NCBI GenBank assembly: GCA_900317125.1
Contig: ONFR01000001.1
Coordinates: 62,001 to 126,000, forward strand
Direction of reading: 5' to 3'
Source of the DNA: an uncultured Bacteroidales bacterium
Lineage (GTDB): Bacteria > Bacteroidota > Bacteroidia > Bacteroidales > P3
Length of the DNA: 64,000 nucleotides
In this document: piece by piece, positions 1 to 64,000 of the stretch
Layout: every line of letters begins with the position of its first letter
How positions within the stretch are numbered: position 1 is the first letter of the stretch
Notes under the pieces: generated by a model
Seen by the model: the letters and a program-made list of their open reading frames with translations, nothing else
Databases searched by the model: none
What the model was told of the DNA's origin: nothing
Position numbers and translations under genes: made by a program

Positions 1-2
1 AC

Positions 3-419
3 CGTGAAGCAGAAGAATTGTTGGATAATCAGAATGGATATTATTCGATTGGAGAGTTGTCTGCAAGAATGCAAGCGGAGTTGGATGTTGACATGCTAAG
101 ACAAAAAAGAAGGGAGAACTACAACGTATTGTTGAAGGGGTTGCAAAATGTTACTGGACTGTCTATCATTTATACAGTTTTACCAAGTGATGTAACGCCT
201 TTGTATTTCCCAGTTCTTGTCGAGGACCGGGAGCAATGGCAAAATTTGTTGGCCGACAATGATATTTATGCTCCTGTGGTATGGCCCAAAGCAGAACAGT
301 GCCCTGATATTGATGATGATTCACAAACAATTTACGATAAGATACTCTGCATTCCAATTGACCAACGATATGGAATAGATGATATGAAACGCATAGTAGA
401 AGTAATAAACAAGAAATAA
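3..419 (+). CDS. DegT/DnrJ/EryC1-type aminotransferase, C-terminal part
   Basis: The reading frame is open through the left edge, so only about 138 C-terminal codons are present. The fragment resembles the small domain of PLP-dependent sugar aminotransferases. It has a hydrophobic strand with the phrase YFPVLVEDRE near its middle and ends in CIPIDQRYGIDDMKRIVEVI, the usual C-terminal pattern of this fold. The catalytic lysine would lie upstream of the window. In polysaccharide loci this family transaminates keto-sugars or small keto compounds. The stop codon overlaps the next ATG by one base (TAATG), so the two genes are translationally coupled. The family call is moderately secure; the substrate is unknown. 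Confidence 0.6.
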   Translation, partial: REAEELLDNQNGYYSIGELSARMQAELDVDMLRQKRRENYNVLLKGLQNVTGLSIIYTVLPSDVTPLYFPVLVEDREQWQNLLADNDIYAPVVWPKAEQCPDIDDDSQTIYDKILCIPIDQRYGIDDMKRIVEVINKK

Positions 420-1537
420 TGAAAACAAAAATAGCCGTCATCGGTGCAAACTATCAGTTTTTGTCTTTTTATAAACAGGCGAAGGCATTGGGATACGAGA
501 TTTATTCCTTTGCCAGAGCGATTGACGATAACCCTTGCTGGGAGATAGCCGACCACCATTATGATTGCGCCTTTAGTACGGACAAGGAAGAAATTCTAGA
601 GATTTGTAAGAAAGAGGGTGTGCAAGGCGTGACTTCATTCCTGCTTGAGTCGCCGCTACCATGTGTGTATTACGTTGCAGAAGGCTTGGGTTCTCCATGC
701 AATTCTAAGGAGTGCCAAGCCATTACTGCAAACAAATATACCATGCGCGAACAAATGCGCAAATGCGGGGTGAGTATTCCTGCTTATCAGGCAATTCATT
801 CAAAATCGGAGCAAGTTGAGATACCATACCCCATCATAGTGAAACCGGCGGATAGCGGTGGAAGCAGGGGCGTTACCCTTGTGAAAAACAAAGAGGAACT
901 TGAAATGGCTCTTGTCCGTGCTTTTGATTACTCACCCAATCAGACAGTGATGATAGAGCAATTCATTGTTGGAAGAGAGTTTAGTGTCGAGTCTATTTCG
1001 TATAAAGGCAAACATTTTGTGTTGCAAATAACCGATAAGGTAACAACAGAAGCGCCTTACTTCGTGGAGCTTGCTCATCACCAGCCTGCCGATTTGAATG
1101 AAAAACAACGTTGGGATATTACCAACTTGACTCTTCAAATGCTGGATGCATTGAAGATTGAAAATAGTGCGGGACACACCGAGATTAAGATGGATACCAA
1201 CGGCATACCTTACATCATAGAAATGGGTCCACGCATGGGTGGCGACTACATTTCTTCTGATTTGGTAAGGCTTTCTACAGGATATGACTTTGTGAAAGGT
1301 TTGTTGGAGGTGGCTACGGGACGTTTTGTCGAGCCTGTTTTCGGCGAGACAAAACGCTCTGGTGTCTTTTTCTTATGTGAAGTGACTAAAGACAAAGTTT
1401 TGCCGTATATTCAGGATAAGGACAAATACCCCTTTATTGTCGATGCCGACATTTGGGGAGAAATACAACCCGTAAAATGCAACAGTGACCGTGGAGGTTA
1501 CTTCATTTATCAATCGGACAAAAGGATAGAGTTGTAA
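419..1537 (+). CDS. ATP-grasp ligase
   Basis: A 372-residue ATP-grasp protein of the carbamoyl-phosphate-synthase/D-Ala-D-Ala-ligase type. An N-terminal pre-ATP-grasp fold starts with IAVIGANYQ. The central IIVKPADSGGSRGV (about 139-152) holds the ATP-binding lysine K142 and glycine loop. EQFIVGREFSVE (180-191) is next, and IIEMGPRMGGDY (about 266-277) supplies the metal-binding Glu and Arg. Such enzymes join a carboxylate to an amine or thiol through an acyl phosphate. It is one of five ATP-grasp genes in the locus and precedes a set of carboxylate-metabolising enzymes, so a role in amide-linked decoration of the polysaccharide or its precursor is plausible but unproven. Confidence 0.85.
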   Translation: MKTKIAVIGANYQFLSFYKQAKALGYEIYSFARAIDDNPCWEIADHHYDCAFSTDKEEILEICKKEGVQGVTSFLLESPLPCVYYVAEGLGSPCNSKECQAITANKYTMREQMRKCGVSIPAYQAIHSKSEQVEIPYPIIVKPADSGGSRGVTLVKNKEELEMALVRAFDYSPNQTVMIEQFIVGREFSVESISYKGKHFVLQITDKVTTEAPYFVELAHHQPADLNEKQRWDITNLTLQMLDALKIENSAGHTEIKMDTNGIPYIIEMGPRMGGDYISSDLVRLSTGYDFVKGLLEVATGRFVEPVFGETKRSGVFFLCEVTKDKVLPYIQDKDKYPFIVDADIWGEIQPVKCNSDRGGYFIYQSDKRIEL

Positions 1538-1548
1538 AAAGTAATAAA

Positions 1549-2802
1549 ATGAAATCATTACAAGGAAAAAAGTTGCTGGTTCTTGGTGGCTCTGCATATA
1601 TGATAGACCCTGTACTTAAAGCGAAAAGTATGGGCATATATACTATTGTGACAGATTTACATGGAATAGAGAAAGCACCAGCCAAACGCGTTGCAGACGA
1701 ATATTGGGATATCAGTCTTATGGCATACGACCAGTTGGTGCCTAAAATAAAAGAGGAAAAAATAGATGGCATTCTTACTGGTTTTACGGATACTTTTTTG
1801 TTGGCTTACCAGCATTTATGCGAATTGACAGGTTTGCCTTGCTATGCAACTAAAGAAGTGTTTGAGACAACGATGGACAAGGCAAAGTTCAAGCAACTAT
1901 GCCGTGACAATGGTGTGTCTGTGATTCCTGAATATGAATTAGCTTCTTTTGACCCAAGTACCATAACTGAAAAGAACAAAATCATTATAAAACCTGTTGA
2001 TAACAGCGGTTCAAACGGTGTAATCCTTTGTGAAAAGCAAGAGGATTTCAAACAGTGTTTGGACTATTCCCTCTCTTTCTCTCCCAAGAAGCAGGTGGTG
2101 ATTGAGAAATATATGGAGCTGGACAGTATTTCCATATCATATACTTTTCAAGATGGAAGAGTGTCGTTGTCGACGACCGACGATAGATATGTCCATAAAG
2201 CATCAAATGGAAGTGCAGTGACTTGCCTCAGTCTTTATCCATCCAAATATACCGATGTATATGTTGAGAAAATGGATGGCAGGGTTCGCGAGATGTATAA
2301 AAACGCAGGGGTGAAAAATGGTGTGGTCGCAGTACAGTTCTTTACAGATGGAGTTGATTTTTATGCAATGGAAATGGGACACCGTCTGACAGGAGGTCAA
2401 CATTACACGTTCACCCAGATGGAAAATGGGGTAAGTGTACTTGATTGTCTAATCCATTTTGCTGTAACAGGCCAAATGGCCGATTTCTCCATTGCTGAAA
2501 TAGACAATGCCAAATTTAAGCATACATATTGCCATTTGTATATTCTTGGAAAGCAAGGCAAAATTGCCCGAATGGAAGGTTTGGATTATCTGAAAAGCAT
2601 ACCGGAAGTTTTCCATCTTTCTCAAGAGAAAAAAGAAGGGGATGAAATTGGTCCAGACGGAACTTCGGCTCAAAAAGTGATAGGCATCCATTTAAAAATG
2701 AAGCATAGAAATGATTTAGACCGAATCATGCAGAATATCCAAAGGGAGTTCCATCTCTATGACGAGAACGGAAACGACTTGACAGTTGAATTAATGAAAT
2801 AA
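1549..2802 (+). CDS. ATP-grasp ligase (second)
   Basis: A 417-residue ATP-grasp protein with the same order of domains as its upstream neighbour: LLVLGGSAYMIDP at the N terminus, IIIKPVDNSGSNGV at about 145-158 (ATP lysine K148), EKYMELDSISISYTF, and AMEMGHRLTGG (about 268-278) for Mg-ATP binding. It starts 11 bases after the previous stop and 11 bases before the next gene. Two different ATP-grasp ligases in tandem suggest either two successive ligations or two acceptors. Substrates cannot be read from sequence. Confidence 0.85.
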   Translation: MKSLQGKKLLVLGGSAYMIDPVLKAKSMGIYTIVTDLHGIEKAPAKRVADEYWDISLMAYDQLVPKIKEEKIDGILTGFTDTFLLAYQHLCELTGLPCYATKEVFETTMDKAKFKQLCRDNGVSVIPEYELASFDPSTITEKNKIIIKPVDNSGSNGVILCEKQEDFKQCLDYSLSFSPKKQVVIEKYMELDSISISYTFQDGRVSLSTTDDRYVHKASNGSAVTCLSLYPSKYTDVYVEKMDGRVREMYKNAGVKNGVVAVQFFTDGVDFYAMEMGHRLTGGQHYTFTQMENGVSVLDCLIHFAVTGQMADFSIAEIDNAKFKHTYCHLYILGKQGKIARMEGLDYLKSIPEVFHLSQEKKEGDEIGPDGTSAQKVIGIHLKMKHRNDLDRIMQNIQREFHLYDENGNDLTVELMK

Positions 2803-2813
2803 ATACTATTGTT

Positions 2814-3710
2814 ATGAAATACTACACTATGCCGGAAACGAGAGCGTTTCTTGAAAGTATAGGGATGCCTGGTGGCGACCTGTATGATTTGCCAACATCA
2901 GACAAACGTTTCCCTGATGGGGGACAATATCGTTTCGAGGTGCCAGGAATTCAAGGTCCTGGGCCGATGAAAGCCCTTCTTGAGGCTTTGGATGAATACG
3001 GCATACAAATCCACCGCGTGACCCAAACCAAAGGCATTATGTTCCTCACCGATGAGGAAATCTCTAAGATGGTGGAATATGCCAAAAAATGGAATGTACA
3101 ATTGATTCTTGCCTGCGGTCCGCGCGCCACAACCGACACATCAGCTTCGGTGAAAACAGAAGAAGGTCAGCGTATGGGCTACCGGCTGCGTGGAGAGGAA
3201 CAGATTGTACGTGGTATTGAGGAAATCCGCCGTGGTGCCCGTCTCGGTGTTCGTGGTTTCCTCGTGTACGACGAAGGTTTGCTGTGGGCTTTGGGCGAAG
3301 CCCGCAAGAAAGGGTTCATCCCCGCCGATTGTCATTTCAAAGTAAGTGCCCATACAGGTCACGGTAATCCGTGCTCTGCTCATCTGTTGGAGACCTTAGG
3401 AGCCGACTCCATCAACCCGATTCGCGACATTCAGGTGCAGATGCTTGCTGCCCTGCGTGCCGCTATCGATGTTCCGATTGATCTGCATACGGAAAACCCG
3501 AAATCATCCGGTGGATTCATCCGCCATTATGAGGTGCCGGATTTTATCCGAGTAGCAGCGCCTGTTTATTTGAAAACTGGGGGTAGCGTGGCTGCTAATC
3601 ACAGCTATGATACCACTGAAAAAGAGGCCAAGCAACGTGCCAAACAGGTTTCGCTTGTGAAAAGAGTAATTGACGCCTATTATCCAGAGGCTATAGTTTC
3701 GCCCAAATAA
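2814..3710 (+). CDS. putative TIM-barrel protein, U32-like
   Basis: A 298-residue protein not assigned with certainty. It shows alternating strand/helix segments of a TIM barrel, for example VQLILACGPRATTDT, GVRGFLVYDEGLLWALGEA, FKVSAHTGHGNPCSAHLLE, VPIDLHTENPKSSGGF and APVYLKTGG. His, Glu and Asp residues sit at strand ends (DLHTEN, SAHTGHG), as expected for an active site. The overall feel is of the U32-peptidase-like TIM-barrel group, but no diagnostic U32 signature could be confirmed. It begins 11 bases after the second ATP-grasp gene and ends 5 bases before the lyase gene, so it belongs to the same carboxylate module. A lyase, aldolase or isomerase role is possible. Confidence 0.5.
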   Translation: MKYYTMPETRAFLESIGMPGGDLYDLPTSDKRFPDGGQYRFEVPGIQGPGPMKALLEALDEYGIQIHRVTQTKGIMFLTDEEISKMVEYAKKWNVQLILACGPRATTDTSASVKTEEGQRMGYRLRGEEQIVRGIEEIRRGARLGVRGFLVYDEGLLWALGEARKKGFIPADCHFKVSAHTGHGNPCSAHLLETLGADSINPIRDIQVQMLAALRAAIDVPIDLHTENPKSSGGFIRHYEVPDFIRVAAPVYLKTGGSVAANHSYDTTEKEAKQRAKQVSLVKRVIDAYYPEAIVSPK

Positions 3711-3715
3711 TTGAG

Positions 3716-4855
3716 ATGAAGCATCATCAATATAATCCGGATTATCAGTTTGTGAAGGAACCGGTGAATTTTAATAAATACACCGATCGCACCCTGTTGC
3801 AATATTGTCTTGGGGCAACAATGTATATGCCTGGCACTAAAGACTTCGCACAAGCCATTATCGACAAGAAATATCCAGGTCTTACATCTATGGTGATGTG
3901 TTTTGAGGATGCTTGTAAGGAGGAGGATGTTCCTGCTGCAGAGCAGAATTGTCTCCGTGTCTTAGAAACCTTGCGTCAAAAGGTAAATGATGGCGAATTG
4001 GATTACAAGGACATTCCTCTCATCTTTTTCCGAGTGAGGAATGTGGAGCAGTTCAAGCATTTTGTTAAACTATTGCCTATAGAGACTGTACCGTATATCA
4101 CAGGTTTTAACTTCCCCAAGTTCAACAGCCTTAATGCTGCAGCATATATGGATCATCTCGTGGATATCAATGAGCGAGCTGGTGAGGTGTTGTATGGTAT
4201 GCCTATTATCGAAGATGCTCGAGTCGCATACAAGGAGAGCCGCTTGGATGAGTTGATTGCTGTGAAACGGGTGCTTGATCAAAACAAGAATCTTGTATTG
4301 AACGTGCGCGTGGGCGGTACCGACTTCTCCAGTTGCTTCGGTGTACGTCGTGGCATCAACTATACCATATACGACATCATGACCGTATCGAACTGTCTGA
4401 TGGACATTCTCAATGTGTTTACTCGCAACAACGACTATACGGTTAGCGGCCCTGTGTGGGAGTACTTCCGCGTAAATAAGCGGATGAAAGGCATGGAAGA
4501 ATTGCCAAAGGTCGACCTTCAACAGACACTTTTGAAACGCAAGGCCATTGTGAACGATGCTGTGGATGGGTTGATGCGTGAATTGGTGCTTGACCAGGCC
4601 AATGGCTTCATGGGCAAGACCTGCATTCATCCATCGCACCTTAATTATATCAATGGCATGTTGGCGGTTACCAAAGATGAATATGACGATGCTTATCAGA
4701 TTCAGCACACTTCTGGTGGAGTGATAAAAGGTACTAAGGGTATGAATGAGATAGGGCCTCACAAAGCTTGGGCTGAGCGCATCATGATGCGTGCTGAGGC
4801 ATACGGAGTGATTGAAAATGAAGCGGAATACATTAATTTGTTTGGCGTGCAATGA
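3716..4855 (+). CDS. HpcH/HpaI / citrate-lyase-beta-type C-C lyase
   Basis: A 379-residue TIM-barrel protein resembling the HpcH/HpaI-CitE group and, in length and phrasing, the 'C-C bond lyase of the TIM-barrel fold' branch (PF15617). Marks are TSMVMCFEDACKEEDV near the N terminus, IPLIFFRVRNVEQF, YGMPIIEDARVAYKE, LNVRVGGTDFSSCFGVRRG, and MGKTCIHPSHLNYING near the C terminus, which matches the 'G..CIHP.Q' end of CitE-like proteins. The family cleaves or forms C-C bonds next to a carboxylate or CoA thioester (citryl-, malyl-, citramalyl-CoA). Its stop overlaps the next start (ATGA). Substrate is inferred only as a 2-hydroxy or dicarboxylic acid. Confidence 0.75.
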   Translation: MKHHQYNPDYQFVKEPVNFNKYTDRTLLQYCLGATMYMPGTKDFAQAIIDKKYPGLTSMVMCFEDACKEEDVPAAEQNCLRVLETLRQKVNDGELDYKDIPLIFFRVRNVEQFKHFVKLLPIETVPYITGFNFPKFNSLNAAAYMDHLVDINERAGEVLYGMPIIEDARVAYKESRLDELIAVKRVLDQNKNLVLNVRVGGTDFSSCFGVRRGINYTIYDIMTVSNCLMDILNVFTRNNDYTVSGPVWEYFRVNKRMKGMEELPKVDLQQTLLKRKAIVNDAVDGLMRELVLDQANGFMGKTCIHPSHLNYINGMLAVTKDEYDDAYQIQHTSGGVIKGTKGMNEIGPHKAWAERIMMRAEAYGVIENEAEYINLFGVQ

Positions 4856-5358
4856 TTGATTTAACTACACCATTGAGTGAGGAAGTCATCCGCCGACTTA
4901 ATGTTGGCAATGTGGTGACTATCACAGGTAACATTTATACTGGTCGTGATGCAGTGCTTCCTAAGATTGTGAAAGCTGCAGAAGACGGGACTTTGAATGA
5001 TTTGGGCATCGACCTGCAGGGTGCAGTCATTTTCCATACAGCAGTCAGCCCAGCAGGAGTCGGTCCGACTTCAAGCAACAAGATGGAGATAGAATGCACT
5101 TTTGAACCATTGTCGAAACACGGCGTGAAGATGCATCTCGGCAAGGGTGCCATTTCAAAAGAAACCGTAAAAGCCTTGGCGGAACAAAATGCAGTTTTCG
5201 CCATCATTCCGCCAGTGACTGCCCTTTTGGGCAGCCAGACAATGGAACAAGAAGTTGTGGCTTTTCCTGAATTGGGTATGGAGGCATTCAATAGGTTAAA
5301 AGTCGTCAAGTATCAGGCTATCATAGCTGCTGCGAAAGGAGAATCCATCTATGTCTAA
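4852..5358 (+). CDS. Fe-S hydro-lyase (class I fumarase/tartrate dehydratase) beta subunit
   Basis: A 168-residue protein matching the C-terminal domain of class I fumarase/L-tartrate dehydratase (TtdB/FumA-C type). It opens LTTPLSEEVIRRLNVGNVVTITG, followed by IYTGRDAVLPKI, then AVIFHTAVSPAGVGPTSSNKME, MHLGKGAISKETVKAL and AIIPPVTALLG, all standard blocks. This subunit supplies the substrate-closing swivel domain to the Fe-S alpha subunit encoded next. Such enzymes hydrate or dehydrate fumarate, mesaconate, malate, citramalate or tartrate. The gene overlaps both neighbours. A beta-before-alpha order is less usual but not unique. Confidence 0.85.
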   Translation: MIDLTTPLSEEVIRRLNVGNVVTITGNIYTGRDAVLPKIVKAAEDGTLNDLGIDLQGAVIFHTAVSPAGVGPTSSNKMEIECTFEPLSKHGVKMHLGKGAISKETVKALAEQNAVFAIIPPVTALLGSQTMEQEVVAFPELGMEAFNRLKVVKYQAIIAAAKGESIYV

Positions 5359-6196
5359 CATCAAAGAAAAAGTAGCCGAATGCCTCGTCCGTGCTGGTTC
5401 CACCTTTCGTGTAGACCAAAAGGAAGCCTATCGTAAGGCCATTGCCGATGAAGCAAACGCACAATTGTGCTGGGTGATGCAACAAGTGTTGGATAATGCC
5501 ATGGTTGCCGAAGAACGGAGAAGCCCTTTATGTGATGACACAGGCATTCCGCATCTGTTCCTTGAGGTGGGACCGAATCGAAGCGTTACAGGCGAACTGC
5601 TTGAACAAATTAAGGAAGGCGTAGCCCTTGGCTTGCGCCAACTTCCCGGTCGTCCCATGGCCATCAAGGGTGACGATTATGCCCGTATTGACCAAAGTGG
5701 TGGCTTGAACGAGGATAGTGGCGCATTGATGCCATCACCAGTATTAATAAAACCCGTCAAAGAGGATGTGCTACGACTCACCGTGCTGATGCTTGGTGGT
5801 GGCCCCGCCATCCGTGGGATTACACAACGAGTATTTCATAAGCACAGTGTGGATGTCGTGATTGAAGAAATAGTTAATCGAGCCAAAGAAGGTGTTTCCA
5901 AATTGGGCTGCAGCCCATGTGTTTTGGCTGTAGGCATCGGTCGGTCTCAATTCGAAGCAACTAGTTTGATGATGGAGGCCATGGTTTATGGTGATTTTAG
6001 CAAACAGTCTGACTTTGAGAACAGAATCACCGAAAAAGTAAATGAAGCTAATATCGGTCCACTTGGATTGGGTGGCAAGCATAGCGTGTTGGTCACTTTC
6101 GCCAAGGTTGGTCCCCAACGGGCAAGCGGTGTAAGAATTGTAGCCTTAAGGCCGTGTTGCTGCTTTGAGCCGCGGAGAGCTTCTGTAGAGTTATAG
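5351..6196 (+). CDS. Fe-S hydro-lyase alpha subunit
   Basis: A 281-residue homologue of the N-terminal Fe-S domain of class I fumarase/tartrate dehydratase. Candidate cluster cysteines lie in SPLCDDTGIPHLFLEVG (near residue 60), in KLGCSPCVLAVGIGRSQFEAT (near 180) and in the C-terminal ALRPCCCFEPRRASVEL. The last block corresponds to the 'C..RRA' end of the family and here carries a run of three cysteines. GGGPAIRG and GPLGLGGKHSV are also family blocks. It starts eight bases inside the beta-subunit gene, so 1:1 synthesis is likely. The pair should form an oxygen-sensitive 4Fe-4S hydratase for a dicarboxylic acid. Identity as fumarase, mesaconase or tartrate dehydratase is open. Confidence 0.85.
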   Translation: MSNIKEKVAECLVRAGSTFRVDQKEAYRKAIADEANAQLCWVMQQVLDNAMVAEERRSPLCDDTGIPHLFLEVGPNRSVTGELLEQIKEGVALGLRQLPGRPMAIKGDDYARIDQSGGLNEDSGALMPSPVLIKPVKEDVLRLTVLMLGGGPAIRGITQRVFHKHSVDVVIEEIVNRAKEGVSKLGCSPCVLAVGIGRSQFEATSLMMEAMVYGDFSKQSDFENRITEKVNEANIGPLGLGGKHSVLVTFAKVGPQRASGVRIVALRPCCCFEPRRASVEL

Positions 6197-6202
6197 TTGA
6201 TT

Positions 6203-7174
6203 ATGCCAAAGATATTACATACAGCGAGATATACAGGTTTGCCTTTGGAAATCCTTAAAAAATCTTGTCCTGAAGGTTTCACGGTGAAGACTTTAGACGA
6301 AGCCACTTATGAGCAACTCATAAAGGAATCTTTCGATGCAGACTATTTTCTTGTGAGTGGTCGTCTGCCAATCGATAAGATGGTGCTTGACCACGCCCCG
6401 CATTTGAAGATGATACAGCGGACAGGGGTCGGCACAGAGATGCTTAACTTGGACGAAATCGAGAAACACAGCATCCCCGTGTATGTAAATGATGGTGTAA
6501 ATGCTCGAAGTGTTGCAGAGCATACGCTTACATTGATTTTGGCCTGCCTGAAACGACTTCCGCAGATTAACCAACAGGCTCATCAGGGGGTGTGGAAAAA
6601 GCAACAGACAGGAGTGACCACCCATGAGTTGTACAGCAAGACCGTAGCCTTGGTCGGTATGGGCAATATTGGTCGTTTGGTGGCGCAAATGCTGCAAGCG
6701 TTTGGCGCAAAGGTAATCTATACCGATGTGTTCCGTCAGACCGAAGCGGTGGAAACACTGTTGGATTTGACCTATTACTCCAACTTTGAAGCTTTGTTGC
6801 CAAAAGCAGACATTCTCAGTTTTCATTGTCCGCTGACGAAGGATAATACTGAGATTCTGAATAGAGCTACCCTTCAGTTAATGAAAGAAGGTTCTGTTGT
6901 CATCAACACGGCTCGAGGCAAACTTATTAATCAAGATGATTTGTATAACGCCATCAAATCAGGTCACATCCGTGCAGCAGCGTTGGACACGCATTATGAA
7001 GAACCAATCAAAGAAGGATATAAACTAGCCGAATTGGAAAATGTAATCCTGACACCTCATATAGGCGGTCTGTCTTATGAGGCATTTGAGGCTATGATGG
7101 AGGGTGCCATGGAGAATATAGAAGCATTTGAGCAGGAAAAGTTATCGGATATTGAAGAAAAAAGGATACTGTAA
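6203..7174 (+). CDS. D-2-hydroxyacid dehydrogenase
   Basis: A protein of about 323 residues of the D-isomer-specific 2-hydroxyacid dehydrogenase (phosphoglycerate-dehydrogenase-like) family. The NAD-binding fold carries VALVGMGNIGRLVAQML and a following acidic residue in VIYTD, pointing to NAD. The catalytic triad is visible as Arg in INTARGKLINQDDL, Glu in HYEEPIKEG, and His in LTPHIGG. ATG at 6203 is chosen over the in-frame TTG at 6197 because the TTG abuts the previous stop. Its role would be to interconvert a 2-keto and a 2-hydroxy acid. It lies between the hydratase and a MmgE/PrpD gene, and its stop overlaps the next ATG. Confidence 0.88.
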   Translation: MPKILHTARYTGLPLEILKKSCPEGFTVKTLDEATYEQLIKESFDADYFLVSGRLPIDKMVLDHAPHLKMIQRTGVGTEMLNLDEIEKHSIPVYVNDGVNARSVAEHTLTLILACLKRLPQINQQAHQGVWKKQQTGVTTHELYSKTVALVGMGNIGRLVAQMLQAFGAKVIYTDVFRQTEAVETLLDLTYYSNFEALLPKADILSFHCPLTKDNTEILNRATLQLMKEGSVVINTARGKLINQDDLYNAIKSGHIRAAALDTHYEEPIKEGYKLAELENVILTPHIGGLSYEAFEAMMEGAMENIEAFEQEKLSDIEEKRIL

Positions 7175-8475
7175 TGAACCAAAGTCTGACAGAAACCTTT
7201 ATTGATGGCCTATTTGCCAAGTTGCAAGCGATACCAGATAGGGTAATCCAGCAGGCTAAAAAGTGCCTGTTAGATTACATTGGTGTTGCTGTGGGGGGTG
7301 CCAGATATTTGCAGGAACATCATCTGCATTTTTTTGAATCTTTTACCAAAGATACAGGCGATTGTTCAGTGTTTGGTACAGACTATAAAACCACATCGGC
7401 AAACGCGGCCTTGTTGAATGGTTTCAGTGCCCATGTGTTGGAACTGGATGACGGTCATCGTAAGGGGATGATTCATCTTGGCGCGTCCATCATTTCTGCA
7501 GTTCTCGCTGTTTCGGAAAAAGAGAACATATCATTCGATGCTTTTGTGTGTGGTATCATTATGGGCTATGAGGCCGCCGTGCGTTGTGCTTGTGCCTTAC
7601 AGCCAGGACACAAAGTAAGAGGTTACCATGTTTCAGGTACTTGTGGCACAATTGGCTCAGCGATAGGTGTTTCTTTCGCTTGCGGATACAATCGGGAACA
7701 AATTAAATCCACTTTGGCTTGTGCTGTTACTAGTGCAGCCGGGGTGTTGGAAATACAGGAAGAAGCATCCGAGTTAAAGCCCTACAATTTGGGTCGTGCT
7801 GCCATGGACGGACTTGTAGCCGCACAAATGGGTCGTATGGCCTTGTGTGGTCCCGATGACATCATGGGCGGCAAGCATGGGTTTCTCGCTGTGTTGACCG
7901 ATACACCTACCTCATCCTATTTGACCGATTTTAGTAATGAGGACTATTGCATCGAAGGTATCTATCAAAAGGTGTATGCTGCTTGTCGTCATTGTCACCC
8001 AGCCATTGAGGCAGCTATTGGCATTCGAAACGATGTTGGACTCAAACCAGATCAGATTGACAAAGTGGATGTGCACACCTACAAACTAGCCGTTGGTGGA
8101 CATGGCCATAGGATTATTCAAGGCATCAGTTCTGCCAAACTTAGTACACCGTATAGTGTAGCTTTGGCCTTAGTGAAAGGCAATGCGGGAAATGAGGATT
8201 TTAACGAAGACAATCTGATTGATCCCGACATTTTAGAGTTGACACAAAAGGTAAGTGTCATTGAGGATAAACAATTTACCGTTCAATCCCCCATGGTTCG
8301 AGGTGCACGGGTGGTCATCCGATTGAAAAATGGGAAAAAATACGAGAACTCCGTTCTCTATCCTAAGGGTGAACCGGAGAATCCGATTAGACATGAAGAA
8401 ATCAAGCAAAAAGTTGATGCTTTAATCCAAAACAACAAAGATGGTTTAGTTAAAAGTTTTATTAATAATCTATGA
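7174..8475 (+). CDS. MmgE/PrpD family protein
   Basis: A 433-residue member of the MmgE/PrpD family, which includes 2-methylcitrate dehydratase, cis-aconitate decarboxylase and iminodisuccinate epimerase. Diagnostic blocks are KCLLDYIGVAVGG near residue 30, LLNGFSAHVLELDDGHRKGMIHLGASII (about 85-112), GYEAAVRCACAL, RGYHVSGTCGTIGSAIG and YAACRHCHPAIEAAI. Members act on tricarboxylates or on amino/imino dicarboxylates by proton abstraction. It overlaps the dehydrogenase gene by one base and the next ATP-grasp gene by four, so it is firmly part of the same transcription unit. The exact reaction is unknown. Confidence 0.85.
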   Translation: MNQSLTETFIDGLFAKLQAIPDRVIQQAKKCLLDYIGVAVGGARYLQEHHLHFFESFTKDTGDCSVFGTDYKTTSANAALLNGFSAHVLELDDGHRKGMIHLGASIISAVLAVSEKENISFDAFVCGIIMGYEAAVRCACALQPGHKVRGYHVSGTCGTIGSAIGVSFACGYNREQIKSTLACAVTSAAGVLEIQEEASELKPYNLGRAAMDGLVAAQMGRMALCGPDDIMGGKHGFLAVLTDTPTSSYLTDFSNEDYCIEGIYQKVYAACRHCHPAIEAAIGIRNDVGLKPDQIDKVDVHTYKLAVGGHGHRIIQGISSAKLSTPYSVALALVKGNAGNEDFNEDNLIDPDILELTQKVSVIEDKQFTVQSPMVRGARVVIRLKNGKKYENSVLYPKGEPENPIRHEEIKQKVDALIQNNKDGLVKSFINNL

Positions 8476-9557
8476 GTATCATAAAAAAAATATATCATAA
8501 AACATACTCCATGTTACCCGTTGCAGAAAAAATGGTGATTTTCAAACGTCGTAATATGGATTTGCCCTGTGGTTATGGTAAGCCCTTTCGTGATTATCTC
8601 AACGAGGCATTTGACACTTTCCTTACTCCAGAAGAACGGCATGATACAAAACTAATAAATGATTTAACAAACGATATCATTAAGTGTTGGGTGAAATACG
8701 AGGCGTTGCCGTATGAGTTTTTTTCATACGACTTGCGACACAGCGACGACAAAAAGCGCGCTACATTCATGACGGATGTTCAAAAGAATCAAGCTTGTAT
8801 TAAGTACTCTAGTCTGGAAGCCTATCAGAAAGAAATATGTGATAAATATGCTTTCTATCAATTAATGGAGCCGTTTTTTGGTCGCAAGGTGTTTAAAGTC
8901 AATGGGTTGGCTGATAAGGAGGGGTTTATACAATTTGCTACAGAAGTTAAAACACTTTTCTGCAAACTTTCCAAAGGCTCGCGAGGAAGCGGTGCCTTTC
9001 CCGCTGAAGTGTCAAATAAGGAAGACGCTGAACACCTGTTTTCACAACTGATAGAGTCTGCTGACGAAGAATGGGTTGTGGAGGAAAGAATAAAGCAAAA
9101 TGAAGAAATGGCGCAATGGAATGACTCTTGTGTTAATACAGTCAGGTTACCTGCTTTTCTCACTAAGTATGGTTTTAAAGTATTAGATCCTTTTTTTCGT
9201 ACGGGACGTGCAGGATCTGTCGTTGATAATGCTGGACAAGGCGGCGTGTTCGCTGCCATTGATCCCCAAACAGGTGTGTTGATTTCAGATGGTGTGGATG
9301 AGTATTGTCATACTTTTCCCACACATCCTGATTCAGGACTAATATTCAAAGGATGGCAGATTCCTCGTTGGAAAGAGTTGTTGGCTGTAGCAGAAAAAGC
9401 TCACAAAACTATACCACATCATAAGTATATCGGCTGGGATTTTGCGTTAACAGACACTGGCTGGGTGTTGATAGAAGGCAATTGGGGCCAAATGGTTGGT
9501 CAGTATGCAACAAAAGTAGGCGTTAAAGAATTATTTATGAAATATATTAATAATTGA
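8472..9557 (+). CDS. sugar-transfer-associated ATP-grasp protein
   Basis: A 361-residue protein of the ATP-grasp group associated with sugar transfer (PF14397-like). Recognised by the phrase KLSKGSRGSGAFPAE for the ATP loop (about 168-182), WVVEERIKQNEEMAQWNDSCVNTVR, in which NTVR is the family hallmark, RAGSVVDNAGQGGVFAAID, and the C-terminal IGWDFALTDTGWVLIEGNWG with metal-binding Asp and Glu/Asn. Proteins of this group sit in exopolysaccharide loci and are thought to ligate amino-acid-like groups to sugars or glycan precursors. Its start overlaps the MmgE/PrpD stop (ATGA) and it is followed by a paralogue. Confidence 0.8.
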   Translation: MSIIKKIYHKTYSMLPVAEKMVIFKRRNMDLPCGYGKPFRDYLNEAFDTFLTPEERHDTKLINDLTNDIIKCWVKYEALPYEFFSYDLRHSDDKKRATFMTDVQKNQACIKYSSLEAYQKEICDKYAFYQLMEPFFGRKVFKVNGLADKEGFIQFATEVKTLFCKLSKGSRGSGAFPAEVSNKEDAEHLFSQLIESADEEWVVEERIKQNEEMAQWNDSCVNTVRLPAFLTKYGFKVLDPFFRTGRAGSVVDNAGQGGVFAAIDPQTGVLISDGVDEYCHTFPTHPDSGLIFKGWQIPRWKELLAVAEKAHKTIPHHKYIGWDFALTDTGWVLIEGNWGQMVGQYATKVGVKELFMKYINN

Positions 9558-9565
9558 ACATTATC

Positions 9566-10660
9566 ATGAGAGATATATTACGATCGTGTTTTCATAAGTT
9601 GAAGGGAGATTATTCCCAATATAAAGAAGAAAAAACGATTGAAAATTTACATCGTGGTTTTTATCTAAAAGATAAGTTCTTACTTGACGAGCAGGATTCT
9701 CCGTTAATTTCGGATGAAGAATTTCGCCATATTAAAGAAACTTGGCCTTGTTTTAGGTTTTTTGGACAAGATGACCTTACTTGGTTTCGCATCTATAAGA
9801 GGGAGTTTGGCTTTTCTCCATATTTTGTAGATGCATTGCACATTAAATATATTGTGGAAAAATTTAATCCGTTTCATCAAGTCATTTCCTTGGAGAATAA
9901 AGCTATGGGGGATATCTATTTCCCAGAAATTCCTTTTCCTGAGGTTTATGTTCGGGCATTGAATGGATTATTCTATGATTCTCAAATGAACATACTAAGT
10001 TTAAATGAAGCCATTAGACTTTTGTCATCAAAACGAACTTTCATCATCAAGCCATCCATTGATTCTTTGTGTGGGGCGGGTGTTGAAAAAGTAGTTGTTG
10101 AAGAACTTGAGCAACAAGAAAAGGCTTTGTGTGACATTATCCTACGTGGAGGTGAAAATTTTATCGCACAGGAATGTTTAACACAAGAACCAGTTATATC
10201 ATCCTTGAATCCAACTTCTATAAACTGTTGTAGAATAACATCTATTTATATGAATGGTAAATTTGGCTACTCTTCTATATTAAAGGTTGGTAAGTTAGGA
10301 TCTCACGTAGATAATTGGCATAGTTCGTACTTCATTGGTATGGCAAATGATGGGACGGTATTACCCCATGGTTTTGATAAAAAATGTTATCGGGTGGCAA
10401 AAACAGATAGTGGCATTAAATTTGGCGGAATGAAGGTGCCTTGTTTCGACAAAATGGTTGCCTTGGTTGAAAAATGTCATAAATATTATTTTGCCAATTG
10501 TGGGGTCATAGGATGGGATATTATGGTTGATAGTCAGAACAATCCTAGAGTACTGGAAATGAACATTAGCCGACCGGGAGTGGTTGGCGAACAACTAGCA
10601 TCAGGTACATTCTTTGCCGATTTTAGAAATGAGATATGCAACACGTTGTTAAAGAAATGA
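9566..10660 (+). CDS. sugar-transfer-associated ATP-grasp protein (paralogue)
   Basis: A protein of about 364 residues with the same plan as its neighbour: TFIIKPSIDSLCGAGVEKV for the ATP-binding lysine and loop, FIAQECLTQEPVISSLNPTSINCCRITSI (equivalent of the NTVR block), KVGKLGSHVDNWHSS, and GVIGWDIMVDSQNNPRVLEMNIS at the C terminus with the metal-binding acidic and Asn residues. ATG 9566 is preferred over a TTG at 9554 that overlaps the previous stop. Its own stop overlaps the LicD start (ATGA). Base composition is clearly AT-richer than in the genes before 8.5 kb, marking a change of mosaic block. Confidence 0.78.
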   Translation: MRDILRSCFHKLKGDYSQYKEEKTIENLHRGFYLKDKFLLDEQDSPLISDEEFRHIKETWPCFRFFGQDDLTWFRIYKREFGFSPYFVDALHIKYIVEKFNPFHQVISLENKAMGDIYFPEIPFPEVYVRALNGLFYDSQMNILSLNEAIRLLSSKRTFIIKPSIDSLCGAGVEKVVVEELEQQEKALCDIILRGGENFIAQECLTQEPVISSLNPTSINCCRITSIYMNGKFGYSSILKVGKLGSHVDNWHSSYFIGMANDGTVLPHGFDKKCYRVAKTDSGIKFGGMKVPCFDKMVALVEKCHKYYFANCGVIGWDIMVDSQNNPRVLEMNISRPGVVGEQLASGTFFADFRNEICNTLLKK

Positions 10661-11436
10661 GAGAAATAACTGATGAAGAACAGAAACAAATTCTGTTTGA
10701 TATTTTAGTTTATTTTGACCAAATCTGTCGTGAGAATAAGATACAGTATTCTCTTGGAGAAGGTACCCTATTAGGTGCTGTCCGTCACAAAGGATTCATT
10801 CCTTGGGATGACGATATTGACATACTGATGACCCGCACTGAATTTGAGAAGTTTTTGTCAATCCATCAAAATGGACAATACGAGATTTTTCATGTCAACC
10901 CTAATGTAAACTACTGGAACTATGTGGCTCGTCTATGTGACCCCCGTACGGAAGTCTATTTCGGTGACAGCCACCATAGCATACATGGGCTTTGGGTTGG
11001 GTTGACACCTGTGGACAATATTCCCGATGACGATAGGAAATGGGGTCAAATGAAAAAAAGGATTGTTATTTGGGTAAAATTATGTCGCCAGAAGAAAGGA
11101 GTAGTTCCGATTGACGGGAGATTCAAAGGTCTCTTGGAACGGGTTCTATTCAGATTAAAACCCATCAATTGGTTTGACAGACGATTCAAGAAGGTGGTCA
11201 CAGCCTATAAAGGACAATCGACCCAAAGGATGTTGAAGTTGAACATCCGTTATGAGCCGTTTGTTTTTCCCTCAAATGTTTTTAATGGATATACGGAATT
11301 GGAATTTGAAGGCCGAAGTTTTATGGCTATAGAGCATTATGATGACTATTTGCGGCAAATGTATGGCGACTATATGACACCTCCTCCCGAGAATAAGCGT
11401 GTAACAAAACATGGTTTTAGAGCTTATTATAAATAA
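10657..11436 (+). CDS. LicD family phosphotransferase
   Basis: A 259-residue LicD-type enzyme. The signature YSLGEGTLLGAVRHKGFIPWDDDIDI (about 31-56) includes the acidic cluster DDDID that binds metal in this nucleotidyltransferase-fold family. LicD proteins move a phosphorylated alcohol such as phosphocholine or phosphoribitol from a CDP-activated donor to a glycan. ATG 10657 is chosen over ATG 10636 because it forms the ATGA overlap with the preceding stop and gives the usual LicD N terminus. A CTP-type nucleotidylyltransferase at 12.1 kb could make its donor. Confidence 0.85.
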   Translation: MREITDEEQKQILFDILVYFDQICRENKIQYSLGEGTLLGAVRHKGFIPWDDDIDILMTRTEFEKFLSIHQNGQYEIFHVNPNVNYWNYVARLCDPRTEVYFGDSHHSIHGLWVGLTPVDNIPDDDRKWGQMKKRIVIWVKLCRQKKGVVPIDGRFKGLLERVLFRLKPINWFDRRFKKVVTAYKGQSTQRMLKLNIRYEPFVFPSNVFNGYTELEFEGRSFMAIEHYDDYLRQMYGDYMTPPPENKRVTKHGFRAYYK

Positions 11437-11469
11437 TTAGTTAAGGACTTGCTACATAAGAATAGCACA

Positions 11470-12096
11470 ATGAAAATAAAGGTTTACCCAATAGAAAAAA
11501 CAAACGTTTCTTTGGAGCGCGTGTTGACGTTAATCAAGTTGGCTTTTCAAGAGCGGAAGGAACAAGGATTGAATTATGGTTGCCTTTCTTTATCGTTGGA
11601 TGGTTTTCAAGAAGAAGTTAAGGATTCGATGATTCTTATTGCCATGGATGAAGATTCGGATGTTTTATGCGGTTGTTCGGTTCTGATGATTCGTTGTGAT
11701 AAGGATGGTAATCGTTTTGGGTGGGAAAAACATACGTCAGTACATCCAGAATATAAGGGGAAGGGAGTTGGATCATTGTTGATCAATTCATTAAAGGCAA
11801 AAGCAATTGAGTTAGATTGTGAGTATTTGGGTTGTAGTACAGCTGTTGATGCTGAAAGTGCAATCAGAGTCCATTTGAAAAACGGTTATTATATTGTTGG
11901 TCTTAAATCTTTCAGGTCAACGAACTATTATTCTTATATGTTTAGAATGCAACTGACACCATCGTGTTGGAGTGACCCGCTTTATTGCAAAAAGCAATAT
12001 AAAAAATCAAGAAGAAAAATTCGTGTGGCATACAAGGCCGATGGGTCCAAAACCATACTAGGCCGTTTATTGGCAAACATAGGAGTTAATTGGTGA
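11470..12096 (+). CDS. GNAT N-acetyltransferase
   Basis: A 208-residue acyltransferase with the acetyl-CoA loop VHPEYKGKGVGSLLI at about 91-105 (motif A, x-K-G-x-G) and the downstream CEYLGCSTAVDAESAIRVHLKNGYYIVG typical of GNAT motif B, where a neighbour-residue pair and N/G-Y end the fold. ATG 11470 is used; an upstream TTG at 11449 has no support. A basic C-terminal tail (KKQYKKSRRKIRVAYK) is unusual. It probably N- or O-acetylates an amino sugar or amino alcohol that becomes part of the polysaccharide. Confidence 0.8.
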   Translation: MKIKVYPIEKTNVSLERVLTLIKLAFQERKEQGLNYGCLSLSLDGFQEEVKDSMILIAMDEDSDVLCGCSVLMIRCDKDGNRFGWEKHTSVHPEYKGKGVGSLLINSLKAKAIELDCEYLGCSTAVDAESAIRVHLKNGYYIVGLKSFRSTNYYSYMFRMQLTPSCWSDPLYCKKQYKKSRRKIRVAYKADGSKTILGRLLANIGVNW

Positions 12097-12108
12097 TACT
12101 TTTAATTA

Positions 12109-12531
12109 TTGCATCAATTGAAAACAATATTAACATTCGGTGTGTATGATATGCTGCATATTGGGCATATCTTACTTTTCAAGCACATTAAGGAACACTT
12201 TCCCGATGAAAAATGCCACTTGATTGTGGCTGTTCAGAATGCGGAATGTATAATGAAGTATAAACCTGATACCAAAATGGTGTATTCCACGGAAGAGCGG
12301 ATGTTTATGGTCAGCTCCGTCCGTTGGGTCGATGAGGTTGTTACATATAATGATGTGGATATTGATATTCAGAATATTGACTTTGACGTTTTCGCTAAAG
12401 GTCCAGACCAGTGTCATTTAGGTTTTCGAAAAGCTGTTAAATGGTGTAATCAAAATAGTAAACAAGTTGTGATAATTCCTCGCACGGAAGGAATATCATC
12501 TACTATGCTTAGAGAATACAGTAAAATATAA
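12109..12531 (+). CDS. TagD-like cytidylyltransferase
   Basis: A small nucleotidylyltransferase of about 140 residues with the family signature GVYDMLHIGH (positions 11-20 from TTG 12109, HxGH catalytic) and the C-terminal EGISSTMLR (about 127-135). Length and motifs match glycerol-3-phosphate and related cytidylyltransferases. No ATG lies before the catalytic motif, so translation must begin at TTG 12109 or TTG 12118, a rare start in this locus. It would activate a phosphorylated alcohol as CDP-X, the donor for the LicD enzyme 670 bases upstream. Confidence 0.8.
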   Translation: MHQLKTILTFGVYDMLHIGHILLFKHIKEHFPDEKCHLIVAVQNAECIMKYKPDTKMVYSTEERMFMVSSVRWVDEVVTYNDVDIDIQNIDFDVFAKGPDQCHLGFRKAVKWCNQNSKQVVIIPRTEGISSTMLREYSKI

Positions 12532-12540
12532 GATTAAAAA

Positions 12541-13620
12541 ATGAAACTAATTGCAGTAGGCGATATAATGCCGGGAGGGGTCCTCTCAATTACAAATACA
12601 GAGTATGCCACTAAAGAAGTAAGAGATTACTTGTCTTCGGGTGATTTACGAATAGGCAATTTCGAGTGTGCAGTTGAAGTCCCCAATCCTTCTGGAAAAA
12701 AAATAATGGGTGGAGGAAATACCATTTTTATAAGGGAACAAGATGCAAAACGTGTTAAAGATTTAGGGATAGATATTGTTAGTATTGCTAACAATCATTT
12801 GTTTGATTTAGGTCCTGAGGGTGCTTTTAAAGCCATAGAAGTTCTGGATTGTTTGGGCATTAAACACTGTGGTGCAGGTAGAAATCTTCAAGAAGCAAGA
12901 AGGCCGGTTGTTGTTAAAAAGGATGGTTGTACATATGCTTTTTTGGCATTTACTGACACGAGATGGAATTATATGTATGAAGCAACAGACACGGAACCGG
13001 GTGTTAATCCTTTACGTGAGGACTATGTAATACAAGAGATTAAAGCGGCAAAACAATTATATGATTATATCATAGTAATTCCTCACTGGGGAAAAGAAAA
13101 CACATATTTTCCGACACTTGAAGTGGAACCATTGGCAAAAAAAATGATTCATGCCGGAGCTTGTCTTGTTTTAGGAGGCCATTCTCATAGAATTCAACCT
13201 GTGATAAATATTTGTCATGGTTCAATAATATATAGTATGGGAAATTTTCTGTTTTCAAATAGAATCATTAACACTCCAAAATTTACATGGTATCCCCCAG
13301 AGCCAATAGATGTCGAAACTTTACCCAAAACTATTGGTATTCCATTAGTAGATACTCCAACAATTAAATTATGGCGTCCACTTGCATATATAGGAATGAT
13401 GGTTGAGAGTACTATTAATAGAAACACACATTCCAAATATAAGTTGACTTATACAGACATGAATAATTGTGTGGATTTATTGAAAGAGGGAGTGTTTTGT
13501 AAGCGATTAATCCTGGGTTTATTAGAATTTTCAATTAAGTTTGGAATATACAAAATTGTTTTTATTCTGTGTGAGTATTACAAGAGTGCAAAAGCACGCA
13601 TTTGTAGCAAAAAGCGATAA
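12541..13620 (+). CDS. CapA-like metallophosphoesterase
   Basis: A 359-residue protein of the PGA_cap/CapA family. Metal-binding blocks of the calcineurin-like fold are present: VGDIMPGG (residues 6-13), IGNFECAVE, IVSIANNHLFDLG with the Asn-His pair, VIPHWGKENTYFP, and LVLGGHSHRIQPV, followed by YSMGNFLFSN. The family is found with poly-gamma-glutamate and capsule synthesis and may hydrolyse phosphodiesters or help release or anchor polymer. No signal peptide is seen. A C-terminal hydrophobic stretch (LILGLLEFSIKFGIYKIVFILCEYY) may associate it with the membrane. Ten bases separate it from the cytidylyltransferase. Confidence 0.8.
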   Translation: MKLIAVGDIMPGGVLSITNTEYATKEVRDYLSSGDLRIGNFECAVEVPNPSGKKIMGGGNTIFIREQDAKRVKDLGIDIVSIANNHLFDLGPEGAFKAIEVLDCLGIKHCGAGRNLQEARRPVVVKKDGCTYAFLAFTDTRWNYMYEATDTEPGVNPLREDYVIQEIKAAKQLYDYIIVIPHWGKENTYFPTLEVEPLAKKMIHAGACLVLGGHSHRIQPVINICHGSIIYSMGNFLFSNRIINTPKFTWYPPEPIDVETLPKTIGIPLVDTPTIKLWRPLAYIGMMVESTINRNTHSKYKLTYTDMNNCVDLLKEGVFCKRLILGLLEFSIKFGIYKIVFILCEYYKSAKARICSKKR

Positions 13621-13621
13621 C

Positions 13622-15103
13622 ATGTCCGAGAATAGTTTAAAAACAAAAGCGGTTTCCGGAATGATATGGACTGCCGTCCAGAAATATTCCACTATGGGTA
13701 TTTCATTTGTGTCAGGTATCATCTTGGCTCGACTGCTAACCCCATATGACTATGGATGTATTGGCATGCTAACTATATTCATGACTATTGCTGCTTCATT
13801 TGTAGATGGAGGTTTTGCTTCGGCATTAATACAAAAAAAACGCCCAACCCAAGAAGACTATTCGACCGTTTTTTATTGGAATATGAGCGTCTCTTTGTTA
13901 ATGTATTTTGTTCTTTATTTATGTGCTCCCGCCATTGCAAGGTTTTACAAAATACCATTGTTATCTTCTGTATTACGTGTTCAGGGACTTGTTTTAATTA
14001 TTAATGCTGTTACTATTATTCAAAGCAACCAGCTTCGCAAACAGTTCCGTTTCAAGAAAATAGCTATAGTAACGATTCTTACTTCTATTATTTCATTGAT
14101 CGTCACCATCATTTTGGCATACAAAGGATTGGGGGTGTGGGCGTTGGTTACACAAAACATCATTACAGCTTTTATTCCTTCTGTGATATATTGGTTGACC
14201 AACAGATGGCGACCTTTGTTGCTTTTTTCCAAGAAATCTTTTAGGGAACTTTTCTCGTTTGGTTTTTACATGTTTATGACTCATTTTGTAACAAATATTA
14301 GCAGTTCTATTCAAGGCCTTCTTATAGGAAAGGTTTATTCTCCAGCAACCATGGGTTTTTATTCAAAAGCGCATGGAACAGAACTGCTCGCTTCAAAGAG
14401 CATTTCTGATGTGATGACTCAGGTTACTTATCCTCTGTATGCAGAAGTTCAAGATGATAGAGATAGATTGATATTCATGATAAAAAGACTAACAACAACT
14501 CTTGCTTATCTAACTTTTCCCATGATGTTCATTTTACTTTTGTTGGCTAAACCTATTTTTGTGTTGCTATATTCTGAGAGATGGCTGCCTTGTGTTCCTT
14601 ATTTTCAAATACTATGTATTGCGGGTCTTGCAATTTGTTTGCAAGCTGTAAATATGCAGGCTATATCTGCTGTTGGGAAGAGTAAAATTATGTTTACGTG
14701 GACGTTGATAAAAAGAATATTTGGTATGACATGTATTGTCGGGGGATTGTTTCTTTTTGGTATAAAAGGGTTATTGTGTGGTATGGTGATTAACTCATGG
14801 TTTGCATACCTTGTTAATGTTTGGCTTGTATCTAAGCATATAGGCTATAAGTTTTGGAGACAAATGCTTGATATATTGCCCATCATGTTGTTGGCGGTTT
14901 CGGTTGCCATTGTTGGCTATCTTTTCAATTTGTTTTCCCCGCTTTCAATGTATATGAATGCGGTAATTGTTCTTCTGTTATATGTCCTGATTTACGTTGG
15001 TGGTTCCGTTTTGTTCAAACTTGAAGCATTCCAGTATAGTAAAGAGTTTGTTCCAATGCTGTTTTCCAAACTTAAGAGAAACAAAATGAAAAAGAAAGCT
15101 TAA
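13622..15103 (+). CDS. polysaccharide flippase (Wzx/RfbX type)
   Basis: A 493-residue integral membrane protein of the lipopolysaccharide flippase family (MOP/MATE superfamily). It has about twelve hydrophobic helices and the usual N-terminal phrase AVSGMIWTAVQKYSTMGISF then ILARLLTPYDYGCIGML. ATG 13622, one base after the CapA-like stop, is chosen over a longer frame reaching back into the previous gene. It would move undecaprenyl-linked repeat units to the periplasm. The second flippase gene of the locus (19.7 kb) is frameshifted, so this one is likely the active copy. Confidence 0.88.
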   Translation: MSENSLKTKAVSGMIWTAVQKYSTMGISFVSGIILARLLTPYDYGCIGMLTIFMTIAASFVDGGFASALIQKKRPTQEDYSTVFYWNMSVSLLMYFVLYLCAPAIARFYKIPLLSSVLRVQGLVLIINAVTIIQSNQLRKQFRFKKIAIVTILTSIISLIVTIILAYKGLGVWALVTQNIITAFIPSVIYWLTNRWRPLLLFSKKSFRELFSFGFYMFMTHFVTNISSSIQGLLIGKVYSPATMGFYSKAHGTELLASKSISDVMTQVTYPLYAEVQDDRDRLIFMIKRLTTTLAYLTFPMMFILLLLAKPIFVLLYSERWLPCVPYFQILCIAGLAICLQAVNMQAISAVGKSKIMFTWTLIKRIFGMTCIVGGLFLFGIKGLLCGMVINSWFAYLVNVWLVSKHIGYKFWRQMLDILPIMLLAVSVAIVGYLFNLFSPLSMYMNAVIVLLLYVLIYVGGSVLFKLEAFQYSKEFVPMLFSKLKRNKMKKKA

Positions 15104-15167
15104 GCTAAAAACACAGAGTGAATCTAATATGTATTGTAACTGATAGGTAATACGATGTTTGAAAGAT

Positions 15168-16226
15168 ATGTTTAATAGGTTAATAACTCTTGCTGATATC
15201 GCGTTTTGGCATTCTTATCTTAATAGATTCCCATTTGATAAAAAGGATATCTATTTTACCCCAGAATACTATTCCCTTTACCAAAACTATGGCGACGGCG
15301 AAGCCCAATGCTTTGTTTTTGAGAAAGATGGAAAAATTGCTTTATATCCTTTCTTGAGAAACCCTATTACATCATTAGGTTATCAGCTTGATAAGGAGTA
15401 TTATGACATCCAAGGTGCTTACGGATATAATGGCTTAATTGCTTCTGCTGATGATGAGGGTTTCATTGCTGATTTTTGGAAGGAGTTTGATTCCTATTGT
15501 CAGGAAAATGATATTGTAGCAGAGTTTATGCGATTCCACCCATTGTTGAACAACCAAAGGTTGGCTTCTCCCGAAATGAAGACGTTCTTTAGTCGGCATA
15601 CCGTTGCCTTGGATTTGAGTCTGTCATTGGATGAGATTTGGACGCAGCAGTTCAGTTCGAAGAACCGCAATATGATTCGCAAGGCGGAAAAAGAAGGTGT
15701 TACCATTGCTGAGAGCGACGATTATGAGTCTTTCAAAAAACTCTACGATGGCACGATGACCAACCTCAATGCAGAAAACTATTATTATTTTCCACAAAGC
15801 TATTACGATGAGTACAAGGCATCGTTTAAAGATAATAGTATTCTTTGTTTTGCCATGCTTGATGGGAAAGTGATAGCTGGATCCATGTTCATGTTTAGTG
15901 AAAAATATGCCCACTATCATCTTTCTGCACGTGATAGGGAATACTCGAAATATGCTGCTAATAATTTGATTCTTTGGTATGGTATTCAGAAGGCAAAGGA
16001 ACGGGGATGTAAATGGTTTCATTTTGGGGGCGGTACTACTGGCGAAGAAAACGACTCATTGTTGATCTTCAAACAAAACTTCTCAAAAACAAAAACTGAG
16101 TTTTGGATTGGCAAACGGGTACATAACCAAGCCGTTTATGACAGTATTGTTGAGCAATGGAAGGAAAAATATTCAAAGTGCTATGAAAACAATCGTGTTA
16201 AATTGTTGGGATATAGAGAAATATAA
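15168..16226 (+). CDS. FemAB/BioF2-like GNAT acyltransferase
   Basis: A protein of about 352 residues with the double-GNAT plan of peptidoglycan-bridge and sugar acyltransferases (FemAB-like, BioF2 domain). The central DEIWTQQFSSKNRNMIRKAEKEGV is the classic 'x-R-N-x-I-R-K-A' block, and GKVIAGSMFMFSEKYAHYHLSA then NNLILWYGIQKAKERGCKWFHFGGG is the C-terminal acyl-donor binding region. Such enzymes transfer amino acids or acyl groups to amino sugars. ATG 15168 is used, although TTG 15159 is in frame. The gene starts 64 bases after the flippase, and the spacer shows nothing distinctive. Confidence 0.8.
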   Translation: MFNRLITLADIAFWHSYLNRFPFDKKDIYFTPEYYSLYQNYGDGEAQCFVFEKDGKIALYPFLRNPITSLGYQLDKEYYDIQGAYGYNGLIASADDEGFIADFWKEFDSYCQENDIVAEFMRFHPLLNNQRLASPEMKTFFSRHTVALDLSLSLDEIWTQQFSSKNRNMIRKAEKEGVTIAESDDYESFKKLYDGTMTNLNAENYYYFPQSYYDEYKASFKDNSILCFAMLDGKVIAGSMFMFSEKYAHYHLSARDREYSKYAANNLILWYGIQKAKERGCKWFHFGGGTTGEENDSLLIFKQNFSKTKTEFWIGKRVHNQAVYDSIVEQWKEKYSKCYENNRVKLLGYREI

Positions 16227-16237
16227 TTATTGTCAAA

Positions 16238-17305
16238 ATGGATTACTCAGAAAAGATTCGTAGAAAGATAATTCCAGCAGAAACGACCCTCATTCAGACA
16301 ATGAAAATAATGGATGAGAAAAGGACTAAATCCTTGTTGGTTTTTTCTGGTGACCTTTTTTTGGGGATTATTACCAATGGAGACTTGCAAAGAGCCATTA
16401 TTGCCAATTTTCCGTTTGAAACCCCCATAGATAAACTTCTCAACAATAATGGTAAAAAGTATGCTTTTGTGAATGATGATAAAGAATCTGTCAAGGATTG
16501 GATGAGAAAAAAAAGGGCAGAGTTTATGCCTGTAGTAGATGACGATGGAAGGTTAGTTGATGTCATTTTTTGGGATGAAGCATTAGAGAATACCACGAAT
16601 GAAGATAATCGTCTGAAACTAGACCTTCCTGTGGTCATTATGGCAGGAGGTAAAGGCACGCGGCTAAAGCCTATTACGAATGTGTTGCCAAAACCCTTGG
16701 TACCTGTGGGTGAAAAAACCATCTTGGAGGTAATTATGGATCAGTTTGAGAGCATAGGTTGTCATAAGTTCTTTATGAGTGTAAACTACAAGGCTGATTT
16801 GATGAAATACTACCTGAATCAATTGCCACACCATTACGATGTAGAATTCTTTCAGGAAGAAAAACCTCTGGGCACAATTGGAAGTGTATCGTTGTTGAAG
16901 GGAAAGATAAACACACCGTTCTTTGTTAGTAATTGTGATAGTATTAACGAGCAAGACTATCGCGACGTGTGGGATTATCATGTGAATAACCATAATGACA
17001 TGACCATCGTGACAATGGTGAAAAGTTTCCATATCCCGTACGGAGTAATTGAGACTGGATCTAATGGACTCATGGTTGCATTGAAAGAAAAACCAGAGCA
17101 AACCTATCAAGTAAATACAGGAGTGTATATTTTGAACCCAGAGTTGATAGGCGAAATACCCGAAGGTGAGTTTTTCCATATCACTCAGTTGATGGAGAAA
17201 GTACAGGTTAGGGGTGGCAGAGTGGGCTGTTTTCCTGTTAGTGAGCAATCGTGGAAGGATATGGGGGAATGGCCTGAGTATTTGAAAATGATAAACGTAT
17301 TATAA
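16238..17305 (+). CDS. CBS-domain sugar nucleotidyltransferase
   Basis: A 355-residue fusion: tandem CBS domains at about 1-125 (LLVFSGDLFLGIITNGDLQRAI and FMPVVDDDGRLVDVIFWDEAL) followed by a nucleotidyltransferase domain with VVIMAGGKGTRLKPITNVLPKPLVPVG (about 131-157), PLGTIGSV and the acidic FVSNCDSI. The arrangement is that of PtmE/LegF-like proteins in nonulosonic-acid and related clusters, which make GDP- or CDP-activated sugars. The CBS pair suggests regulation by adenine nucleotides. No other nonulosonate genes are seen here, so the sugar is unknown. Confidence 0.85.
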   Translation: MDYSEKIRRKIIPAETTLIQTMKIMDEKRTKSLLVFSGDLFLGIITNGDLQRAIIANFPFETPIDKLLNNNGKKYAFVNDDKESVKDWMRKKRAEFMPVVDDDGRLVDVIFWDEALENTTNEDNRLKLDLPVVIMAGGKGTRLKPITNVLPKPLVPVGEKTILEVIMDQFESIGCHKFFMSVNYKADLMKYYLNQLPHHYDVEFFQEEKPLGTIGSVSLLKGKINTPFFVSNCDSINEQDYRDVWDYHVNNHNDMTIVTMVKSFHIPYGVIETGSNGLMVALKEKPEQTYQVNTGVYILNPELIGEIPEGEFFHITQLMEKVQVRGGRVGCFPVSEQSWKDMGEWPEYLKMINVL

Positions 17306-17306
17306 T

Positions 17307-18614
17307 ATGAATGTTGAGAGAAAGATGAAAGTGGCAATGATTTGTCATTTTTCGAATAAAGAAGTTCGAGATAATTTGCCATTAAGTAATCGTAGATTGT
17401 ATCGGTTTGCAAGAAAAGTATTGGGAATGCCAGGGAAAAGTGGATGGTATGGTGACATTGCACCATGGGATAATAGCATAATTGGTGCCATAAAGGAACG
17501 AAACGACATAGAATTATTTGTGATATCAGCCCATGGTGGTCTAAAAAAGTCTATAGTCTCTTTTGATTCTGAAGGAATTCATTATCATTTTATTAGATGT
17601 GAAATCGCTACTATGCTAAAAAAAATCATCCACAACGATAATCTTTGGAGAACTTTAAATCCTATGTCACCTAAAGTCAAAAGACTCGTTAATTGGATTA
17701 AGCCAGATTTAGTGTTATTGGTCGGTACTGAGAATGCATACATATCTAGTACAATTTTAGGCATAAATGGTTTTCCTATTTATGTTTTATGTCAAACAAT
17801 TTATAATAATCCTGAGTTTTGTGAACTGGATAAGAAAAACTCTTCTACTGAATTAAAAATATTTGAGAAGGAACGTTATGTGGGGGTATATTCAGACAAA
17901 CATTATTATTTATTAAGGGGATTGGGATACAAAAATTATATTTTTAGTTTTCAGTGGCCAACTTATAAAAATACGTTCGTTCCAATTCCGTGTAATGAAA
18001 AACAGTTTGATTTTATTAATTTCGCTTTACACATGAGCAGGGAGAAAGGATTTCATGATTGTATCGAGGCCTTGTCTATTGTTAAAGTAAAATATCCAAA
18101 TGTAAAATTGAATTTGGTTGACGGTGGCAATGATATAGTTCGGGCAGAATTGAAGCGATTAATAAAAAAGTTGGGTCTTGAGAATAACGTTACGTTTACA
18201 CCTTTCTTTGCTGAGAGGAAAGATTTATTCCAGCATTTGCAAAAAGTGCGGTTTGCAATACTCCCTTGTAAGGTGGATCATATTTCTGGAACGCAGTTGC
18301 AAAGTATGAAGTATGGACTGCCAGTGGTATGCTATAAGACAACAGGAACACCATCATTGAATAATGATAAAGAATGTGTTTTGATAGCTGAGATGGATGA
18401 TATTAAGGAACTTGCATCAAAAATGCTGTTATTGATGGATAATCCTGATTTAGCAGAACGATTGCGTCAGAATTCATTTGAGTTTTGTCAAAAACGAAAA
18501 CAGGATACTCTGGGAAATATGCATAGACTGGTTGAGAATTTCAAATCCATCATAGACAATTATAAGCACGGTACATCAATTCCAGAAGAACAATTGTTTG
18601 AGAGCCGATTATAG
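17307..18614 (+). CDS. glycosyltransferase, family 4 type
   Basis: A 435-residue GT-B glycosyltransferase. The C-terminal half has FALHMSREKGFHDCIEALSIVK, LNLVDGGNDI, LGLENNVTFTPFF and the donor-binding region ILPCKVDHISGTQLQSMKYGLPVVCYKTTG, which takes the place of the E-x7-E block. It is strongly AT-rich like the following 5 kb. It starts one base after the nucleotidyltransferase gene and likely uses a donor made in this locus. Confidence 0.78.
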   Translation: MNVERKMKVAMICHFSNKEVRDNLPLSNRRLYRFARKVLGMPGKSGWYGDIAPWDNSIIGAIKERNDIELFVISAHGGLKKSIVSFDSEGIHYHFIRCEIATMLKKIIHNDNLWRTLNPMSPKVKRLVNWIKPDLVLLVGTENAYISSTILGINGFPIYVLCQTIYNNPEFCELDKKNSSTELKIFEKERYVGVYSDKHYYLLRGLGYKNYIFSFQWPTYKNTFVPIPCNEKQFDFINFALHMSREKGFHDCIEALSIVKVKYPNVKLNLVDGGNDIVRAELKRLIKKLGLENNVTFTPFFAERKDLFQHLQKVRFAILPCKVDHISGTQLQSMKYGLPVVCYKTTGTPSLNNDKECVLIAEMDDIKELASKMLLLMDNPDLAERLRQNSFEFCQKRKQDTLGNMHRLVENFKSIIDNYKHGTSIPEEQLFESRL

Positions 18615-18634
18615 CGTTATTATTTGTTGTGCAT

Positions 18635-19738
18635 ATGAATGTTAAATTATTTTTATTTTTTATCGTTGTTCTATTAGGGCTTATATTAGGTGGCGGTGAA
18701 GACCTCAAAGGGCAGAAACGCAAATGGTATGTTTTCATTATCATTTCGTTACTAATATTGGAGTCTTGCTTGCGAAGTATTTCTGTTGGACCAGATACCA
18801 GAGGGTATTTTTATGATTTTCTTAGAATAAAATATCTAACATGGACTGATGTTTTTTCATCGTTTAGAACTGCTTATTTAGAGGGTGAAGGGAAAGATAT
18901 TGGTTATTTGGTGTTCGTGAAATTGGTTCAAATCATTTCCATGGATTTCAACGTTTTTTTGTTTGTTTGTGCTCTTGTTTTTTTTGTCCCTTTAGGATTC
19001 ATTCTTTATCGATATTCTACCCATATGTTACAATTGGTGTTTGCCTTCTCTTTATATGTGGTTTTGTTTCATATCGTTGCTCTTTCGGGTATTAGGCAGC
19101 AAGTTGCAACAGGTTTTTCGTTTATGGCTTTTCTTCAATTTGGAAATAAACACCATTGGAGAGCAATCCTGTTAATTTTTTTAGGCTCTTTTATACATAT
19201 ATCTCTTTTGTTTTTTTTACTTTTGCCATTGATTAAAATTGTCTTTCCTCGATGGGTTAAAGCCATTCATCTGTTTTCTTTTGCGACGATTCCTTTTGCT
19301 ATAATTTTCGCCAGTACTATTATTTCTTTTTTTGCCTCTTTTTTGGCTAATGATTATTATTCTGTTTATGGCGAGTCTGAATCTGGAGGTGATGCATTCA
19401 CCTATATTATTTTGATGGAACTCTTATCTTTGTTTTGTTTTATTGCAATAAAAAAACAAAATATAAAAGATAATCCTGAGATTGGTTTGTTATATGCTGT
19501 ATTGCCTTGGGTAACAATGACCGTGCCATTAATCTCGGTTAATGGAGCCATGATTCGCATAGGGCAATATTTTACTTTATATATGATGCTATTGGTGCCA
19601 ATGGCTATTGATGCGATGTTTAAATTTAAAGTGGATAGAAAAGTTATTTATATTAGTTTTATAACTATTCTTATATTGTTGAATTTTAATAGTGGCGTTT
19701 TCCATTATTATTTCTTCTGGCAAGAGCCCCAAATCTAA
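18635..19738 (+). CDS. wzy: EpsG-like polysaccharide polymerase (Wzy)
   Basis: A membrane protein of about 367 residues with roughly ten hydrophobic helices. The block SCLRSISVGPDTRGYFYDF near residue 50 and HIVALSGIRQQVATGFSFMAFL with its R-Q are typical of EpsG-type O-antigen or exopolysaccharide polymerases, where the arginine takes part in chain handling. ATG 18635 is preferred to GTG 18629. It lies between a glycosyltransferase and a flippase, the normal Wzx/Wzy neighbourhood. Polymerase identity is inferred from topology and these motifs. Confidence 0.78.
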   Translation: MNVKLFLFFIVVLLGLILGGGEDLKGQKRKWYVFIIISLLILESCLRSISVGPDTRGYFYDFLRIKYLTWTDVFSSFRTAYLEGEGKDIGYLVFVKLVQIISMDFNVFLFVCALVFFVPLGFILYRYSTHMLQLVFAFSLYVVLFHIVALSGIRQQVATGFSFMAFLQFGNKHHWRAILLIFLGSFIHISLLFFLLLPLIKIVFPRWVKAIHLFSFATIPFAIIFASTIISFFASFLANDYYSVYGESESGGDAFTYIILMELLSLFCFIAIKKQNIKDNPEIGLLYAVLPWVTMTVPLISVNGAMIRIGQYFTLYMMLLVPMAIDAMFKFKVDRKVIYISFITILILLNFNSGVFHYYFFWQEPQI

Positions 19739-19745
19739 TTAGATT

Positions 19746-21267
19746 ATGTCGTTTGTTGACAATAAACGAATCGCAAAAAACACGGTTGTGCTATATGTCA
19801 GGATGATTCTCCTGATGGCTGTGACGCTTTACACATCTAGGGTGATTCTTGCAACGTTGGGTGTAGAAAACTATGGTATTTATAGTTTGATAGGAGGTAT
19901 CATTGCCTTGTTTTCCTTTATCAGTAATTCCCTTGTAGGAGCCATGCAGCGTTTTTTCAGTGTGGCTTTGGGTCAAAATGATGAGGCTCGGTATCATAGG
20001 ATTTATGTTATGGGATACAACCTGTTATTCTTTTTTTCTTTTTTTTTTATTATTGGTAGGTGAAACTGTTGGATTTTGGTTTGTCAATTGTAAACTTAAT
20101 ATTCCTGATGGAAGGGAAAATGCAGCCTTTTGGGTGTATCAGTTTTCCATTTTGACGCTCATCGTACATTTGCTTAGGACCCCCGACAATGCAACAATCA
20201 TTGCATACGAGCGTATGGGATTTTATGCATATCTCAGTATTGGTGAGGCATTGATAAAGCTTGGTATAGTGTACCTCTTGCAGTTATTTGATATGGATAA
20301 ACTGATTCTTTATGTAATGTTGTATTTTATTGCCACAGTCATCATCAACATGGCGTATAAAATACATTGCAATAAGCATTTTTCTCCATGTCATTACAAG
20401 TGGTTATGGGATTCAAAACTGTTTAAGGAATTGTTGTCTTTTTCGGGTTGGTCATTGTTTAGCAATGGATCTCGAACAATTACCATGCAAGGAGAAAATA
20501 TTATGCTGAACCAATACTATTCGGTCTCAGTGAATGCAGCACGTGGAGTAGCGGCACAAGTGTACAACGCGATTAACACTTTTCTCACTAATTTTCAAAT
20601 TGCATTTAGACCACAGTTAACAAAGAGTTATGCGGCTGGAGAGATGAGTAATCACTATTTGCTTTTATACCGTTCTTCAAAGTTCTCGTTTTATCTCTTG
20701 TTGGCTCTGGTGGTTCCTATCATTTTCAATTTGGATGCTTTATTAAGCGCGTGGCTGGTTGACGTGCCACAATATACCAAGGAGTTTTGCCTGTACGTAT
20801 TGTTAGCTTATTTGGCAGATGCTTTGGCTGCACCATTAAGTACTTCTATTGTGGCCAATGGCAACATAAAAGGGTTACAAATATCAATAGCTGTGGTTTT
20901 TGTACTACAATTGATAGCCAGCTATTTTGCTTTAAGAGCAAAATGGCCACCTTATATAGTTTCCGTGTTTATTTTTGTAAGCCATAGTATTCATTATTTG
21001 TTTTATATATACTTCTGCAAGCGATTGTGCCACCTGAACATCAAGGAATATCTGAGAAAAGTTATATTGCCACTTATTCCAATTTGTATCATTTCGCCTC
21101 TTCTTCCTTGGGGGTTGCAAAGGTTTTCACTTGGTTTTTGGCGAGCGATTGGATTGTGCGTTATAGATATAGTTTGGGTGATAGTTATTGTTTGGCTGTT
21201 AGGAATGAGGAAAGAAGAAAAACAATATGTGGAATCTTTGTTCTTAAAATTGAAGCATCGAAGATAA
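19746..21267 (+). pseudogene. second flippase (Wzx), frameshifted at a T10 tract
   Basis: The first frame (19746-20063) encodes a clear flippase N terminus (NTVVLYVRMILLMAVTLYTSR, GIYSLIGGIIALFSF) and stops just after the T-rich stretch at 20031-20048. The rest of the protein is open in the +1 frame through 21267 (VGETVGFWFVNCKL onward, about ten helices). Removing one T from the T10 run at 20039-20048 restores one continuous frame of about 506 codons without any other lesion. As written the gene is off. It may be phase-variable, rescued by slippage, a recent loss, or a sequencing error in the homopolymer. Confidence 0.82.
20039..20048 (+). repeat. T10 homopolymer at the flippase frameshift
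   Basis: Ten consecutive T preceded by T7C (20031-20038). With nine T the reading frame continues as ...FFFSFFLLLVGETVG; with ten it terminates at TGA 20061-20063. The tract is long enough for slipped-strand mispairing or transcriptional slippage. Confidence 0.85.
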
Positions 21268-21311
21268 TGTTTATAAATCCCTTGTTGGGGATACTGTCAA
21301 AATAAAACCAT

Positions 21312-22616
21312 ATGACTCAAGCGTTTCCTAAAATACTAATCCTCTCCCGAGGCGTTTGGGATGACACAGATGGCACTTCAAGTACCTTGACCAATCTGTT
21401 TCAGGAGTATGATCCAAATAAATTGGCTCAAATATATATCGAAACAATTGCACCTAACACGAAGTGTTGTCACAGGTTTTTTCAGATTTCCGAGTTTTCT
21501 TTAGTTCATAAACTTTATAAGTGGAGAACGAAGACTGGGTATTCTATAGACTCAAGTCAAGAGAGCGATATGCCCTTGGATTCCAAGATTGCAAAGCAAG
21601 AGGCTGCCACAATGAATTATGTTCGAGGGCATCGTTCCATTTGGTTCACAATTGCACGTGAATTTTTGTGGTCTTTTAAAGGATGGAAAACTAAAGAATT
21701 AAAACAATTCATAAAGGATTTTGACCCAGATGTGGTTTGGATTAATGGAGCAACAGAGCCATTTTTATGCAATTTGTGTTATTTTGTTCTTCAAATTGCT
21801 CATACTCATTCTGTAGCTTATATGCAGGATGATAATTATTCATATCAATCTAAGAATCTTTTATATAGATTGTTTAAGCGATATCATAGAAAGACAATAA
21901 AAAGAGTTGTCGATCAATGTGATAGGATGTTTGTTATTAGTCCTAAAATGAAACGAGAGTATGACGAGATATTTAATAAAAACAGCATATTACTGACAAA
22001 AGGTATTGATATTGACAAGTTGCCATCCTTAAATTTGTATGTCCATAAACCTGTCAAGATGGTATATATGGGAAACATCATATATGGTAGGATTTATTCT
22101 TTGCTTGCCATCGCTGATGCGCTAAGGAGGTTGAATTCTGAAGAGACTATGGTTCAACTTGATATCTACACTCCCAATAGCGTTTCATCAGATATTAAAG
22201 ATCAGTTGCTAAATAACGGAAATGTCTTTATCAAGCCGCCAGTTAAGTATGATGAGGTTCAACAAATTATTTCAGAGCATGATGTGGTAGTGTTTGTGGA
22301 ATCTTTTGAACCGAAGTATTCTAAAGTTGCGCGATTATCATTCTCTACAAAAATCACAGATTATCTTTCATCTGGCAAGTGTATTTTTGCGGTCGGCCCC
22401 AAGGACATTGCACCAATAGAGTATTTTATGGAAGAAGACGCTGCAATTGTTGCAAGTACACAAGATGAGATTCAAGAAAAGATGTTAATGCTTACAGACC
22501 CTTCTCTAATTGAAAATTATGCTGTTAAAGCGCGGGAATGTGCTTGTAACAATCATAATAAGGATAAGATGGTCAAAATGCTGTATGGGGAATTGGTTTC
22601 CTTGAATAGTAAATAA
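21312..22616 (+). CDS. glycosyltransferase, GT-B fold
   Basis: A 434-residue protein with a GT4/GT1-like layout. The N-terminal part starts ILILSRGVWDDTDGTSSTLTNL. The middle has DPDVVWINGATEPFL and FVISPKMKREYDEIF. The C-terminal half has VYMGNIIYGR, IKPPVKYDEVQQIISEHDVVVFVESFEP and STKITDYLSSGKCIFAVGP, which corresponds to the donor-sugar binding region. It is AT-rich and lies 44 bases after the broken flippase. Acceptor and donor are unknown. Confidence 0.72.
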   Translation: MTQAFPKILILSRGVWDDTDGTSSTLTNLFQEYDPNKLAQIYIETIAPNTKCCHRFFQISEFSLVHKLYKWRTKTGYSIDSSQESDMPLDSKIAKQEAATMNYVRGHRSIWFTIAREFLWSFKGWKTKELKQFIKDFDPDVVWINGATEPFLCNLCYFVLQIAHTHSVAYMQDDNYSYQSKNLLYRLFKRYHRKTIKRVVDQCDRMFVISPKMKREYDEIFNKNSILLTKGIDIDKLPSLNLYVHKPVKMVYMGNIIYGRIYSLLAIADALRRLNSEETMVQLDIYTPNSVSSDIKDQLLNNGNVFIKPPVKYDEVQQIISEHDVVVFVESFEPKYSKVARLSFSTKITDYLSSGKCIFAVGPKDIAPIEYFMEEDAAIVASTQDEIQEKMLMLTDPSLIENYAVKARECACNNHNKDKMVKMLYGELVSLNSK

Positions 22617-22639
22617 TACAATGCGCAATTATTATCTTT

Positions 22640-23206
22640 ATGAGTGGCAGAGATCTCTTTAAAAAAGCAAAACCCATTATTAATGTATCGGTTTTAATAA
22701 TGTCTCTATTTCCAAAAGGAGTTCGGAAGAAACTTCTAGTTTGGAACAGAAATGTTTCGGGTAAATCCGGTTATTTTATTCGGTATGTTCTATTGAAATC
22801 TATTTTGCCGACAATTGGAGATAATATTGGAATTGACCAAGGTGTAATACTCTTAAATGTTGAAAGACTAAGATTAGGGTCAAACATAAGCATTAATCCC
22901 AATTGTTATATTGATGCTGGGGGGGGGGTACAAATTGGAAACAATGTTTCGATAGCAACAGAGACTGTGATTATCTCAACATCTCACACTTGGGGGGATG
23001 ACTCTGTTCCAATAAAATATAATCCCGTTGATGCTAAGCCGGTGGTGATCTGTGATGATGTTTGGATTGCATGTGGTGTCAGAATTATTGGAGAGTGTAC
23101 AATTAATCGTAGATCAATTGTTGCTGCAGGTGCAGTGGTGAAAGGAATTGTGCCAACACATTCAATATTTGGTGGGGTACCTGCTCATATGATAAAAAGC
23201 ATTTAA
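22640..23206 (+). CDS. hexapeptide-repeat O-acetyltransferase
   Basis: A 188-residue left-handed beta-helix acyltransferase of the maltose/galactoside acetyltransferase type. Hexapeptide turns are seen from about residue 55 (IGDNIGIDQGVILLNV, LGSNISINPNCYIDAGGGVQIGNNVSI), then the catalytic-histidine region VIISTSHTWG and VWIACGVRIIGECTINRRSIVAAGAVVKG. It probably O-acetylates a sugar of the repeat unit. Its GGGV codons are written as a run of ten G (22919-22928), a slippage-prone tract inside an otherwise AT-rich gene; the gene is in frame as given. Confidence 0.85.
   Translation: MSGRDLFKKAKPIINVSVLIMSLFPKGVRKKLLVWNRNVSGKSGYFIRYVLLKSILPTIGDNIGIDQGVILLNVERLRLGSNISINPNCYIDAGGGVQIGNNVSIATETVIISTSHTWGDDSVPIKYNPVDAKPVVICDDVWIACGVRIIGECTINRRSIVAAGAVVKGIVPTHSIFGGVPAHMIKSI
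22919..22928 (+). repeat. G10 homopolymer inside the O-acetyltransferase
   Basis: Ten consecutive G encode part of Ala-Gly-Gly-Gly-Val near residue 95. Change by one base would shift the frame and remove the second half of the beta-helix. In an AT-rich gene, using GGG for three Gly codons in a row is not expected from codon habit. Confidence 0.85.
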
Positions 23207-23230
23207 TTATCTCAGAAAAATTTATTAAAA

Positions 23231-24208
23231 ATGTCATATCTAAATCAAATTACATTTCCATCGAATTCACTATTCCTTGTAACAGGAGGTGCAGGTTTTA
23301 TCGGCTCTAATCTTTGTGAGGCGATACTTAAATTAGGATACAAAGTACGTTGCTTAGATGATTTAAGCACGGGGAAACAATCCAATATTGATTTATTTAT
23401 TAATAATCCCAACTACGAGTTCGTCAAGGGTGATATCAAGGATTTTGACATCTGTATGAAGGCTTGTGAAAATATAGATTATGTGATGAATGAAGCTGCT
23501 TGGGGTAGTGTACCGCGTAGTATCGAAATGCCGCTATTCTATAGCTTGAATAATATTCAAGGAACATTGAATATGCTTGAAGCTGCACGACGGAATAAGG
23601 TAAAAACTTTCGTATATGCCTCGAGCTCTTCTGTCTATGGTGATGAAGCACACCTGCCCAAGCAGGAAGGTGTGGAAGGTAACCTGCTCAGTCCCTATGC
23701 CGTCTCGAAGCGTTGCGATGAGGAATGGGCAAAGCAATACGCTAGACATTACGGCTTGAAGACAATAGGCCTACGCTATTTCAATGTCTTTGGCCGACGT
23801 CAAGATCCACATGGCGCATACGCTGCGGTGATTCCAAAGTTCATCAAGCTATTACTAAATAATGAACGACCCACAATCAATGGCGACGGCAAACAGAGTC
23901 GCGACTTCACATATATCGAGAATGTGATTGAGGCCAACCTGAAGGCTTGTCTCGCTCCTGATGAAGCCAGTGGTGAGGCATTTAATGTTGCATACGGCGG
24001 AAGGGAATATCTGATAGACATTTACTATTCTCTGACTAAAGCATTAGGCAAGGATATCGAGCCCATCTTTGGCCCCGACCGTCCCGGTGACATCAAGCAC
24101 TCTAATGCCGACATTAGTAAAGCAAAAAGATTGCTGGGATACGACCCACAGTATGATTTTGCCCGTGGTCTAAATGAAGCTATTGAATGGTATAAGGCAA
24201 ATTTATAG
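23231..24208 (+). CDS. UDP-N-acetylhexosamine 4-epimerase (SDR)
   Basis: A 325-residue extended short-chain dehydrogenase/reductase. NAD binding is at FLVTGGAGFIGSNLCEAIL (about 15-33), and the active site shows YASSSSVYGD followed by SPYAVSKRCDEEWA (Tyr-x3-Lys). RYFNVFGRRQDPHGAYAAVIPKF is characteristic of the UDP-GlcNAc/GalNAc 4-epimerases of the WbpP/TviC group rather than of GalE. The next gene encodes a nucleotide-sugar 6-dehydrogenase, so the pair could supply UDP-GalNAcA (or UDP-GlcNAcA and its epimer), a uronic acid whose carboxylate could be amidated. Confidence 0.82.
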   Translation: MSYLNQITFPSNSLFLVTGGAGFIGSNLCEAILKLGYKVRCLDDLSTGKQSNIDLFINNPNYEFVKGDIKDFDICMKACENIDYVMNEAAWGSVPRSIEMPLFYSLNNIQGTLNMLEAARRNKVKTFVYASSSSVYGDEAHLPKQEGVEGNLLSPYAVSKRCDEEWAKQYARHYGLKTIGLRYFNVFGRRQDPHGAYAAVIPKFIKLLLNNERPTINGDGKQSRDFTYIENVIEANLKACLAPDEASGEAFNVAYGGREYLIDIYYSLTKALGKDIEPIFGPDRPGDIKHSNADISKAKRLLGYDPQYDFARGLNEAIEWYKANL

Positions 24209-24230
24209 TTGATAATTAAATATAAATGCA

Positions 24231-25499
24231 ATGAAAGACACTAAAATCTGTGTAATAGGTCTAGGTTATGTTGGTCTGCCTTTGGCACGCCTGTTTTCAA
24301 CCAAGTATTCCACCGTCGGTTTCGACATGAACCAGAAGCGTTGTGACGCCCTCATGGCTGGGCACGATGCCACTCTTGAGGTAAGCGATGAACTGTTGCA
24401 AGATGCCATCAACAATCATGGTTTCGTCTGCACCAGTGACATTGAGAAGATACGTGATTGTAATTTCTACATTGTAGCAGTTCCAACACCAGTGGATGAA
24501 GACAATAACCCAGACCTTACTCCGCTCGTGGGAGCCAGCACTACAGTCGGTAAAGTGATTAGTAAGGGTGATGTTGTGGTTTACGAGTCCACTGTTTATC
24601 CTGGCGTTACTGAAGACGAGTGTATCCCCGTGGTGGAGAAGGTGTCCGGTTTGAAGATGAATGTTGATTTTTATGGAGGATATTCCCCTGAGCGCATCAA
24701 TCCAGGTGACAAGCAGCACACGGTAGAGCATATTAAGAAAGTAACATCCGGTTCAACACCAGAAATTGGCAAGTATATCAATGAGGTCTATAGTAGTGTT
24801 ATTACTGCTGGTACACATTTAGCTCCTACTATTAAGGTCGCCGAGGCTGCCAAAGTGATTGAAAACTCGCAACGTGATATTAACATCGCTTTTGTGAACG
24901 AGTTGAGCAAGATTTTCAACAAGATGGGTATCGACACCCTTGACGTGCTTGAGGCAGCAGGTACTAAGTGGAACTTTCTGCCGTTCCGTCCAGGTTTGGT
25001 AGGTGGTCACTGTATAGGGGTAGACCCATACTATTTGGCTCAATGTGCTAAAAGATACAGTTACAATCCTGAAATCATTCTTGCAGGTCGTAGAATGAAC
25101 GATGGCATGGGCGAGTATGTGGCTATCGAGACCATCAAGCTGATGCTGAAGAAGGGCATCCAGGTGTTACATAGCGACATCCTCATCCTCGGCTTCACCT
25201 TTAAGGAGAACTGCCCTGATGTTCGTAACACGAAGGTCATCGACATCTACAAAGCCTTGAAAGAATACAATCTCAATATAATAGTTTATGATCCTTGGGC
25301 TAATCCCGCTATAGTGGAACCTGAGTATGGCATCAAGGTAAATAACGAACTTCCTGCCCAAAAGTTTGATGCTTGCATTGCAGCTGTGGCACATAAGAAG
25401 TTTGAAGGTTTGGATGTGCTTGGTCTGTTGAAGGATAAGCATGTGGTGTTTGATGTGAAATGTACACTGGATAGGGAATTGGTGGACGGGAGGCTGTAA
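24231..25499 (+). CDS. UDP-N-acetylhexosamine 6-dehydrogenase
   Basis: A 422-residue nucleotide-sugar dehydrogenase of the WbpA/TviB group. NAD binding is at ICVIGLGYVGLPLARLF (about 6-22). VAVPTPVDEDNNPDLTPL and VVYESTVYPGVTED are family blocks. The substrate region has PERINPGDKQHTVEHIKKVTSG, and the catalytic cysteine lies in FRPGLVGGHCIGVDPYYLA. LGFTFKENCPDVRNTKVID follows. It oxidises a UDP-HexNAc to the uronic acid with NAD. The 'PERINPGD' form is typical of enzymes using UDP-GlcNAc/GalNAc rather than UDP-glucose. It directly follows its likely epimerase partner. Confidence 0.87.
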   Translation: MKDTKICVIGLGYVGLPLARLFSTKYSTVGFDMNQKRCDALMAGHDATLEVSDELLQDAINNHGFVCTSDIEKIRDCNFYIVAVPTPVDEDNNPDLTPLVGASTTVGKVISKGDVVVYESTVYPGVTEDECIPVVEKVSGLKMNVDFYGGYSPERINPGDKQHTVEHIKKVTSGSTPEIGKYINEVYSSVITAGTHLAPTIKVAEAAKVIENSQRDINIAFVNELSKIFNKMGIDTLDVLEAAGTKWNFLPFRPGLVGGHCIGVDPYYLAQCAKRYSYNPEIILAGRRMNDGMGEYVAIETIKLMLKKGIQVLHSDILILGFTFKENCPDVRNTKVIDIYKALKEYNLNIIVYDPWANPAIVEPEYGIKVNNELPAQKFDACIAAVAHKKFEGLDVLGLLKDKHVVFDVKCTLDRELVDGRL

Positions 25500-25509
25500 A
25501 TACCCTAAT

Positions 25510-26664
25510 ATGGAATCGAAGAAAGTATTGATTAGGACTACGACAATTCCTGGCTCCATGCGGGGATTGTTGAAGGGACAACTGAAATTCATGTCTCAGT
25601 ATTATGATGTGGTTGCTGTAACTTCGGGAGGCCCCAATTACGAAATAATGTTAAAAGAACAATGTGTTCGAGGTTATGTAGTACCTTTCACCAGAAAGAC
25701 CTTTTCTATTGGTTCTGACATCAAGGCATTCTTTAATTTAATTAGGATTATTAGGAAAGAAAGGCCTTTTATAGTTCATTCCCACACTTCAAAGGACGGA
25801 TTGTTGTGTATGGTTGCCGCGTGGCTATGTAGGGTGCCCCATCGTCTTTATACCATTGCTGGGTTGGGTGATTTATCAGGTATAAGAGGTTTTGTGTTGA
25901 ATGTGTCGGAATGGATTACTTTTGCTTGTGCTACAGGTATTTATCCAAATTCAAAAAACATGATGGATATTTATCTGAAAAAGGGAATGTTTAAAGCGCG
26001 AAAAGCTAAGGTGTTACTCAATGGTAGTTCTAATGGTATTGATTTGGACTACTTTGATGAAAAACAGGTTTCAAAAGTAGAAATAGCCGCTATTCGTGAA
26101 CAATTTGGGTGTGATGAGGAAACCATTATGTTTGTGTTTGTGGGGCGAGTTACTGGAGATAAGGGAGTTAATGAAATGATTCAGGCGTTTGGCATGGTGC
26201 ATAAAGAATGTAAAAATGCCAAATTGCTTATAGTGGGTCACTATGAAAAAGAGTTGGATCCTATTTCTTCCGAGTCCACCCACGAAATAGAAACAAACCC
26301 TAACATTGTATTTGCTGGTTTTCAATCTGATGTGCGACCATATATTTTGGCGGCTGACACGCTCATCTTGCCTAGCTATCGTGAAGGGATGCCCAATGTG
26401 GTCATGCAAGCCGGTGCTTTGAACAGGCCGTGTATTGTTACTAATATCAATGGTAGTAATGAGATAATTATAGATGGTGTAAATGGCAATATTGTGCCTA
26501 GAAAAGATACAGTTGCTCTTTATAACCAAATGAAGTATTACTGCGAGCATAAGGACGAAGTGAAAGCAATGGGGGAAAAATCACGTGATTTAATTGCGAA
26601 ACGGTATAAAAGGCAGGATATATGGTGTGCACTATTAAAGGAATATCAATCATTTGAAAAATAA
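25510..26664 (+). CDS. glycosyltransferase family 4
   Basis: A 384-residue GT4 enzyme. The N-terminal domain has IVHSHTSKDGLLCMVAAWL, and YPNSKNMMDIYLKKG precedes the linker. The C-terminal domain has FVFVGRVTGDKGVNEMIQAF, LLIVGHYEKELD, and ILPSYREGMPNVVMQAGALNRPCIVTNINGSNEII, the classical E-x7-E donor motif region. This is the standard family found next to UDP-uronate or UDP-HexNAc genes, and it may add the sugar made by the two preceding genes. Confidence 0.88.
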   Translation: MESKKVLIRTTTIPGSMRGLLKGQLKFMSQYYDVVAVTSGGPNYEIMLKEQCVRGYVVPFTRKTFSIGSDIKAFFNLIRIIRKERPFIVHSHTSKDGLLCMVAAWLCRVPHRLYTIAGLGDLSGIRGFVLNVSEWITFACATGIYPNSKNMMDIYLKKGMFKARKAKVLLNGSSNGIDLDYFDEKQVSKVEIAAIREQFGCDEETIMFVFVGRVTGDKGVNEMIQAFGMVHKECKNAKLLIVGHYEKELDPISSESTHEIETNPNIVFAGFQSDVRPYILAADTLILPSYREGMPNVVMQAGALNRPCIVTNINGSNEIIIDGVNGNIVPRKDTVALYNQMKYYCEHKDEVKAMGEKSRDLIAKRYKRQDIWCALLKEYQSFEK

Positions 26665-26665
26665 T

Positions 26666-27502
26666 ATGATATACGAAATCAAACAACTTTTTTTTGATGA
26701 TGGAGATGTCTCTTTGCAGAAAGTGGTAGATCTCCAGAATATCGTTTATGAGGGAAAACATACGTTTAGGGTTGAAGGTTTCCGAAAAAGGTATTTGGAG
26801 AACCCATTGGGGAGAGTGATTTCATTCAATGCCTTTTATGGGGAGGAATTGGTGGCTCATTATGCTTGTATCCCATACGCAATGAATATCGGTGGACGAA
26901 AAAGCATCGGATTGTTTGATATGGCAACCGTTACCCATCCTGACCATAGAGGGAAAGGCTTATTTAAAAAACTGGCTCAAACCACTTATGATTTTGCTAA
27001 AAAACAGGGGTACGAATTCATTCTAGGTGTCGCTAATGCCAATAGCTTTCCTGGATACATGAAGTATTTCCCAATGACTTTTGTTGGGCAGTTGGAGGTT
27101 AGAATGGGGTTAGGTTTAAATATTCTTCCAGATGCTTCAAAAGAGTATTCGGTATATTATGACAAAGATGTTTTTGAATGGAGGTTAAGATGCGGTCGTG
27201 CCAATTATAGCAGGGAGAAAAACGCTGTTCTGGGGAAATACAATTCCATGGTTCAAACTTATATGGGGTGCTATAGCGATGAGTTTTTATCCTCAATAGA
27301 TATTGCCAACAAACACTGGTGCTTTAGGCCAAGGCTATACGTAGGGATGGGTGCAAAATTTAAAAGTTTGTATCTTAAAGTTCCGAAATTCATCAAACGC
27401 TCTCCGTTTAATGTGATTTTCCTTGATTTGACGGATGGCCAATTGCCCCCAATAACGAAAGAAAATCTGTTCTTTCAACTTATTGATTTTGATGTAGCAT
27501 GA
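26666..27502 (+). CDS. GNAT-type acyltransferase
   Basis: A protein of about 278 residues with an N-terminal GNAT domain. The substrate lead-in is FRKRYLENPLGRVISFNAFYGEELVAHYACIP. The acetyl-CoA loop is VTHPDHRGKGLFKKLAQTTY (about 90-109), followed by FILGVANANSFPGYMKYF. ATG 26666, two bases after the previous stop, is used instead of a TTG that overlaps the preceding gene. A run of eight T (26688-26695) lies in codons 8-10. It shares the 'FR..Y/F..NP.G' entry motif with the gene at 28.7 kb. The last codons overlap the deacetylase start. Confidence 0.75.
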   Translation: MIYEIKQLFFDDGDVSLQKVVDLQNIVYEGKHTFRVEGFRKRYLENPLGRVISFNAFYGEELVAHYACIPYAMNIGGRKSIGLFDMATVTHPDHRGKGLFKKLAQTTYDFAKKQGYEFILGVANANSFPGYMKYFPMTFVGQLEVRMGLGLNILPDASKEYSVYYDKDVFEWRLRCGRANYSREKNAVLGKYNSMVQTYMGCYSDEFLSSIDIANKHWCFRPRLYVGMGAKFKSLYLKVPKFIKRSPFNVIFLDLTDGQLPPITKENLFFQLIDFDVA

Positions 27503-28362
27503 ATCTTCTCACCTTTGACATAGAAGAATGGTTTCTCCATAGAGAGCCAGAAAAACACTTCGAGTATGATCGGTATCTTAATGCCATATTGAATAAATTG
27601 GATGAACAAAAATTGAATGCCACTTTCTTTTGCGTGGGTGAAATGGGAAGGCTGTTTCCAGAAGTTATTAGAAAAATACGGGCTCAAGGCCATGAGATAG
27701 GTTGCCATTCGAATATTCATACTTGGCTTAACAAGATGACTGAGGCGGAATGTCGTGAGGATACACATCGTGCCATGGACAGTTTAGAGCAGTGCATAGG
27801 TGTGAAGGTGAAAAGTTACCGTGCACCAGCGTTTTCCATTGGTGAGAATAACAAGTGGGTATTTGAGATTCTTGCGGAAAATGGGATTGTGCGAGACGCT
27901 TCAGTATTCCCGGCAGCAAGAGATTTTGGCGGCTTCCCTAATTTTGGACAAAAGACACCCTGCATTGTGCAATACAATGGAATCCGTTTGAAAGAGTTCC
28001 CTATTTGTACAGCAAAACTTTTAGGAAAAGAGATGGCATATTCTGGCGGAGGGTATTTTAGGTTTTTCCCATTGGATTTTGTGGAAAAAGAGATGAAGAA
28101 AAGTCCTTATTCGATGTGCTATTTTCATATAGGAGACTTGGCGCCAGAATCGTATGGTGTGATGAGCAAAGAGGCGTATGAAGTCTATTTTAAGGAGAAG
28201 GGTACTATGAAGGCACGATATATTCGTTTCATTAAGTCTAATCTTGGTAAAAAGAACGCTTTTCAGAAAATGATGCGACTTCTCGATGATAACTCGTTTG
28301 TGAATGTTTTTCAAGCTGACCAAGAAATTGAATGGGATAAAGTACCAGTTGTGACAATATGA
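27499..28362 (+). CDS. polysaccharide deacetylase (NodB domain)
   Basis: A 287-residue carbohydrate esterase 4-like protein. The NodB motifs are visible: LLTFDIEEWF with the catalytic-base Asp (residues 3-12), NATFFCVGEMGRLFPEVIRKI, GHEIGCHSNIHTWL with the metal-binding H-x3-H pair, and SYRAPAFSIGENNKW. The C-terminal SMCYFHIGDLAPE supplies the last His block. The 'DVEEW' type opening links it to polysaccharide-locus deacetylases that act on lipid-linked or periplasmic glycan, although no signal peptide is evident. It overlaps the GNAT gene (ATGA). Confidence 0.87.
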   Translation: MNLLTFDIEEWFLHREPEKHFEYDRYLNAILNKLDEQKLNATFFCVGEMGRLFPEVIRKIRAQGHEIGCHSNIHTWLNKMTEAECREDTHRAMDSLEQCIGVKVKSYRAPAFSIGENNKWVFEILAENGIVRDASVFPAARDFGGFPNFGQKTPCIVQYNGIRLKEFPICTAKLLGKEMAYSGGGYFRFFPLDFVEKEMKKSPYSMCYFHIGDLAPESYGVMSKEAYEVYFKEKGTMKARYIRFIKSNLGKKNAFQKMMRLLDDNSFVNVFQADQEIEWDKVPVVTI

Positions 28363-28663
28363 AATTGAACTATTGAGGTTGCTATTTACAAAGTGTCAAT
28401 TCATACGTGGTAAAAAATAATGATAGTTATTCTTAATATGTATTTGAGAATAAAAAAATAAAGTATTTCAATAGTTGGATAATCAATATTATACTGTTTT
28501 TAGTGTTTTTTTTTTCTGTATTTTGGATATTTTCCATAAGACACGAATTACTTGGATTTGAAGAATTGATTTTGCAAATCATCATGCAAGTATGATAGCG
28601 CATATAAAGAGTTATTAGTACTCACCACAAATAGACAAATAGATTAATTGAAGAGGGTAATAT
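28363..28663. other. AT-rich intergenic region with a dyad element
   Basis: No gene is supported in these 301 bases. They hold a T10 run (28506-28515), a copy of the dyad element described at 28581, and a GA-rich ribosome-binding stretch just before ATG 28664. This is the longest gap inside the first half of the locus, so an internal promoter is possible, but no clear TAnnTTTG box is visible. Confidence 0.5.
28581..28596 (+). promoter_or_regulatory. dyad element ATCATGC-AA-GTATGAT, copy 1
   Basis: A 7-bp inverted repeat with a 2-base centre lies 68 bases upstream of the gene at 28664. The same sequence block (about 30 bases from GAATTGATTTTGCAAATCAT onward) recurs upstream of the sugar-phosphate transferase at 29829-29844. 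It may be an operator or a remnant of a duplicated gene start. Confidence 0.4.
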
Positions 28664-29632
28664 ATGGAGTATCGTTTTTTTCAATATGGTGTGGATGATG
28701 TATATATCAAAGAGATAGTTGATATGTTAGCCATATCACATCGCGAGGTGATAAAGTCGGAGAAGTGGTTTCGGTGGAGATTCGAGCAAAATCCATGCGG
28801 GGAAGCAATCGTGTCTTGTGCATTTGATTCTGGGCATTTGGTTGCATGTATTGCCATAGAGAAGGTGCCAGAGAAGATTAATGGGAATCAATGCATATTT
28901 GGGCTTGTTCGCTATTATTTTGTACGGGAGAGCTATGGTTTTGCAGAGATAATTACGAGGTTGATAGGGCAGGCAGAAGTTGAGGTACAGAGACAGCAAT
29001 TGACAGCTGTTTTAATATTGGGGCTGCTGGATTATTGTTCAGATGTGTCAATTGATGGTTGGAAGAAAGGTGATGTTAAAGTGAAGTATAGAGTGAAATT
29101 CATAGAACCACTACGTTCCATATTCAGACTGTCTGATGTAAAGAAAACACTTATACCCTGCAGGTACCCTTCTCTTGATGAGAAATCGGATGACAGGAAT
29201 AAATCATCATATATAAAGAGTTCTTTATTAAATCAGCCGGAATTAGAAAAGAAATGGGATACAGAATATTTGTGCTGGCGATTCCTTTCTACAGAAAATC
29301 CTGAATATGCATTTGTAAATGATCAGGATACTTTTGCCATTGCTGTTGTCGGAATCAGAGGAAAAGTGACAAAGGATGTTCAAATCTTAATGATGGCAAC
29401 AAAAAATGAAAAAGTTCTTTCAAATCATTGCAAAAAAAATGTTGCTGACAAACTGAATGAACTGTTTCATCCAGACACAATAAGTTGTGTGGACAATGAC
29501 CATTTTTTGATATTTGGGAATACAATTGGTGCTCTGCACACTATACCTGTTTGTTATAAATGGACAGAAGGAGCGGAAAGTCTAAACATAACCAATTTGG
29601 TACATACCGTGATAAAGTATAATCTCCAATAG
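28664..29632 (+). CDS. GNAT-like protein of unknown substrate
   Basis: A 322-residue protein that starts at ATG after a GAAGAGGG ribosome-binding stretch. The N-terminal part (KWFRWRFEQNPCGEAIVSCAFDSGHLVACIAI, about 34-66) resembles the entry block of the acyltransferase at 26.7 kb, and a second WDTEYLCWRFLSTENPEYAF repeat occurs in the C-terminal half. It may therefore be a double-GNAT or divergent acyltransferase. No convincing acetyl-CoA R-x-x-G-x-G/A loop is visible, so activity is uncertain. It stands alone between two gaps of 200-300 bases. Confidence 0.5.
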   Translation: MEYRFFQYGVDDVYIKEIVDMLAISHREVIKSEKWFRWRFEQNPCGEAIVSCAFDSGHLVACIAIEKVPEKINGNQCIFGLVRYYFVRESYGFAEIITRLIGQAEVEVQRQQLTAVLILGLLDYCSDVSIDGWKKGDVKVKYRVKFIEPLRSIFRLSDVKKTLIPCRYPSLDEKSDDRNKSSYIKSSLLNQPELEKKWDTEYLCWRFLSTENPEYAFVNDQDTFAIAVVGIRGKVTKDVQILMMATKNEKVLSNHCKKNVADKLNELFHPDTISCVDNDHFLIFGNTIGALHTIPVCYKWTEGAESLNITNLVHTVIKYNLQ

Positions 29633-29636
29633 TTGA

Positions 29637-29780
29637 TAATAAGTTGAGGGTTGAAAGTGTAGAGTTGAAAAAACGTCATCCTCTATTCTAAATAACCACA
29701 AATCATAATAATAAGTTGAGAGTTGATAGTTGAAAGTGTAGAGTTGAAAAATGCTATCTTTCTCTATAGATGACCACTAA
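29637..29780. repeat. imperfect tandem duplication, about 65-70 bp units
   Basis: Two copies of a block opening ATAATAAGTTGAG, containing GTTGAAAGTGTAGAGTTGAAAAA and ending near ATAACCAC / ATGACCAC, at about 29637-29700 and 29708-29780. The second copy carries an extra AGTTGAT. The 'GTTGA' unit is itself repeated. The copies lie between the GNAT-like gene and the sugar-phosphate transferase. Confidence 0.6.
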
Positions 29781-29828
29781 TATTATTTTGACTAATTGTA
29801 CAAGTCTGATGAATTAATTTTGTGAATC

Positions 29829-29844
29829 ATCATGCAAGCATGAT
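29829..29844 (+). promoter_or_regulatory. dyad element ATCATGC-AA-GCATGAT, copy 2
   Basis: A perfect 7-bp inverted repeat with an AA centre, 20 bases before the likely ATG of the sugar-phosphate transferase. The flanking 30 bases match the block at about 28567-28596 with a few changes. The compensating difference between copies (GTATGAT there, GCATGAT here) keeps the stem. Confidence 0.42.
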
Positions 29845-29863
29845 ATATTTAAAAACAAATGTG

Positions 29864-30460
29864 ATGTATAAGTTTTTTTTTAAACGCCTATTAGATATAA
29901 CAATCTCAGGATTGGCTTTATTGGCTATTGGTTGGCTATTAGTTCTAATTGCAATATTCTTACATTTTGCAAACAAAGGTGCAGGCGCTTTCTTCTATCA
30001 AGAGCGTCCAGGAAAAGATGAAAAAATTTTCAAGGTTATTAAGTTTAAAAGTATGACTGACGAAAGAGATAAGGATGGAAATCTATTACCAGAAGAGCAA
30101 AGACTGACAAAAATAGGTGCATTTATTAGAAAGTTCTCTATAGATGAACTACCTCAATTAGTTAATGTGTTTAAAGGAGATATGGCATTCATTGGTCCGA
30201 GACCATTGCTCGTAAAATATTTACCTTTATACAGTAAAGAACAACACCGACGTCACGAAGTTAGGCCAGGAATGTCAGGATGGGCGCAGGTGAATGGCCG
30301 TAATAATATTACATGGACAGAAAAATTCAAGCTGGATGTGTGGTATGTTGATAATGTTACGTTATGGGTTGATATAAAAGTGATTTTTCTTACCATTAAG
30401 AATGTACTTGTATCAAAGGATATTGTATTAACCACAGGACCTTTTACTGGAGACAATTGA
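29864..30460 (+). CDS. initiating sugar-phosphate transferase (PF02397)
   Basis: A 198-residue monotopic phosphoglycosyl transferase of the WcaJ/PglC type. One N-terminal hydrophobic helix (about 11-33) is followed by FFYQERPGKDEKIFKVIKFKSM, SIDELPQLVNVFKGDMAFIGPRPLL (with the catalytic Asp-Glu) and RPGMSGWAQVNGRN. It transfers a sugar-1-phosphate to undecaprenyl phosphate and so starts each repeat unit. ATG 29864 gives the usual MYKxFFKRLLDI start; upstream ATGs at 29831 and 29840 fall in the dyad element. Codons 4-6 are a T9 run (29873-29881), which makes the N terminus slippage-prone. Confidence 0.9.
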   Translation: MYKFFFKRLLDITISGLALLAIGWLLVLIAIFLHFANKGAGAFFYQERPGKDEKIFKVIKFKSMTDERDKDGNLLPEEQRLTKIGAFIRKFSIDELPQLVNVFKGDMAFIGPRPLLVKYLPLYSKEQHRRHEVRPGMSGWAQVNGRNNITWTEKFKLDVWYVDNVTLWVDIKVIFLTIKNVLVSKDIVLTTGPFTGDN

Positions 30461-30461
30461 T

Positions 30462-31697
30462 ATGAAGAAAGTGATGATTCTAGCTGGGGGCAACGACCAG
30501 ATAGCTTTAATGGAGGAAATCCGCCGCTATTTTAAGAATGAGGTGGAAATTATATTGGTTGACATGTCTGAAAAAGTCCGTGCAATTCCGTATGCTGACA
30601 AGTTTTTGAAGATAAGTACAATGGACAAGGCTGCTGTGTTAAAAGCTGCACGTGAAGAAAAGATTGACTATATTCTGACAGCTTGCGGCGACCAACCTCT
30701 TTCGACTATGGCCTACGTGGCCACTGAGATGGGGCTGCCGACCTACCTTACAGAGCATGATGTACGTGATTTGACCAACAAGCGTTATATGAAAGAAAAA
30801 ATGGTGCAGGTGGGCATACCTACGGCCAAACACATTTATATTAATAAAACATGGGATGGGAAACTGCCCGATTGGGAATTCCCACTGGTCGTGAAACCAG
30901 TGGATAGCAACGGCTCAAAAGGAGTGAAGAAAGTATTTTCTCAAGCTGATTTGGAAAAATCTCTTAAAGAAGCGTTTCAATACTCACTTTCAGGCGATGT
31001 AATCATTGAAGAATTCAAGCAAGGCGAAGAACTTTCGGTAGACGTATATGTTGAAGGAACAACCGCCAAGCTACTTTCAATAACAGCATCCAAGAAGATT
31101 CAAGAAAATAAGGATTCTTTTACAATCATTCAGAGTTATTACCCAGCTCCTACGGATTATAAAGAAGAACAAGTTCTTGAAATCTGTCAGAAGATTGTTA
31201 ACGCATGGCATCTGCACGATACTCCGCTTTTAGTACAGTTAATCCAAAATGAAGATAGCTATAATGTGCTTGAGTTCAGTGCACGAATGGGTGGAGGTTC
31301 AAAATATCGATTGATTCAAGTGTTGTCTGGAGTTGATATTATGAAGGTGTATGTAGAAATGGTGATGGGACAAAAACCCAAAGTGGAACCCCAAAAACAA
31401 TATAACAACGCTATTATGAGCTATGTTTATTGTTATCCAGGTATTTATGAGTCAATAGTTGGTTTGGAAGAACTCAAAGAAAAAGGAATAATACTTGATT
31501 ATTTTATATATAGAGGGTCGAATTCTGCAATTGAAAAATCTAATACTAGCAGTGATCGTGTCGCTGGATTCTTAGTGGTAGGAGCCTCGAAGGATGAAGT
31601 AGAAAATAAACTAGAAGAAGCTAATGCTACTTTATGTGTGTTGAACGATAAGGGTGAGGATATAATGCGTCACGATTTGTTTCAAAGGACGTTTTAG
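30462..31697 (+). CDS. ATP-grasp ligase (third general type)
   Basis: A 411-residue ATP-grasp protein with a Rossmann-like N terminus (VMILAGGNDQIALMEEIRRYF), FPLVVKPVDSNGSKGVKKV (about 143-161, ATP lysine and glycine loop), IIEEFKQGEELSVDVYV, and VLEFSARMGGGSKYRLIQ with the metal-binding Glu and Arg. It starts one base after the sugar-phosphate transferase and 15 bases before an opine-type dehydrogenase. It could ligate the amino acid or opine made by the next two genes to a sugar carboxylate or amine. This is inference from context. Confidence 0.87.
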   Translation: MKKVMILAGGNDQIALMEEIRRYFKNEVEIILVDMSEKVRAIPYADKFLKISTMDKAAVLKAAREEKIDYILTACGDQPLSTMAYVATEMGLPTYLTEHDVRDLTNKRYMKEKMVQVGIPTAKHIYINKTWDGKLPDWEFPLVVKPVDSNGSKGVKKVFSQADLEKSLKEAFQYSLSGDVIIEEFKQGEELSVDVYVEGTTAKLLSITASKKIQENKDSFTIIQSYYPAPTDYKEEQVLEICQKIVNAWHLHDTPLLVQLIQNEDSYNVLEFSARMGGGSKYRLIQVLSGVDIMKVYVEMVMGQKPKVEPQKQYNNAIMSYVYCYPGIYESIVGLEELKEKGIILDYFIYRGSNSAIEKSNTSSDRVAGFLVVGASKDEVENKLEEANATLCVLNDKGEDIMRHDLFQRTF

Positions 31698-31712
31698 CAC
31701 ATAAAAAGATAT

Positions 31713-32789
31713 ATGAAAATCGCAGTAATAGGTGCTGGTAATGGCGGGCAAGCCATTGCTGGTTATTTGGCAATGCAAAACTACAAAGTGGCTTTGTATG
31801 ACATTGATGAATGCAAAATCAACGAGCTGAAACAATTTGGGGGGATTCGTTTGGAAGGTTGCATAAATGGTTTTGGTAGGTTAAACCGCATCACTACTGA
31901 TATTGCAGAAACGTTACAGGATGCAGAAATTGTTATGGTTACCACCATTGCTAACGCCCACAAAACTGTTGCACAAAGCATAGCCCCTTATGTTGTAGAT
32001 GGTCAAGTTATTATACTTAATCCTGGTCGTACTTGTGGTGCTTTAGTCTTCAAGCAGGCGCTGGTAGAGGCTGGCTGCACAGCCCGCTTTTATTTGGCCG
32101 AAGCCCAAACTTTGGTGTACGCTTGTCGTATTGTGCAAAATGGCACAGTGAACATCATTGGAGTTAAGGATGAGGTACTGCTTTCTGCGTTGCCGTCACA
32201 TGATACAGACCATGTTCTACGTAAAATTAATCCGCTGTACCCAAGCTTTACGAAGACTACGAATGTGCTCCGTACTTCATTGGAAAACATCGGTGCAATG
32301 TTTCATCCTTGTGTATTACTGTTTAATGCTGCCACTATTGAGCGCAATGAAGTATTTTGGTTTTATCGAGACATGACAGAGCAGGTTGCTTCGTTTATTG
32401 AGCGTTTTGATGCTGAGCGTCTTGCTGTTGGCAGAGCGTATGGGTTAGATTTGTTAGGAGTGAAAGAATGGATAAAGTTTGCCTACAAGGACACGGTTGG
32501 TGAAACCTTGTGCGAGCGAATGCGTAATAATCCTGCTTATCACGATATCAAGTCGCCATCATCTATTTTTACTCGTCAGCTGACCGAAGACATTCCAACA
32601 GGGGTGTTACCTATTATGGAATTAGGTCGTGTAGCGGGTGTGAAAACACCGCTAATGGAATCAATGATACATATTTGTGAAGCTTTATTGTGTCAAGATC
32701 TTCGTTCTAACGGCCGTAATCTGAAGAACTTGGGGCTGGTGGGAAAGAACAAACAGGAAATTTTGAACTATATCACTCATGAAGCTTAA
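31713..32789 (+). CDS. octopine/nopaline-type dehydrogenase
   Basis: A 358-residue NAD(P)-dependent dehydrogenase. The Rossmann motif IAVIGAGNGGQAIAGYLA begins at residue 3. IVMVTTIANAHKTVAQSIAPYV and VIILNPGRTCGALVFKQAL are typical of the octopine dehydrogenase N-terminal domain. The catalytic-domain block LRTSLENIGAMFHPCVLLFNAATIE carries the His expected from the family (N-x2-x-H-P). The reaction would be reductive condensation of an amino acid with a 2-keto acid to give an N-(carboxyalkyl) amino acid. Its last 11 bases overlap the B12-mutase gene, so the products are likely used together. Confidence 0.85.
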   Translation: MKIAVIGAGNGGQAIAGYLAMQNYKVALYDIDECKINELKQFGGIRLEGCINGFGRLNRITTDIAETLQDAEIVMVTTIANAHKTVAQSIAPYVVDGQVIILNPGRTCGALVFKQALVEAGCTARFYLAEAQTLVYACRIVQNGTVNIIGVKDEVLLSALPSHDTDHVLRKINPLYPSFTKTTNVLRTSLENIGAMFHPCVLLFNAATIERNEVFWFYRDMTEQVASFIERFDAERLAVGRAYGLDLLGVKEWIKFAYKDTVGETLCERMRNNPAYHDIKSPSSIFTRQLTEDIPTGVLPIMELGRVAGVKTPLMESMIHICEALLCQDLRSNGRNLKNLGLVGKNKQEILNYITHEA

Positions 32790-34638
32790 TATAAAAGATG
32801 TTTTTGGCCTAATAAAACCCTTAGTGGATGTTCACACTATGGGTGTCTATACAATGGCCAATCTGCTTCGTGACTGTGGCTACAAGGTATGTGTCTCGAA
32901 AGACGACATCAACGAGGCAGTGGAGCAAATTCATAAAATTAACAACTACAGTTTGGTGAAACGGTGGATTGTTGAGAACAAGATTACCCGTCTTGGCTTC
33001 AGCTATCGCCTCGACCCCCATGAGGGTTGTGACTATTTCATGAGCTTGTATGCTCACTTGAAAGGCGACAACATGTTTGAGGAAGATGGTGGGCAGCTTA
33101 CCCAGATTTTCTTTGCAGGGCTGCCTGATACTTGTGACATGGTGCGAGGTAAAACCAATGGAGAAGTGCTTGTGTTTCCGGGCAACGAAAGCCCCATTGA
33201 GTCACTGTCTATGTTGAAAGTGCCGGAATATCTGATGCCTCAGGCGTTGAACCAGAATAATCCATATGATGATATGCGCTGGAACTTTGCCAAGAAGCTT
33301 ATTGAGTCGGAAATGTTCAAAATGGAGCCTCCGCAAGACCATTATGGCTATGCCAACTGCGGCACAGATTCCGACAGCTATTTAGAACGACTCAAATATG
33401 CCAAAAGCAAACATGCCTTGCCAATTATCCGTACTCATTCTGGGCCGTATAATCCCAATCGCTTGGAGGCTCTTAAGGAATACAACTCATGGTGTCATGA
33501 CTTGGCACAATGCCAATTATTGGATGTGCTTTCAATAGGTAGTTCACAACTTACGCAATCGAACTTTGGAGAGGATTGGGAAGGAAAACCCAACGGTGGC
33601 GGTGTGCCAGTGAATTCAGAGATTGAGTATCGAACGATTAAAGAAGAAGCGAGTCCGATGCTGGTGCGTACATATTCGGGCACAAAGAATGTTCCTGATT
33701 TAGCCAAGATTCACGAACGTTCATTGAATATATCATGGCACGCCCTTTCGTTTTGGTGGTTTGACGAGCTAGATGGTCGTGGCCACAACAGCCTTTTGGA
33801 CAACTTAAAAGAACATTTCGAGGCTGTACGTTGGATTGCTACTACTGGTAAGCCAGTAGAACCAAATGTGCCTCATCATTTTGCTTTCCGTGGTGCTGAT
33901 GATATTACTTATATCATTTCTGGTTATTTAGCAGCAAAGGCTTGCAAGAAGATGGGAATAAAGCACTTGATACTTCAGAACATGCTCAACACCCCCAAGT
34001 ACACTACGGGTGTGCAGGATTTGGCAAAGGGTAGAACCATGCTCAAACTTGTCCGTGAGTTGGAAGACGACACATTTCATGTTAGTCTACAAACTCGTGC
34101 TGGATTGGACTATTTTTCTCCCGATTTGGAGGAGGCGAAGATTCAGTTGGCGGCCGTTACCTGTTTGATGGATGATTTGGAGCCAGAAAACGACAACAGC
34201 CCTGAAATTATCCATGTAGTGAACTACAGTGAAGCGGTTCGTTTGGCCACGCCACCCATCATCAAAGACAGCATTCGTATCACCCTCAATGCCCTTCATG
34301 AGTACCGTACCGCCCGAGCCTTTGGTAAGGTTCCGAACATGAAATATGACAATGATGTAAAGGAGAGGGAAGAGGCGTTATACGCCGAAGTCAAGGAATC
34401 CATCCTCATGTTGGAAAGAGCAGTACCGAATCTTTACACTCCAGAAGGGTTCTACAAAGTTTTTGTAGAGGGATTCTTGCCTGTACCCTACTTGATGGAT
34501 CAGCAACACAAGTTCCCGAAGGCTACAATGTGGCATACGGCCATCAAGAACGGTGGTATCAGGGTTGTTGATGATGAGGGTAAGATTATATATACAACTG
34601 ATAGATATAGAAAAATCATTTCGCAAATGGTGGGATAA
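32779..34638 (+). CDS. B12-dependent mutase, glutamate-mutase-like single chain
   Basis: A 619-residue protein. The N terminus contains D17-V-H19-T-M-G22, the cobalamin-binding DxHxxG motif in which His replaces the lower ligand, followed by a Rossmann-like segment (TMANLLRDCGYKV, ITRLGFSYRLDP with the S-x-L element, IFFAGLPD). The remaining 450 or so residues look like the catalytic barrel of the methylaspartate-mutase epsilon type (THSGPYNPNR, SWHALSFWWFDELDGRGHNSL, VPHHFAFRGADDITYIISGYLAAKACKKMG, NMLNTPKYTTG). In known glutamate mutases the B12 domain and barrel are separate chains, so this is a fusion. It would rearrange a carbon skeleton, for example glutamate to 3-methylaspartate. Substrate is not established. 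Confidence 0.72.
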   Translation: MKLNIKDVFGLIKPLVDVHTMGVYTMANLLRDCGYKVCVSKDDINEAVEQIHKINNYSLVKRWIVENKITRLGFSYRLDPHEGCDYFMSLYAHLKGDNMFEEDGGQLTQIFFAGLPDTCDMVRGKTNGEVLVFPGNESPIESLSMLKVPEYLMPQALNQNNPYDDMRWNFAKKLIESEMFKMEPPQDHYGYANCGTDSDSYLERLKYAKSKHALPIIRTHSGPYNPNRLEALKEYNSWCHDLAQCQLLDVLSIGSSQLTQSNFGEDWEGKPNGGGVPVNSEIEYRTIKEEASPMLVRTYSGTKNVPDLAKIHERSLNISWHALSFWWFDELDGRGHNSLLDNLKEHFEAVRWIATTGKPVEPNVPHHFAFRGADDITYIISGYLAAKACKKMGIKHLILQNMLNTPKYTTGVQDLAKGRTMLKLVRELEDDTFHVSLQTRAGLDYFSPDLEEAKIQLAAVTCLMDDLEPENDNSPEIIHVVNYSEAVRLATPPIIKDSIRITLNALHEYRTARAFGKVPNMKYDNDVKEREEALYAEVKESILMLERAVPNLYTPEGFYKVFVEGFLPVPYLMDQQHKFPKATMWHTAIKNGGIRVVDDEGKIIYTTDRYRKIISQMVG

Positions 34639-34659
34639 GAAAAACGAAAAAATAATACG

Positions 34660-35709
34660 ATGAGTTTATTTAAAGGAAAAACGCTGCTAATTACGGGCGG
34701 CACAGGTAGTTTTGGTAATGCAGTATTAAAACGGTTTCTCCGCACAGATATAGGTGAGGTACGTATTTTCTCACGTGACGAGAAGAAACAGGATGATATG
34801 CGTCACGAATACCAGGTGAGATATCCTGATGTGGCACATAAAATCAAATTCTACATTGGTGATGTGCGCTCATTAGAGAGCTGCCGTTCGGCTATGCCGG
34901 GGACGGATTATATCTTTCATGCCGCTGCACTGAAACAGGTGCCGTCGTGTGAGTTCTTCCCCATGGAGGCTGTACGCACTAACGTTATCGGGACGGATAA
35001 CGTACTTACAGCTGCTATCGAATGCGGAGTGAAGTCGGTTATCTGCCTCTCGACGGATAAGGCTGCGTACCCTATCAATGCTATGGGTATCACCAAAGCC
35101 ATCGAGGAGAAGGTGGCGGTGGCGAAGAGCCGCTATAGCGGCAAGACGAAAATCTGCTGCACACGTTACGGTAACGTGATGTGCTCGCGGGGATCGGTCA
35201 TTCCTCTTTGGATTGACCAGATACGCAGTGGAAATCCTATCACATTGACAGAGCCGTCGATGACTCGTTTTATTATGTCGCTTGACGAGGCGGTGGATTT
35301 GGTTCTGTTTGCTTTTGAGCACGGTGAGAATGGTGATATCTTGGTGCAGAAGGCTCCGGCCTGTACTATCCAGACGCAGGCGGAGGCCGTGTGTGAACTG
35401 TTTGGTGGTAAGAAAGAGGAGATACGTGTTATAGGAATCCGCCATGGGGAGAAGATGTATGAGACGCTCCTTACCAAGGAGGAGTGTGCGAAGGCTGTGG
35501 ATATGGGAGATTTCTACCGGGTGCCGGCGGACAACCGCGATCTGAATTACGATAAATTCTTCAAAGAGGGAGATACGCAGAGGGTGACGATTGAGGAGTT
35601 TAATTCTAATAATACTAAGAGGCTGAGCTTAGAGGAGACTAAGGAGAAGATTGCCTCGCTGGAGTATATACAAAATGAGTTGAAGGGTGTGGGGAATAAT
35701 GTTAAATAA
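34660..35709 (+). CDS. capE: UDP-GlcNAc 4,6-dehydratase/epimerase CapE-like
   Basis: A 349-residue SDR protein of the WbjB/CapE group. It has LLITGGTGSFGNAVLKRFL near the N terminus, FSRDEKKQDDMRHEY (a hallmark of the FlaA1/CapD family), FHAAALKQVPSCEFFPMEAVRTNVIGT, and LSTDKAAYPINAMGITKAIEEK. RYGNVMCSRGSVIPLWIDQI and GEKMYETLLTKEE complete the family pattern. It begins the pathway from UDP-GlcNAc to UDP-N-acetyl-L-fucosamine, with partners at 36.2 and 37.9 kb. Confidence 0.88.
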   Translation: MSLFKGKTLLITGGTGSFGNAVLKRFLRTDIGEVRIFSRDEKKQDDMRHEYQVRYPDVAHKIKFYIGDVRSLESCRSAMPGTDYIFHAAALKQVPSCEFFPMEAVRTNVIGTDNVLTAAIECGVKSVICLSTDKAAYPINAMGITKAIEEKVAVAKSRYSGKTKICCTRYGNVMCSRGSVIPLWIDQIRSGNPITLTEPSMTRFIMSLDEAVDLVLFAFEHGENGDILVQKAPACTIQTQAEAVCELFGGKKEEIRVIGIRHGEKMYETLLTKEECAKAVDMGDFYRVPADNRDLNYDKFFKEGDTQRVTIEEFNSNNTKRLSLEETKEKIASLEYIQNELKGVGNNVK

Positions 35710-35769
35710 AAAGAACATCTAAAAACACGGAAAACACAAAAAAGTGGCTTTGCTTTATCTACTCGAGTC

Positions 35770-36087
35770 TTATAAGATAAACGGAGTCATCTATGAAGTT
35801 CATAAGTTGCTAGGTCATGGCCTTCTTGAGAAGGTCTATCAAGAAGCCTTGGAAAAAGAGTTTAAGCTTCAAAAGATTCCATTCGAGCGCGAGAAGAACT
35901 TCTCTATAGTGTATAGATGATACGAATTGGATTAGAATTACATCGCTGATTTTGTGTGTTTTAATAAGATTATGTTGAATTAAAAGCTGTTGAGGATTTG
36001 CTGCCAATACACAGAGTACAAGTTATAAACTATCTTTGTATTACAGGTTTTAAACTAGGGCTATTGGTGAATTTCAAAGAACAGTAA
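35770..36087 (+). pseudogene. degraded GxxExxY protein gene
   Basis: Reading forward gives YKINGVIYEVHKLLGHGLLEKVYQEALEKEF..., in which GHGLLEKVY is the GxxExxY-family motif. An in-frame TGA and TAG near 35918-35934, and a frameshift at about 35975 before AVEDLLPIHRVQVINYLCITGFKLGLLVNF, show that it is dead. A related intact gene lies at 37439-37813, on the other side of capG. Confidence 0.75.
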
Positions 36088-36176
36088 GTTACTCCAGAAC
36101 GAATAGTCAGATATTAAACGATAGTTTAATTTGGTTTCTTTCGTTTTTTTTGATGTTGAATTAAAATAGTGAAGTT

Positions 36177-37331
36177 ATGTTCAAGAATAATGGGAAATTA
36201 AAGCTATTAATCATCGTGGGAACTCGGCCGGAGATTATCCGGCTGGCGGCGGTGATTAATAAAAGCCGTACGTATTTCGACTGCCTGTTGGCACATACTG
36301 GGCAGAATTATGATTATAACTTGAATGGGGTTTTCTTTAAGGATCTGAAACTGGCTGATCCCGATGTATATTTGGATGCCGTGGGCGGCGACCTTGGAGA
36401 AACGATGGGCAATATCATCGCCAAAAGCTATCAGTTGATGGTTGAGGTGCAACCCGATGCAGTGTTGGTGCTAGGCGATACTAATTCATGTCTCAGCGTT
36501 ATTGGTGCAAAACGTTTGCATATTCCTATCTTCCATATGGAGGCAGGAAATCGCTGTAAGGACGAGTGCCTGCCCGAAGAGACAAACCGACGTATCGTGG
36601 ATATTATCAGCGATGTGAATATGGCCTATTCAGAGCATGCGCGTCGCTATCTGGCCGACTGTGGTTTGCCGAAGGAACGTACCTATGTCACGGGTAGCCC
36701 GATGGCTGAGGTGCTGCATCAGAACCTGGCCGAAATTGAAGCCTCGGACATTCATCAGCGACTGGGGCTGCAGAAAGGCCATTATATACTTCTTTCTGCT
36801 CACCGAGAGGAGAATATTGATACGGAGAAGAATTTCCTCTCACTCTTTACTGCAATTAATAAGATGGCAGAGAAGTACGATATGCCTATCTTGTACAGTT
36901 GCCATCCACGGAGTCGCAAGCGGTTGGAAGCTTCGGGGTTTATGTTGGACTCTCGTGTAATTCAGCATGAGCCACTTGGTTTCCATGACTACAATTGCCT
37001 TCAGATGAATGCCTACGCTGTAGTTTCGGATAGTGGGACCCTGCCTGAAGAGTCGTCGTTCTTCACAAGTGTTGGTCATCCGTTCCCGGCTGTTTGTATT
37101 CGTACCAGTACGGAACGTCCGGAGGCTTTGGATAAGGGCTGTTTCTTTATAGCTGGTATTGACGAAAAGTCTTTGCTGCAGGCTGTGGACTGTGCGGTGG
37201 AGATGAATAACAATCATGATGATGGAATACCCGTGCCGGATTATGTGGACGAAAACGTCAGTACTAAGGTTGTCAAGATTATTCAGAGCTATGTGGGGGT
37301 GGTGAATAAGATGGTCTGGCGAAAATTTTAA
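36177..37331 (+). CDS. capG: UDP-GlcNAc 2-epimerase family, CapG-like
   Basis: A 384-residue non-hydrolysing UDP-HexNAc 2-epimerase. Evidence is IIVGTRPEIIRLAAVINKS (residues 11-29), LLAHTGQNYDYNLNGVFFKDL, VLGDTNSCLSVIGAKRLHIPIFHMEAGNRCKDECLPEETNRRIVD, LLSAHREENI and SDSGTLPEESSFF. The capsular branch (CapG) acts as the last enzyme of UDP-L-FucNAc synthesis, and that reading fits the presence of CapE and CapF here. Plain WecB (UDP-ManNAc) is the alternative. Codon usage and base composition are less AT-rich than in the 17-23 kb block. Confidence 0.87.
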   Translation: MFKNNGKLKLLIIVGTRPEIIRLAAVINKSRTYFDCLLAHTGQNYDYNLNGVFFKDLKLADPDVYLDAVGGDLGETMGNIIAKSYQLMVEVQPDAVLVLGDTNSCLSVIGAKRLHIPIFHMEAGNRCKDECLPEETNRRIVDIISDVNMAYSEHARRYLADCGLPKERTYVTGSPMAEVLHQNLAEIEASDIHQRLGLQKGHYILLSAHREENIDTEKNFLSLFTAINKMAEKYDMPILYSCHPRSRKRLEASGFMLDSRVIQHEPLGFHDYNCLQMNAYAVVSDSGTLPEESSFFTSVGHPFPAVCIRTSTERPEALDKGCFFIAGIDEKSLLQAVDCAVEMNNNHDDGIPVPDYVDENVSTKVVKIIQSYVGVVNKMVWRKF

Positions 37332-37339
37332 TTAATACG

Positions 37340-37425
37340 CAGATTCCGCAGACCTTGCAGATACCGCAGATAGGACATACCGCAGATAATGATAATTACG
37401 CAGATGAAAATCAGCGTAATCAGCG
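37340..37425. repeat. CGCAGAT-type simple repeat
   Basis: A series of short units: ACGCAGATTCCGCAGACC, TTGCAGATACCGCAGATA, then ACCGCAGATAATG, TACGCAGATGAAAAT and CAGCGTAATCAGCGTATG. Similar text (AATCTGCGAAATC, AATCAGTGCAATCAGCGTAAT) recurs just before capF at 37841-37883, and a related stretch is inside capF. These low-complexity units surround the GxxExxY gene. Confidence 0.7.
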
Positions 37426-37438
37426 TATGCGAAGCATG

Positions 37439-37813
37439 ACGGAGAATGAGATATCATACAAAATACGAGGATGCATCTTTAATGTATACAATAAGCTTGG
37501 TCCAGGATTGTTAGAGAGTGCATATGAGGTAGCACTGAAAATCGAATTGGAAAAAGCCGGTTGTATGGTTAAAACGCAAGTGTATCTCCCAATGATATAT
37601 GACGGAGTAAGAGTTGAGAAAGTCTATCGCATTGATATGCTTATAGAGGATAAAGTCATTGTTGAATTGAAGGCCGTTTCGCACATGAATGAGATATGGT
37701 TTAAACAATTGATGACTTATTTGAAAATGACAGAATTGAAATTAGGATTATTAGTGAATTTTGAGACAAATAATATAGATAAGTCTATATATCGCAGAGT
37801 CAATGGACTGTAA
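37439..37813 (+). CDS. GxxExxY family protein
   Basis: A protein of about 124 residues with the motif LGPGLLESAYEVALKIELEKAG near the N terminus and RIDMLIEDKVIVELKAVSHMNEIWFKQLMTYLKMTELKLGLLVNF, a PD-(D/E)XK-like core with the acidic-(x)-E-x-K pattern. Function is unknown; many bacteria carry it near polysaccharide and tRNA genes. ATG 37439 is chosen (ATG 37430 also possible), since further extension runs into the simple repeat. It interrupts the capG-capF pair. Confidence 0.8.
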   Translation, partial: TENEISYKIRGCIFNVYNKLGPGLLESAYEVALKIELEKAGCMVKTQVYLPMIYDGVRVEKVYRIDMLIEDKVIVELKAVSHMNEIWFKQLMTYLKMTELKLGLLVNFETNNIDKSIYRRVNGL

Positions 37814-37891
37814 CGAATCGTCTATGCTGCAAAAACAAATAAATCTGCGAAATCAAGTCAAATCAGTGCAATCAGCGTAATTCAAAGAATC

Positions 37892-39118
37892 ATGAAAATA
37901 TTAGTTACGGGAGCGAAGGGGTTTGTTGGGAAGAACCTTTGTGCTCAACTTAATAACATTAAGGAGGGAAAGGATAAGACCCATCCGGGGTTGTCTATGG
38001 AGGCTGTTTATGAATATGACATTGATAACACGATAGATGAACTTGATGGGTTTTGCAGGGATTGCGATTTTGTGTTTAATCTAGCTGGGGTAAATAGGCC
38101 GCAGAACCAAGAGGAGTTCATGCAAGGGAATTTCGGCTTTGCCAGTACCTTGTTGGATACGTTGAGGAAGCATGGTAATCGCTGTCCTGTAATGCTTAGT
38201 AGTTCGCAACAGGCATCTTTGACCGGTCGTTTCGGTAATAGTGAGTATGGACGTAGCAAGAAGGCTGGTGAGGAGTTGTTTTTTGAATATAGCAAGGAGA
38301 CTGGTGCCAGTGTGATGGTATATCGTTTCCCGAATCTTTTTGGTAAATGGTGTCGGCCTAATTATAATAGTGCTGTTGCGACATTCTGCAATGCTGTTGC
38401 GAATGATTTGCCTTATACGGTGAATGACCCATCTGTGGAGTTGGAATTGCTCTATATTGATGATTTGGTAGATGAGATGATGGCTTGTTTGGAGGGGCGG
38501 GAACATCATTGTGAATTTGACGGGTTGAATGTTGTGGGGGTCTCGCAGAAATCGCTGAATTCGCAGAAATTGGGAAGGTATTGCTGTTGTCCAATTACGC
38601 ATAAGGTTACATTGGGTGCTATTGTACAGTTGCTGCAACAATTTGCTGAGCAGCCGAAGACACTCACGATTCCAGAGATTCCTGAGGGGTCGTTTGCCAA
38701 GAAGTTGTACTCCACGTATCTCTCGTATTTACCGAAAGAGAAAGTGGCATTTCCGTTGAAAATGAATGTTGATGCTCGAGGTTCATTCACGGAGTTGGTA
38801 CATACACTCAATTGCGGACAGGTTTCCATTAATATTAGTAAGCCTGGGATTACCAAAGGACAGCATTGGCACAATACGAAATGGGAGTTTTTCATTGTTG
38901 TTGCGGGACACGGATTGATTCAGGAGAGAAAAATTGACTCAGATGAGGTATTGGAATTCGAGGTGTCGGGTGACAATATTCAGTGCGTTCATATGTTGCC
39001 AGGATATACTCATAATATAATTAATTTGAGTGAGACGGAGAATCTTGTTACAGTAATGTACTGTAATGAAATATTCAATCCGGATAAACCGGATACATAT
39101 TTCCTTCCAGTACAGTAA
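37892..39118 (+). CDS. capF: CapF-like bifunctional reductase/epimerase
   Basis: A 408-residue protein with two parts. Residues 1-280 are an SDR domain: ILVTGAKGFVGKNLCAQL, FNLAGVNRPQNQEEF, LSSSQQASLTGRFGNSEYGRSKKAGEELFFEY with Tyr-x3-Lys, and RFPNLFGKWCRPNYNS. Residues from about 295 form a cupin (NVDARGSFTELVHT, GITKGQHWHNTKWEFFIVVAG with metal-binding histidines, LPGYTHNIINLSET). CapF reduces the keto sugar made by CapE and sets C5/C3 stereochemistry on the way to UDP-L-FucNAc. It is longer than typical CapF (about 370). Residues near 217-230 (VSQKSLNSQKL) correspond to DNA resembling the nearby CGCAGA repeat, an apparent in-frame insertion. Confidence 0.88.
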   Translation: MKILVTGAKGFVGKNLCAQLNNIKEGKDKTHPGLSMEAVYEYDIDNTIDELDGFCRDCDFVFNLAGVNRPQNQEEFMQGNFGFASTLLDTLRKHGNRCPVMLSSSQQASLTGRFGNSEYGRSKKAGEELFFEYSKETGASVMVYRFPNLFGKWCRPNYNSAVATFCNAVANDLPYTVNDPSVELELLYIDDLVDEMMACLEGREHHCEFDGLNVVGVSQKSLNSQKLGRYCCCPITHKVTLGAIVQLLQQFAEQPKTLTIPEIPEGSFAKKLYSTYLSYLPKEKVAFPLKMNVDARGSFTELVHTLNCGQVSINISKPGITKGQHWHNTKWEFFIVVAGHGLIQERKIDSDEVLEFEVSGDNIQCVHMLPGYTHNIINLSETENLVTVMYCNEIFNPDKPDTYFLPVQ

Positions 39119-39179
39119 TAGTTGTCAGGAGTGTTTTAAAATAGTATTTTAAAAACAGAGTATTCTCCGCTTCGCTATC

Positions 39180-39203
39180 GAAAGCCAAGAGCAGTTGGCT
39201 TTC
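39180..39203. terminator. hairpin between capF and its duplicated tail
   Basis: A perfect 9-bp inverted repeat, GAAAGCCAA and TTGGCTTTC, with a 6-base loop. No T-run follows (CTCATG comes next), so it may be a weak terminator, an attenuator or a scar. It sits between the two copies of the capF 3' end. Confidence 0.35.
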
Positions 39204-39206
39204 CTC

Positions 39207-39269
39207 ATGTACTGTAACGAGATCTTAAATCAGGGTAAACCTGATACTTATTTCCTTCCAGTACAGTAA
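39207..39269 (+). pseudogene. remnant of a second capF 3' end
   Basis: ATG-TAC-TGT-AAC-GAG onward reads MYCNEILNQGKPDTYFLPVQ and stops. The C terminus of the complete capF is MYCNEIFNPDKPDTYFLPVQ. The similarity continues past the stop codon (CAGTAATAG.TGTCAGGAG.GTTTT) to about 39303, so both the gene end and its downstream flank are duplicated. Divergence at several positions suggests replacement between alleles rather than a fresh tandem duplication. Confidence 0.8.
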
Positions 39270-39328
39270 TAGATGTCAGGAGGGTTTTTAAAAAGTATTT
39301 TCTGGATGGAAACGAGAAATAAACTTCA

Positions 39329-40390
39329 ATGGCAAAAGAGGTAGACGTATTATTTAAGCTGATCAGACTATCATTTGGCAAGGAGAGAGATTCCTCTTTG
39401 CCTAATGATGTTAATTGGGAAGAGGTATACGACATGTCGTTAAAGCAAGGTGTGGGTGCTATTGCATGTGACGGGATTTTGGCATCGAAAGAATGTTGTA
39501 TAGATGAGGATTTGCGTTTTAAGTGGATGGGTCAGAGTATGGTGATAGAACAGAAGTATCTTCATCATAAAAATGTACTTGCAGAATTGGCAAAGATGTT
39601 CCAGCAACAGGGTATACAAATGATGTTGCTGAAGGGTTATGGGTTATCTTTGAATTATCCTGTTCCCGAGCACAGGCCATCTGGAGATATCGATATATAC
39701 TTATTTGGAGACAAGTCGAAAACTGATGAATTTGTAGAGAAAGAATTGGGAATAAATGTAAAAACAAGTTACGAAAAACATTCGTCGTTTATATATAAAG
39801 GTGTTACTATTGAAAATCATGGTACATTCTTTGATATATATTCCCACCCTTCAAATGAATATGTAAATGATTATATTTGTGAGTTGATAGAAGGAAGAAC
39901 GGAAGAGGTTACGATAGGCGATTCATGTTTTGTGATACCAAACCCCACCTTGATGGCAATTCATTTGTTGAGACACACAGCATGTGATTTTGCTGCCAAT
40001 TCCATTTCATTAAGACAAGTATTGGATTGGGCATTACTGGTTGCGAACCGAGGTGCAGAGATGGACTTGCAGGTCATTAATACTTTTGTCGAAAAATCTG
40101 GGATGTCTCAGTTCTTTCAACTGATTAATGCATTCTGTGAAGAAAGATTTGGTCTTGATAGTTCATTGTTTTCGTTGACAGTGGACGTACCTATTGATTG
40201 TGGTCGCTTCGTTAAAGATATTTATTTAGGGAAGAGGGTGTCGGATTTTCCGTCACCATCGAAGAAGTTGTCGTATGGCATTAGAAAATCTCTGCAATTC
40301 TGGCAGAATCGTTGGAAATATAAAATGGTATATTCAGATAGTTTATTGAGTTTATATTTTACTATTGCAAAAAATAGACTTATCCATTAG
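39329..40390 (+). CDS. nucleotidyltransferase-fold protein (PF14907-like)
   Basis: A 353-residue protein with MMLLKGYGLSLNYPVPEHRPSGDIDIYLF at about 102-130. The L-K-G ... R-x-x-G-D-I-D-I-Y pattern matches the 'uncharacterised nucleotidyltransferase' family that lies in lasso-peptide, O-antigen and capsule loci. The D-x-D pair would bind metal. The flanking parts are mostly helical (LRHTACDFAANSISLRQVLDWALL). It is a paralogue of the gene at 41.8 kb; the aminotransferase lies between them. Substrate is unknown. Confidence 0.75.
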   Translation: MAKEVDVLFKLIRLSFGKERDSSLPNDVNWEEVYDMSLKQGVGAIACDGILASKECCIDEDLRFKWMGQSMVIEQKYLHHKNVLAELAKMFQQQGIQMMLLKGYGLSLNYPVPEHRPSGDIDIYLFGDKSKTDEFVEKELGINVKTSYEKHSSFIYKGVTIENHGTFFDIYSHPSNEYVNDYICELIEGRTEEVTIGDSCFVIPNPTLMAIHLLRHTACDFAANSISLRQVLDWALLVANRGAEMDLQVINTFVEKSGMSQFFQLINAFCEERFGLDSSLFSLTVDVPIDCGRFVKDIYLGKRVSDFPSPSKKLSYGIRKSLQFWQNRWKYKMVYSDSLLSLYFTIAKNRLIH

Positions 40391-40414
40391 TATAATTACA
40401 TAAAGAACAGTTAT

Positions 40415-41668
40415 ATGTCTGAGCGTAAAAGAATTTATTTATGCCTTGCCCATATGAGTGAGGCTGGTTTGGAACAGAAGTATATTAAGGAGGCTTTTGA
40501 CACCAATTGGGTTGTACCTCTGGGACCCAATGTAAACGGCTTTGAGGCAGATTTGGAAACATTTGTAGGTGAAGATAAGAAGGTGGTGGCTCTTTCGTCA
40601 GGAACAGCAGCTGTCCATTTAGCACTTATTGCCTGTGGGGTGAAGCCTGGTGATGAGGTAATCGTGCAGAGTTTTACCTTTTGTGCATCGTCACATCCTA
40701 TTACATATTTGGGTGCTACGCCGGTGTTTGTGGATTCTGAGAGGGATACCTGGAATATGGATCCTGAACTGATGGAGCAGGCAATTATAGACCGTAAAGC
40801 TAAGACAGGCAAGTATCCTAAGGCTATTATCCCGGTGGCATTGTATGGTATGCCGTATAAAATTGAGGCAATTATGTCAATTGCTAACAAATATGGCATT
40901 CCTGTGATAGAGGATGCTGCTGAGGGTTTTGGCTCTCGTTTCGATGGACGTGTACTCGGCACCTTTGGTGAATTTGGCATTTTGTCGTTTAATGGCAATA
41001 AGATGATTACCACCAGTGGGGGAGGTGCATTGATTTGCCCAGATAAAGAGTCTGCTGACAAGATAATGTGGTATGCCACCCAGGCTCGCGAGGCATATCC
41101 CTATTATCAACATGAGGCGATTGGCTACAACTATCGCATGAGCAATATATGCGCTGGTATTGGACGTGGACAGATGACAGTGGTTGATGACCACTTGCGT
41201 CATCACAGGCATGTGCAAAAGATGTATGAGGAGCTGCTCGCAGGTGTTGATGGCATTTCGATGATGAAGGCACCATCTGAGAAATATGACGCCAACTATT
41301 GGCTCTGCACAATGTGTATAGACCCCGAACTCCGTATCAAAGGACAGGAGAACGCCTATAAGAAGGTAATCACAGGCGCAGTTGGAGGTGCTGCAGGAGT
41401 TATCCATGCTGTCGATTCAGCCACGACGGATTGTCAGCCAAATGACAATGTGGAGGCATTGCGCATGTTTATGGATTCTGCTCAAGTTGAAGCCCGACCA
41501 TTGTGGAAACCGATGCACAAGCAACCGGTGTACAAGAACAATCCGGCCTATGTAAACGGTGTCAGTGAGTCGTTTTTTAAGGTGGGTATGTGTCTGCCTG
41601 CTGGTCCCTATGTTTCAGACGAAGAGGTGCGGTATATTGTTAAATGCATCAAAGAATCTATTGAATGA
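40415..41668 (+). CDS. DegT/DnrJ/EryC1 PLP aminotransferase
   Basis: A 417-residue PLP-dependent sugar aminotransferase. It has VVPLGPNVNGFEADLETFV near the N terminus, LSSGTAAVHLALIACGVKPGDEVIVQSFTF, IPVIEDAAEGFGSRFDG with the PLP-pyridine Asp, and FGILSFNGNKMITTSGGGAL with the catalytic Lys (about 190). GYNYRMSNICAGIGRGQM is the usual follow-up. It transaminates a 3- or 4-keto nucleotide sugar. The closest readable type is that of bacillosamine/perosamine-like enzymes (WecE/PglE group). Intact, unlike the fragment at the left edge. Confidence 0.88.
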   Translation: MSERKRIYLCLAHMSEAGLEQKYIKEAFDTNWVVPLGPNVNGFEADLETFVGEDKKVVALSSGTAAVHLALIACGVKPGDEVIVQSFTFCASSHPITYLGATPVFVDSERDTWNMDPELMEQAIIDRKAKTGKYPKAIIPVALYGMPYKIEAIMSIANKYGIPVIEDAAEGFGSRFDGRVLGTFGEFGILSFNGNKMITTSGGGALICPDKESADKIMWYATQAREAYPYYQHEAIGYNYRMSNICAGIGRGQMTVVDDHLRHHRHVQKMYEELLAGVDGISMMKAPSEKYDANYWLCTMCIDPELRIKGQENAYKKVITGAVGGAAGVIHAVDSATTDCQPNDNVEALRMFMDSAQVEARPLWKPMHKQPVYKNNPAYVNGVSESFFKVGMCLPAGPYVSDEEVRYIVKCIKESIE

Positions 41669-41761
41669 TTTTTGACTTATATCAAATATCGGAAAGCAGT
41701 TGATTATTTGCCACTCTTTTTAGTGGACAAATGAGTATGTATTAAATTATACTTTGGACTA

Positions 41762-42841
41762 ATGAATCAGACTGAGGTTATATTAGAGTTTTTAAGGGCA
41801 GGTGTGTTGGACAGGTCTCCCAATATTCAACATATAGAAAGTATAGACTGGGAAAGACTTTTGGTACAATCGGGCAAGCAAGGGGTGATAGGATGGGTGT
41901 GGGACGGTATTTGTAAATTGCCAATAAGCCAACAACCGCCTAGGCAACAGCGAATTAACTGGGGCCTTTCCGCACAGGAGATATGGAGTAATTACCAGAA
42001 ACACTGTGAGGTCTTAAAAACAATGATTACTTTATGTAATGAAAATAATATACGACTATTATTACTTAAAGGGATTGGCTTGTCAAAACTATACCCAAAG
42101 CCGCAATCTCGTCCTTGTGGTGATATTGATATTTATTTATTTGATGACTATTACAAAGGGAATAAGGTGTTTACAGGTCATGATGTTGAGAGGATAGACA
42201 AACATGCAACATTTGTTTTTAATAACGTGTTGGTTGAAAATCATTATTATTTTCTTGAACCCAATACTCATCAGATGAGGTCGATTAACAGGTACCTAGA
42301 ATCCACTTTGAACGATGTGTGTCTAACCGAGGGAGGATATTATACTTTTTCTTCAATTGCAGATTTTGTTTTTCTTACCATGCATACACTAAAGCATTTT
42401 AGAGAAACAAAGATGGTTCAATATAGAAATGTTATGGATTTTGGAATGTTCCTTTATCATAATATGGGAAAACTTCAACCCTCGTTATGCTTTGATGTTC
42501 TGTCTAGATTTAATTTAGTTAAGGGTTGTGAAATGTTGATCTATTTGTCGGAAAAGATTTTAGGTATAGATTTGAAAGAATACCACTTTCATCAAATCCC
42601 CATAGATGATGTTGAGCAAATAAGAGATGCTTATTTGTTTGAAAATGAAGATATAGAGGTGGGAGAGGGCGGGTTTAATCTAAAAAAACAATATCGCTGT
42701 GTTTGGCGTTATGTTCCAAGATATTTAAGCTATTATATGATTATCAAAGCAAAGTTGTCATTGATAATCAGAATTATGTTTCGAATACCGGCTTCCATGT
42801 CAATTGCTTCTTGGTTCTATCAGCAAGTTATTCATAAATAA
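41762..42841 (+). CDS. nucleotidyltransferase-fold protein, second PF14907-like copy
   Basis: A 359-residue protein with IRLLLLKGIGLSKLYPKPQSRPCGDIDIYLFDD (about 96-128), the same L-K-G ... R-x-x-G-D-I-D-I-Y block as the gene at 39.3 kb. Overall similarity to that gene appears moderate (shared layout, different flanks), so they are diverged paralogues rather than a recent duplication. The region VFLTMHTLKHFRETKMVQYRNVMDFGMFL matches the paralogue's helical part. It begins 93 bases after the aminotransferase. The spacer shows no clear signal. Confidence 0.75.
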   Translation: MNQTEVILEFLRAGVLDRSPNIQHIESIDWERLLVQSGKQGVIGWVWDGICKLPISQQPPRQQRINWGLSAQEIWSNYQKHCEVLKTMITLCNENNIRLLLLKGIGLSKLYPKPQSRPCGDIDIYLFDDYYKGNKVFTGHDVERIDKHATFVFNNVLVENHYYFLEPNTHQMRSINRYLESTLNDVCLTEGGYYTFSSIADFVFLTMHTLKHFRETKMVQYRNVMDFGMFLYHNMGKLQPSLCFDVLSRFNLVKGCEMLIYLSEKILGIDLKEYHFHQIPIDDVEQIRDAYLFENEDIEVGEGGFNLKKQYRCVWRYVPRYLSYYMIIKAKLSLIIRIMFRIPASMSIASWFYQQVIHK

Positions 42842-42937
42842 ATGATAATTGCATGATAAGACGTCTGTGATAATAGTAAGAACTTGAACTAGATGCATTT
42901 TTTTGCTGAAATGGTGAAAAGAAATAATGTATAGTGT

Positions 42938-44158
42938 ATGAGGGTTTTAGAAATAAATGCGCTTTTCTTTTATAGAAGTACAGGTACTATAGTCAGTGAT
43001 ATTCAGTCAATTTGTCATAAGAATGAAATTGATTGTTATGTTGCATATGCTTCTTCCTCAAAAAATCAGGTCATTCTAGGTTATAAAATTGGTTGTAAGT
43101 TCTTGCATAAGATACATGCGTTGCTATGTAGGATTGATGGAAAGCAAGCCTATTTTTCATATCTTGAAACATTATTTTTACTAAGGTATTTAAAAAAACT
43201 CAAACCTGATGTAGTCCATCTACATAATGTTCATAACAATTATTTACATCTTAATCTTCTTTTAAACTATTTAGCAAAGAATAATATTGCGACAGTCGTC
43301 ACTTTACACGATTGCTGGTTTCATACGGGTGGATGCTTTCATTATACAGAGGTAAAATGCAATCGATGGATGCATGGCTGTGGTTCGTGCCCCAAGAAAT
43401 TGAAAGATACACCTGCATATTTCCGAGATTGTTCATCCAAAATACTTTCAGATCGTATAAAATATTTCAGTGCTATTCCCCGTTTATATGTTGTTGGTGT
43501 TTCTAAGTGGATTCTTCAGGACGCACAAAGGGTCGTTTTTAAAAATCGAACAGCAAGGGTAATATATAACGGAGTTGATTTGGATATTTTTAAGCCACAA
43601 GGTATTGGGTTCCGAAAGAGTATGGGATGGGAATCAAAGGAGGTGATTTTAGGACCGGCTTCAAAATGGTTAGCCTCTAATAATGAAAGTACTTTAAATT
43701 ATTTTTTAGACCATTTGTCTCAGAATCAGATTCTAGTTCTATTTGGTGTGACTGGAGAAAGAACAATATCTCATCCCCAATTATATTGCATTAAATATAC
43801 AAATGATCGAATACGGATGGCAGAGATATATTCATCTGCAGATGTGATGGTGAATTGTTCGTTTGAAGATTCATTGTCGTTCATTAATATTGAGTCACAG
43901 GCATGTGGTACTCCTGTTGTAACATACGACGGAACTGGAATAGAGGAGACTGTAGATGGATTGTGCGGTTTTTCTGTAAAGTCTGGCGATTATGTTCCGT
44001 TGTTTGAGACTACTATCCTTGTATTAAAACATCCTCCATCCTCTGAAAGTTGTAGAGCATGGGCATCAAAAATGTTTGATAAAAATATTAATTATATACG
44101 TTATATTGAGGTGTATAGAAGCATTTTGAATCCCGGTAAATCAGTTTCGACTCCGTGA
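42938..44158 (+). CDS. glycosyltransferase family 4 (last of locus)
   Basis: A 406-residue GT4 enzyme. N-terminal domain: LKPDVVHLHNVHNNYLHLNLLLNYL and VVTLHDCWFHTGGCFHYTEVKCNRW, a phrase common in capsule GT4s. C-terminal domain: VIYNGVDLDIFKP, YSSADVMVNCSFEDSLSFINIESQACGTPVVTYDGTGIEETVDG, the donor-sugar E-x7-E region. It stops four bases before the left end of the insertion element and is the last polysaccharide gene. It is preceded by a 96-base gap without evident signals. Confidence 0.88.
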   Translation: MRVLEINALFFYRSTGTIVSDIQSICHKNEIDCYVAYASSSKNQVILGYKIGCKFLHKIHALLCRIDGKQAYFSYLETLFLLRYLKKLKPDVVHLHNVHNNYLHLNLLLNYLAKNNIATVVTLHDCWFHTGGCFHYTEVKCNRWMHGCGSCPKKLKDTPAYFRDCSSKILSDRIKYFSAIPRLYVVGVSKWILQDAQRVVFKNRTARVIYNGVDLDIFKPQGIGFRKSMGWESKEVILGPASKWLASNNESTLNYFLDHLSQNQILVLFGVTGERTISHPQLYCIKYTNDRIRMAEIYSSADVMVNCSFEDSLSFINIESQACGTPVVTYDGTGIEETVDGLCGFSVKSGDYVPLFETTILVLKHPPSSESCRAWASKMFDKNINYIRYIEVYRSILNPGKSVSTP

Positions 44159-44161
44159 TTT

Positions 44162-44180
44162 TTTAGTCGAGCCTCAAAAA
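44162..44180 (+). repeat. IS left inverted repeat
   Basis: TTTAGTCGAGCCTCAAAAA, exact reverse complement of 45632-45650. Confidence 0.9.
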
Positions 44181-44223
44181 GTATCGACAATCTGATTGTT
44201 AATAAAATAAATTGTTAAAGTTC

Positions 44224-44254
44224 TTGTGTGGTTTGCTAAAAAGTCGTATCTTTG
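44224..44254 (+). promoter_or_regulatory. transposase promoter
   Basis: A -7 box TATCTTTG at 44247-44254, with TTG at 44224-44226 nineteen or twenty bases upstream, matches the Bacteroidetes promoter consensus. It lies 21 bases before the transposase ATG. Confidence 0.65.
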
Positions 44255-44275
44255 CATCGAAAAACTTGCAAAACG

Positions 44276-45535
44276 ATGTACACAAAACCCGCACCCCGAA
44301 CCAACCAGCAGTCGCTGTTCTTCGACCTGGAGTCGCAGCTGAACCAGAAGCATCCGTTATACCTGTTGGCCAACAAGATAGACTGGAATGTCTTTGAAGA
44401 GGCCTTCAAGGGTCTATACTGCGCCAACAATGGACGGCCAGCCAAGCCGATTCGTCGAATGGTGGGGCTGCTGATACTGAAACACGTGCGCAACGTGTCG
44501 GACGAGAGTGTCGTGGAGCAGTGGCAGGAGAACATCTACTACCAGTACTTCTGCGGGGAGCAGTCGATACAGACGAGTGCCCCGTGCACCCCGACCGAGC
44601 TCGTGGAGTTCCGGAAGCGAATCGGGGAGGAAGGCGTGGAGCTGATACTGAAAGAGAGCATCCGGGTGAACGACGACCATGACGACATCGACAAGGCATT
44701 CATCGACTCAACCGTGCAGGAGAAGAACATCACCTTCCCGACAGATGCCAAGCTGACCAAGAAGATCATCAGCCGCTGCCTGAAGATAAACGCAAAGCTG
44801 GGGCTTCCGCTGCGACAGAGCTACAAGTGGGAGATGAAGAGGCTGTCCCGCGACCAGCGATTTCGCAACCACCCGAAGAACAGAAAGAAGGCACAGAAGG
44901 CGGACCGCAGGATGAAGACCATCGCGGGGAGGCTGGTGAGGGAGCTGGAGCGCAACCTTTTGAAGGAGGGTCTTCTGGGCGAGTTTGCCGAAGAGATAGC
45001 TCTTTACTACAAGGTGCTTTCCCAGAAGAAGGACGACAAGGACAAGACATACTCGCTGCACGAGCCCGAAGTGGAGTGCATCAGCAAGGGCAAGGAGCAC
45101 AAGAAGTACGAATTCGGGAACAAGGTCTCCATAGTGCGTACATGGGGCGGACTGATTATCGGGGCACTGTCCTTCCGCAACGAGTACGACGGGCACACGA
45201 TAGACAGGACGTTTGAGCAGGTGGAGAGGCTTGCCGAGCAGAGGCCGAAACTGCTTGCCAGCGACAGGGGCTACAGAGGGCAGAAACAGTCGGGCACCAC
45301 CAAGATAATGATACCCGATGTGCCAAAGGATGGCGACACCTACTACAAGAAACAGAAGAAGCACAAGCTATTCTGCAAACGGGCGGGCATAGAGCCTATA
45401 ACCGGACATCTCAAAGCAGACCACCGTCTCTGTCGCAACTTCTATGCCGGAGTCTTCGGCGACAACATCAACGTGATGCTCGCGGCTGCGGGATTCAACT
45501 TCAAGAGAGCCATGAGGATTCTCTGTGCCATTTAG
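44276..45535 (+). CDS. IS5/IS1182-family DDE transposase
   Basis: A 419-residue transposase. An N-terminal DUF772-like DNA-binding part (VFEEAFKGLYCANNGRPAKPIRRMVGLLILKHVRNVSDE) is followed by a catalytic core with candidate D in KAFIDSTVQEKN, D in LLASDRGYRGQ and E in GIEPITGHLKADHRL. A basic, helical insert (KNRKKAQKADRRMKTIAGR) lies between the first two acidic residues. ATG 44276 is used because the promoter box overlaps the earlier in-frame start. The frame is intact with no obvious lesion, so the element may still be mobile. Confidence 0.88.
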   Translation: MYTKPAPRTNQQSLFFDLESQLNQKHPLYLLANKIDWNVFEEAFKGLYCANNGRPAKPIRRMVGLLILKHVRNVSDESVVEQWQENIYYQYFCGEQSIQTSAPCTPTELVEFRKRIGEEGVELILKESIRVNDDHDDIDKAFIDSTVQEKNITFPTDAKLTKKIISRCLKINAKLGLPLRQSYKWEMKRLSRDQRFRNHPKNRKKAQKADRRMKTIAGRLVRELERNLLKEGLLGEFAEEIALYYKVLSQKKDDKDKTYSLHEPEVECISKGKEHKKYEFGNKVSIVRTWGGLIIGALSFRNEYDGHTIDRTFEQVERLAEQRPKLLASDRGYRGQKQSGTTKIMIPDVPKDGDTYYKKQKKHKLFCKRAGIEPITGHLKADHRLCRNFYAGVFGDNINVMLAAAGFNFKRAMRILCAI

Positions 45536-45631
45536 AGAAGGCTGCTTCCTCATTTCCGATACATCATATTACAAAAAACTGAACCTCCTGCTCCGTGTAT
45601 GGAAACTTGTTGTGACCATGCCTGTCTGGGG

Positions 45632-45650
45632 TTTTTGAGGCTCGACTAAA
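45632..45650 (-). repeat. IS right inverted repeat
   Basis: TTTTTGAGGCTCGACTAAA, exact reverse complement of the left end. Confidence 0.9.
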
Positions 45651-45666
45651 TAAATAACTACTTATT

Positions 45667-46143
45667 ATGAATTGGAATAAATACTTCAAAAGTAACTTGT
45701 CTAAGGTTTTGGCTCTATTGCTGTTATTTGCCATCATTGCATTCTTTGGAGGGCTGCTTTTCTCGTGGGGCTACCGTTTCCAGAAACGTACATGGTTTCT
45801 GCGTGGGTCGTATATGGCTATTGCTGTGTTGTGGGTTGTTCTGTCCATCCGTGCCATCTGTGTTAAAGTCCATTTCGGTAACTTGTGGCGTGGCATGATG
45901 AATGAGATTTATGACAAGTCACTCAAATATGAAAATAGTCTGACCCAGAACTACCGCGATTTGAACCTTCGGTACCCGATGGCCGTGGCTGAGTTCGAGT
46001 CACATTGTTGGCATCAGCATCCTCGGCCTACCAACACCGAGATTATGGAGTCTGCCCTAAAAATCTCCGAGATGGAATGGATTGAACGGGAGAAAGCCGC
46101 TCGTAACAAGGTGGCCAGCAAGCACGAAAAGCTAAAAAACTGA
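45667..46143 (+). CDS. small membrane protein, function unknown
   Basis: A 158-residue protein that I do not recognise. Two hydrophobic helices (about 12-34 and 47-65) are followed by a hydrophilic C-terminal part containing FGNLWRGMMNEIYDKSLKYE, FESHCWHQHPRPTNTE and a charged, probably helical tail (EWIEREKAARNKVASKHEKLKN). The first 10-12 residues are basic, so the N terminus is likely cytoplasmic. It starts 16 bases after the insertion element. Its own promoter may have been displaced by that element, since no clear box remains in the short gap. A strong hairpin terminator follows. Confidence 0.6.
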   Translation: MNWNKYFKSNLSKVLALLLLFAIIAFFGGLLFSWGYRFQKRTWFLRGSYMAIAVLWVVLSIRAICVKVHFGNLWRGMMNEIYDKSLKYENSLTQNYRDLNLRYPMAVAEFESHCWHQHPRPTNTEIMESALKISEMEWIEREKAARNKVASKHEKLKN

Positions 46144-46162
46144 TTCCTCAAGATTGACCACG

Positions 46163-46198
46163 AATAGGTCCACTCGTCCAAGGATGGGTGGACCTATT
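46163..46198. terminator. bidirectional terminator between convergent genes
   Basis: An 11-bp perfect stem, AATAGGTCCAC (46163-46173) and GTGGACCTATT (46188-46198), with a 14-base loop. It is followed by TTCTTTATAT on the + strand. It lies between the membrane protein gene (+) and the amidohydrolase gene (-), whose stop codon it overlaps. Confidence 0.8.
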
Positions 46199-47807
46199 TC
46201 TTTATATATACTTCCTGCCCGGATACAAACAGGTTCAAGACGTTGGCGACAGGTATCTCGCTGAGGGGTACAGTCATGATGTCTCGATCCAGAATGACAA
46301 AGTCGGCCTCTTTCCCAGGCTCGATGCTGCCTTTGTTCCCCTCCTCGAAATAGCCTTTTGCCACCCAGCAAGTAATCGATTTTAGCGCCTCCTCGCGAGT
46401 AAAGGCATCTTCCATCTGCCACCCACCTATTGGGTTGCCATTCAGGTCTTGTCGTGCCACGGCGGCATAGAAGGTGTAGAGAGGACTGACATGCTCTATC
46501 GGGAAATCGGTTCCGTTTACCAGCCATCCATTCTGTTCCAGCAGCCTGCGATAGGCGTAGGCATTATGCACTCGCTCGCCCAGGCGTTCCGCTGCCCAGC
46601 CCATGTCCGAGGTGGCATGGGTGCTCTGGATTGAGGGGATGATGCTATTTCTTTGGTACAAAACGAAGTCATCCGGATGAACTACCTGGCTGTGCTCTAT
46701 GCGCCAGCGCCGGTCATTCTTGCCCTTCAAAGCGGTCTCGTATGCACGTAGCATCATGCGCACACCACCGTCGCCGATAGCATGTGTGCAGACTTGGAAT
46801 CCGGCATCGTATGCTAACTGGCAGATGGAGTCGTAATATTCGGTCGGATACATTTGGATGCCCCTGTTCCCCGGGTCATCACTATAGGGGTCGATAAGAA
46901 AAGCTCCACGCGACCCTAGCGCTCCATCGGCATACAGCTTGATGGAACATACTGCCAGCCTCTCTTTGTGTAAAGGTCCGTTAGGAAGGAAGTGCTGTAG
47001 GGTTGCCTCGTCAGGATTCAACATGACATTCATCTTTATCAGCAGCTCTCCCTGCTGTTGCATACTGTCTATCAAAAGGATGTCGTCAAGCGAAAGGCCG
47101 GCGTCCGTCACTCCTGTCAGTCCTTTGGCAAAGCAGACTTCTTGAGCTGTTTTCAAAGCACGCCGGTGTTCATCGGGTGACAGTTTCGGGATGGCCGCCT
47201 TCACGCTGTCGTATGGGGCATCGAGAAGCAATCCGTCGGGGCTGTCGTAATGCATATATCGTAGCAGCCGGTCGTTCACCAGCCCCATGTGGCCGTCGAT
47301 GCGGGTGAGCGCCACATATTTGTCTGGGAACAACTCGTTCAGCCGTTTGTTGTCCGGGAACTGCTTTCCATCCCAAAGATTCTGGTCCCATCCTCGTCCC
47401 AGCAGCCATTCCGACGGGTACTTTCGGGCATGCTCTTGCAGCCGTTCAATTACCTCGTCAAACGATTCGCATCCAACCAGGTCGGCATAACGTACTTTCC
47501 ATTCCCCTAGGCCGTTGAAATGGCAATGCCCATCCATGAATCCTGGGTAAACAGGCGCTCCGTGTAGGTCTCGTGTGTCGTCGGCGCGGTAAAGTTTCAT
47601 AATCTCCTCCGACGAGCCCACGGCCACAAACCGGCCATCCTTTACGGCAAAGGCTTCCGCTTTGCTGAAATCGTTGTCAACGGTGTAAACTGTGGCGTTA
47701 TAAATAATCAAGTCAACCTTTTGGCGGTTTTGGCATCCTGTGATTGCGAAAAGGGTTGTCATGGCGAGAACTGCTATTGTGTTTTTCATTGATTGCGACA
47801 TATTCAT
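46194..47807 (-). CDS. amidohydrolase, YtcJ-like lipoprotein
   Basis: A 537-residue metal-dependent amidohydrolase of the YtcJ/Amidohydro_3 branch. The N terminus, best read from the second likely ATG at 47789, is KNTIAVLAMTTLFAITGC, a lipoprotein signal peptide with the lipobox Cys near residue 25. Catalytic blocks are VYPGFMDGHCHFNGLGEW with the H-x-H metal ligands, IKLYADGALGSRGA, VCTHAIGDGGV, and WLVNGTDFPIEHVSPLYTFYAAVAR. The C terminus has the usual GSIEPGKEADFVILD. Substrate is unknown. It is the last gene of a four-gene leftward operon with FucP and a sugar mutarotase, and it probably acts in the periplasm. Confidence 0.85.
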   Translation of the reverse strand: MNMSQSMKNTIAVLAMTTLFAITGCQNRQKVDLIIYNATVYTVDNDFSKAEAFAVKDGRFVAVGSSEEIMKLYRADDTRDLHGAPVYPGFMDGHCHFNGLGEWKVRYADLVGCESFDEVIERLQEHARKYPSEWLLGRGWDQNLWDGKQFPDNKRLNELFPDKYVALTRIDGHMGLVNDRLLRYMHYDSPDGLLLDAPYDSVKAAIPKLSPDEHRRALKTAQEVCFAKGLTGVTDAGLSLDDILLIDSMQQQGELLIKMNVMLNPDEATLQHFLPNGPLHKERLAVCSIKLYADGALGSRGAFLIDPYSDDPGNRGIQMYPTEYYDSICQLAYDAGFQVCTHAIGDGGVRMMLRAYETALKGKNDRRWRIEHSQVVHPDDFVLYQRNSIIPSIQSTHATSDMGWAAERLGERVHNAYAYRRLLEQNGWLVNGTDFPIEHVSPLYTFYAAVARQDLNGNPIGGWQMEDAFTREEALKSITCWVAKGYFEEGNKGSIEPGKEADFVILDRDIMTVPLSEIPVANVLNLFVSGQEVYIKK

Positions 47808-47813
47808 CGAGTA

Positions 47814-48146
47814 TTATTTCAGTTGGAAAATCTTATCCATCAGATGCCATTTGGCTGCCGACGTAGCCGAAGGGTCGCATCCTTGATAACGCGCCACATA
47901 CGCCTCCCATTCGGCTTGGCGAGGCAGTGTGGCAAGCCGTGCCATGTCGCGCTCCCAGTCGAATTCGTCGACAGTGTCGCATATCATAAACACTTTGTTC
48001 CCATAACGGTATATCTGCATATCCAAGATGCCCACCTCTCTTTGTCCGGCCATAATCTCCGGCCACACGTGGGCGTGTACCTCGACATATTTCCTTATCA
48101 GCTCGTCGTCGTCAACAAGCTCCAGCATCTGGCAATATCGTTTCAT
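47814..48146 (-). CDS. L-rhamnose/L-fucose mutarotase family protein
   Basis: A 110-residue protein of the RhaM/YiiL family (PF05336). It begins MKRYCQMLELVDDDELIRKYVEVHAHVWPEI and has MQIYRYGNKVFMICDTVDEFDWE and the C-terminal AAKWHLMDKIFQL; the conserved His and the W-x-x-M end are family marks. Such proteins interconvert the alpha and beta anomers of 6-deoxy-L-sugars. Here it overlaps fucP (ATGA), which points to L-fucose or a related sugar rather than rhamnose. Confidence 0.8.
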   Translation of the reverse strand: MKRYCQMLELVDDDELIRKYVEVHAHVWPEIMAGQREVGILDMQIYRYGNKVFMICDTVDEFDWERDMARLATLPRQAEWEAYVARYQGCDPSATSAAKWHLMDKIFQLK

Positions 48147-49369
48147 ACGTTGTCTCTTTTTTGGCTTTTATTGATATAGATGGCATATCCTAGCACAACG
48201 GCGAAGCACACCAGCGGGACTGAGAATGAGATATAGATAGAAAAAGTGTCGCTCAGGAAACCTTGTAGCGGAGTGAGCAATGCACCGCCGAGAATGGCCA
48301 TAATCAAGCCCGACGCACCGATTTTGGCATCCCCCTGTCGGCCTCCGCATTCAGCTGTCTCTACATTCTCCAGCGCCAGGCCGTAGATGGTGGGGAACAT
48401 CAGGCTCATGAATATGCTGATTGAAACCAGAAAACACACCAGCACCCAACCGCTGCCTGCCAGACCTATCACTGCTGCTGTGCTGAGGAGCGACAGCGTT
48501 GCTCCAAATACCAGCAGACGCTGTGGCGCGAAATACTTCATCATCCATGTGTATACGAACCGCGACAGGCAGAAGCCGATAATGGAGACAAGATAAACCG
48601 TTGATGCCGATGCTTCGGTCAGCGACAGCTCCTGCATCACAATGCGGATAGTGAAACTCCACACGCCTATCTGGGCTCCAACGTAGAAAAATTGAGCCAG
48701 CACACCACCGCGATAACGCTTGTTGGCCCACAACCGGCCGAAGACAGCCTTCAGCCCTGTTGTCGACTCCTCGCTGTGTTTGCCGGAAGGCATCTTTATT
48801 ACCAGCATCACTACCAGTATGCCTATCAGCACCAATCCTAAAGTCAGGTAGGTGCCAGAAATGGAGTACAGCGAAATGTCGCTGAGAATGAAAAATTTGC
48901 TCATCAAGATACCGAGGATGGAGCCGATGGGGTTGAATGCTTGGGCGATATTCAGTCGTCGTGTGGCCGTTTTTGGGTCGCCCATGGACAGGATGTATGG
49001 GTTGGCGGTGGTCTCCAGCACCGAACATCCTCCTGCCATGATATAGATGGCTATCAGATAGAAGCCGTAGCTGGCTGCCTTGGCTGCAGGCATGAAGAGG
49101 ACTGCCCCCAGGGCATACAGGCTCAGTCCCAGCACCACCCCGCTCTTGTAGCTGTGTTTGCGGATAAAGAGTGCTGCGGGCAGAGCCAGGCAAAAATAGG
49201 CCCCATAGAAGGCAAACTGGATGAGCGATGTCTGTGTGTCGCTCATCGACATGATTTTCTTGAACGCCGACAACAGCGTGTCGGTCATATTGTTGGCCAG
49301 TCCCCACAGCAGAAACAGCGTGGTCACCAGCACGAATGGTTTCAAGTATTGTTTTTCTACGGCTTTCAT
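48143..49369 (-). CDS. fucP: L-fucose:H+ symporter-type MFS transporter
   Basis: A 408-residue MFS permease with twelve predicted helices. Blocks typical of FucP are LWGLANNMTDTLLSAFKKIM (residues 22-41), QFAFYGAYFCLALPAALFIRKHSYKSGVVLGL, IMAGGCSVLETTANPYILSMG and LNIAQAFNPIGSILGI. The position equivalent to the Asp of E. coli FucP TM1 is in NNMTD. It is preceded by the fused nucleotidylyltransferase/kinase gene 11 bases upstream, so uptake and phosphorylation/activation may be coupled. The exact sugar is inferred. Confidence 0.85.
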   Translation of the reverse strand: MKAVEKQYLKPFVLVTTLFLLWGLANNMTDTLLSAFKKIMSMSDTQTSLIQFAFYGAYFCLALPAALFIRKHSYKSGVVLGLSLYALGAVLFMPAAKAASYGFYLIAIYIMAGGCSVLETTANPYILSMGDPKTATRRLNIAQAFNPIGSILGILMSKFFILSDISLYSISGTYLTLGLVLIGILVVMLVIKMPSGKHSEESTTGLKAVFGRLWANKRYRGGVLAQFFYVGAQIGVWSFTIRIVMQELSLTEASASTVYLVSIIGFCLSRFVYTWMMKYFAPQRLLVFGATLSLLSTAAVIGLAGSGWVLVCFLVSISIFMSLMFPTIYGLALENVETAECGGRQGDAKIGASGLIMAILGGALLTPLQGFLSDTFSIYISFSVPLVCFAVVLGYAIYINKSQKRDNV

Positions 49370-49380
49370 AGGCTTGTGGC

Positions 49381-50571
49381 TTATTGTCTTCTGATATGGA
49401 TATCGATTGCTTCGGGGTGGTCGCTGCAGAATTGAGTCGCGTCATCCACCACCAAGGCCAGATATCCGCCGCCGCCTGCACCCGGCATCTTCCAGGCGTG
49501 TACGTCAGGATATTGCGAATAGTGGTTGATACACGGCAGCACACAACCCTGAATCATGGCAGGGAAGAGGCTGGTCTGAGCTTCGAACGAAGCTTTATAT
49601 GCTTGGGCAAAAGCGTCGAAGTCCATGGCCATGATGGCACGCCAGCAGTCGTCTGCGGCTTGTGCCAACGCCTGCACTTTGGCTTTGTTGATGTCCATGC
49701 CCGTCGTCACATTGCAGTCGGGCTTACGTGGCTCCATGGGTATCATGCACAGATGACTTTCCAGCCAAGTCAGTATCCGTTCGTCGTTGCATGTCTCGAT
49801 CTTCTCTGGCCAGAAGTGGTTGTCGTAGTAATGGCGGCACAATCCGGGGATGCAGATTCCGATGGCATCCTGAGCACCGCTGATGATGCCGTCCTCACGT
49901 TCTGGACTGTTCTCGAAGCAGAACACCAGCCGCGCCAGCATTTCGGGGTCCATCTTGGGCAGTTGGAACGGCCAGATGCGTTTAATCTGATTTCTCGTAG
50001 ACGTTGACAGGCCGCAGCGTTCCCGTATTTCGAACGTGGGTAGCAGCGAGATAGTGATTGCCCACCCTGGAGCGTAGCAGCTCACGTAGGGCTGGTCAAT
50101 CCATGTGCCAGCCAGGTCCAGCCGTGTCGGCAGGCCAGTGGCAGGTTCCTCGTTGTGGCCGAGGGAGGCTTTGAGGCTTGTTGAGCTTCGTGCCTCCATT
50201 CCCTCGTGGGGGGTGCGCTCCAGCACCACATACTCCATGCCGCGTTCGCGACAGAGTTGCGCTTTGGCTTCCGAAGCCCCGTCGGTGTTCACCACCAGCA
50301 TGTCGGGTTTTACGATGTCGAGCGTCGGCACAAAATCAAGTATGCCGCTTCCTTGGTTGATATAGGCCTCTTTCACATAGCGGATGGCCTTGACCATAAA
50401 CAGGCGTTCCTGCTCGGGATACAGCGTCTTGTGGCCTTTGTAGTGCAGGATGGTCTCGTCCGAGCCGATACCTACATACAGGTCGCCATATTCCGCCGCC
50501 TGTCGGAAGAATTCCACATGTCCGCTGTGCAGCAGGTCGTAGCAGCCGCTTACAAATACCTTTTTTCTCAT
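49381..50571 (-). CDS. nucleotidylyltransferase-GHMP kinase fusion
   Basis: A 396-residue two-domain protein. Residues 1-140 are a cytidylyltransferase-like domain with VSGCYDLLHSGHVEFF (HxGH at 15-18) and ARSSTSLK (127-134, the ISSTxLR equivalent). Residues about 145-396 look like a compact GHMP kinase: LPTRLDLAGTWID (148-159, like the first motif of fucokinases), GLSTST (187-192) in the place of the glycine-rich ATP loop, SGAQDAIGI (231-239), and MPGAGGGGYLALV near the C terminus. The kinase part is shorter than usual, so activity is uncertain. The layout suggests sugar phosphorylation then nucleotide activation, as in Fkp, but with a different nucleotidyltransferase family. Confidence 0.75.
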   Translation of the reverse strand: MRKKVFVSGCYDLLHSGHVEFFRQAAEYGDLYVGIGSDETILHYKGHKTLYPEQERLFMVKAIRYVKEAYINQGSGILDFVPTLDIVKPDMLVVNTDGASEAKAQLCRERGMEYVVLERTPHEGMEARSSTSLKASLGHNEEPATGLPTRLDLAGTWIDQPYVSCYAPGWAITISLLPTFEIRERCGLSTSTRNQIKRIWPFQLPKMDPEMLARLVFCFENSPEREDGIISGAQDAIGICIPGLCRHYYDNHFWPEKIETCNDERILTWLESHLCMIPMEPRKPDCNVTTGMDINKAKVQALAQAADDCWRAIMAMDFDAFAQAYKASFEAQTSLFPAMIQGCVLPCINHYSQYPDVHAWKMPGAGGGGYLALVVDDATQFCSDHPEAIDIHIRRQ

Positions 50572-50747
50572 TCCTCATTAACGCTGCATCCGCCATTTTA
50601 TTGTGTCGAAACAAACCCTGTTCAAGAAGGGCCTAAAATGTGTTTTCCGACCTGTCAATAGTGAGTTTTTGTCCCATGAAATGGCAGGTTATATAAAAAT
50701 TATTTTGCTGAAATACAGATTGTAAAATGGAGTTAGAAAAAAAAATC

Positions 50748-50778
50748 TTTGCTGTTTGAAAAAAAAGTAGTACTTTTG
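50748..50778 (+). promoter_or_regulatory. tRNA promoter
   Basis: TTTG at 50748-50751, a 19-base spacer and TACTTTTG at 50771-50778 match the Bacteroidetes consensus. It lies about 50 bases before tRNA-Gln. Confidence 0.7.
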
Positions 50779-50828
50779 CACCCGCTTTTGAGATGAAAGA
50801 CAATGTCTCAAACAAGCAACAAAGAGCT

Positions 50829-50899
50829 TGTCCATTGGTGTAATGGTAGCACATCTGACTCTGGATCAGCCAGTCTAGGTTCGAGTCCTGGATGGACAA
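50829..50899 (+). tRNA. tRNA-Gln (anticodon CUG)
   Basis: Seven-base acceptor stem TGTCCAT/ATGGACA (50829-50835 and 50892-50898) with discriminator A. D-arm TGGTGTAATGGTAGCA, anticodon loop CTCTGGA with CTG, and T-arm CTAGG-TTCGAGT-CCTGG with one G-T pair. CCA is not encoded. The top pair of the anticodon stem is a mismatch. Length is 71 bases. Confidence 0.9.
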
Positions 50900-50902
50900 C
50901 AA

Positions 50903-50937
50903 AAAAAGCCCCGCAGCGTGTTCTGCAGGGCTTTTTT
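50903..50937. terminator. terminator downstream of tRNA-Gln, bidirectional
   Basis: AAAAAGCCCCGCAG (50903-50916) pairs with CTGCAGGGCTTTTTT (50923-50937) around a 6-base loop, giving T-runs on both strands. It ends the tRNA on + and the gene ending at 50950 on -. Confidence 0.85.
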
Positions 50938-50949
50938 CTTTGTCAGGCT

Positions 50950-51519
50950 TTATTTCTGTACCCGTTTCATCTCCCACGAGTCCTTGCGGCCGTTGGGGTA
51001 GGTGTATGTCCAGATGAACCATTCATTGTCCAGCCTTTCAATATCGAAGGTAAACCAGCGGCTGGAGTTGGGCAGAGTTTTCTTCTCTATCAGGTCGGCA
51101 TAATAGGCAGTCCACTGGTCGGGTGATTCGTTCTGTGGTACCATGTCGAAACCTTCGGCATGTTCGCAGAAGAGGAATTTGCCTCTCTCCACGCGCCATT
51201 GCCCTTGGCAGTAATACATGAAATTGAACAAGTAGGTCTCCGTTTCTGTGGTCTCGGCTCGCCAACCTTCCGACTCTCTGATTTTGGTAGAGAGTGTGTG
51301 GTGTTGCAAGGCGGTGTCGGCAAAAGTGCCGTCGGGATAGAAGTCCAAGGTGCCGGTCTCGTCGCAGTGGATGGTGCCGTTGCCGTCGGGAGCAGCATAG
51401 TCCCACGAGTGGGTGTACTCATAGTGTCCGGGAATATGCTGCTCCTCGGGTGTCTGTATCTGGCTGTGCGACGTCATGGGCAGAACAGCCAGCAGGGTGA
51501 TGAACAGGATTCGTCTCAT
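50950..51519 (-). CDS. secreted protein of unknown function
   Basis: A 189-residue protein with an N-terminal signal peptide (RRILFITLLAVLPMTSHSQ, cleavage likely after SHS). The mature part looks like a small beta-rich domain: HYEYTHSWDYAAPDGNGTIHCDETGTLDFYPDGTFADTA, then YCQGQWRVERGKFLFCEHAEGF and WFTFDIERLDNEWFIWTYTYPNGRK. The 'tGtldFypDGtf ... yyc.G.Wrv..gkf.f' pattern recalls lipocalin-like or DUF-type secreted proteins of Bacteroidetes; no name is assigned. It follows the outer-membrane beta-barrel gene by six bases and should be co-transcribed with it. Confidence 0.65.
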   Translation of the reverse strand: MRRILFITLLAVLPMTSHSQIQTPEEQHIPGHYEYTHSWDYAAPDGNGTIHCDETGTLDFYPDGTFADTALQHHTLSTKIRESEGWRAETTETETYLFNFMYYCQGQWRVERGKFLFCEHAEGFDMVPQNESPDQWTAYYADLIEKKTLPNSSRWFTFDIERLDNEWFIWTYTYPNGRKDSWEMKRVQK

Positions 51520-51525
51520 AGGTGG

Positions 51526-54219
51526 TTATTCGGTAGTTGTGTTGGTACTGCCATCTTCGGAACCCTCTTTCGAGCGGTTCTCGAGTTCCATCTTACCGAA
51601 GCGGAGGGTGATGCCTGCGGAGATGTAGCGGCTGTTAAGGGTGTAGTTGCTGCTCTCGCTGAGCAAGTAGGGGTTGGTGTTGTATGAGCCGGAGCCGATG
51701 GTCTTGCCCCAGTTGAAGATGTCTTGCACATTAATAAAGGCGGAGAGTTTGCGTTTGAAGAAGTCGGCACGGACGCCAAAGTTGAGGTAGTAACGTGCCT
51801 TGCGTTCAGCGGCGAGGCTGATGGTGGGCGAGGAGTAGTTGGCCGAGGCGAAAACTTGGTATTGGTTGAAGAGTTTCACCCAAGTGTTCAGTCGCACACT
51901 CCATGATACCCTGTGGTTGGCAAGGATGCCCTTTTCGCCTTGGTCGAAACTGTAGCCGTAGTCGTACAGGTTGGTGTAGAGGCGTACGTTGATAAAGCCC
52001 GAGGGACGGAAGGTGACGAAGGCGGTGCCGCCCACTCGGTAGGAAGAGCCCATGTTGTAGGGGACGGTGAACTGGACGATGCGGTCGAGGATGGGGTCAA
52101 CCTCGTCGGTGGAGGTGGTGAGACTGCTGATCTCGTTGGTGCTGAAACGGGCGTACCCTTCAAGACCTACGCTGCCGAAGGTCATGAAATACTTGTTCCA
52201 GCCTATCTCGGCGTTGTGGGTGTAGGAGTATGTGACGTTGCGGTTGCCGGTGGAGTAGCTGTCAACCGAGTAGCGCTTGTAGGTGGTGATGTTCTCTTCG
52301 CTCGGGCGTCGCATACGCATGGAGTAGTTAAGTTTGAAGTTGTGCATATCCTCGGTACGGTAGGAGAGGTGGATGGAGGGGTTGTAGGTGAGGAATCCTT
52401 TGGCCATGCTGTCGATGGTGAAGGGGTATTTGGGGCTGCCGAGGTAGCGGAAGTCGATATGCTCGTAGTTGGCACCCATACCCAGTTCCATGGTGAAATT
52501 GCCGAAACGGCGGGTCCACTCCAAGTCGCCTTCGACTGAGTGCTCAGTGTCGTCGAAGTTGTAGCTGCGCAGCAGGTCGGTCACCGGCGAGGTGGAGTTG
52601 CTGTCGATGACGTTATATTTGCGGGTGGTGTTTTTGAGGCCGTAGCCAAGGCCGAATGATAGTTCGCCATTCTCGCTGTATGGGCGGTTATAGCGCACAT
52701 TGGCGTCAAGGTTGCGGTTGGCGTATTTGTCAAGGTAGCACTTGTCGTAGTTCTCGCCGATGGTGTAGGTGGTGCCGGAGGTGTACTGGCGGATAAAGTC
52801 GTTCTGGCTGTTTCCATTGCTGAAATTGGTGTGCAGACTGGCGCGGATGTTGTGGCCGTTTTTGTCGAACTTGTGGGTGTAGTCGATGCCTGCCATGCCA
52901 AACCCGTTGAGCGCGGAGCTGCTGTTGGTGTCGAAATAATGGAACATGTTGGTGGTAAGCCAGTCGTTGCGCTGGCGGTCGTAGAGGCTTTTGCTGCTCG
53001 AGTGGCTTAGATTATAGCTGCCCATGAATTCGATGTTGGTCATGGTGTCTATCTCGTAGCTGATGTGGGCAAAGAGGTTGCCGCTCAAGCGGCGGCTGTT
53101 GCTCTGGCTGTTGTACTCTTCGTAGGCTACGGTGTCGTAGGTGCTGTCGGGCACGGGGTTGTGGTCTTTGCGGTAGGTGGTTTTGTTCCAGCCTTCGTTG
53201 TTGGAGAAGTTGTAGCGGCCACTGGCATAGAGGTTCACGGAGAGTCGTTCGTTAGCCCAAGTGTAGGAGAGCCATGGCGAGACGGAGGGTTGTGAGGCCC
53301 CATTGATACCGAAGCTGATGAAGTGGTTGCTCTTGATGTAGGCAGAGGTGATGATGTTGATGACGGCCTCGGCGCTGGTGGCGTATTTGGCCGAGGGATT
53401 GGTGATGGTCTCGATGCGGTCGAGGGCATTGGCCGGAAGGGTCTCGAGGTAGGTCTTAAGGTTCTCTTCCGTCAGTCGGGAGGGTTTGTCGTTCACCCAG
53501 ATCTCGACGCTGGAGACGCCGCGCAGCGTGATGTTGCCTTCAATGTCCACCTCCACGCCCGGGGCGTTCTGTAGGGCGTCGCTGGTGGTGCCGGTCTGGA
53601 TGGTGGGGTCGTCGGCCACGTTGTAGATGAGTTTCTCGCCGTCCATGGCGTAGAGCGGGCGGGCAGAGGTTACTTTGACCTCCTTGAGGGTGGTGGCGCC
53701 GGGAGCTAGCTTGATGGTGCCGAGGGCGGTATTGTTGTTGACGGTGAACGGGAAAAGAATGTTCTTATACCCGATGGCCGAGACGCGTAGCAGCATGTTG
53801 CCCTGAGGGATATTTGTGAGTTCGAAGTAGCCGTTGATGTCGGTGATGCCGCCTTTCACCATTGTGGAGTCTTCAGCAGAGAGCACGGCAAGGTTGACAT
53901 AGGGGATGGCTTCGCCGCTGACACTGTCCTGCAGAGTGCCGACTACTTTGAAGACGTCGCCCTCGCGTACGCTCTTTTTCTGCCGCACCTGCTGGGCTTT
54001 CTCGGCTGCCTGTTCCTGTTGGCGCTGGCGTCGATACTGCTCGCGTTCGCTCATGGTGGGGCGGTAGTTGCCACTGCCGGGAGGAGGACCCATGGGTCGA
54101 CGGCCTCCAGGACCGCCGCCGGGCTGGGCGGTGGCAAAGGTGGCGACAGAAAGAAGGAAAATCAATGCTACTACGGATAATAGCGTGTGGTTGGGGGTTC
54201 TTGACTTGGAGTGAATCAT
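51526..54219 (-). CDS. outer-membrane beta-barrel protein with carboxypeptidase-like domain
   Basis: An 897-residue TonB-dependent-receptor-like protein of the outer-membrane beta-barrel type (PF14905). Signal peptide LLSVVALIFLLSVATFATAQ is at the N terminus, then a Gly/Pro/Arg-rich low-complexity stretch (about 33-85). The carboxypeptidase-regulatory-like domain (VVGTLQDSVSGEAIPYVNLAVL ... DINGYFELTNIPQGN) spans about 93-175. A plug-like segment follows (DALQNAPGVEVDIEGNITLRGVSSVEIWVNDKPSRLTEENLKTYLETLPANALDRIETITNPSAKY). The rest is beta-barrel rich in aromatic repeats, ending STNTTTE. It is not a SusC-type receptor: no SusD partner is present. Ligand is unknown. Confidence 0.85.
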   Translation of the reverse strand: MIHSKSRTPNHTLLSVVALIFLLSVATFATAQPGGGPGGRRPMGPPPGSGNYRPTMSEREQYRRQRQQEQAAEKAQQVRQKKSVREGDVFKVVGTLQDSVSGEAIPYVNLAVLSAEDSTMVKGGITDINGYFELTNIPQGNMLLRVSAIGYKNILFPFTVNNNTALGTIKLAPGATTLKEVKVTSARPLYAMDGEKLIYNVADDPTIQTGTTSDALQNAPGVEVDIEGNITLRGVSSVEIWVNDKPSRLTEENLKTYLETLPANALDRIETITNPSAKYATSAEAVINIITSAYIKSNHFISFGINGASQPSVSPWLSYTWANERLSVNLYASGRYNFSNNEGWNKTTYRKDHNPVPDSTYDTVAYEEYNSQSNSRRLSGNLFAHISYEIDTMTNIEFMGSYNLSHSSSKSLYDRQRNDWLTTNMFHYFDTNSSSALNGFGMAGIDYTHKFDKNGHNIRASLHTNFSNGNSQNDFIRQYTSGTTYTIGENYDKCYLDKYANRNLDANVRYNRPYSENGELSFGLGYGLKNTTRKYNVIDSNSTSPVTDLLRSYNFDDTEHSVEGDLEWTRRFGNFTMELGMGANYEHIDFRYLGSPKYPFTIDSMAKGFLTYNPSIHLSYRTEDMHNFKLNYSMRMRRPSEENITTYKRYSVDSYSTGNRNVTYSYTHNAEIGWNKYFMTFGSVGLEGYARFSTNEISSLTTSTDEVDPILDRIVQFTVPYNMGSSYRVGGTAFVTFRPSGFINVRLYTNLYDYGYSFDQGEKGILANHRVSWSVRLNTWVKLFNQYQVFASANYSSPTISLAAERKARYYLNFGVRADFFKRKLSAFINVQDIFNWGKTIGSGSYNTNPYLLSESSNYTLNSRYISAGITLRFGKMELENRSKEGSEDGSTNTTTE

Positions 54220-54247
54220 ATAATGTATTATTTTTATATCAATAAAG

Positions 54248-54260
54248 GCCTCCGAAAGGC
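54248..54260 (-). terminator. weak terminator after the MATE gene
   Basis: On the - strand GCCTTTCGGAGGC forms a 4-5 bp GC stem with a small loop, followed by CTTTATT. It lies 34 bases beyond the MATE stop and before the start of the outer-membrane protein gene. The T-run is poor. Confidence 0.4.
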
Positions 54261-54293
54261 TGAATATGTTATTTTGTCTCCCTTAGAGGCGAT

Positions 54294-55685
54294 TTATTGC
54301 TCATGGGGTGCATTTTTTTTCTCCCGGCCGACTGGCTGGCGGGTGACGGCTAGGGTATAGACAACAACGGCCAGCGTGGTAAGCATCTCGGCGCAGGGTA
54401 CAGAGAGCCACAGCCCTACAGTGCCCCATAGGTTGGGCAGCAAAGCAAAAGCGGCCACAAGGAACACGATACCCCGCAGGATGGTGAACAGACTGGCAGC
54501 CCCCGCCTTCTCCACACTCTGCAGATAGCCGACTGCACAGATGTTGACCGCCATGAAGAGGAATCCAGTGCCATAATAGGGCAGACCTGTGGCGGCGATA
54601 CCGTAGGTCGGCACATCGGGGTTGAGAAAGCCGAGCACCATGGTGGGTGAGAAGAAGAGGAATAGCAGGCTTACCAGCAGGCCGATAGCCACACTTACCA
54701 GTACGCTGAAACGCACCGTGCCGCGAACACGATGGCCTTTCCCCGCTCCGTGGTTGAAACTGATGATAGGTTGGGCGGATTGGGCCACGGCGTTGCAAAT
54801 CATGTATACCAAGGGGAAGAGGTAGCAGGCAATGCTCCAGGCCGCCACTCCGTCGTCGCCGATATGGTGCGAAAAGGCCAGATTGCCGCTGAGCATCATC
54901 ACCGCTACCGCCGTTTCGCCAATCAGTCCAGGAAATCCCACCCTGGTCATGTAACCGATGTTGCGCAGTGTGAGGCGTAGACTGGTCCATGTGCTCTTTA
55001 GGCGGTAGAGATGCAGCGACCGTGTGCGAAAAATCATATAGTACGCCACCATCAGGGCACCTACAAGCCCGCCGCAGTCTGTGGCGAGGGCCGCTCCTTT
55101 CAGTCCCAGATGGCACGGAAAGATGAACACATAGTCAAGCACCCCGTTGATGATGGCAGGGATGATGTTGGAGTACATGGCAAAGCGTGGCGAGCCGTCG
55201 AGACGGATGACAAAAAGCCCCAGGGTTTCAATCATCAACAGCAGGCAGGTGGGCAGAAACCACAGGTAGTACTCGCGTGTGGGGGCATAAAGGCTGCCTT
55301 CCACCCCCAGCAAGTTCAGCACAGTGCCGGGGAAAAGGTAGCACACAGCACCAATGACAATGGAGATGAATATGCCTGCGCCGAAGGCCTGGGTGACGTT
55401 GATGCGTGCCGCCTTGTTGTTGCCTTTGGAGAGGTGGATGGCTGCCACCACGCTGACACCCACTCCCATCATCATTCCCAGCCCGTTGATAAGCATCATA
55501 ATCGGGGCAATGAGATTGATGGACGCCAGTCCGTAGCTGCCGATGCCGTGTCCGACAAAAATGCCGTCGGTAAGCAGGAATGCCATGTTGAAAAGCATGC
55601 CCAGCAGGGTGGGGAAGAAGATGCTGGCAAACAAACGCCCAATGCTTGTCTTGCCGAAATCAATGTTGTCTCTGTTGTCGTACAT
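54294..55685 (-). CDS. MATE family efflux transporter
   Basis: A 463-residue membrane protein with twelve hydrophobic helices. It has SIGRLFASIFFPTLLGMLFNMAFLLTDGIFVGHGIGSYGLASINLIAPIMMLINGLGMMMGVG, the usual MATE N-terminal block, and a repeat in the second half (VGFPGLIGETAVAVMMLSGN, PIISFNHGAGKGHRVR). ATG 55685 is used in place of an upstream in-frame TTG at 55709. Probably exports cationic or xenobiotic compounds by a Na+ or H+ gradient. It is separated from the DUF975-like gene by 126 bases. Confidence 0.88.
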   Translation of the reverse strand: MYDNRDNIDFGKTSIGRLFASIFFPTLLGMLFNMAFLLTDGIFVGHGIGSYGLASINLIAPIMMLINGLGMMMGVGVSVVAAIHLSKGNNKAARINVTQAFGAGIFISIVIGAVCYLFPGTVLNLLGVEGSLYAPTREYYLWFLPTCLLLMIETLGLFVIRLDGSPRFAMYSNIIPAIINGVLDYVFIFPCHLGLKGAALATDCGGLVGALMVAYYMIFRTRSLHLYRLKSTWTSLRLTLRNIGYMTRVGFPGLIGETAVAVMMLSGNLAFSHHIGDDGVAAWSIACYLFPLVYMICNAVAQSAQPIISFNHGAGKGHRVRGTVRFSVLVSVAIGLLVSLLFLFFSPTMVLGFLNPDVPTYGIAATGLPYYGTGFLFMAVNICAVGYLQSVEKAGAASLFTILRGIVFLVAAFALLPNLWGTVGLWLSVPCAEMLTTLAVVVYTLAVTRQPVGREKKNAPHEQ

Positions 55686-55811
55686 GGTGGTGTGTTGAGC
55701 GGTGTGCAATTGTTGGCAATGAGAAAGAGACAGGGGGCGGACTATTGCCGTCTCCCAGTCTCTTTATTGCGCGAAACGGGTGTTTCGGAACGCGTGTGTG
55801 TCGAATCGGGG

Positions 55812-56426
55812 TTAGAGATTCTGCCGTGACTTCAACTCTTCGTAGAACTTGGCATGGGCTGTCTCAATATAGGGTTTTACCCACAGAAATCCGATGCAGA
55901 AGGTGACCAAGCACAGCAGTATCCAGCCGATAAAGCTGAGGTCAAGCAGGAAGAGTTTCATCTTGTAGCCTTTCATCATCTGCTGGCTGCGGCGCAGGCA
56001 TTCGCGGACGGGCAGGGCAGGCTGGTCGTGGGTGATGTAGGGAGTGAGGGCGTAGGAATAGCCCTTCACTATGCCGGGAATAATGAACAAAAGCGACCAA
56101 AGGAGGGTAAAGATGTATACCAGAATGGAGGCTCCGAGGTATCGGCCGTAGTTTTTGAAGACCATGAAAGGCTTTGTGACGAGGTCGTCGTCAGTTGTCT
56201 CGCCCCGCACAAACAACAGGAATGTAAGGCTGAATCCGAATACGAGGGGGCAGAAAACCAGCAGGCCGCCCAGGGGGATTGTGCCTGTGATGGAGGCCAG
56301 AGCGAAGAAGAGTATCGTACAGAGTACGGGAAAAAGCCAGTTGCCTTTGAGCAGCTGGGAGGCGGCATTGCGAATCTCTCTGTTGGAGGGCATGGCGCCA
56401 GGATTGATGGTGGTGTTTTCTTCCAT
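55812..56426 (-). CDS. DUF975-like integral membrane protein
   Basis: A 204-residue protein with about four to five hydrophobic helices. The opening MEENTTINPGAMPSNREIRNAASQLLKGNWLFPVLCTILFF, the central FMVFKNYGRYLGASILVYIFTLLWSLLFIIPGIVKGYSYALTPYI and MKGYKMKLFLLDLSFIGWILLCLVT match the DUF975 family. ATG 56426 is used because a promoter lies just before it. Function is unknown. Confidence 0.8.
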   Translation of the reverse strand: MEENTTINPGAMPSNREIRNAASQLLKGNWLFPVLCTILFFALASITGTIPLGGLLVFCPLVFGFSLTFLLFVRGETTDDDLVTKPFMVFKNYGRYLGASILVYIFTLLWSLLFIIPGIVKGYSYALTPYITHDQPALPVRECLRRSQQMMKGYKMKLFLLDLSFIGWILLCLVTFCIGFLWVKPYIETAHAKFYEELKSRQNL

Positions 56427-56451
56427 AAGATGTGTGTGTTTTTTTGGAATG

Positions 56452-56483
56452 CAAAAATACACATTTTTTCCGACATGGACAAA
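56452..56483 (-). promoter_or_regulatory. promoter of the DUF975-like gene
   Basis: On the - strand TTTG (56480-56483), a 20-base spacer and TATTTTTG (56452-56459) match the Bacteroidetes consensus. The start codon follows 25 bases later. Confidence 0.65.
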
Positions 56484-56614
56484 AAACATGATGCTTGATG
56501 TGCAAAAAGACTGGCTGACCCCAACGCAGTCGTTGGACTTTGTCCCCAAGTGGTATGGGTCGGGGTAAGGTATGGATAAAGGCTGAGGTAAGTGGGGGGT
56601 GGAAGAAAATAGTT

Positions 56615-56645
56615 TTTGGGGCATGGCTTTTTTTTCGTATCTTTG
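56615..56645 (+). promoter_or_regulatory. promoter of the YraN-like gene
   Basis: TTTG at 56615-56618, a 19-base spacer and TATCTTTG at 56638-56645. The ATG of the next gene is only eight bases beyond the -7 box, leaving almost no room for a leader. Confidence 0.7.
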
Positions 56646-56653
56646 CAGCCGCT

Positions 56654-57028
56654 ATGGCTGAACACAACGACACTGGCAAACGAGGCGAGGAACTGGCACG
56701 CCGTCATTTGGAGGAGCAGGGCTTCGCCATCGTGGAGACTAATTGGCGGCGCGGGAAGTACGAGGTGGACATTATCGCCTACAAAGAGGGACTGATAGTC
56801 TTCGCCGAGGTGAAGACCCGCAGCAATCTTGGATTCGGCAATCCCGAAGAGTTTGTGGACCACGAAAAGCAACGTGCCTATGTCCGCATGGCCAACGCTT
56901 ATGTGATAAAGCATCAGCGTGAGGAGGAAGTGCGTTTTGATATTATCTCGGTGGTGATGACTGCAAACAGTTATCGGATTGAGCATATAGAGGGTGCCTT
57001 CAGCGCCGTGGAGCTTGGCCGGAGATGA
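56654..57028 (+). CDS. YraN family (UPF0102) nuclease-fold protein
   Basis: A 124-residue protein with GKRGEELARRHLEEQGFAIVETNWRRGKYEVDIIAYKEGLIVFAEVKTRSNLGFGNPEEFV near the start, the YraN/UPF0102 signature. The restriction-endonuclease-like core carries E-x-D-I and E-V-K (about residues 37-53). Members of this family are near-universal and poorly understood; a role in DNA processing is suspected. ATG 56654 is chosen because the promoter -7 box ends eight bases before it and this is the usual YraN N terminus. Confidence 0.88.
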   Translation: MAEHNDTGKRGEELARRHLEEQGFAIVETNWRRGKYEVDIIAYKEGLIVFAEVKTRSNLGFGNPEEFVDHEKQRAYVRMANAYVIKHQREEEVRFDIISVVMTANSYRIEHIEGAFSAVELGRR

Positions 57029-57059
57029 GGCAGAAGTGCGACAGACCGAGTCTTCACTT

Positions 57060-57090
57060 ATGTCGACGGGATTAATCCTCGACATTTTTG
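57060..57090 (+). terminator. terminator of the YraN-like gene
   Basis: ATGTCGA (57060-57066) pairs with TCGACAT (57079-57085), with GG/CC extending the stem after one bulged C, followed by TTTTG. It overlaps the upstream element of the next promoter. Confidence 0.6.
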
Positions 57091-57120
57091 TTTATGAACA
57101 TCAAAAAAGTTGTATCTTTG
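57087..57120 (+). promoter_or_regulatory. promoter of the outer-membrane protein gene
   Basis: TATCTTTG at 57113-57120 with TTTG at 57087-57090 (spacer 22). The ATG follows four bases after the -7 box, implying leaderless initiation. Confidence 0.65.
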
Positions 57121-57124
57121 CAGC

Positions 57125-58447
57125 ATGAAACGCTTTTGTATTTTACTGTTAATTTGCTCTTTCTCCGTTGCTGCGCGTCCGCAGGAACTTCGTTTATCCA
57201 CTGCGCTTCCGCCCGATACCGCAGGTCTGCTTATCGATTACCGCTACGACCATTATCAGGTACAGCGCGAGTTACGCCTGTTGGTTGACGTGCCGGACGA
57301 GTGGAGAACCGAACTGCACAGCGACGAGATTCAGTCCGATGCCTGGCGCCGCGACCATGGGCGGCAATATACCTGGCGCATTGGTGTCGATGCCACCACA
57401 TTCCTGCGCGATGCAGCCTTCTCTCTGCCCTACACGCGCGGCTACACCGCCACCGGTTTTTTTGTGAAACCCTATGCCAAGCACCTCATCGGGCAGGACG
57501 CCCAGATGACCTTCGGCCTTCTCCTTTCAGGCGCGGCGGGCTATGACGGCCTAAGGGCGTGGCAACCCCTTGTGCGGCTCGAATATGAACCGTTCACCAA
57601 CTTCCGCCTTGTTATGGGTTCCCTCTATGGGACACTCTCCCACGGCCTCTACGAGCCGATGCTCGACCGCGAGCGATACATCTACGACCACCAGGAGGAG
57701 GGTGTGCAAATCCTCGCCGACTATTCGATAGGCTCCCTTTTGGGCTGGAGCATGGACATCTGGCTGCATTGGGAAGACCTGCTCGAACCCTGGCAGCCTA
57801 AGCAGGAACGCTTCTCTCTCGGCACTTCCCAGCTCATCACCTTCGGCGATCCTTTGTGTCACGGGCGTATGACAGTCAGCCTTCCCCTCAGTTTCCTCGG
57901 CAGCCATCGTGGAGGACAGTTCTCCACACTCGACACCTGTATCCAGTCCCTCTTTACCGAGAGCGCGGGACTCCGCGTCAACCTCGCCACAGGGATGGTT
58001 TCGGCCGTTGCCCTCGATGTGCCGTTCTTCTTCTTTCAGGACGTGTCGCCTACCAAGTGCCTGCCTTACAGCAATGGCTGGGCAGTGTGGCCGCAACTCT
58101 CCTTCGACTGGCAGTTTGCACATGATGTCCCTCGTCCTCCCGACGAGCCGCAGCCCTTCTGGCGCGGCAGCTGGCGACTGTTGGTGCAGGCGGGCTACTG
58201 GCACGGCCACCAATATATTGCCCCGCGTGGCAGCTATTTGTTCCAAAGTGTCAGCTGGCACCGCCCCGACTTTGCCGAGCCGGAAAGGAGGATGGTGACA
58301 GCCAAACTGGCCTTTGAGAATAGGTATAACAGCCGATTCTCCCTCGGACTCGACACCGAGTACTATTACGACTTGCGCGAGCAGGCGATGGATTTCGCCT
58401 TCGGCCTCTACCTCCGTTATCATCTCCCTTCCCGTTCACTATTCTGA
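57125..58447 (+). CDS. predicted outer-membrane beta-barrel protein, unknown function
   Basis: A 440-residue protein with a signal peptide (KRFCILLLICSFSVAARPQ). The mature part alternates short amphipathic strands with aromatic residues (FRLVMGSLYGTLSHGLYEPMLDRERYIYDHQEEGVQILADYSIG, GWSMDIWLHWEDLLEPWQ, WRLLVQAGYWHGHQYIAPRGSYLF, FSLGLDTEYYYDLREQAMDFAFGLYLRYHLP), ending in a C-terminal Phe as many outer-membrane barrels do. I do not recognise a named family. It has its own promoter and appears monocistronic. Confidence 0.65.
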   Translation: MKRFCILLLICSFSVAARPQELRLSTALPPDTAGLLIDYRYDHYQVQRELRLLVDVPDEWRTELHSDEIQSDAWRRDHGRQYTWRIGVDATTFLRDAAFSLPYTRGYTATGFFVKPYAKHLIGQDAQMTFGLLLSGAAGYDGLRAWQPLVRLEYEPFTNFRLVMGSLYGTLSHGLYEPMLDRERYIYDHQEEGVQILADYSIGSLLGWSMDIWLHWEDLLEPWQPKQERFSLGTSQLITFGDPLCHGRMTVSLPLSFLGSHRGGQFSTLDTCIQSLFTESAGLRVNLATGMVSAVALDVPFFFFQDVSPTKCLPYSNGWAVWPQLSFDWQFAHDVPRPPDEPQPFWRGSWRLLVQAGYWHGHQYIAPRGSYLFQSVSWHRPDFAEPERRMVTAKLAFENRYNSRFSLGLDTEYYYDLREQAMDFAFGLYLRYHLPSRSLF

Positions 58448-58458
58448 AGAGGGAGCTG

Positions 58459-58734
58459 CTATTCCGCTGTCCGCAATACAGGTCTGCGGGCAAATGCATT
58501 GCCTTTGCCCACACCACTGAAGACACCAACTCCGTAGGAGTTTTCGCTTTTTGGGGATATTATCAGCATATTTGACAACTCCAATTGGATCACTGTTGGA
58601 TTATCCCGAATAATGTTAATGATTTTCTCCCTACTTTTCTCCACATCGTCAATTTCGGCAGAAGGAGTCATTTCAACCGTACTGCTTGGTGATTTCTCAG
58701 AGAAGGCAGATAATGGCAAGACCAATTCAACCAT
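58459..58734 (-). pseudogene. C-terminal remnant of an AlbA_2-type regulator
   Basis: The frame contains EKSREKIINIIRDNPTVIQLELSNMLIISPKS, closely recalling the winged-helix tail that ends many AlbA_2/HATPase proteins (R-E-K-I-..-I-I-...-N-P-x-x-x-x-x-E-L-x-x-x-L-x-I-S). The match breaks off at SENSYGV, and no N-terminal domains are attached. It is best seen as the 3' end of a broken gene. Confidence 0.55.
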
Positions 58735-58898
58735 TCCAATTCAAACCTGTTGTTTAGCACTGGAGTATCCCAGCCTGCCCTTATTTCAATCTAATAATAG
58801 CACTCCATCATGTCGTGGGGATCTTGCTCATGAAATCGTGTTTGATAGCATTGGCGAACACATCGGCTTCTCCTTGCTTGATTTTAAGGAACGACATT

Positions 58899-58940
58899 GC
58901 ACACAAACTGCACACAAGTTGCACACAAAACCGCACACAA
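58899..58940. repeat. four GCACACAA units
   Basis: Copies at 58899, 58910, 58921 and 58933 with spacing 11, 11 and 12 bases. AlbA_2-type genes often have a short tandem repeat before the winged-helix end, so this may be the decayed repeat of the broken gene. Confidence 0.6.
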
Positions 58941-58943
58941 AGA

Positions 58944-60665
58944 TTACTTTAGTCTCCTGTATTTTACATTATTAGGAACACTATCCTCTGTTTGCACAAT
59001 TTCGTTTGCAGCAACCAACTCTGCAAACAGACGAGTAACAGCATACCTGTCTTTCTCCTGCAGTTTAAGGAGAGCTCTTGCTTCCCTATTATTGATTGTT
59101 TCTATTGAGTCAAGATACCGAAGTATTGCCTCTTTTTGTCGGGCTTTGTCTTGTTTCTTTGCCTTAACATAGTCTATTTTGTCATCCGTGCTTTTCCGTT
59201 TTGAAATATGGAGAATATACGCCAATCCAGATGTCTTCCCCGTCGGCTCAATGAAATCCAAGTCTTGAAGATTGTCCAAAATTGAATGAAGACGGTATGG
59301 ACTGATGTTGGGCGATTCTGCCAACTCGGACAACTTTACCTTTCCTCTTCTCACAATTTCTGACAATACAAACAGTTGGTCGAGTTTTAGAGACTTCCCT
59401 GTTTGATTCTCATAAAGAAGAGACAACTCAATCAGCTTTTCAGACGAAACTTCTGCTTTTATACGAAAGATAACCGATGTCTCAGTCTCCTCTGGCTCTG
59501 GCAGTGGCTTTCCTTTCTTTAATAGGTCTGTGAATATCTTGTCGAAGCCACTGCCGGCTTTTTCAGCCAAACCTATCTCACGTAATATATCCATCACATT
59601 AGGATTACGAGGATTTGTCTTTCGTAGATAGTTCTCAACCGTCACACCTTCGGGGAATCTTCCTGGACTTTCGAATTCCAGATAGCCACCGTCATCGTAT
59701 TTCCGAATCTCTATTATCTGCTGACGGCTTATATCCCGATGTGCCAATGCATTGATGAGTAGCTCTCGAATCACAATCTCTGAATAGTCCTCCACATATT
59801 CACGGAACAGGCCGAAGATATATTCTCTTTGCCTGATTTCTGCTTTCAACTGAGCAAAACAATCCCTTGCAACCTCTATGATGTTCCCCCTGTATTCGTA
59901 TGGCTTATAGGTCCCATCTGCAAAGTAGTGTATGTACTTCACCTCGTAGTAAGGCAGTTCCCTGAGTGCTTTGTTATTACCGACAAAGAGAATACCCGTA
60001 GTGGTAGGTTTTATTCTTCCATCCTCTTCTTTGACCATTCCAAGTGAATCGAGCAGGTCGGCATCAGTCTTGTCTAAATATGGACTCTCATTGTTCTTTG
60101 TCTCAATCAGACTACGTAATGTCTGCAAACGGTTTTCATCCAGCCATTCTCCCGATATATTCCAAGTCTTTTGGTCATAAACAATAAGACCTTTCTCCGC
60201 CTGAATAGTGGCTATCTCGTGAGGTTCAATAGCCCGATTGCCGTCATTGCTTCGGATTAAGTATTCCCCTTTAGAGGTTCTGTGCATCTGTGGTGAAAAC
60301 GGTATCTCCAACACCAGAATGTCTGTACCATTAACACATATCCGATGAGGGATGAGAGTAATGGTAGGTGTGGTTCTGTCCTGCACTTGCTTTATCAACT
60401 CAAATATCTTCTTGTCATCATACACGAAAGACTCATTCACCTCCTTCGTCTCATCAACAATACCCACAAACAGGAACCCTCCTTTCAGGTTGGCAAAAGC
60501 CACCACATCACGTGCCATCTCGTCGTATCTAGGTGCAAAGTTCCTCAACGACTTGCCAAACACTTTCTTGTCTTCCAGTTGCTCTTTGAAATCCACAATG
60601 TCACACTCTCCTCTTTCCAGAAGACTGTAGAACCATTGGGCACTTATTTTGGTGTATTTCTTCAT
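58944..60665 (-). CDS. AlbA_2/HATPase transcriptional regulator-like protein
   Basis: A 573-residue protein. An AlbA_2 (AAA_4) domain at about 12-130 shows ECDIVDFKEQLEDKK, MARDVVAFANLKGGFLFVGIVDETKEV and LVLEIPFSPQMHRTSKGEYLIRSND. A HATPase_c_4 region at about 290-400 shows VIRELLINALAHRDISR, DGGYLEFESPGRFPEGVTVENY and NPNVMDILREIGLAEKAGSGFDKIF. C-terminal winged-helix segments follow (FVLSEIVRRGKVKLSELAES and EAILRYLDSIETINNREARALLKL). Such proteins are DNA-binding regulators common in mobile regions. Its start overlaps the end of a short related remnant (ATGA). Confidence 0.87.
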   Translation of the reverse strand: MKKYTKISAQWFYSLLERGECDIVDFKEQLEDKKVFGKSLRNFAPRYDEMARDVVAFANLKGGFLFVGIVDETKEVNESFVYDDKKIFELIKQVQDRTTPTITLIPHRICVNGTDILVLEIPFSPQMHRTSKGEYLIRSNDGNRAIEPHEIATIQAEKGLIVYDQKTWNISGEWLDENRLQTLRSLIETKNNESPYLDKTDADLLDSLGMVKEEDGRIKPTTTGILFVGNNKALRELPYYEVKYIHYFADGTYKPYEYRGNIIEVARDCFAQLKAEIRQREYIFGLFREYVEDYSEIVIRELLINALAHRDISRQQIIEIRKYDDGGYLEFESPGRFPEGVTVENYLRKTNPRNPNVMDILREIGLAEKAGSGFDKIFTDLLKKGKPLPEPEETETSVIFRIKAEVSSEKLIELSLLYENQTGKSLKLDQLFVLSEIVRRGKVKLSELAESPNISPYRLHSILDNLQDLDFIEPTGKTSGLAYILHISKRKSTDDKIDYVKAKKQDKARQKEAILRYLDSIETINNREARALLKLQEKDRYAVTRLFAELVAANEIVQTEDSVPNNVKYRRLK

Positions 60666-60838
60666 AAATTAGCTTTTTTAAAGTTTTCAATGCCCAGTAT
60701 AATCACACCACCGATGGTGTTGGCAAATGCTGAGTATGTTTCCCATACAGTTTTTGGGACTTCTGATTTTGCCCGTTTGCATTCCAAAGTTACACACTCT
60801 CCATACAGTAGGATTTCTTTTATTCCGTTCTCATTCAT
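60662..60838 (-). pseudogene. N-terminal remnant of a second AlbA_2 protein
   Basis: A 58-codon frame: MNENGIKEILLYGECVTLEC then KRAKSEVPKTVWETYSAFAN and TIGGVIILGIENFKKANL. This is the beginning of an AlbA_2 domain (G-E-x-x-x-x-E-x-K...F-A-N-T-x-G-G-x-I-x-x-G-I) and stops where the rest of the domain should follow. It overlaps the start of the 573-residue gene by four bases. It may still be translated, coupled to its neighbour, but as a domain it is incomplete. Confidence 0.7.
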
Positions 60839-60964
60839 ATCTTTTACAGTGTTTTATACACAATAACGATTTTTTCTCTTTTATTGTCGTGCTTACAGAC
60901 ATTGGTCAAGGATGGGAATCCCGCCTTATATAGAGTAGGCAAGTTGAATTGAGCAGTTGCCATG

Positions 60965-62575
60965 TTATTGTTCCTGCCTATTAGTATCCAAGTCAAATGA
61001 CCTTTCAAGTTCTAATTCCGGACGAGTTAGAAGAATTGGCATTTCTTTTTGTTTTGTCGTAACTGGAACGTTGGAAGCGTTTTTAGCTCTTTTTATAGCC
61101 CAATTTCTTAATGTAGAAATTTGTTCTTTCATAGTTGTTGAAAGTGGAACTGTATCTTTTATAGCATTTAGGATATGTATCATCTCAAGTTTGGGGGATG
61201 ATGGATTCTCAATATATGCAGAAAACATAGCTTCCTTGATACATTCCTCTATTTCAGCACCATTAAAATTGTTTGCTTGTTCAGCTAACACATCTAAGGC
61301 GTACAGAGACGGGTCTTTTCCATTTTTTTTCAGGTGAATAAAAAAGATTTTTTCTCTTTCCGCTTTTTCTGGCAAATCAACAAAAAAGATTTCGTCGAAT
61401 CGCCCTTTCCTTAGTAATTCAGGAGGAAGTTGATTGATGTTGTTCGCTGTAGCAACAACAAATACAGGTGCGGTTTTCTCCTGCATCCATGTTAGTATTG
61501 TAGAAAATATCCTGGATGTCACGCCTCCGTCTGTTGCCCCACTTGATTGAACACCACTTAATCCTTTTTCAATTTCGTCAATCCAAAGAACACATGGAGC
61601 TACAGCTTCAGCTGTGGCGATAGCTTTTCTTATATTGTCTTCACTACTTCCTACAATTCCTTGAAAAACTTTGCCTACATCCAGTCTAAGCAAAGGCATG
61701 TTCCAATTTGAAGCAATACTTTTCGCAATCAAGCTTTTGCCACAACCTGGAACACCAAGCAAAAGTAGACCCTTTGGTTCTTTTAATCCCCATTCTCTTG
61801 CGTTTTTTTCATATGCTAATTGTCTTTTTTGGAGCCAGTCTTTAAGATTGTCCATGCCACCAACATCCAATAAACTTTCATTTTTCGGGAAATAATCTAA
61901 GATACCAGATTTTCGAATGATTTGCTCTTTCTCGGAGGAAACTGTAAATGGAGAATTCTTATCAAAACTGTCCTTAACAGAGGCTAAACAATATGCTAAA
62001 TCTGCTTCCATAGATGTCATTCCTAAAGCAGCATCAATCAACTTATCTCTTAAAGATGTGTTAAGTTCTATTTTTGATTGTCTTGCAACAACATCCAAGA
62101 CTTCTCCTATTTCATTTCTTTTGGGGAGAGGTATCTGCAAAACCGTTACATATTTTTCGAGTTCAGCTGGTAAATTGTAACTAGAGGATAAAATTATGGC
62201 ATGTGTATTATTATTTGTTGCTTCCGCTATTTTTCTAATTAACAATTTGACTTCATCCCTTTCAAAATAGTTGTTAATGTCATCAAGAATAAAAATGTTT
62301 TTTTCTCCAGCCTTTTTAGCATTAAGAATATACCCTAACAATTCTATGGGATTCTGCATTCTTTCGATATTTTTTTCAGTTTTATCAGGCATTATTTGTA
62401 CTAGACCATAAACACAATCCCACTGAAAAAGGTTTACGGTCTTTCCCTCTCTACGTAATATATCAACAATACCCTTAATCTTTTGTTTGGTACGATAATA
62501 CTCAAAACTATATAGATACAAGACTGGATAGTATGCTCGTATCATTAAAATCAATTTTTGAAAGATGTCTTCCAT
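60965..62575 (-). CDS. Ycf46-like AAA+ ATPase
   Basis: A 536-residue AAA+ protein. The N-terminal half (1-230) has a degenerate ATPase-like fold (MIRAYYPVLYLYSFEYYRTKQKI, NIFILDDINNYF, AIILSSSYNLPAELEKYVTVLQIPLP). The C-terminal half has the active site: LLLLGVPGCGKSLIAKSIAS (Walker A 274-281), APCVLWIDEIEKGLS (Walker B 329-336), FVVATANNINQLPPELLRKGRFDEIFFVDLP (sensor 1 and arginine fingers). 'DVGGMDNLKDWLQKR' before Walker A is typical of Ycf46. It is the last gene of a leftward operon with a DUF1257-like gene one base upstream. Partner and target are unknown. Confidence 0.83.
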   Translation of the reverse strand: MEDIFQKLILMIRAYYPVLYLYSFEYYRTKQKIKGIVDILRREGKTVNLFQWDCVYGLVQIMPDKTEKNIERMQNPIELLGYILNAKKAGEKNIFILDDINNYFERDEVKLLIRKIAEATNNNTHAIILSSSYNLPAELEKYVTVLQIPLPKRNEIGEVLDVVARQSKIELNTSLRDKLIDAALGMTSMEADLAYCLASVKDSFDKNSPFTVSSEKEQIIRKSGILDYFPKNESLLDVGGMDNLKDWLQKRQLAYEKNAREWGLKEPKGLLLLGVPGCGKSLIAKSIASNWNMPLLRLDVGKVFQGIVGSSEDNIRKAIATAEAVAPCVLWIDEIEKGLSGVQSSGATDGGVTSRIFSTILTWMQEKTAPVFVVATANNINQLPPELLRKGRFDEIFFVDLPEKAEREKIFFIHLKKNGKDPSLYALDVLAEQANNFNGAEIEECIKEAMFSAYIENPSSPKLEMIHILNAIKDTVPLSTTMKEQISTLRNWAIKRAKNASNVPVTTKQKEMPILLTRPELELERSFDLDTNRQEQ

Positions 62576-62576
62576 A

Positions 62577-63212
62577 TTATTTGTTCTTTAAATCAACATT
62601 ATTAATTCTCCTTGGTTTCATTTTGCCAATGTATTTTGCAGGTACAGGCTTCTTCGTCATTACTCTTTTGCTACCAAGAAGATGCTCCAAAACATCCATT
62701 GCTTCATGAGCTTTTTCGTTTACGTCATTAGGCAAATAATCAGAATCTGTTACAATAGTGCCATCATAAAGTATTGTAAACTTAATAGAGGCAAATGGCT
62801 CGTCTTCTAGAGGATCATACGATTTTGCCTCCATAAAGAAGCAATACTTTTCTTCCTTTGTTGGGATAAAAGTAAAATTCGAGCGGTATGTAAAACCAGC
62901 TTTTTCAAATTCTGAAATCAAAGCATTCTTTGAGTATTCTGCATTTAACTCTTGAAATTTTACTTTGAATTCTTCTACTTTTTCTTGCGCATTTGGCATA
63001 TAATAAGTATTGTAGGTGACTTCATTGGTTGACATATTAAGTTTTAATGCAAACTCTCCATAGAAGTTGGAACCAATACCAACCTCAGTAACCAATAGTA
63101 TATTATTCTGTATAGAATACTTCCATCCCAAATCTTCACACGCAGCTTTCAAGACATTAGCATTCATAATTTGTGGATTCCGAGCGAATCTAGATGACTC
63201 AAATCTTGACAT
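62577..63212 (-). CDS. DUF1257/Ycf35-like protein
   Basis: A 211-residue protein starting MSRFESSRFARNPQIMNANVLKAACEDLGWKYSI, which resembles the opening of DUF1257 (Ycf35) proteins: a short strand, then helix, then 'L..LG'. Later blocks are VGIGSNFYGEFALKLN, YNTYYMPNAQEKVEEFKVKF and ASIKFTILYDGTIVTDSDYL. The assignment is weak by sequence alone but gains from the Ycf46-like ATPase next to it, since ycf46 and DUF1257 genes commonly travel together. The C terminus is basic (KKPVPAKYIGKMKPRRINNVDLKNK). Confidence 0.55.
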   Translation of the reverse strand: MSRFESSRFARNPQIMNANVLKAACEDLGWKYSIQNNILLVTEVGIGSNFYGEFALKLNMSTNEVTYNTYYMPNAQEKVEEFKVKFQELNAEYSKNALISEFEKAGFTYRSNFTFIPTKEEKYCFFMEAKSYDPLEDEPFASIKFTILYDGTIVTDSDYLPNDVNEKAHEAMDVLEHLLGSKRVMTKKPVPAKYIGKMKPRRINNVDLKNK

Positions 63213-63214
63213 AT

Positions 63215-64000
63215 TTATAATGAAAGTAATAATTTACCAATAATTTTAGATGGATCTTGGTAATCGTTTTTATCTAAAAATGTTTTGCCAGGGACTAACT
63301 GTCTAACTAATTTATTGCCCAATTTGACATTATAAAATGAAAACAACTTACCATCAATAGCAATAAACACTCTAGAAGTGCCCTCCTCTTTATCCTTCAA
63401 AATATTATATTTAAAAAACTTAAGTAGGTTTGAGTCACTTAATAATGTTACCAATTTCTCTTTCCATTTATCGCCCACATTTGCTTTTGACGCATTGTTA
63501 TATAATGACAAGTAAAACAAACCTGTCAGATGCTTTAATATGGATGCATAATCAGTGGGATTTAGTTCATAGAAGGACAACGCTAAAGTTTGATTTCCAT
63601 CCACGCTTTGAGCATTTGCTGTAGATTGGCTGCCAGATTCACTGCCATTGGACTTTGGTTTCTTTATATACGCATTGATTATGTCCTGTAATTGTAGAAT
63701 TACATTTTGAATATCATCGTTTATGAGCGAGGTATCACAAAAAGATGATAACTTAAACAGTTTTGATCTATATGAGTTTATTTCTTTCTGAGACAATCCA
63801 TCGTTAATCTTGCTTTCAATTTCGCTCTTTAAGGACTCTAATTCTTTCACTAATATGTCTGATTTCGCTTGTGTTTTGCGCTCCTCTAGCATATTATCGT
63901 AATCAATAAACAACTCCTCTAGATTCTCATCCTTTTTAAAATACTCAATTTTATCGTTATGATAGTTTTGTATTTCATTAGATGACAATGTAGAAATCTC
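63215..64000 (-). CDS. unrecognised protein, 5' end beyond the window
   Basis: The frame is open to the right edge; the visible part is about 261 codons. The first half is charged and helical, probably coiled coil (KKDENLEELFIDYDNMLEERKTQAKSDILVKELESLKSEIES). A serine/asparagine-rich linker follows (KPKSNGSESGSQSTANAQSVDG). The second half is more compact (YELNPTDYASILKHLTGLFYLSLYN, SRVFIAIDGKLFSFYNVKLGNKLVRQLVPGKTFLDKNDY). I do not recognise a family. It ends two bases before the DUF1257-like gene and is therefore likely an operon member with the ATPase. Confidence 0.6.
   Translation of the reverse strand, partial: EISTLSSNEIQNYHNDKIEYFKKDENLEELFIDYDNMLEERKTQAKSDILVKELESLKSEIESKINDGLSQKEINSYRSKLFKLSSFCDTSLINDDIQNVILQLQDIINAYIKKPKSNGSESGSQSTANAQSVDGNQTLALSFYELNPTDYASILKHLTGLFYLSLYNNASKANVGDKWKEKLVTLLSDSNLLKFFKYNILKDKEEGTSRVFIAIDGKLFSFYNVKLGNKLVRQLVPGKTFLDKNDYQDPSKIIGKLLLSL

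Follow-up and report, generated by a model that had tools for sequence, protein, structure and literature searches.

The window, i.e., the whole stretch of 64,000 nucleotides of rumen Bacteroidales DNA analyzed here, harbors a capsule cluster in which genes for an ATP-grasp ligase, an opine dehydrogenase (ODH) and a predicted single-chain cobalamin-dependent mutase (MUT) follow directly on that of an initiating sugar-phosphate transferase. The open reading frames of ligase, ODH and 619-residue protein lie where an earlier sequence-only reading had placed them, and the tight spacing it described was reproduced, with one base between the end of the transferase gene (30460) and the start of the ATP-grasp gene (30462) in the ORF list and an 11-nt overlap of the MUT frame with the ODH frame. 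The main genes are as follows (window coordinates, strand):

29822..30460, +, initiating sugar-phosphate (phosphoglycosyl) transferase, Bac_transf PF02397 (Pfam E 1.8e-59)
30462..31697, +, ATP-grasp carboxylate-amine ligase of the PylC / D-Ala-D-Ala ligase / L-amino-acid-ligase type, 411 aa
31713..32789, +, ODH, PF02317, similar to N-(1-D-carboxyethyl)-L-norvaline dehydrogenase (CENDH), 358 aa
32779..34638, +, MUT, predicted single-chain cobalamin-dependent mutase, 619 aa
34660..35709, +, FnlA-type UDP-GlcNAc 4,6-dehydratase/5-epimerase homologue (PF02719; TIGR04130 at 504 bits, below the curated cut-off of 730)
36177..37331, +, WecB/FnlC-like UDP-GlcNAc 2-epimerase (ORF judged by its sequence; homologues in related capsule loci)
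37892..39118, +, CapF/FnlB-like reductase (PF14667 and PF01370)
40415..41668, +, DegT/DnrJ/EryC1/StrS sugar aminotransferase (PF01041, 2.9e-91)

The features read earlier in the ATP-grasp–ODH–MUT cassette are not due to chance. The same cluster also contains a PGA_cap gene (PF09587, CapA-like; 12541–13620) and two NTP_transf_5-like nucleotidyltransferase genes that flank the aminotransferase gene (39329–40390 and 41762–42841, the latter identified from its sequence only). A transposase gene (DUF772; 44252–45535) lies downstream of the cluster, and the 322-residue protein encoded just before the initiating transferase (28664–29632) gave no Pfam or NCBIfam match. The window's own genome contains two methylmalonyl-CoA mutase genes and a cobalamin adenosyltransferase gene and is, as far as these genes go, therefore able to supply adenosylcobalamin (AdoCbl).

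The ATP-grasp ligase and the opine dehydrogenase

The capsule or O-antigen setting proposed earlier, with an ATP-grasp ligase beside the initiating transferase, is supported by the Bac_transf match and by the ligase profiles, namely PF13535, which identifies an ATP-grasp domain above its cut-off (5e-13; 49.3 bits versus 27), PF07478 (3e-11), PylC-like_N and LAL_C2; the PDB matches are 4dim and 3vot. In rumen and gut Bacteroidales the ODH–MUT pair belongs to polysaccharide clusters; directly upstream there is usually an ATP-grasp gene and often an initiating transferase gene, and these two genes adjoin each other in many related capsule loci as well. ATP-grasp homologues occur in 20 of the loci read, the clusters being of glycan type as far as they are annotated, and 16 related loci have a gene for a sugar aminotransferase of the DegT family no more than 7 kb from MUT. 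Two loci (L007 and L020) harbor a distant ligase instead (22–23% identity), while their ODH and MUT stay 83–91% identical, and such exchange of the ligase around a constant pair is what one would expect of a single product joined to various acceptors. Most ODH–MUT loci outside capsule clusters lack ATP-grasp. A related arrangement is that of Neisseria PglB2, a phosphoglycosyl transferase fused to an ATP-grasp domain that acylates an amino sugar; in the window, by contrast, transferase and ATP-grasp are separate genes, and the acid would be the ODH–MUT product, not glycerate.

ODH comprises an Octopine_DH helical domain (PF02317, E 1.7e-40) and an NAD-binding domain, the latter with N-terminal Rossmann matches in Pfam. 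Its closest solved relative is CENDH (1bg6; E 1.1e-70), with homology over the full length and a conserved His/Asp pair. The earlier designation of the protein as an octopine-type dehydrogenase thus holds as to an opine dehydrogenase, but the enzyme is closer to bacterial CENDH than to the invertebrate octopine dehydrogenase. Three codons mark its conserved residues:

32028..32030, +, Arg106 in the NPGRT motif (Ala in CENDH), invariant in 60/60 MUT-linked ODHs
32304..32306, +, catalytic His198 (CENDH His202), invariant in 60/60
32589..32591, +, Asp293 (CENDH Asp297), invariant in 60/60

Arg106, which replaces Ala111 of CENDH, was considered as a mark of partnership with MUT and rejected, because the nearest ODHs unlinked to MUT carry it too; it is therefore a signature of the ODH subfamily. 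Two ODH genes stand in tandem before one MUT gene in two loci (L010, 5838–7995, and L018). Three Bacteroidales glycan loci (L234–L236) have ODH beside a Wzx-type flippase and without MUT, one of them (L236) also with a TupA-like ATP-grasp gene and another (L235) with a pyruvyl transferase gene.

Cobalamin domain and barrel of MUT

Taken alone, the MUT of the window gave no useful match among Pfam or NCBIfam profiles or PDB sequences, and family, structure and profile–profile routes were therefore taken. The resulting features are:

32779..33228, +, N-terminal cobalamin-binding Rossmann domain, residues 1–150 (model and fold match)
32827..32844, +, DVHTMG, D17–G22, motif of the lower-ligand His19
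33001..33012, +, S75-Y-R-L78, position of the SxL motif (S 87%, R77 100%)
33361..34614, +, glutamate-mutase-epsilon-like barrel, residues 195–612 (6h9e_B, hhalign)

The B12 motif that had been read in the N terminus is indeed at residues 17–22, and MUT has the DxHxxG...SxL...GG pattern of a cobalamin Rossmann domain with a lower-ligand His. In the 60-member MUT alignment H19, G22, R77, F112 and G114 are invariant (60/60) and S75 is kept in 87% of the relatives; the capsule clade retains Asp at position 17, where Clostridia mostly have Cys. Folded alone, the N-domain yields an AlphaFold model of pLDDT 91.8, for which the best structural match is 4r3u_C (Z 14.4, rmsd 2.1, 124 residues aligned), and nearly all of the best 50 matches are cobalamin domains. 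The B12-binding profile PF02310 matches 17 of 22 family members, and a clostridial member (L243) exceeds its cut-off (43.7 versus 32.1 bits), so that the profile search suggested by the sequence-only reading succeeds for the relatives but not for the window's MUT itself. The same is true of the Met_asp_mut_E profile (PF06368), whose cut-off is exceeded by two distant members (G549 and G502).

The model of the whole protein has a pLDDT of 85.6, and its C-domain matches best the epsilon subunit of glutamate mutase (GlmE; 6h9e_B, Z 28.4, rmsd 3.1, 371 residues aligned, 16% identity). Next come lysine 5,6-aminomutase (Z 25.8) and ornithine 4,5-aminomutase (Z 24.3), which share the barrel fold and a cobalamin domain with MUT but score below GlmE; these two enzymes use PLP. 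An hhalign comparison of the MUT family with 14 GlmE sequences (E 4.5e-7, 354 columns) agrees with the fold and the PF06368 matches in identifying a GlmE-type TIM barrel. Models and hhalign thus bear out the earlier proposal of a B12 domain and a glutamate-mutase-epsilon-like barrel in one chain, and MUT is predicted to function as a single-chain cobalamin mutase. Glutamate mutase (GlmS and GlmE; 1cb7, 6h9e) resembles it in the epsilon-type barrel, in the DxHxxG cobalamin domain and, as regards the MUT relatives, in having a MutL partner; MUT differs in uniting both parts in one chain, B12 domain first, in the replacement of the arginine claw and in its low identity (about 16%). MutL, which reactivates AdoCbl mutases, forms a fusion with MUT in one locus (L093) and is encoded directly upstream of it in the same operon in another (L243; PF13941, 560 bits).

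In an alignment at 16–20% identity, where shifts by one residue are possible, GlmE E330 aligns with MUT E485 and E171 with D332, both MUT residues being invariant, and GlmE R66, R100 and R149 align with the invariant H220, Q260 and Y299, near which lie the invariant arginines R218, R297 and R334. R66, R100 and R149 are the glutamate-binding arginines of GlmE, and the numbering used, that of the L098 sequence, agrees with that of C. cochlearium. MUT therefore departs from glutamate mutase (EC 5.4.99.1) both in the substrate arginines, as judged from this low-identity alignment, and in forming one 619-aa chain rather than separate S and E subunits. From these comparisons, MUT probably works like an enzyme of the glutamate-mutase class, while glutamate itself, which had been suggested as substrate, is doubtful because the three binding-arginine positions hold H220, Q260 and Y299. 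In two loci (L059, 8966–10869, and L060, 5007–6818) MUT is split over two reading frames, reflecting a pseudogene or an assembly error.

Near-obligate pairing of ODH and MUT

The pairing of ODH and MUT is near-obligate. Among 299 Bacillota genomes MUT is present in 61, about a fifth of those sampled, all 61 of which have a PF02317 ODH, as against 27 of the 238 genomes lacking MUT (Fisher 1e-42), and the identity matrices of the two proteins are correlated (Mantel r 0.84, 0/2000 permutations), all of these statistics being inflated by kinship among the genomes. Sixty of the 62 Bacillota MUT genes lie within 2.5 kb of ODH on the same strand, and in 55 loci read gene by gene, using mechanical ORF calls, ODH precedes MUT in 53 and the frames overlap in 48. 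Spread by mobile elements was considered and found no support, since searches of plasmids, phages and viral contigs, at the sensitivity applied, detected no MUT.

The pair is not specific to capsules, being widespread in Clostridia as a stand-alone operon, often under a c-di-AMP riboswitch, and the use in glycans therefore appears to be one particular application of a broader ODH–MUT module. Of the 61 MUT-bearing Bacillota genomes, 27 have this riboswitch (RF00379) ahead of ODH in sense orientation, e.g., upstream of the operons of L063 (7333–7466), L064, L065, L069, L073, L078 and L068 (two in tandem), and likewise in sense in 20 of the loci L152–L192. Among 16 control regions (up to 2 kb upstream of PF02317 genes not adjoining MUT) it was found once, at L206, where the ODH belongs to a MUT-bearing genome (G768) in which the two genes stand apart; the difference has a nominal Fisher p of 0.0035 that ignores phylogeny. 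No c-di-AMP riboswitch was seen in the window, and no cobalamin riboswitch near the ODH–MUT pair among the loci scanned in the window and its relatives. A lone cobalamin riboswitch (L203, 1665–1843, +) is located in a control region (G774) near a MUT-unlinked ODH, on the opposite strand to it, and an OLE RNA (RF01071; L187, 1369–2001, +, G562) lies close to an ODH–MUT operon and its c-di-AMP riboswitch.

One operon with all its genes on a single strand (L243) runs c-di-AMP riboswitch, ODH, D-Ala-D-Ala-ligase homologue, thioesterase, MutL, MUT, and an AsnB-like amide synthetase is encoded downstream of the pair in L030–L032, L063 and L095. The AsnB-like proteins right after MUT in two of these loci (L031, 9373–10728; L032, 4964–6304) start with MAGI and have a shortened glutaminase domain with Ala in place of the catalytic Cys2, features that recall amide synthases of the beta-lactam-synthetase type. 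A suspected NRPS neighbor in L033 was rejected, being an SprB/PKD surface protein.

Zhang et al. predicted in 2009 a 'novel B12-dependent protein family', encoded next to pfam02317 in 11 bacteria, and reported no function for it (PMC2667541); the operon is also noted in the H. orenii genome paper (PMC2626281). By description rather than by sequence, MUT resembles that family, which, in the 2009 account, has a B12-binding N-terminus, is always beside an octopine/nopaline dehydrogenase and in several organisms has a D-Ala:D-Ala ligase or asparagine synthase nearby; the MUT genes paired with ODH in Bacillota (60/62) and the copy overlapping ODH in the window correspond to it. The Bacteroidales capsule clade, the GlmE fold, the MutL link, the exchangeable ATP-grasp and the c-di-AMP riboswitch are absent from that account as far as it was accessible (PMC2667541). 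In the literature searched, which mostly excludes subscription papers, we found neither a link of the c-di-AMP riboswitch to octopine dehydrogenase or of opine dehydrogenase to glutamate mutase, nor the glutamate-mutase fold, the MutL link or the capsule deployment of this family.

Proposed pathway and competing readings

We favor, at slightly better than even confidence, a pathway in which ODH and MUT together yield a rearranged N-carboxyalkyl amino acid, which the ATP-grasp ligase would couple to the glycan. Given the computed domain identities, conserved catalytic residues, near-obligate pairing and capsule context, we infer that ODH and MUT would be consecutive enzymes of one short pathway. 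ODH would condense an amino acid reductively with an alpha-keto acid, at the expense of NAD(P)H, to a secondary-amine dicarboxylate (an opine), or may alternatively act on the product of MUT, and MUT would bind AdoCbl via His19, generate the 5'-deoxyadenosyl radical over the glutamate-mutase-type barrel and isomerize the carbon skeleton of an amino acid or of the opine. As to direction, the earlier idea of a branched amino acid feeding the opine is indistinguishable from opine formation followed by rearrangement. By analogy, the ATP-grasp ligase may activate a carboxylate of the ODH–MUT product to form an amide with an amino group of a glycan precursor, the acceptor probably being an amino sugar that would come from the DegT aminotransferase and be loaded by the neighboring phosphoglycosyl transferase.

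The operonic (L243) or fused (L093) MutL and the invariance of MUT E485/D332 and of ODH H198/D293 support the pathway, and attachment of its product by a variable ligase is the best reading because of the ligase swaps, the capsule context, the aminotransferases and the flippase-linked ODHs. Against this reading stand the ATP-grasp missing from most non-capsule pairs and the window's lack of a riboswitch; moreover, capsule loci are mosaic, so that neighbors need not share a pathway, and certain ODHs of this subfamily are found where MUT is absent, so that ODH need not depend on it. An alternative that we consider fairly improbable holds that, in the window as everywhere else, the pair yields an osmotically controlled compatible solute or metabolite of the cell envelope and that its placement in the capsule cluster is incidental. 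The riboswitch enrichment, the downstream AsnB-like synthetases and the operon noted in the halophile H. orenii (PMC2626281) are consistent with such a product, whereas the rumen Bacteroidales pairs lie inside polysaccharide clusters, mostly beside an initiating transferase and/or ATP-grasp gene, and the window has no c-di-AMP riboswitch.

That MUT is a true glutamate mutase, forming (2S,3S)-3-methylaspartate which ODH would N-alkylate with a keto acid, is unlikely: GlmE is the closest fold, and D332 and E485 coincide with its E171 and E330, yet the three carboxylate-binding arginine positions are invariantly His, Gln and Tyr, with R218/R297/R334 nearby instead. We give still less weight to a catabolic module, in which MUT would rearrange an imported opine-like compound and ODH would cleave it by oxidation; it is suggested by two divergent loci only (L093 and L094), where a MUT–MutL fusion and ODH adjoin an ABC transporter of the peptide type that has an SBP_bac_5 binding protein, while the settings with capsule genes, AsnB or a ligase are biosynthetic. 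That MUT is a corrinoid methyl carrier or a B12 sensor and not a mutase is hardly credible, since, despite the similarity of the N-domains of MUT relatives to methyltransferase corrinoid proteins (MtgC) as well, the C-domain is a full GlmE-type barrel and MutL, operonic with or fused to MUT relatives, serves AdoCbl mutases.

Beyond the favored coupling of an ODH–MUT product to the glycan, we propose tentatively, and with less than even confidence, that MUT is a new AdoCbl mutase, either rearranging the opine or supplying a branched amino acid for it, and that the metabolite formed by the two enzymes is made under c-di-AMP (osmotic or envelope-related) control in Clostridia and was recruited for capsule decoration in gut Bacteroidales via exchangeable ATP-grasp ligases. 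To our knowledge, only a small number of AdoCbl mutases rearrange carbon skeletons, and any new substrate for such an enzyme is notable. The cassette points to an uncharacterized pathway for an unusual rearranged amino acid, and the c-di-AMP riboswitch and the capsule ligases provide two concrete, testable leads on a family of the kind predicted without a function in 2009. If the proposal is true, B12 supply would directly shape the surface glycans of gut bacteria.
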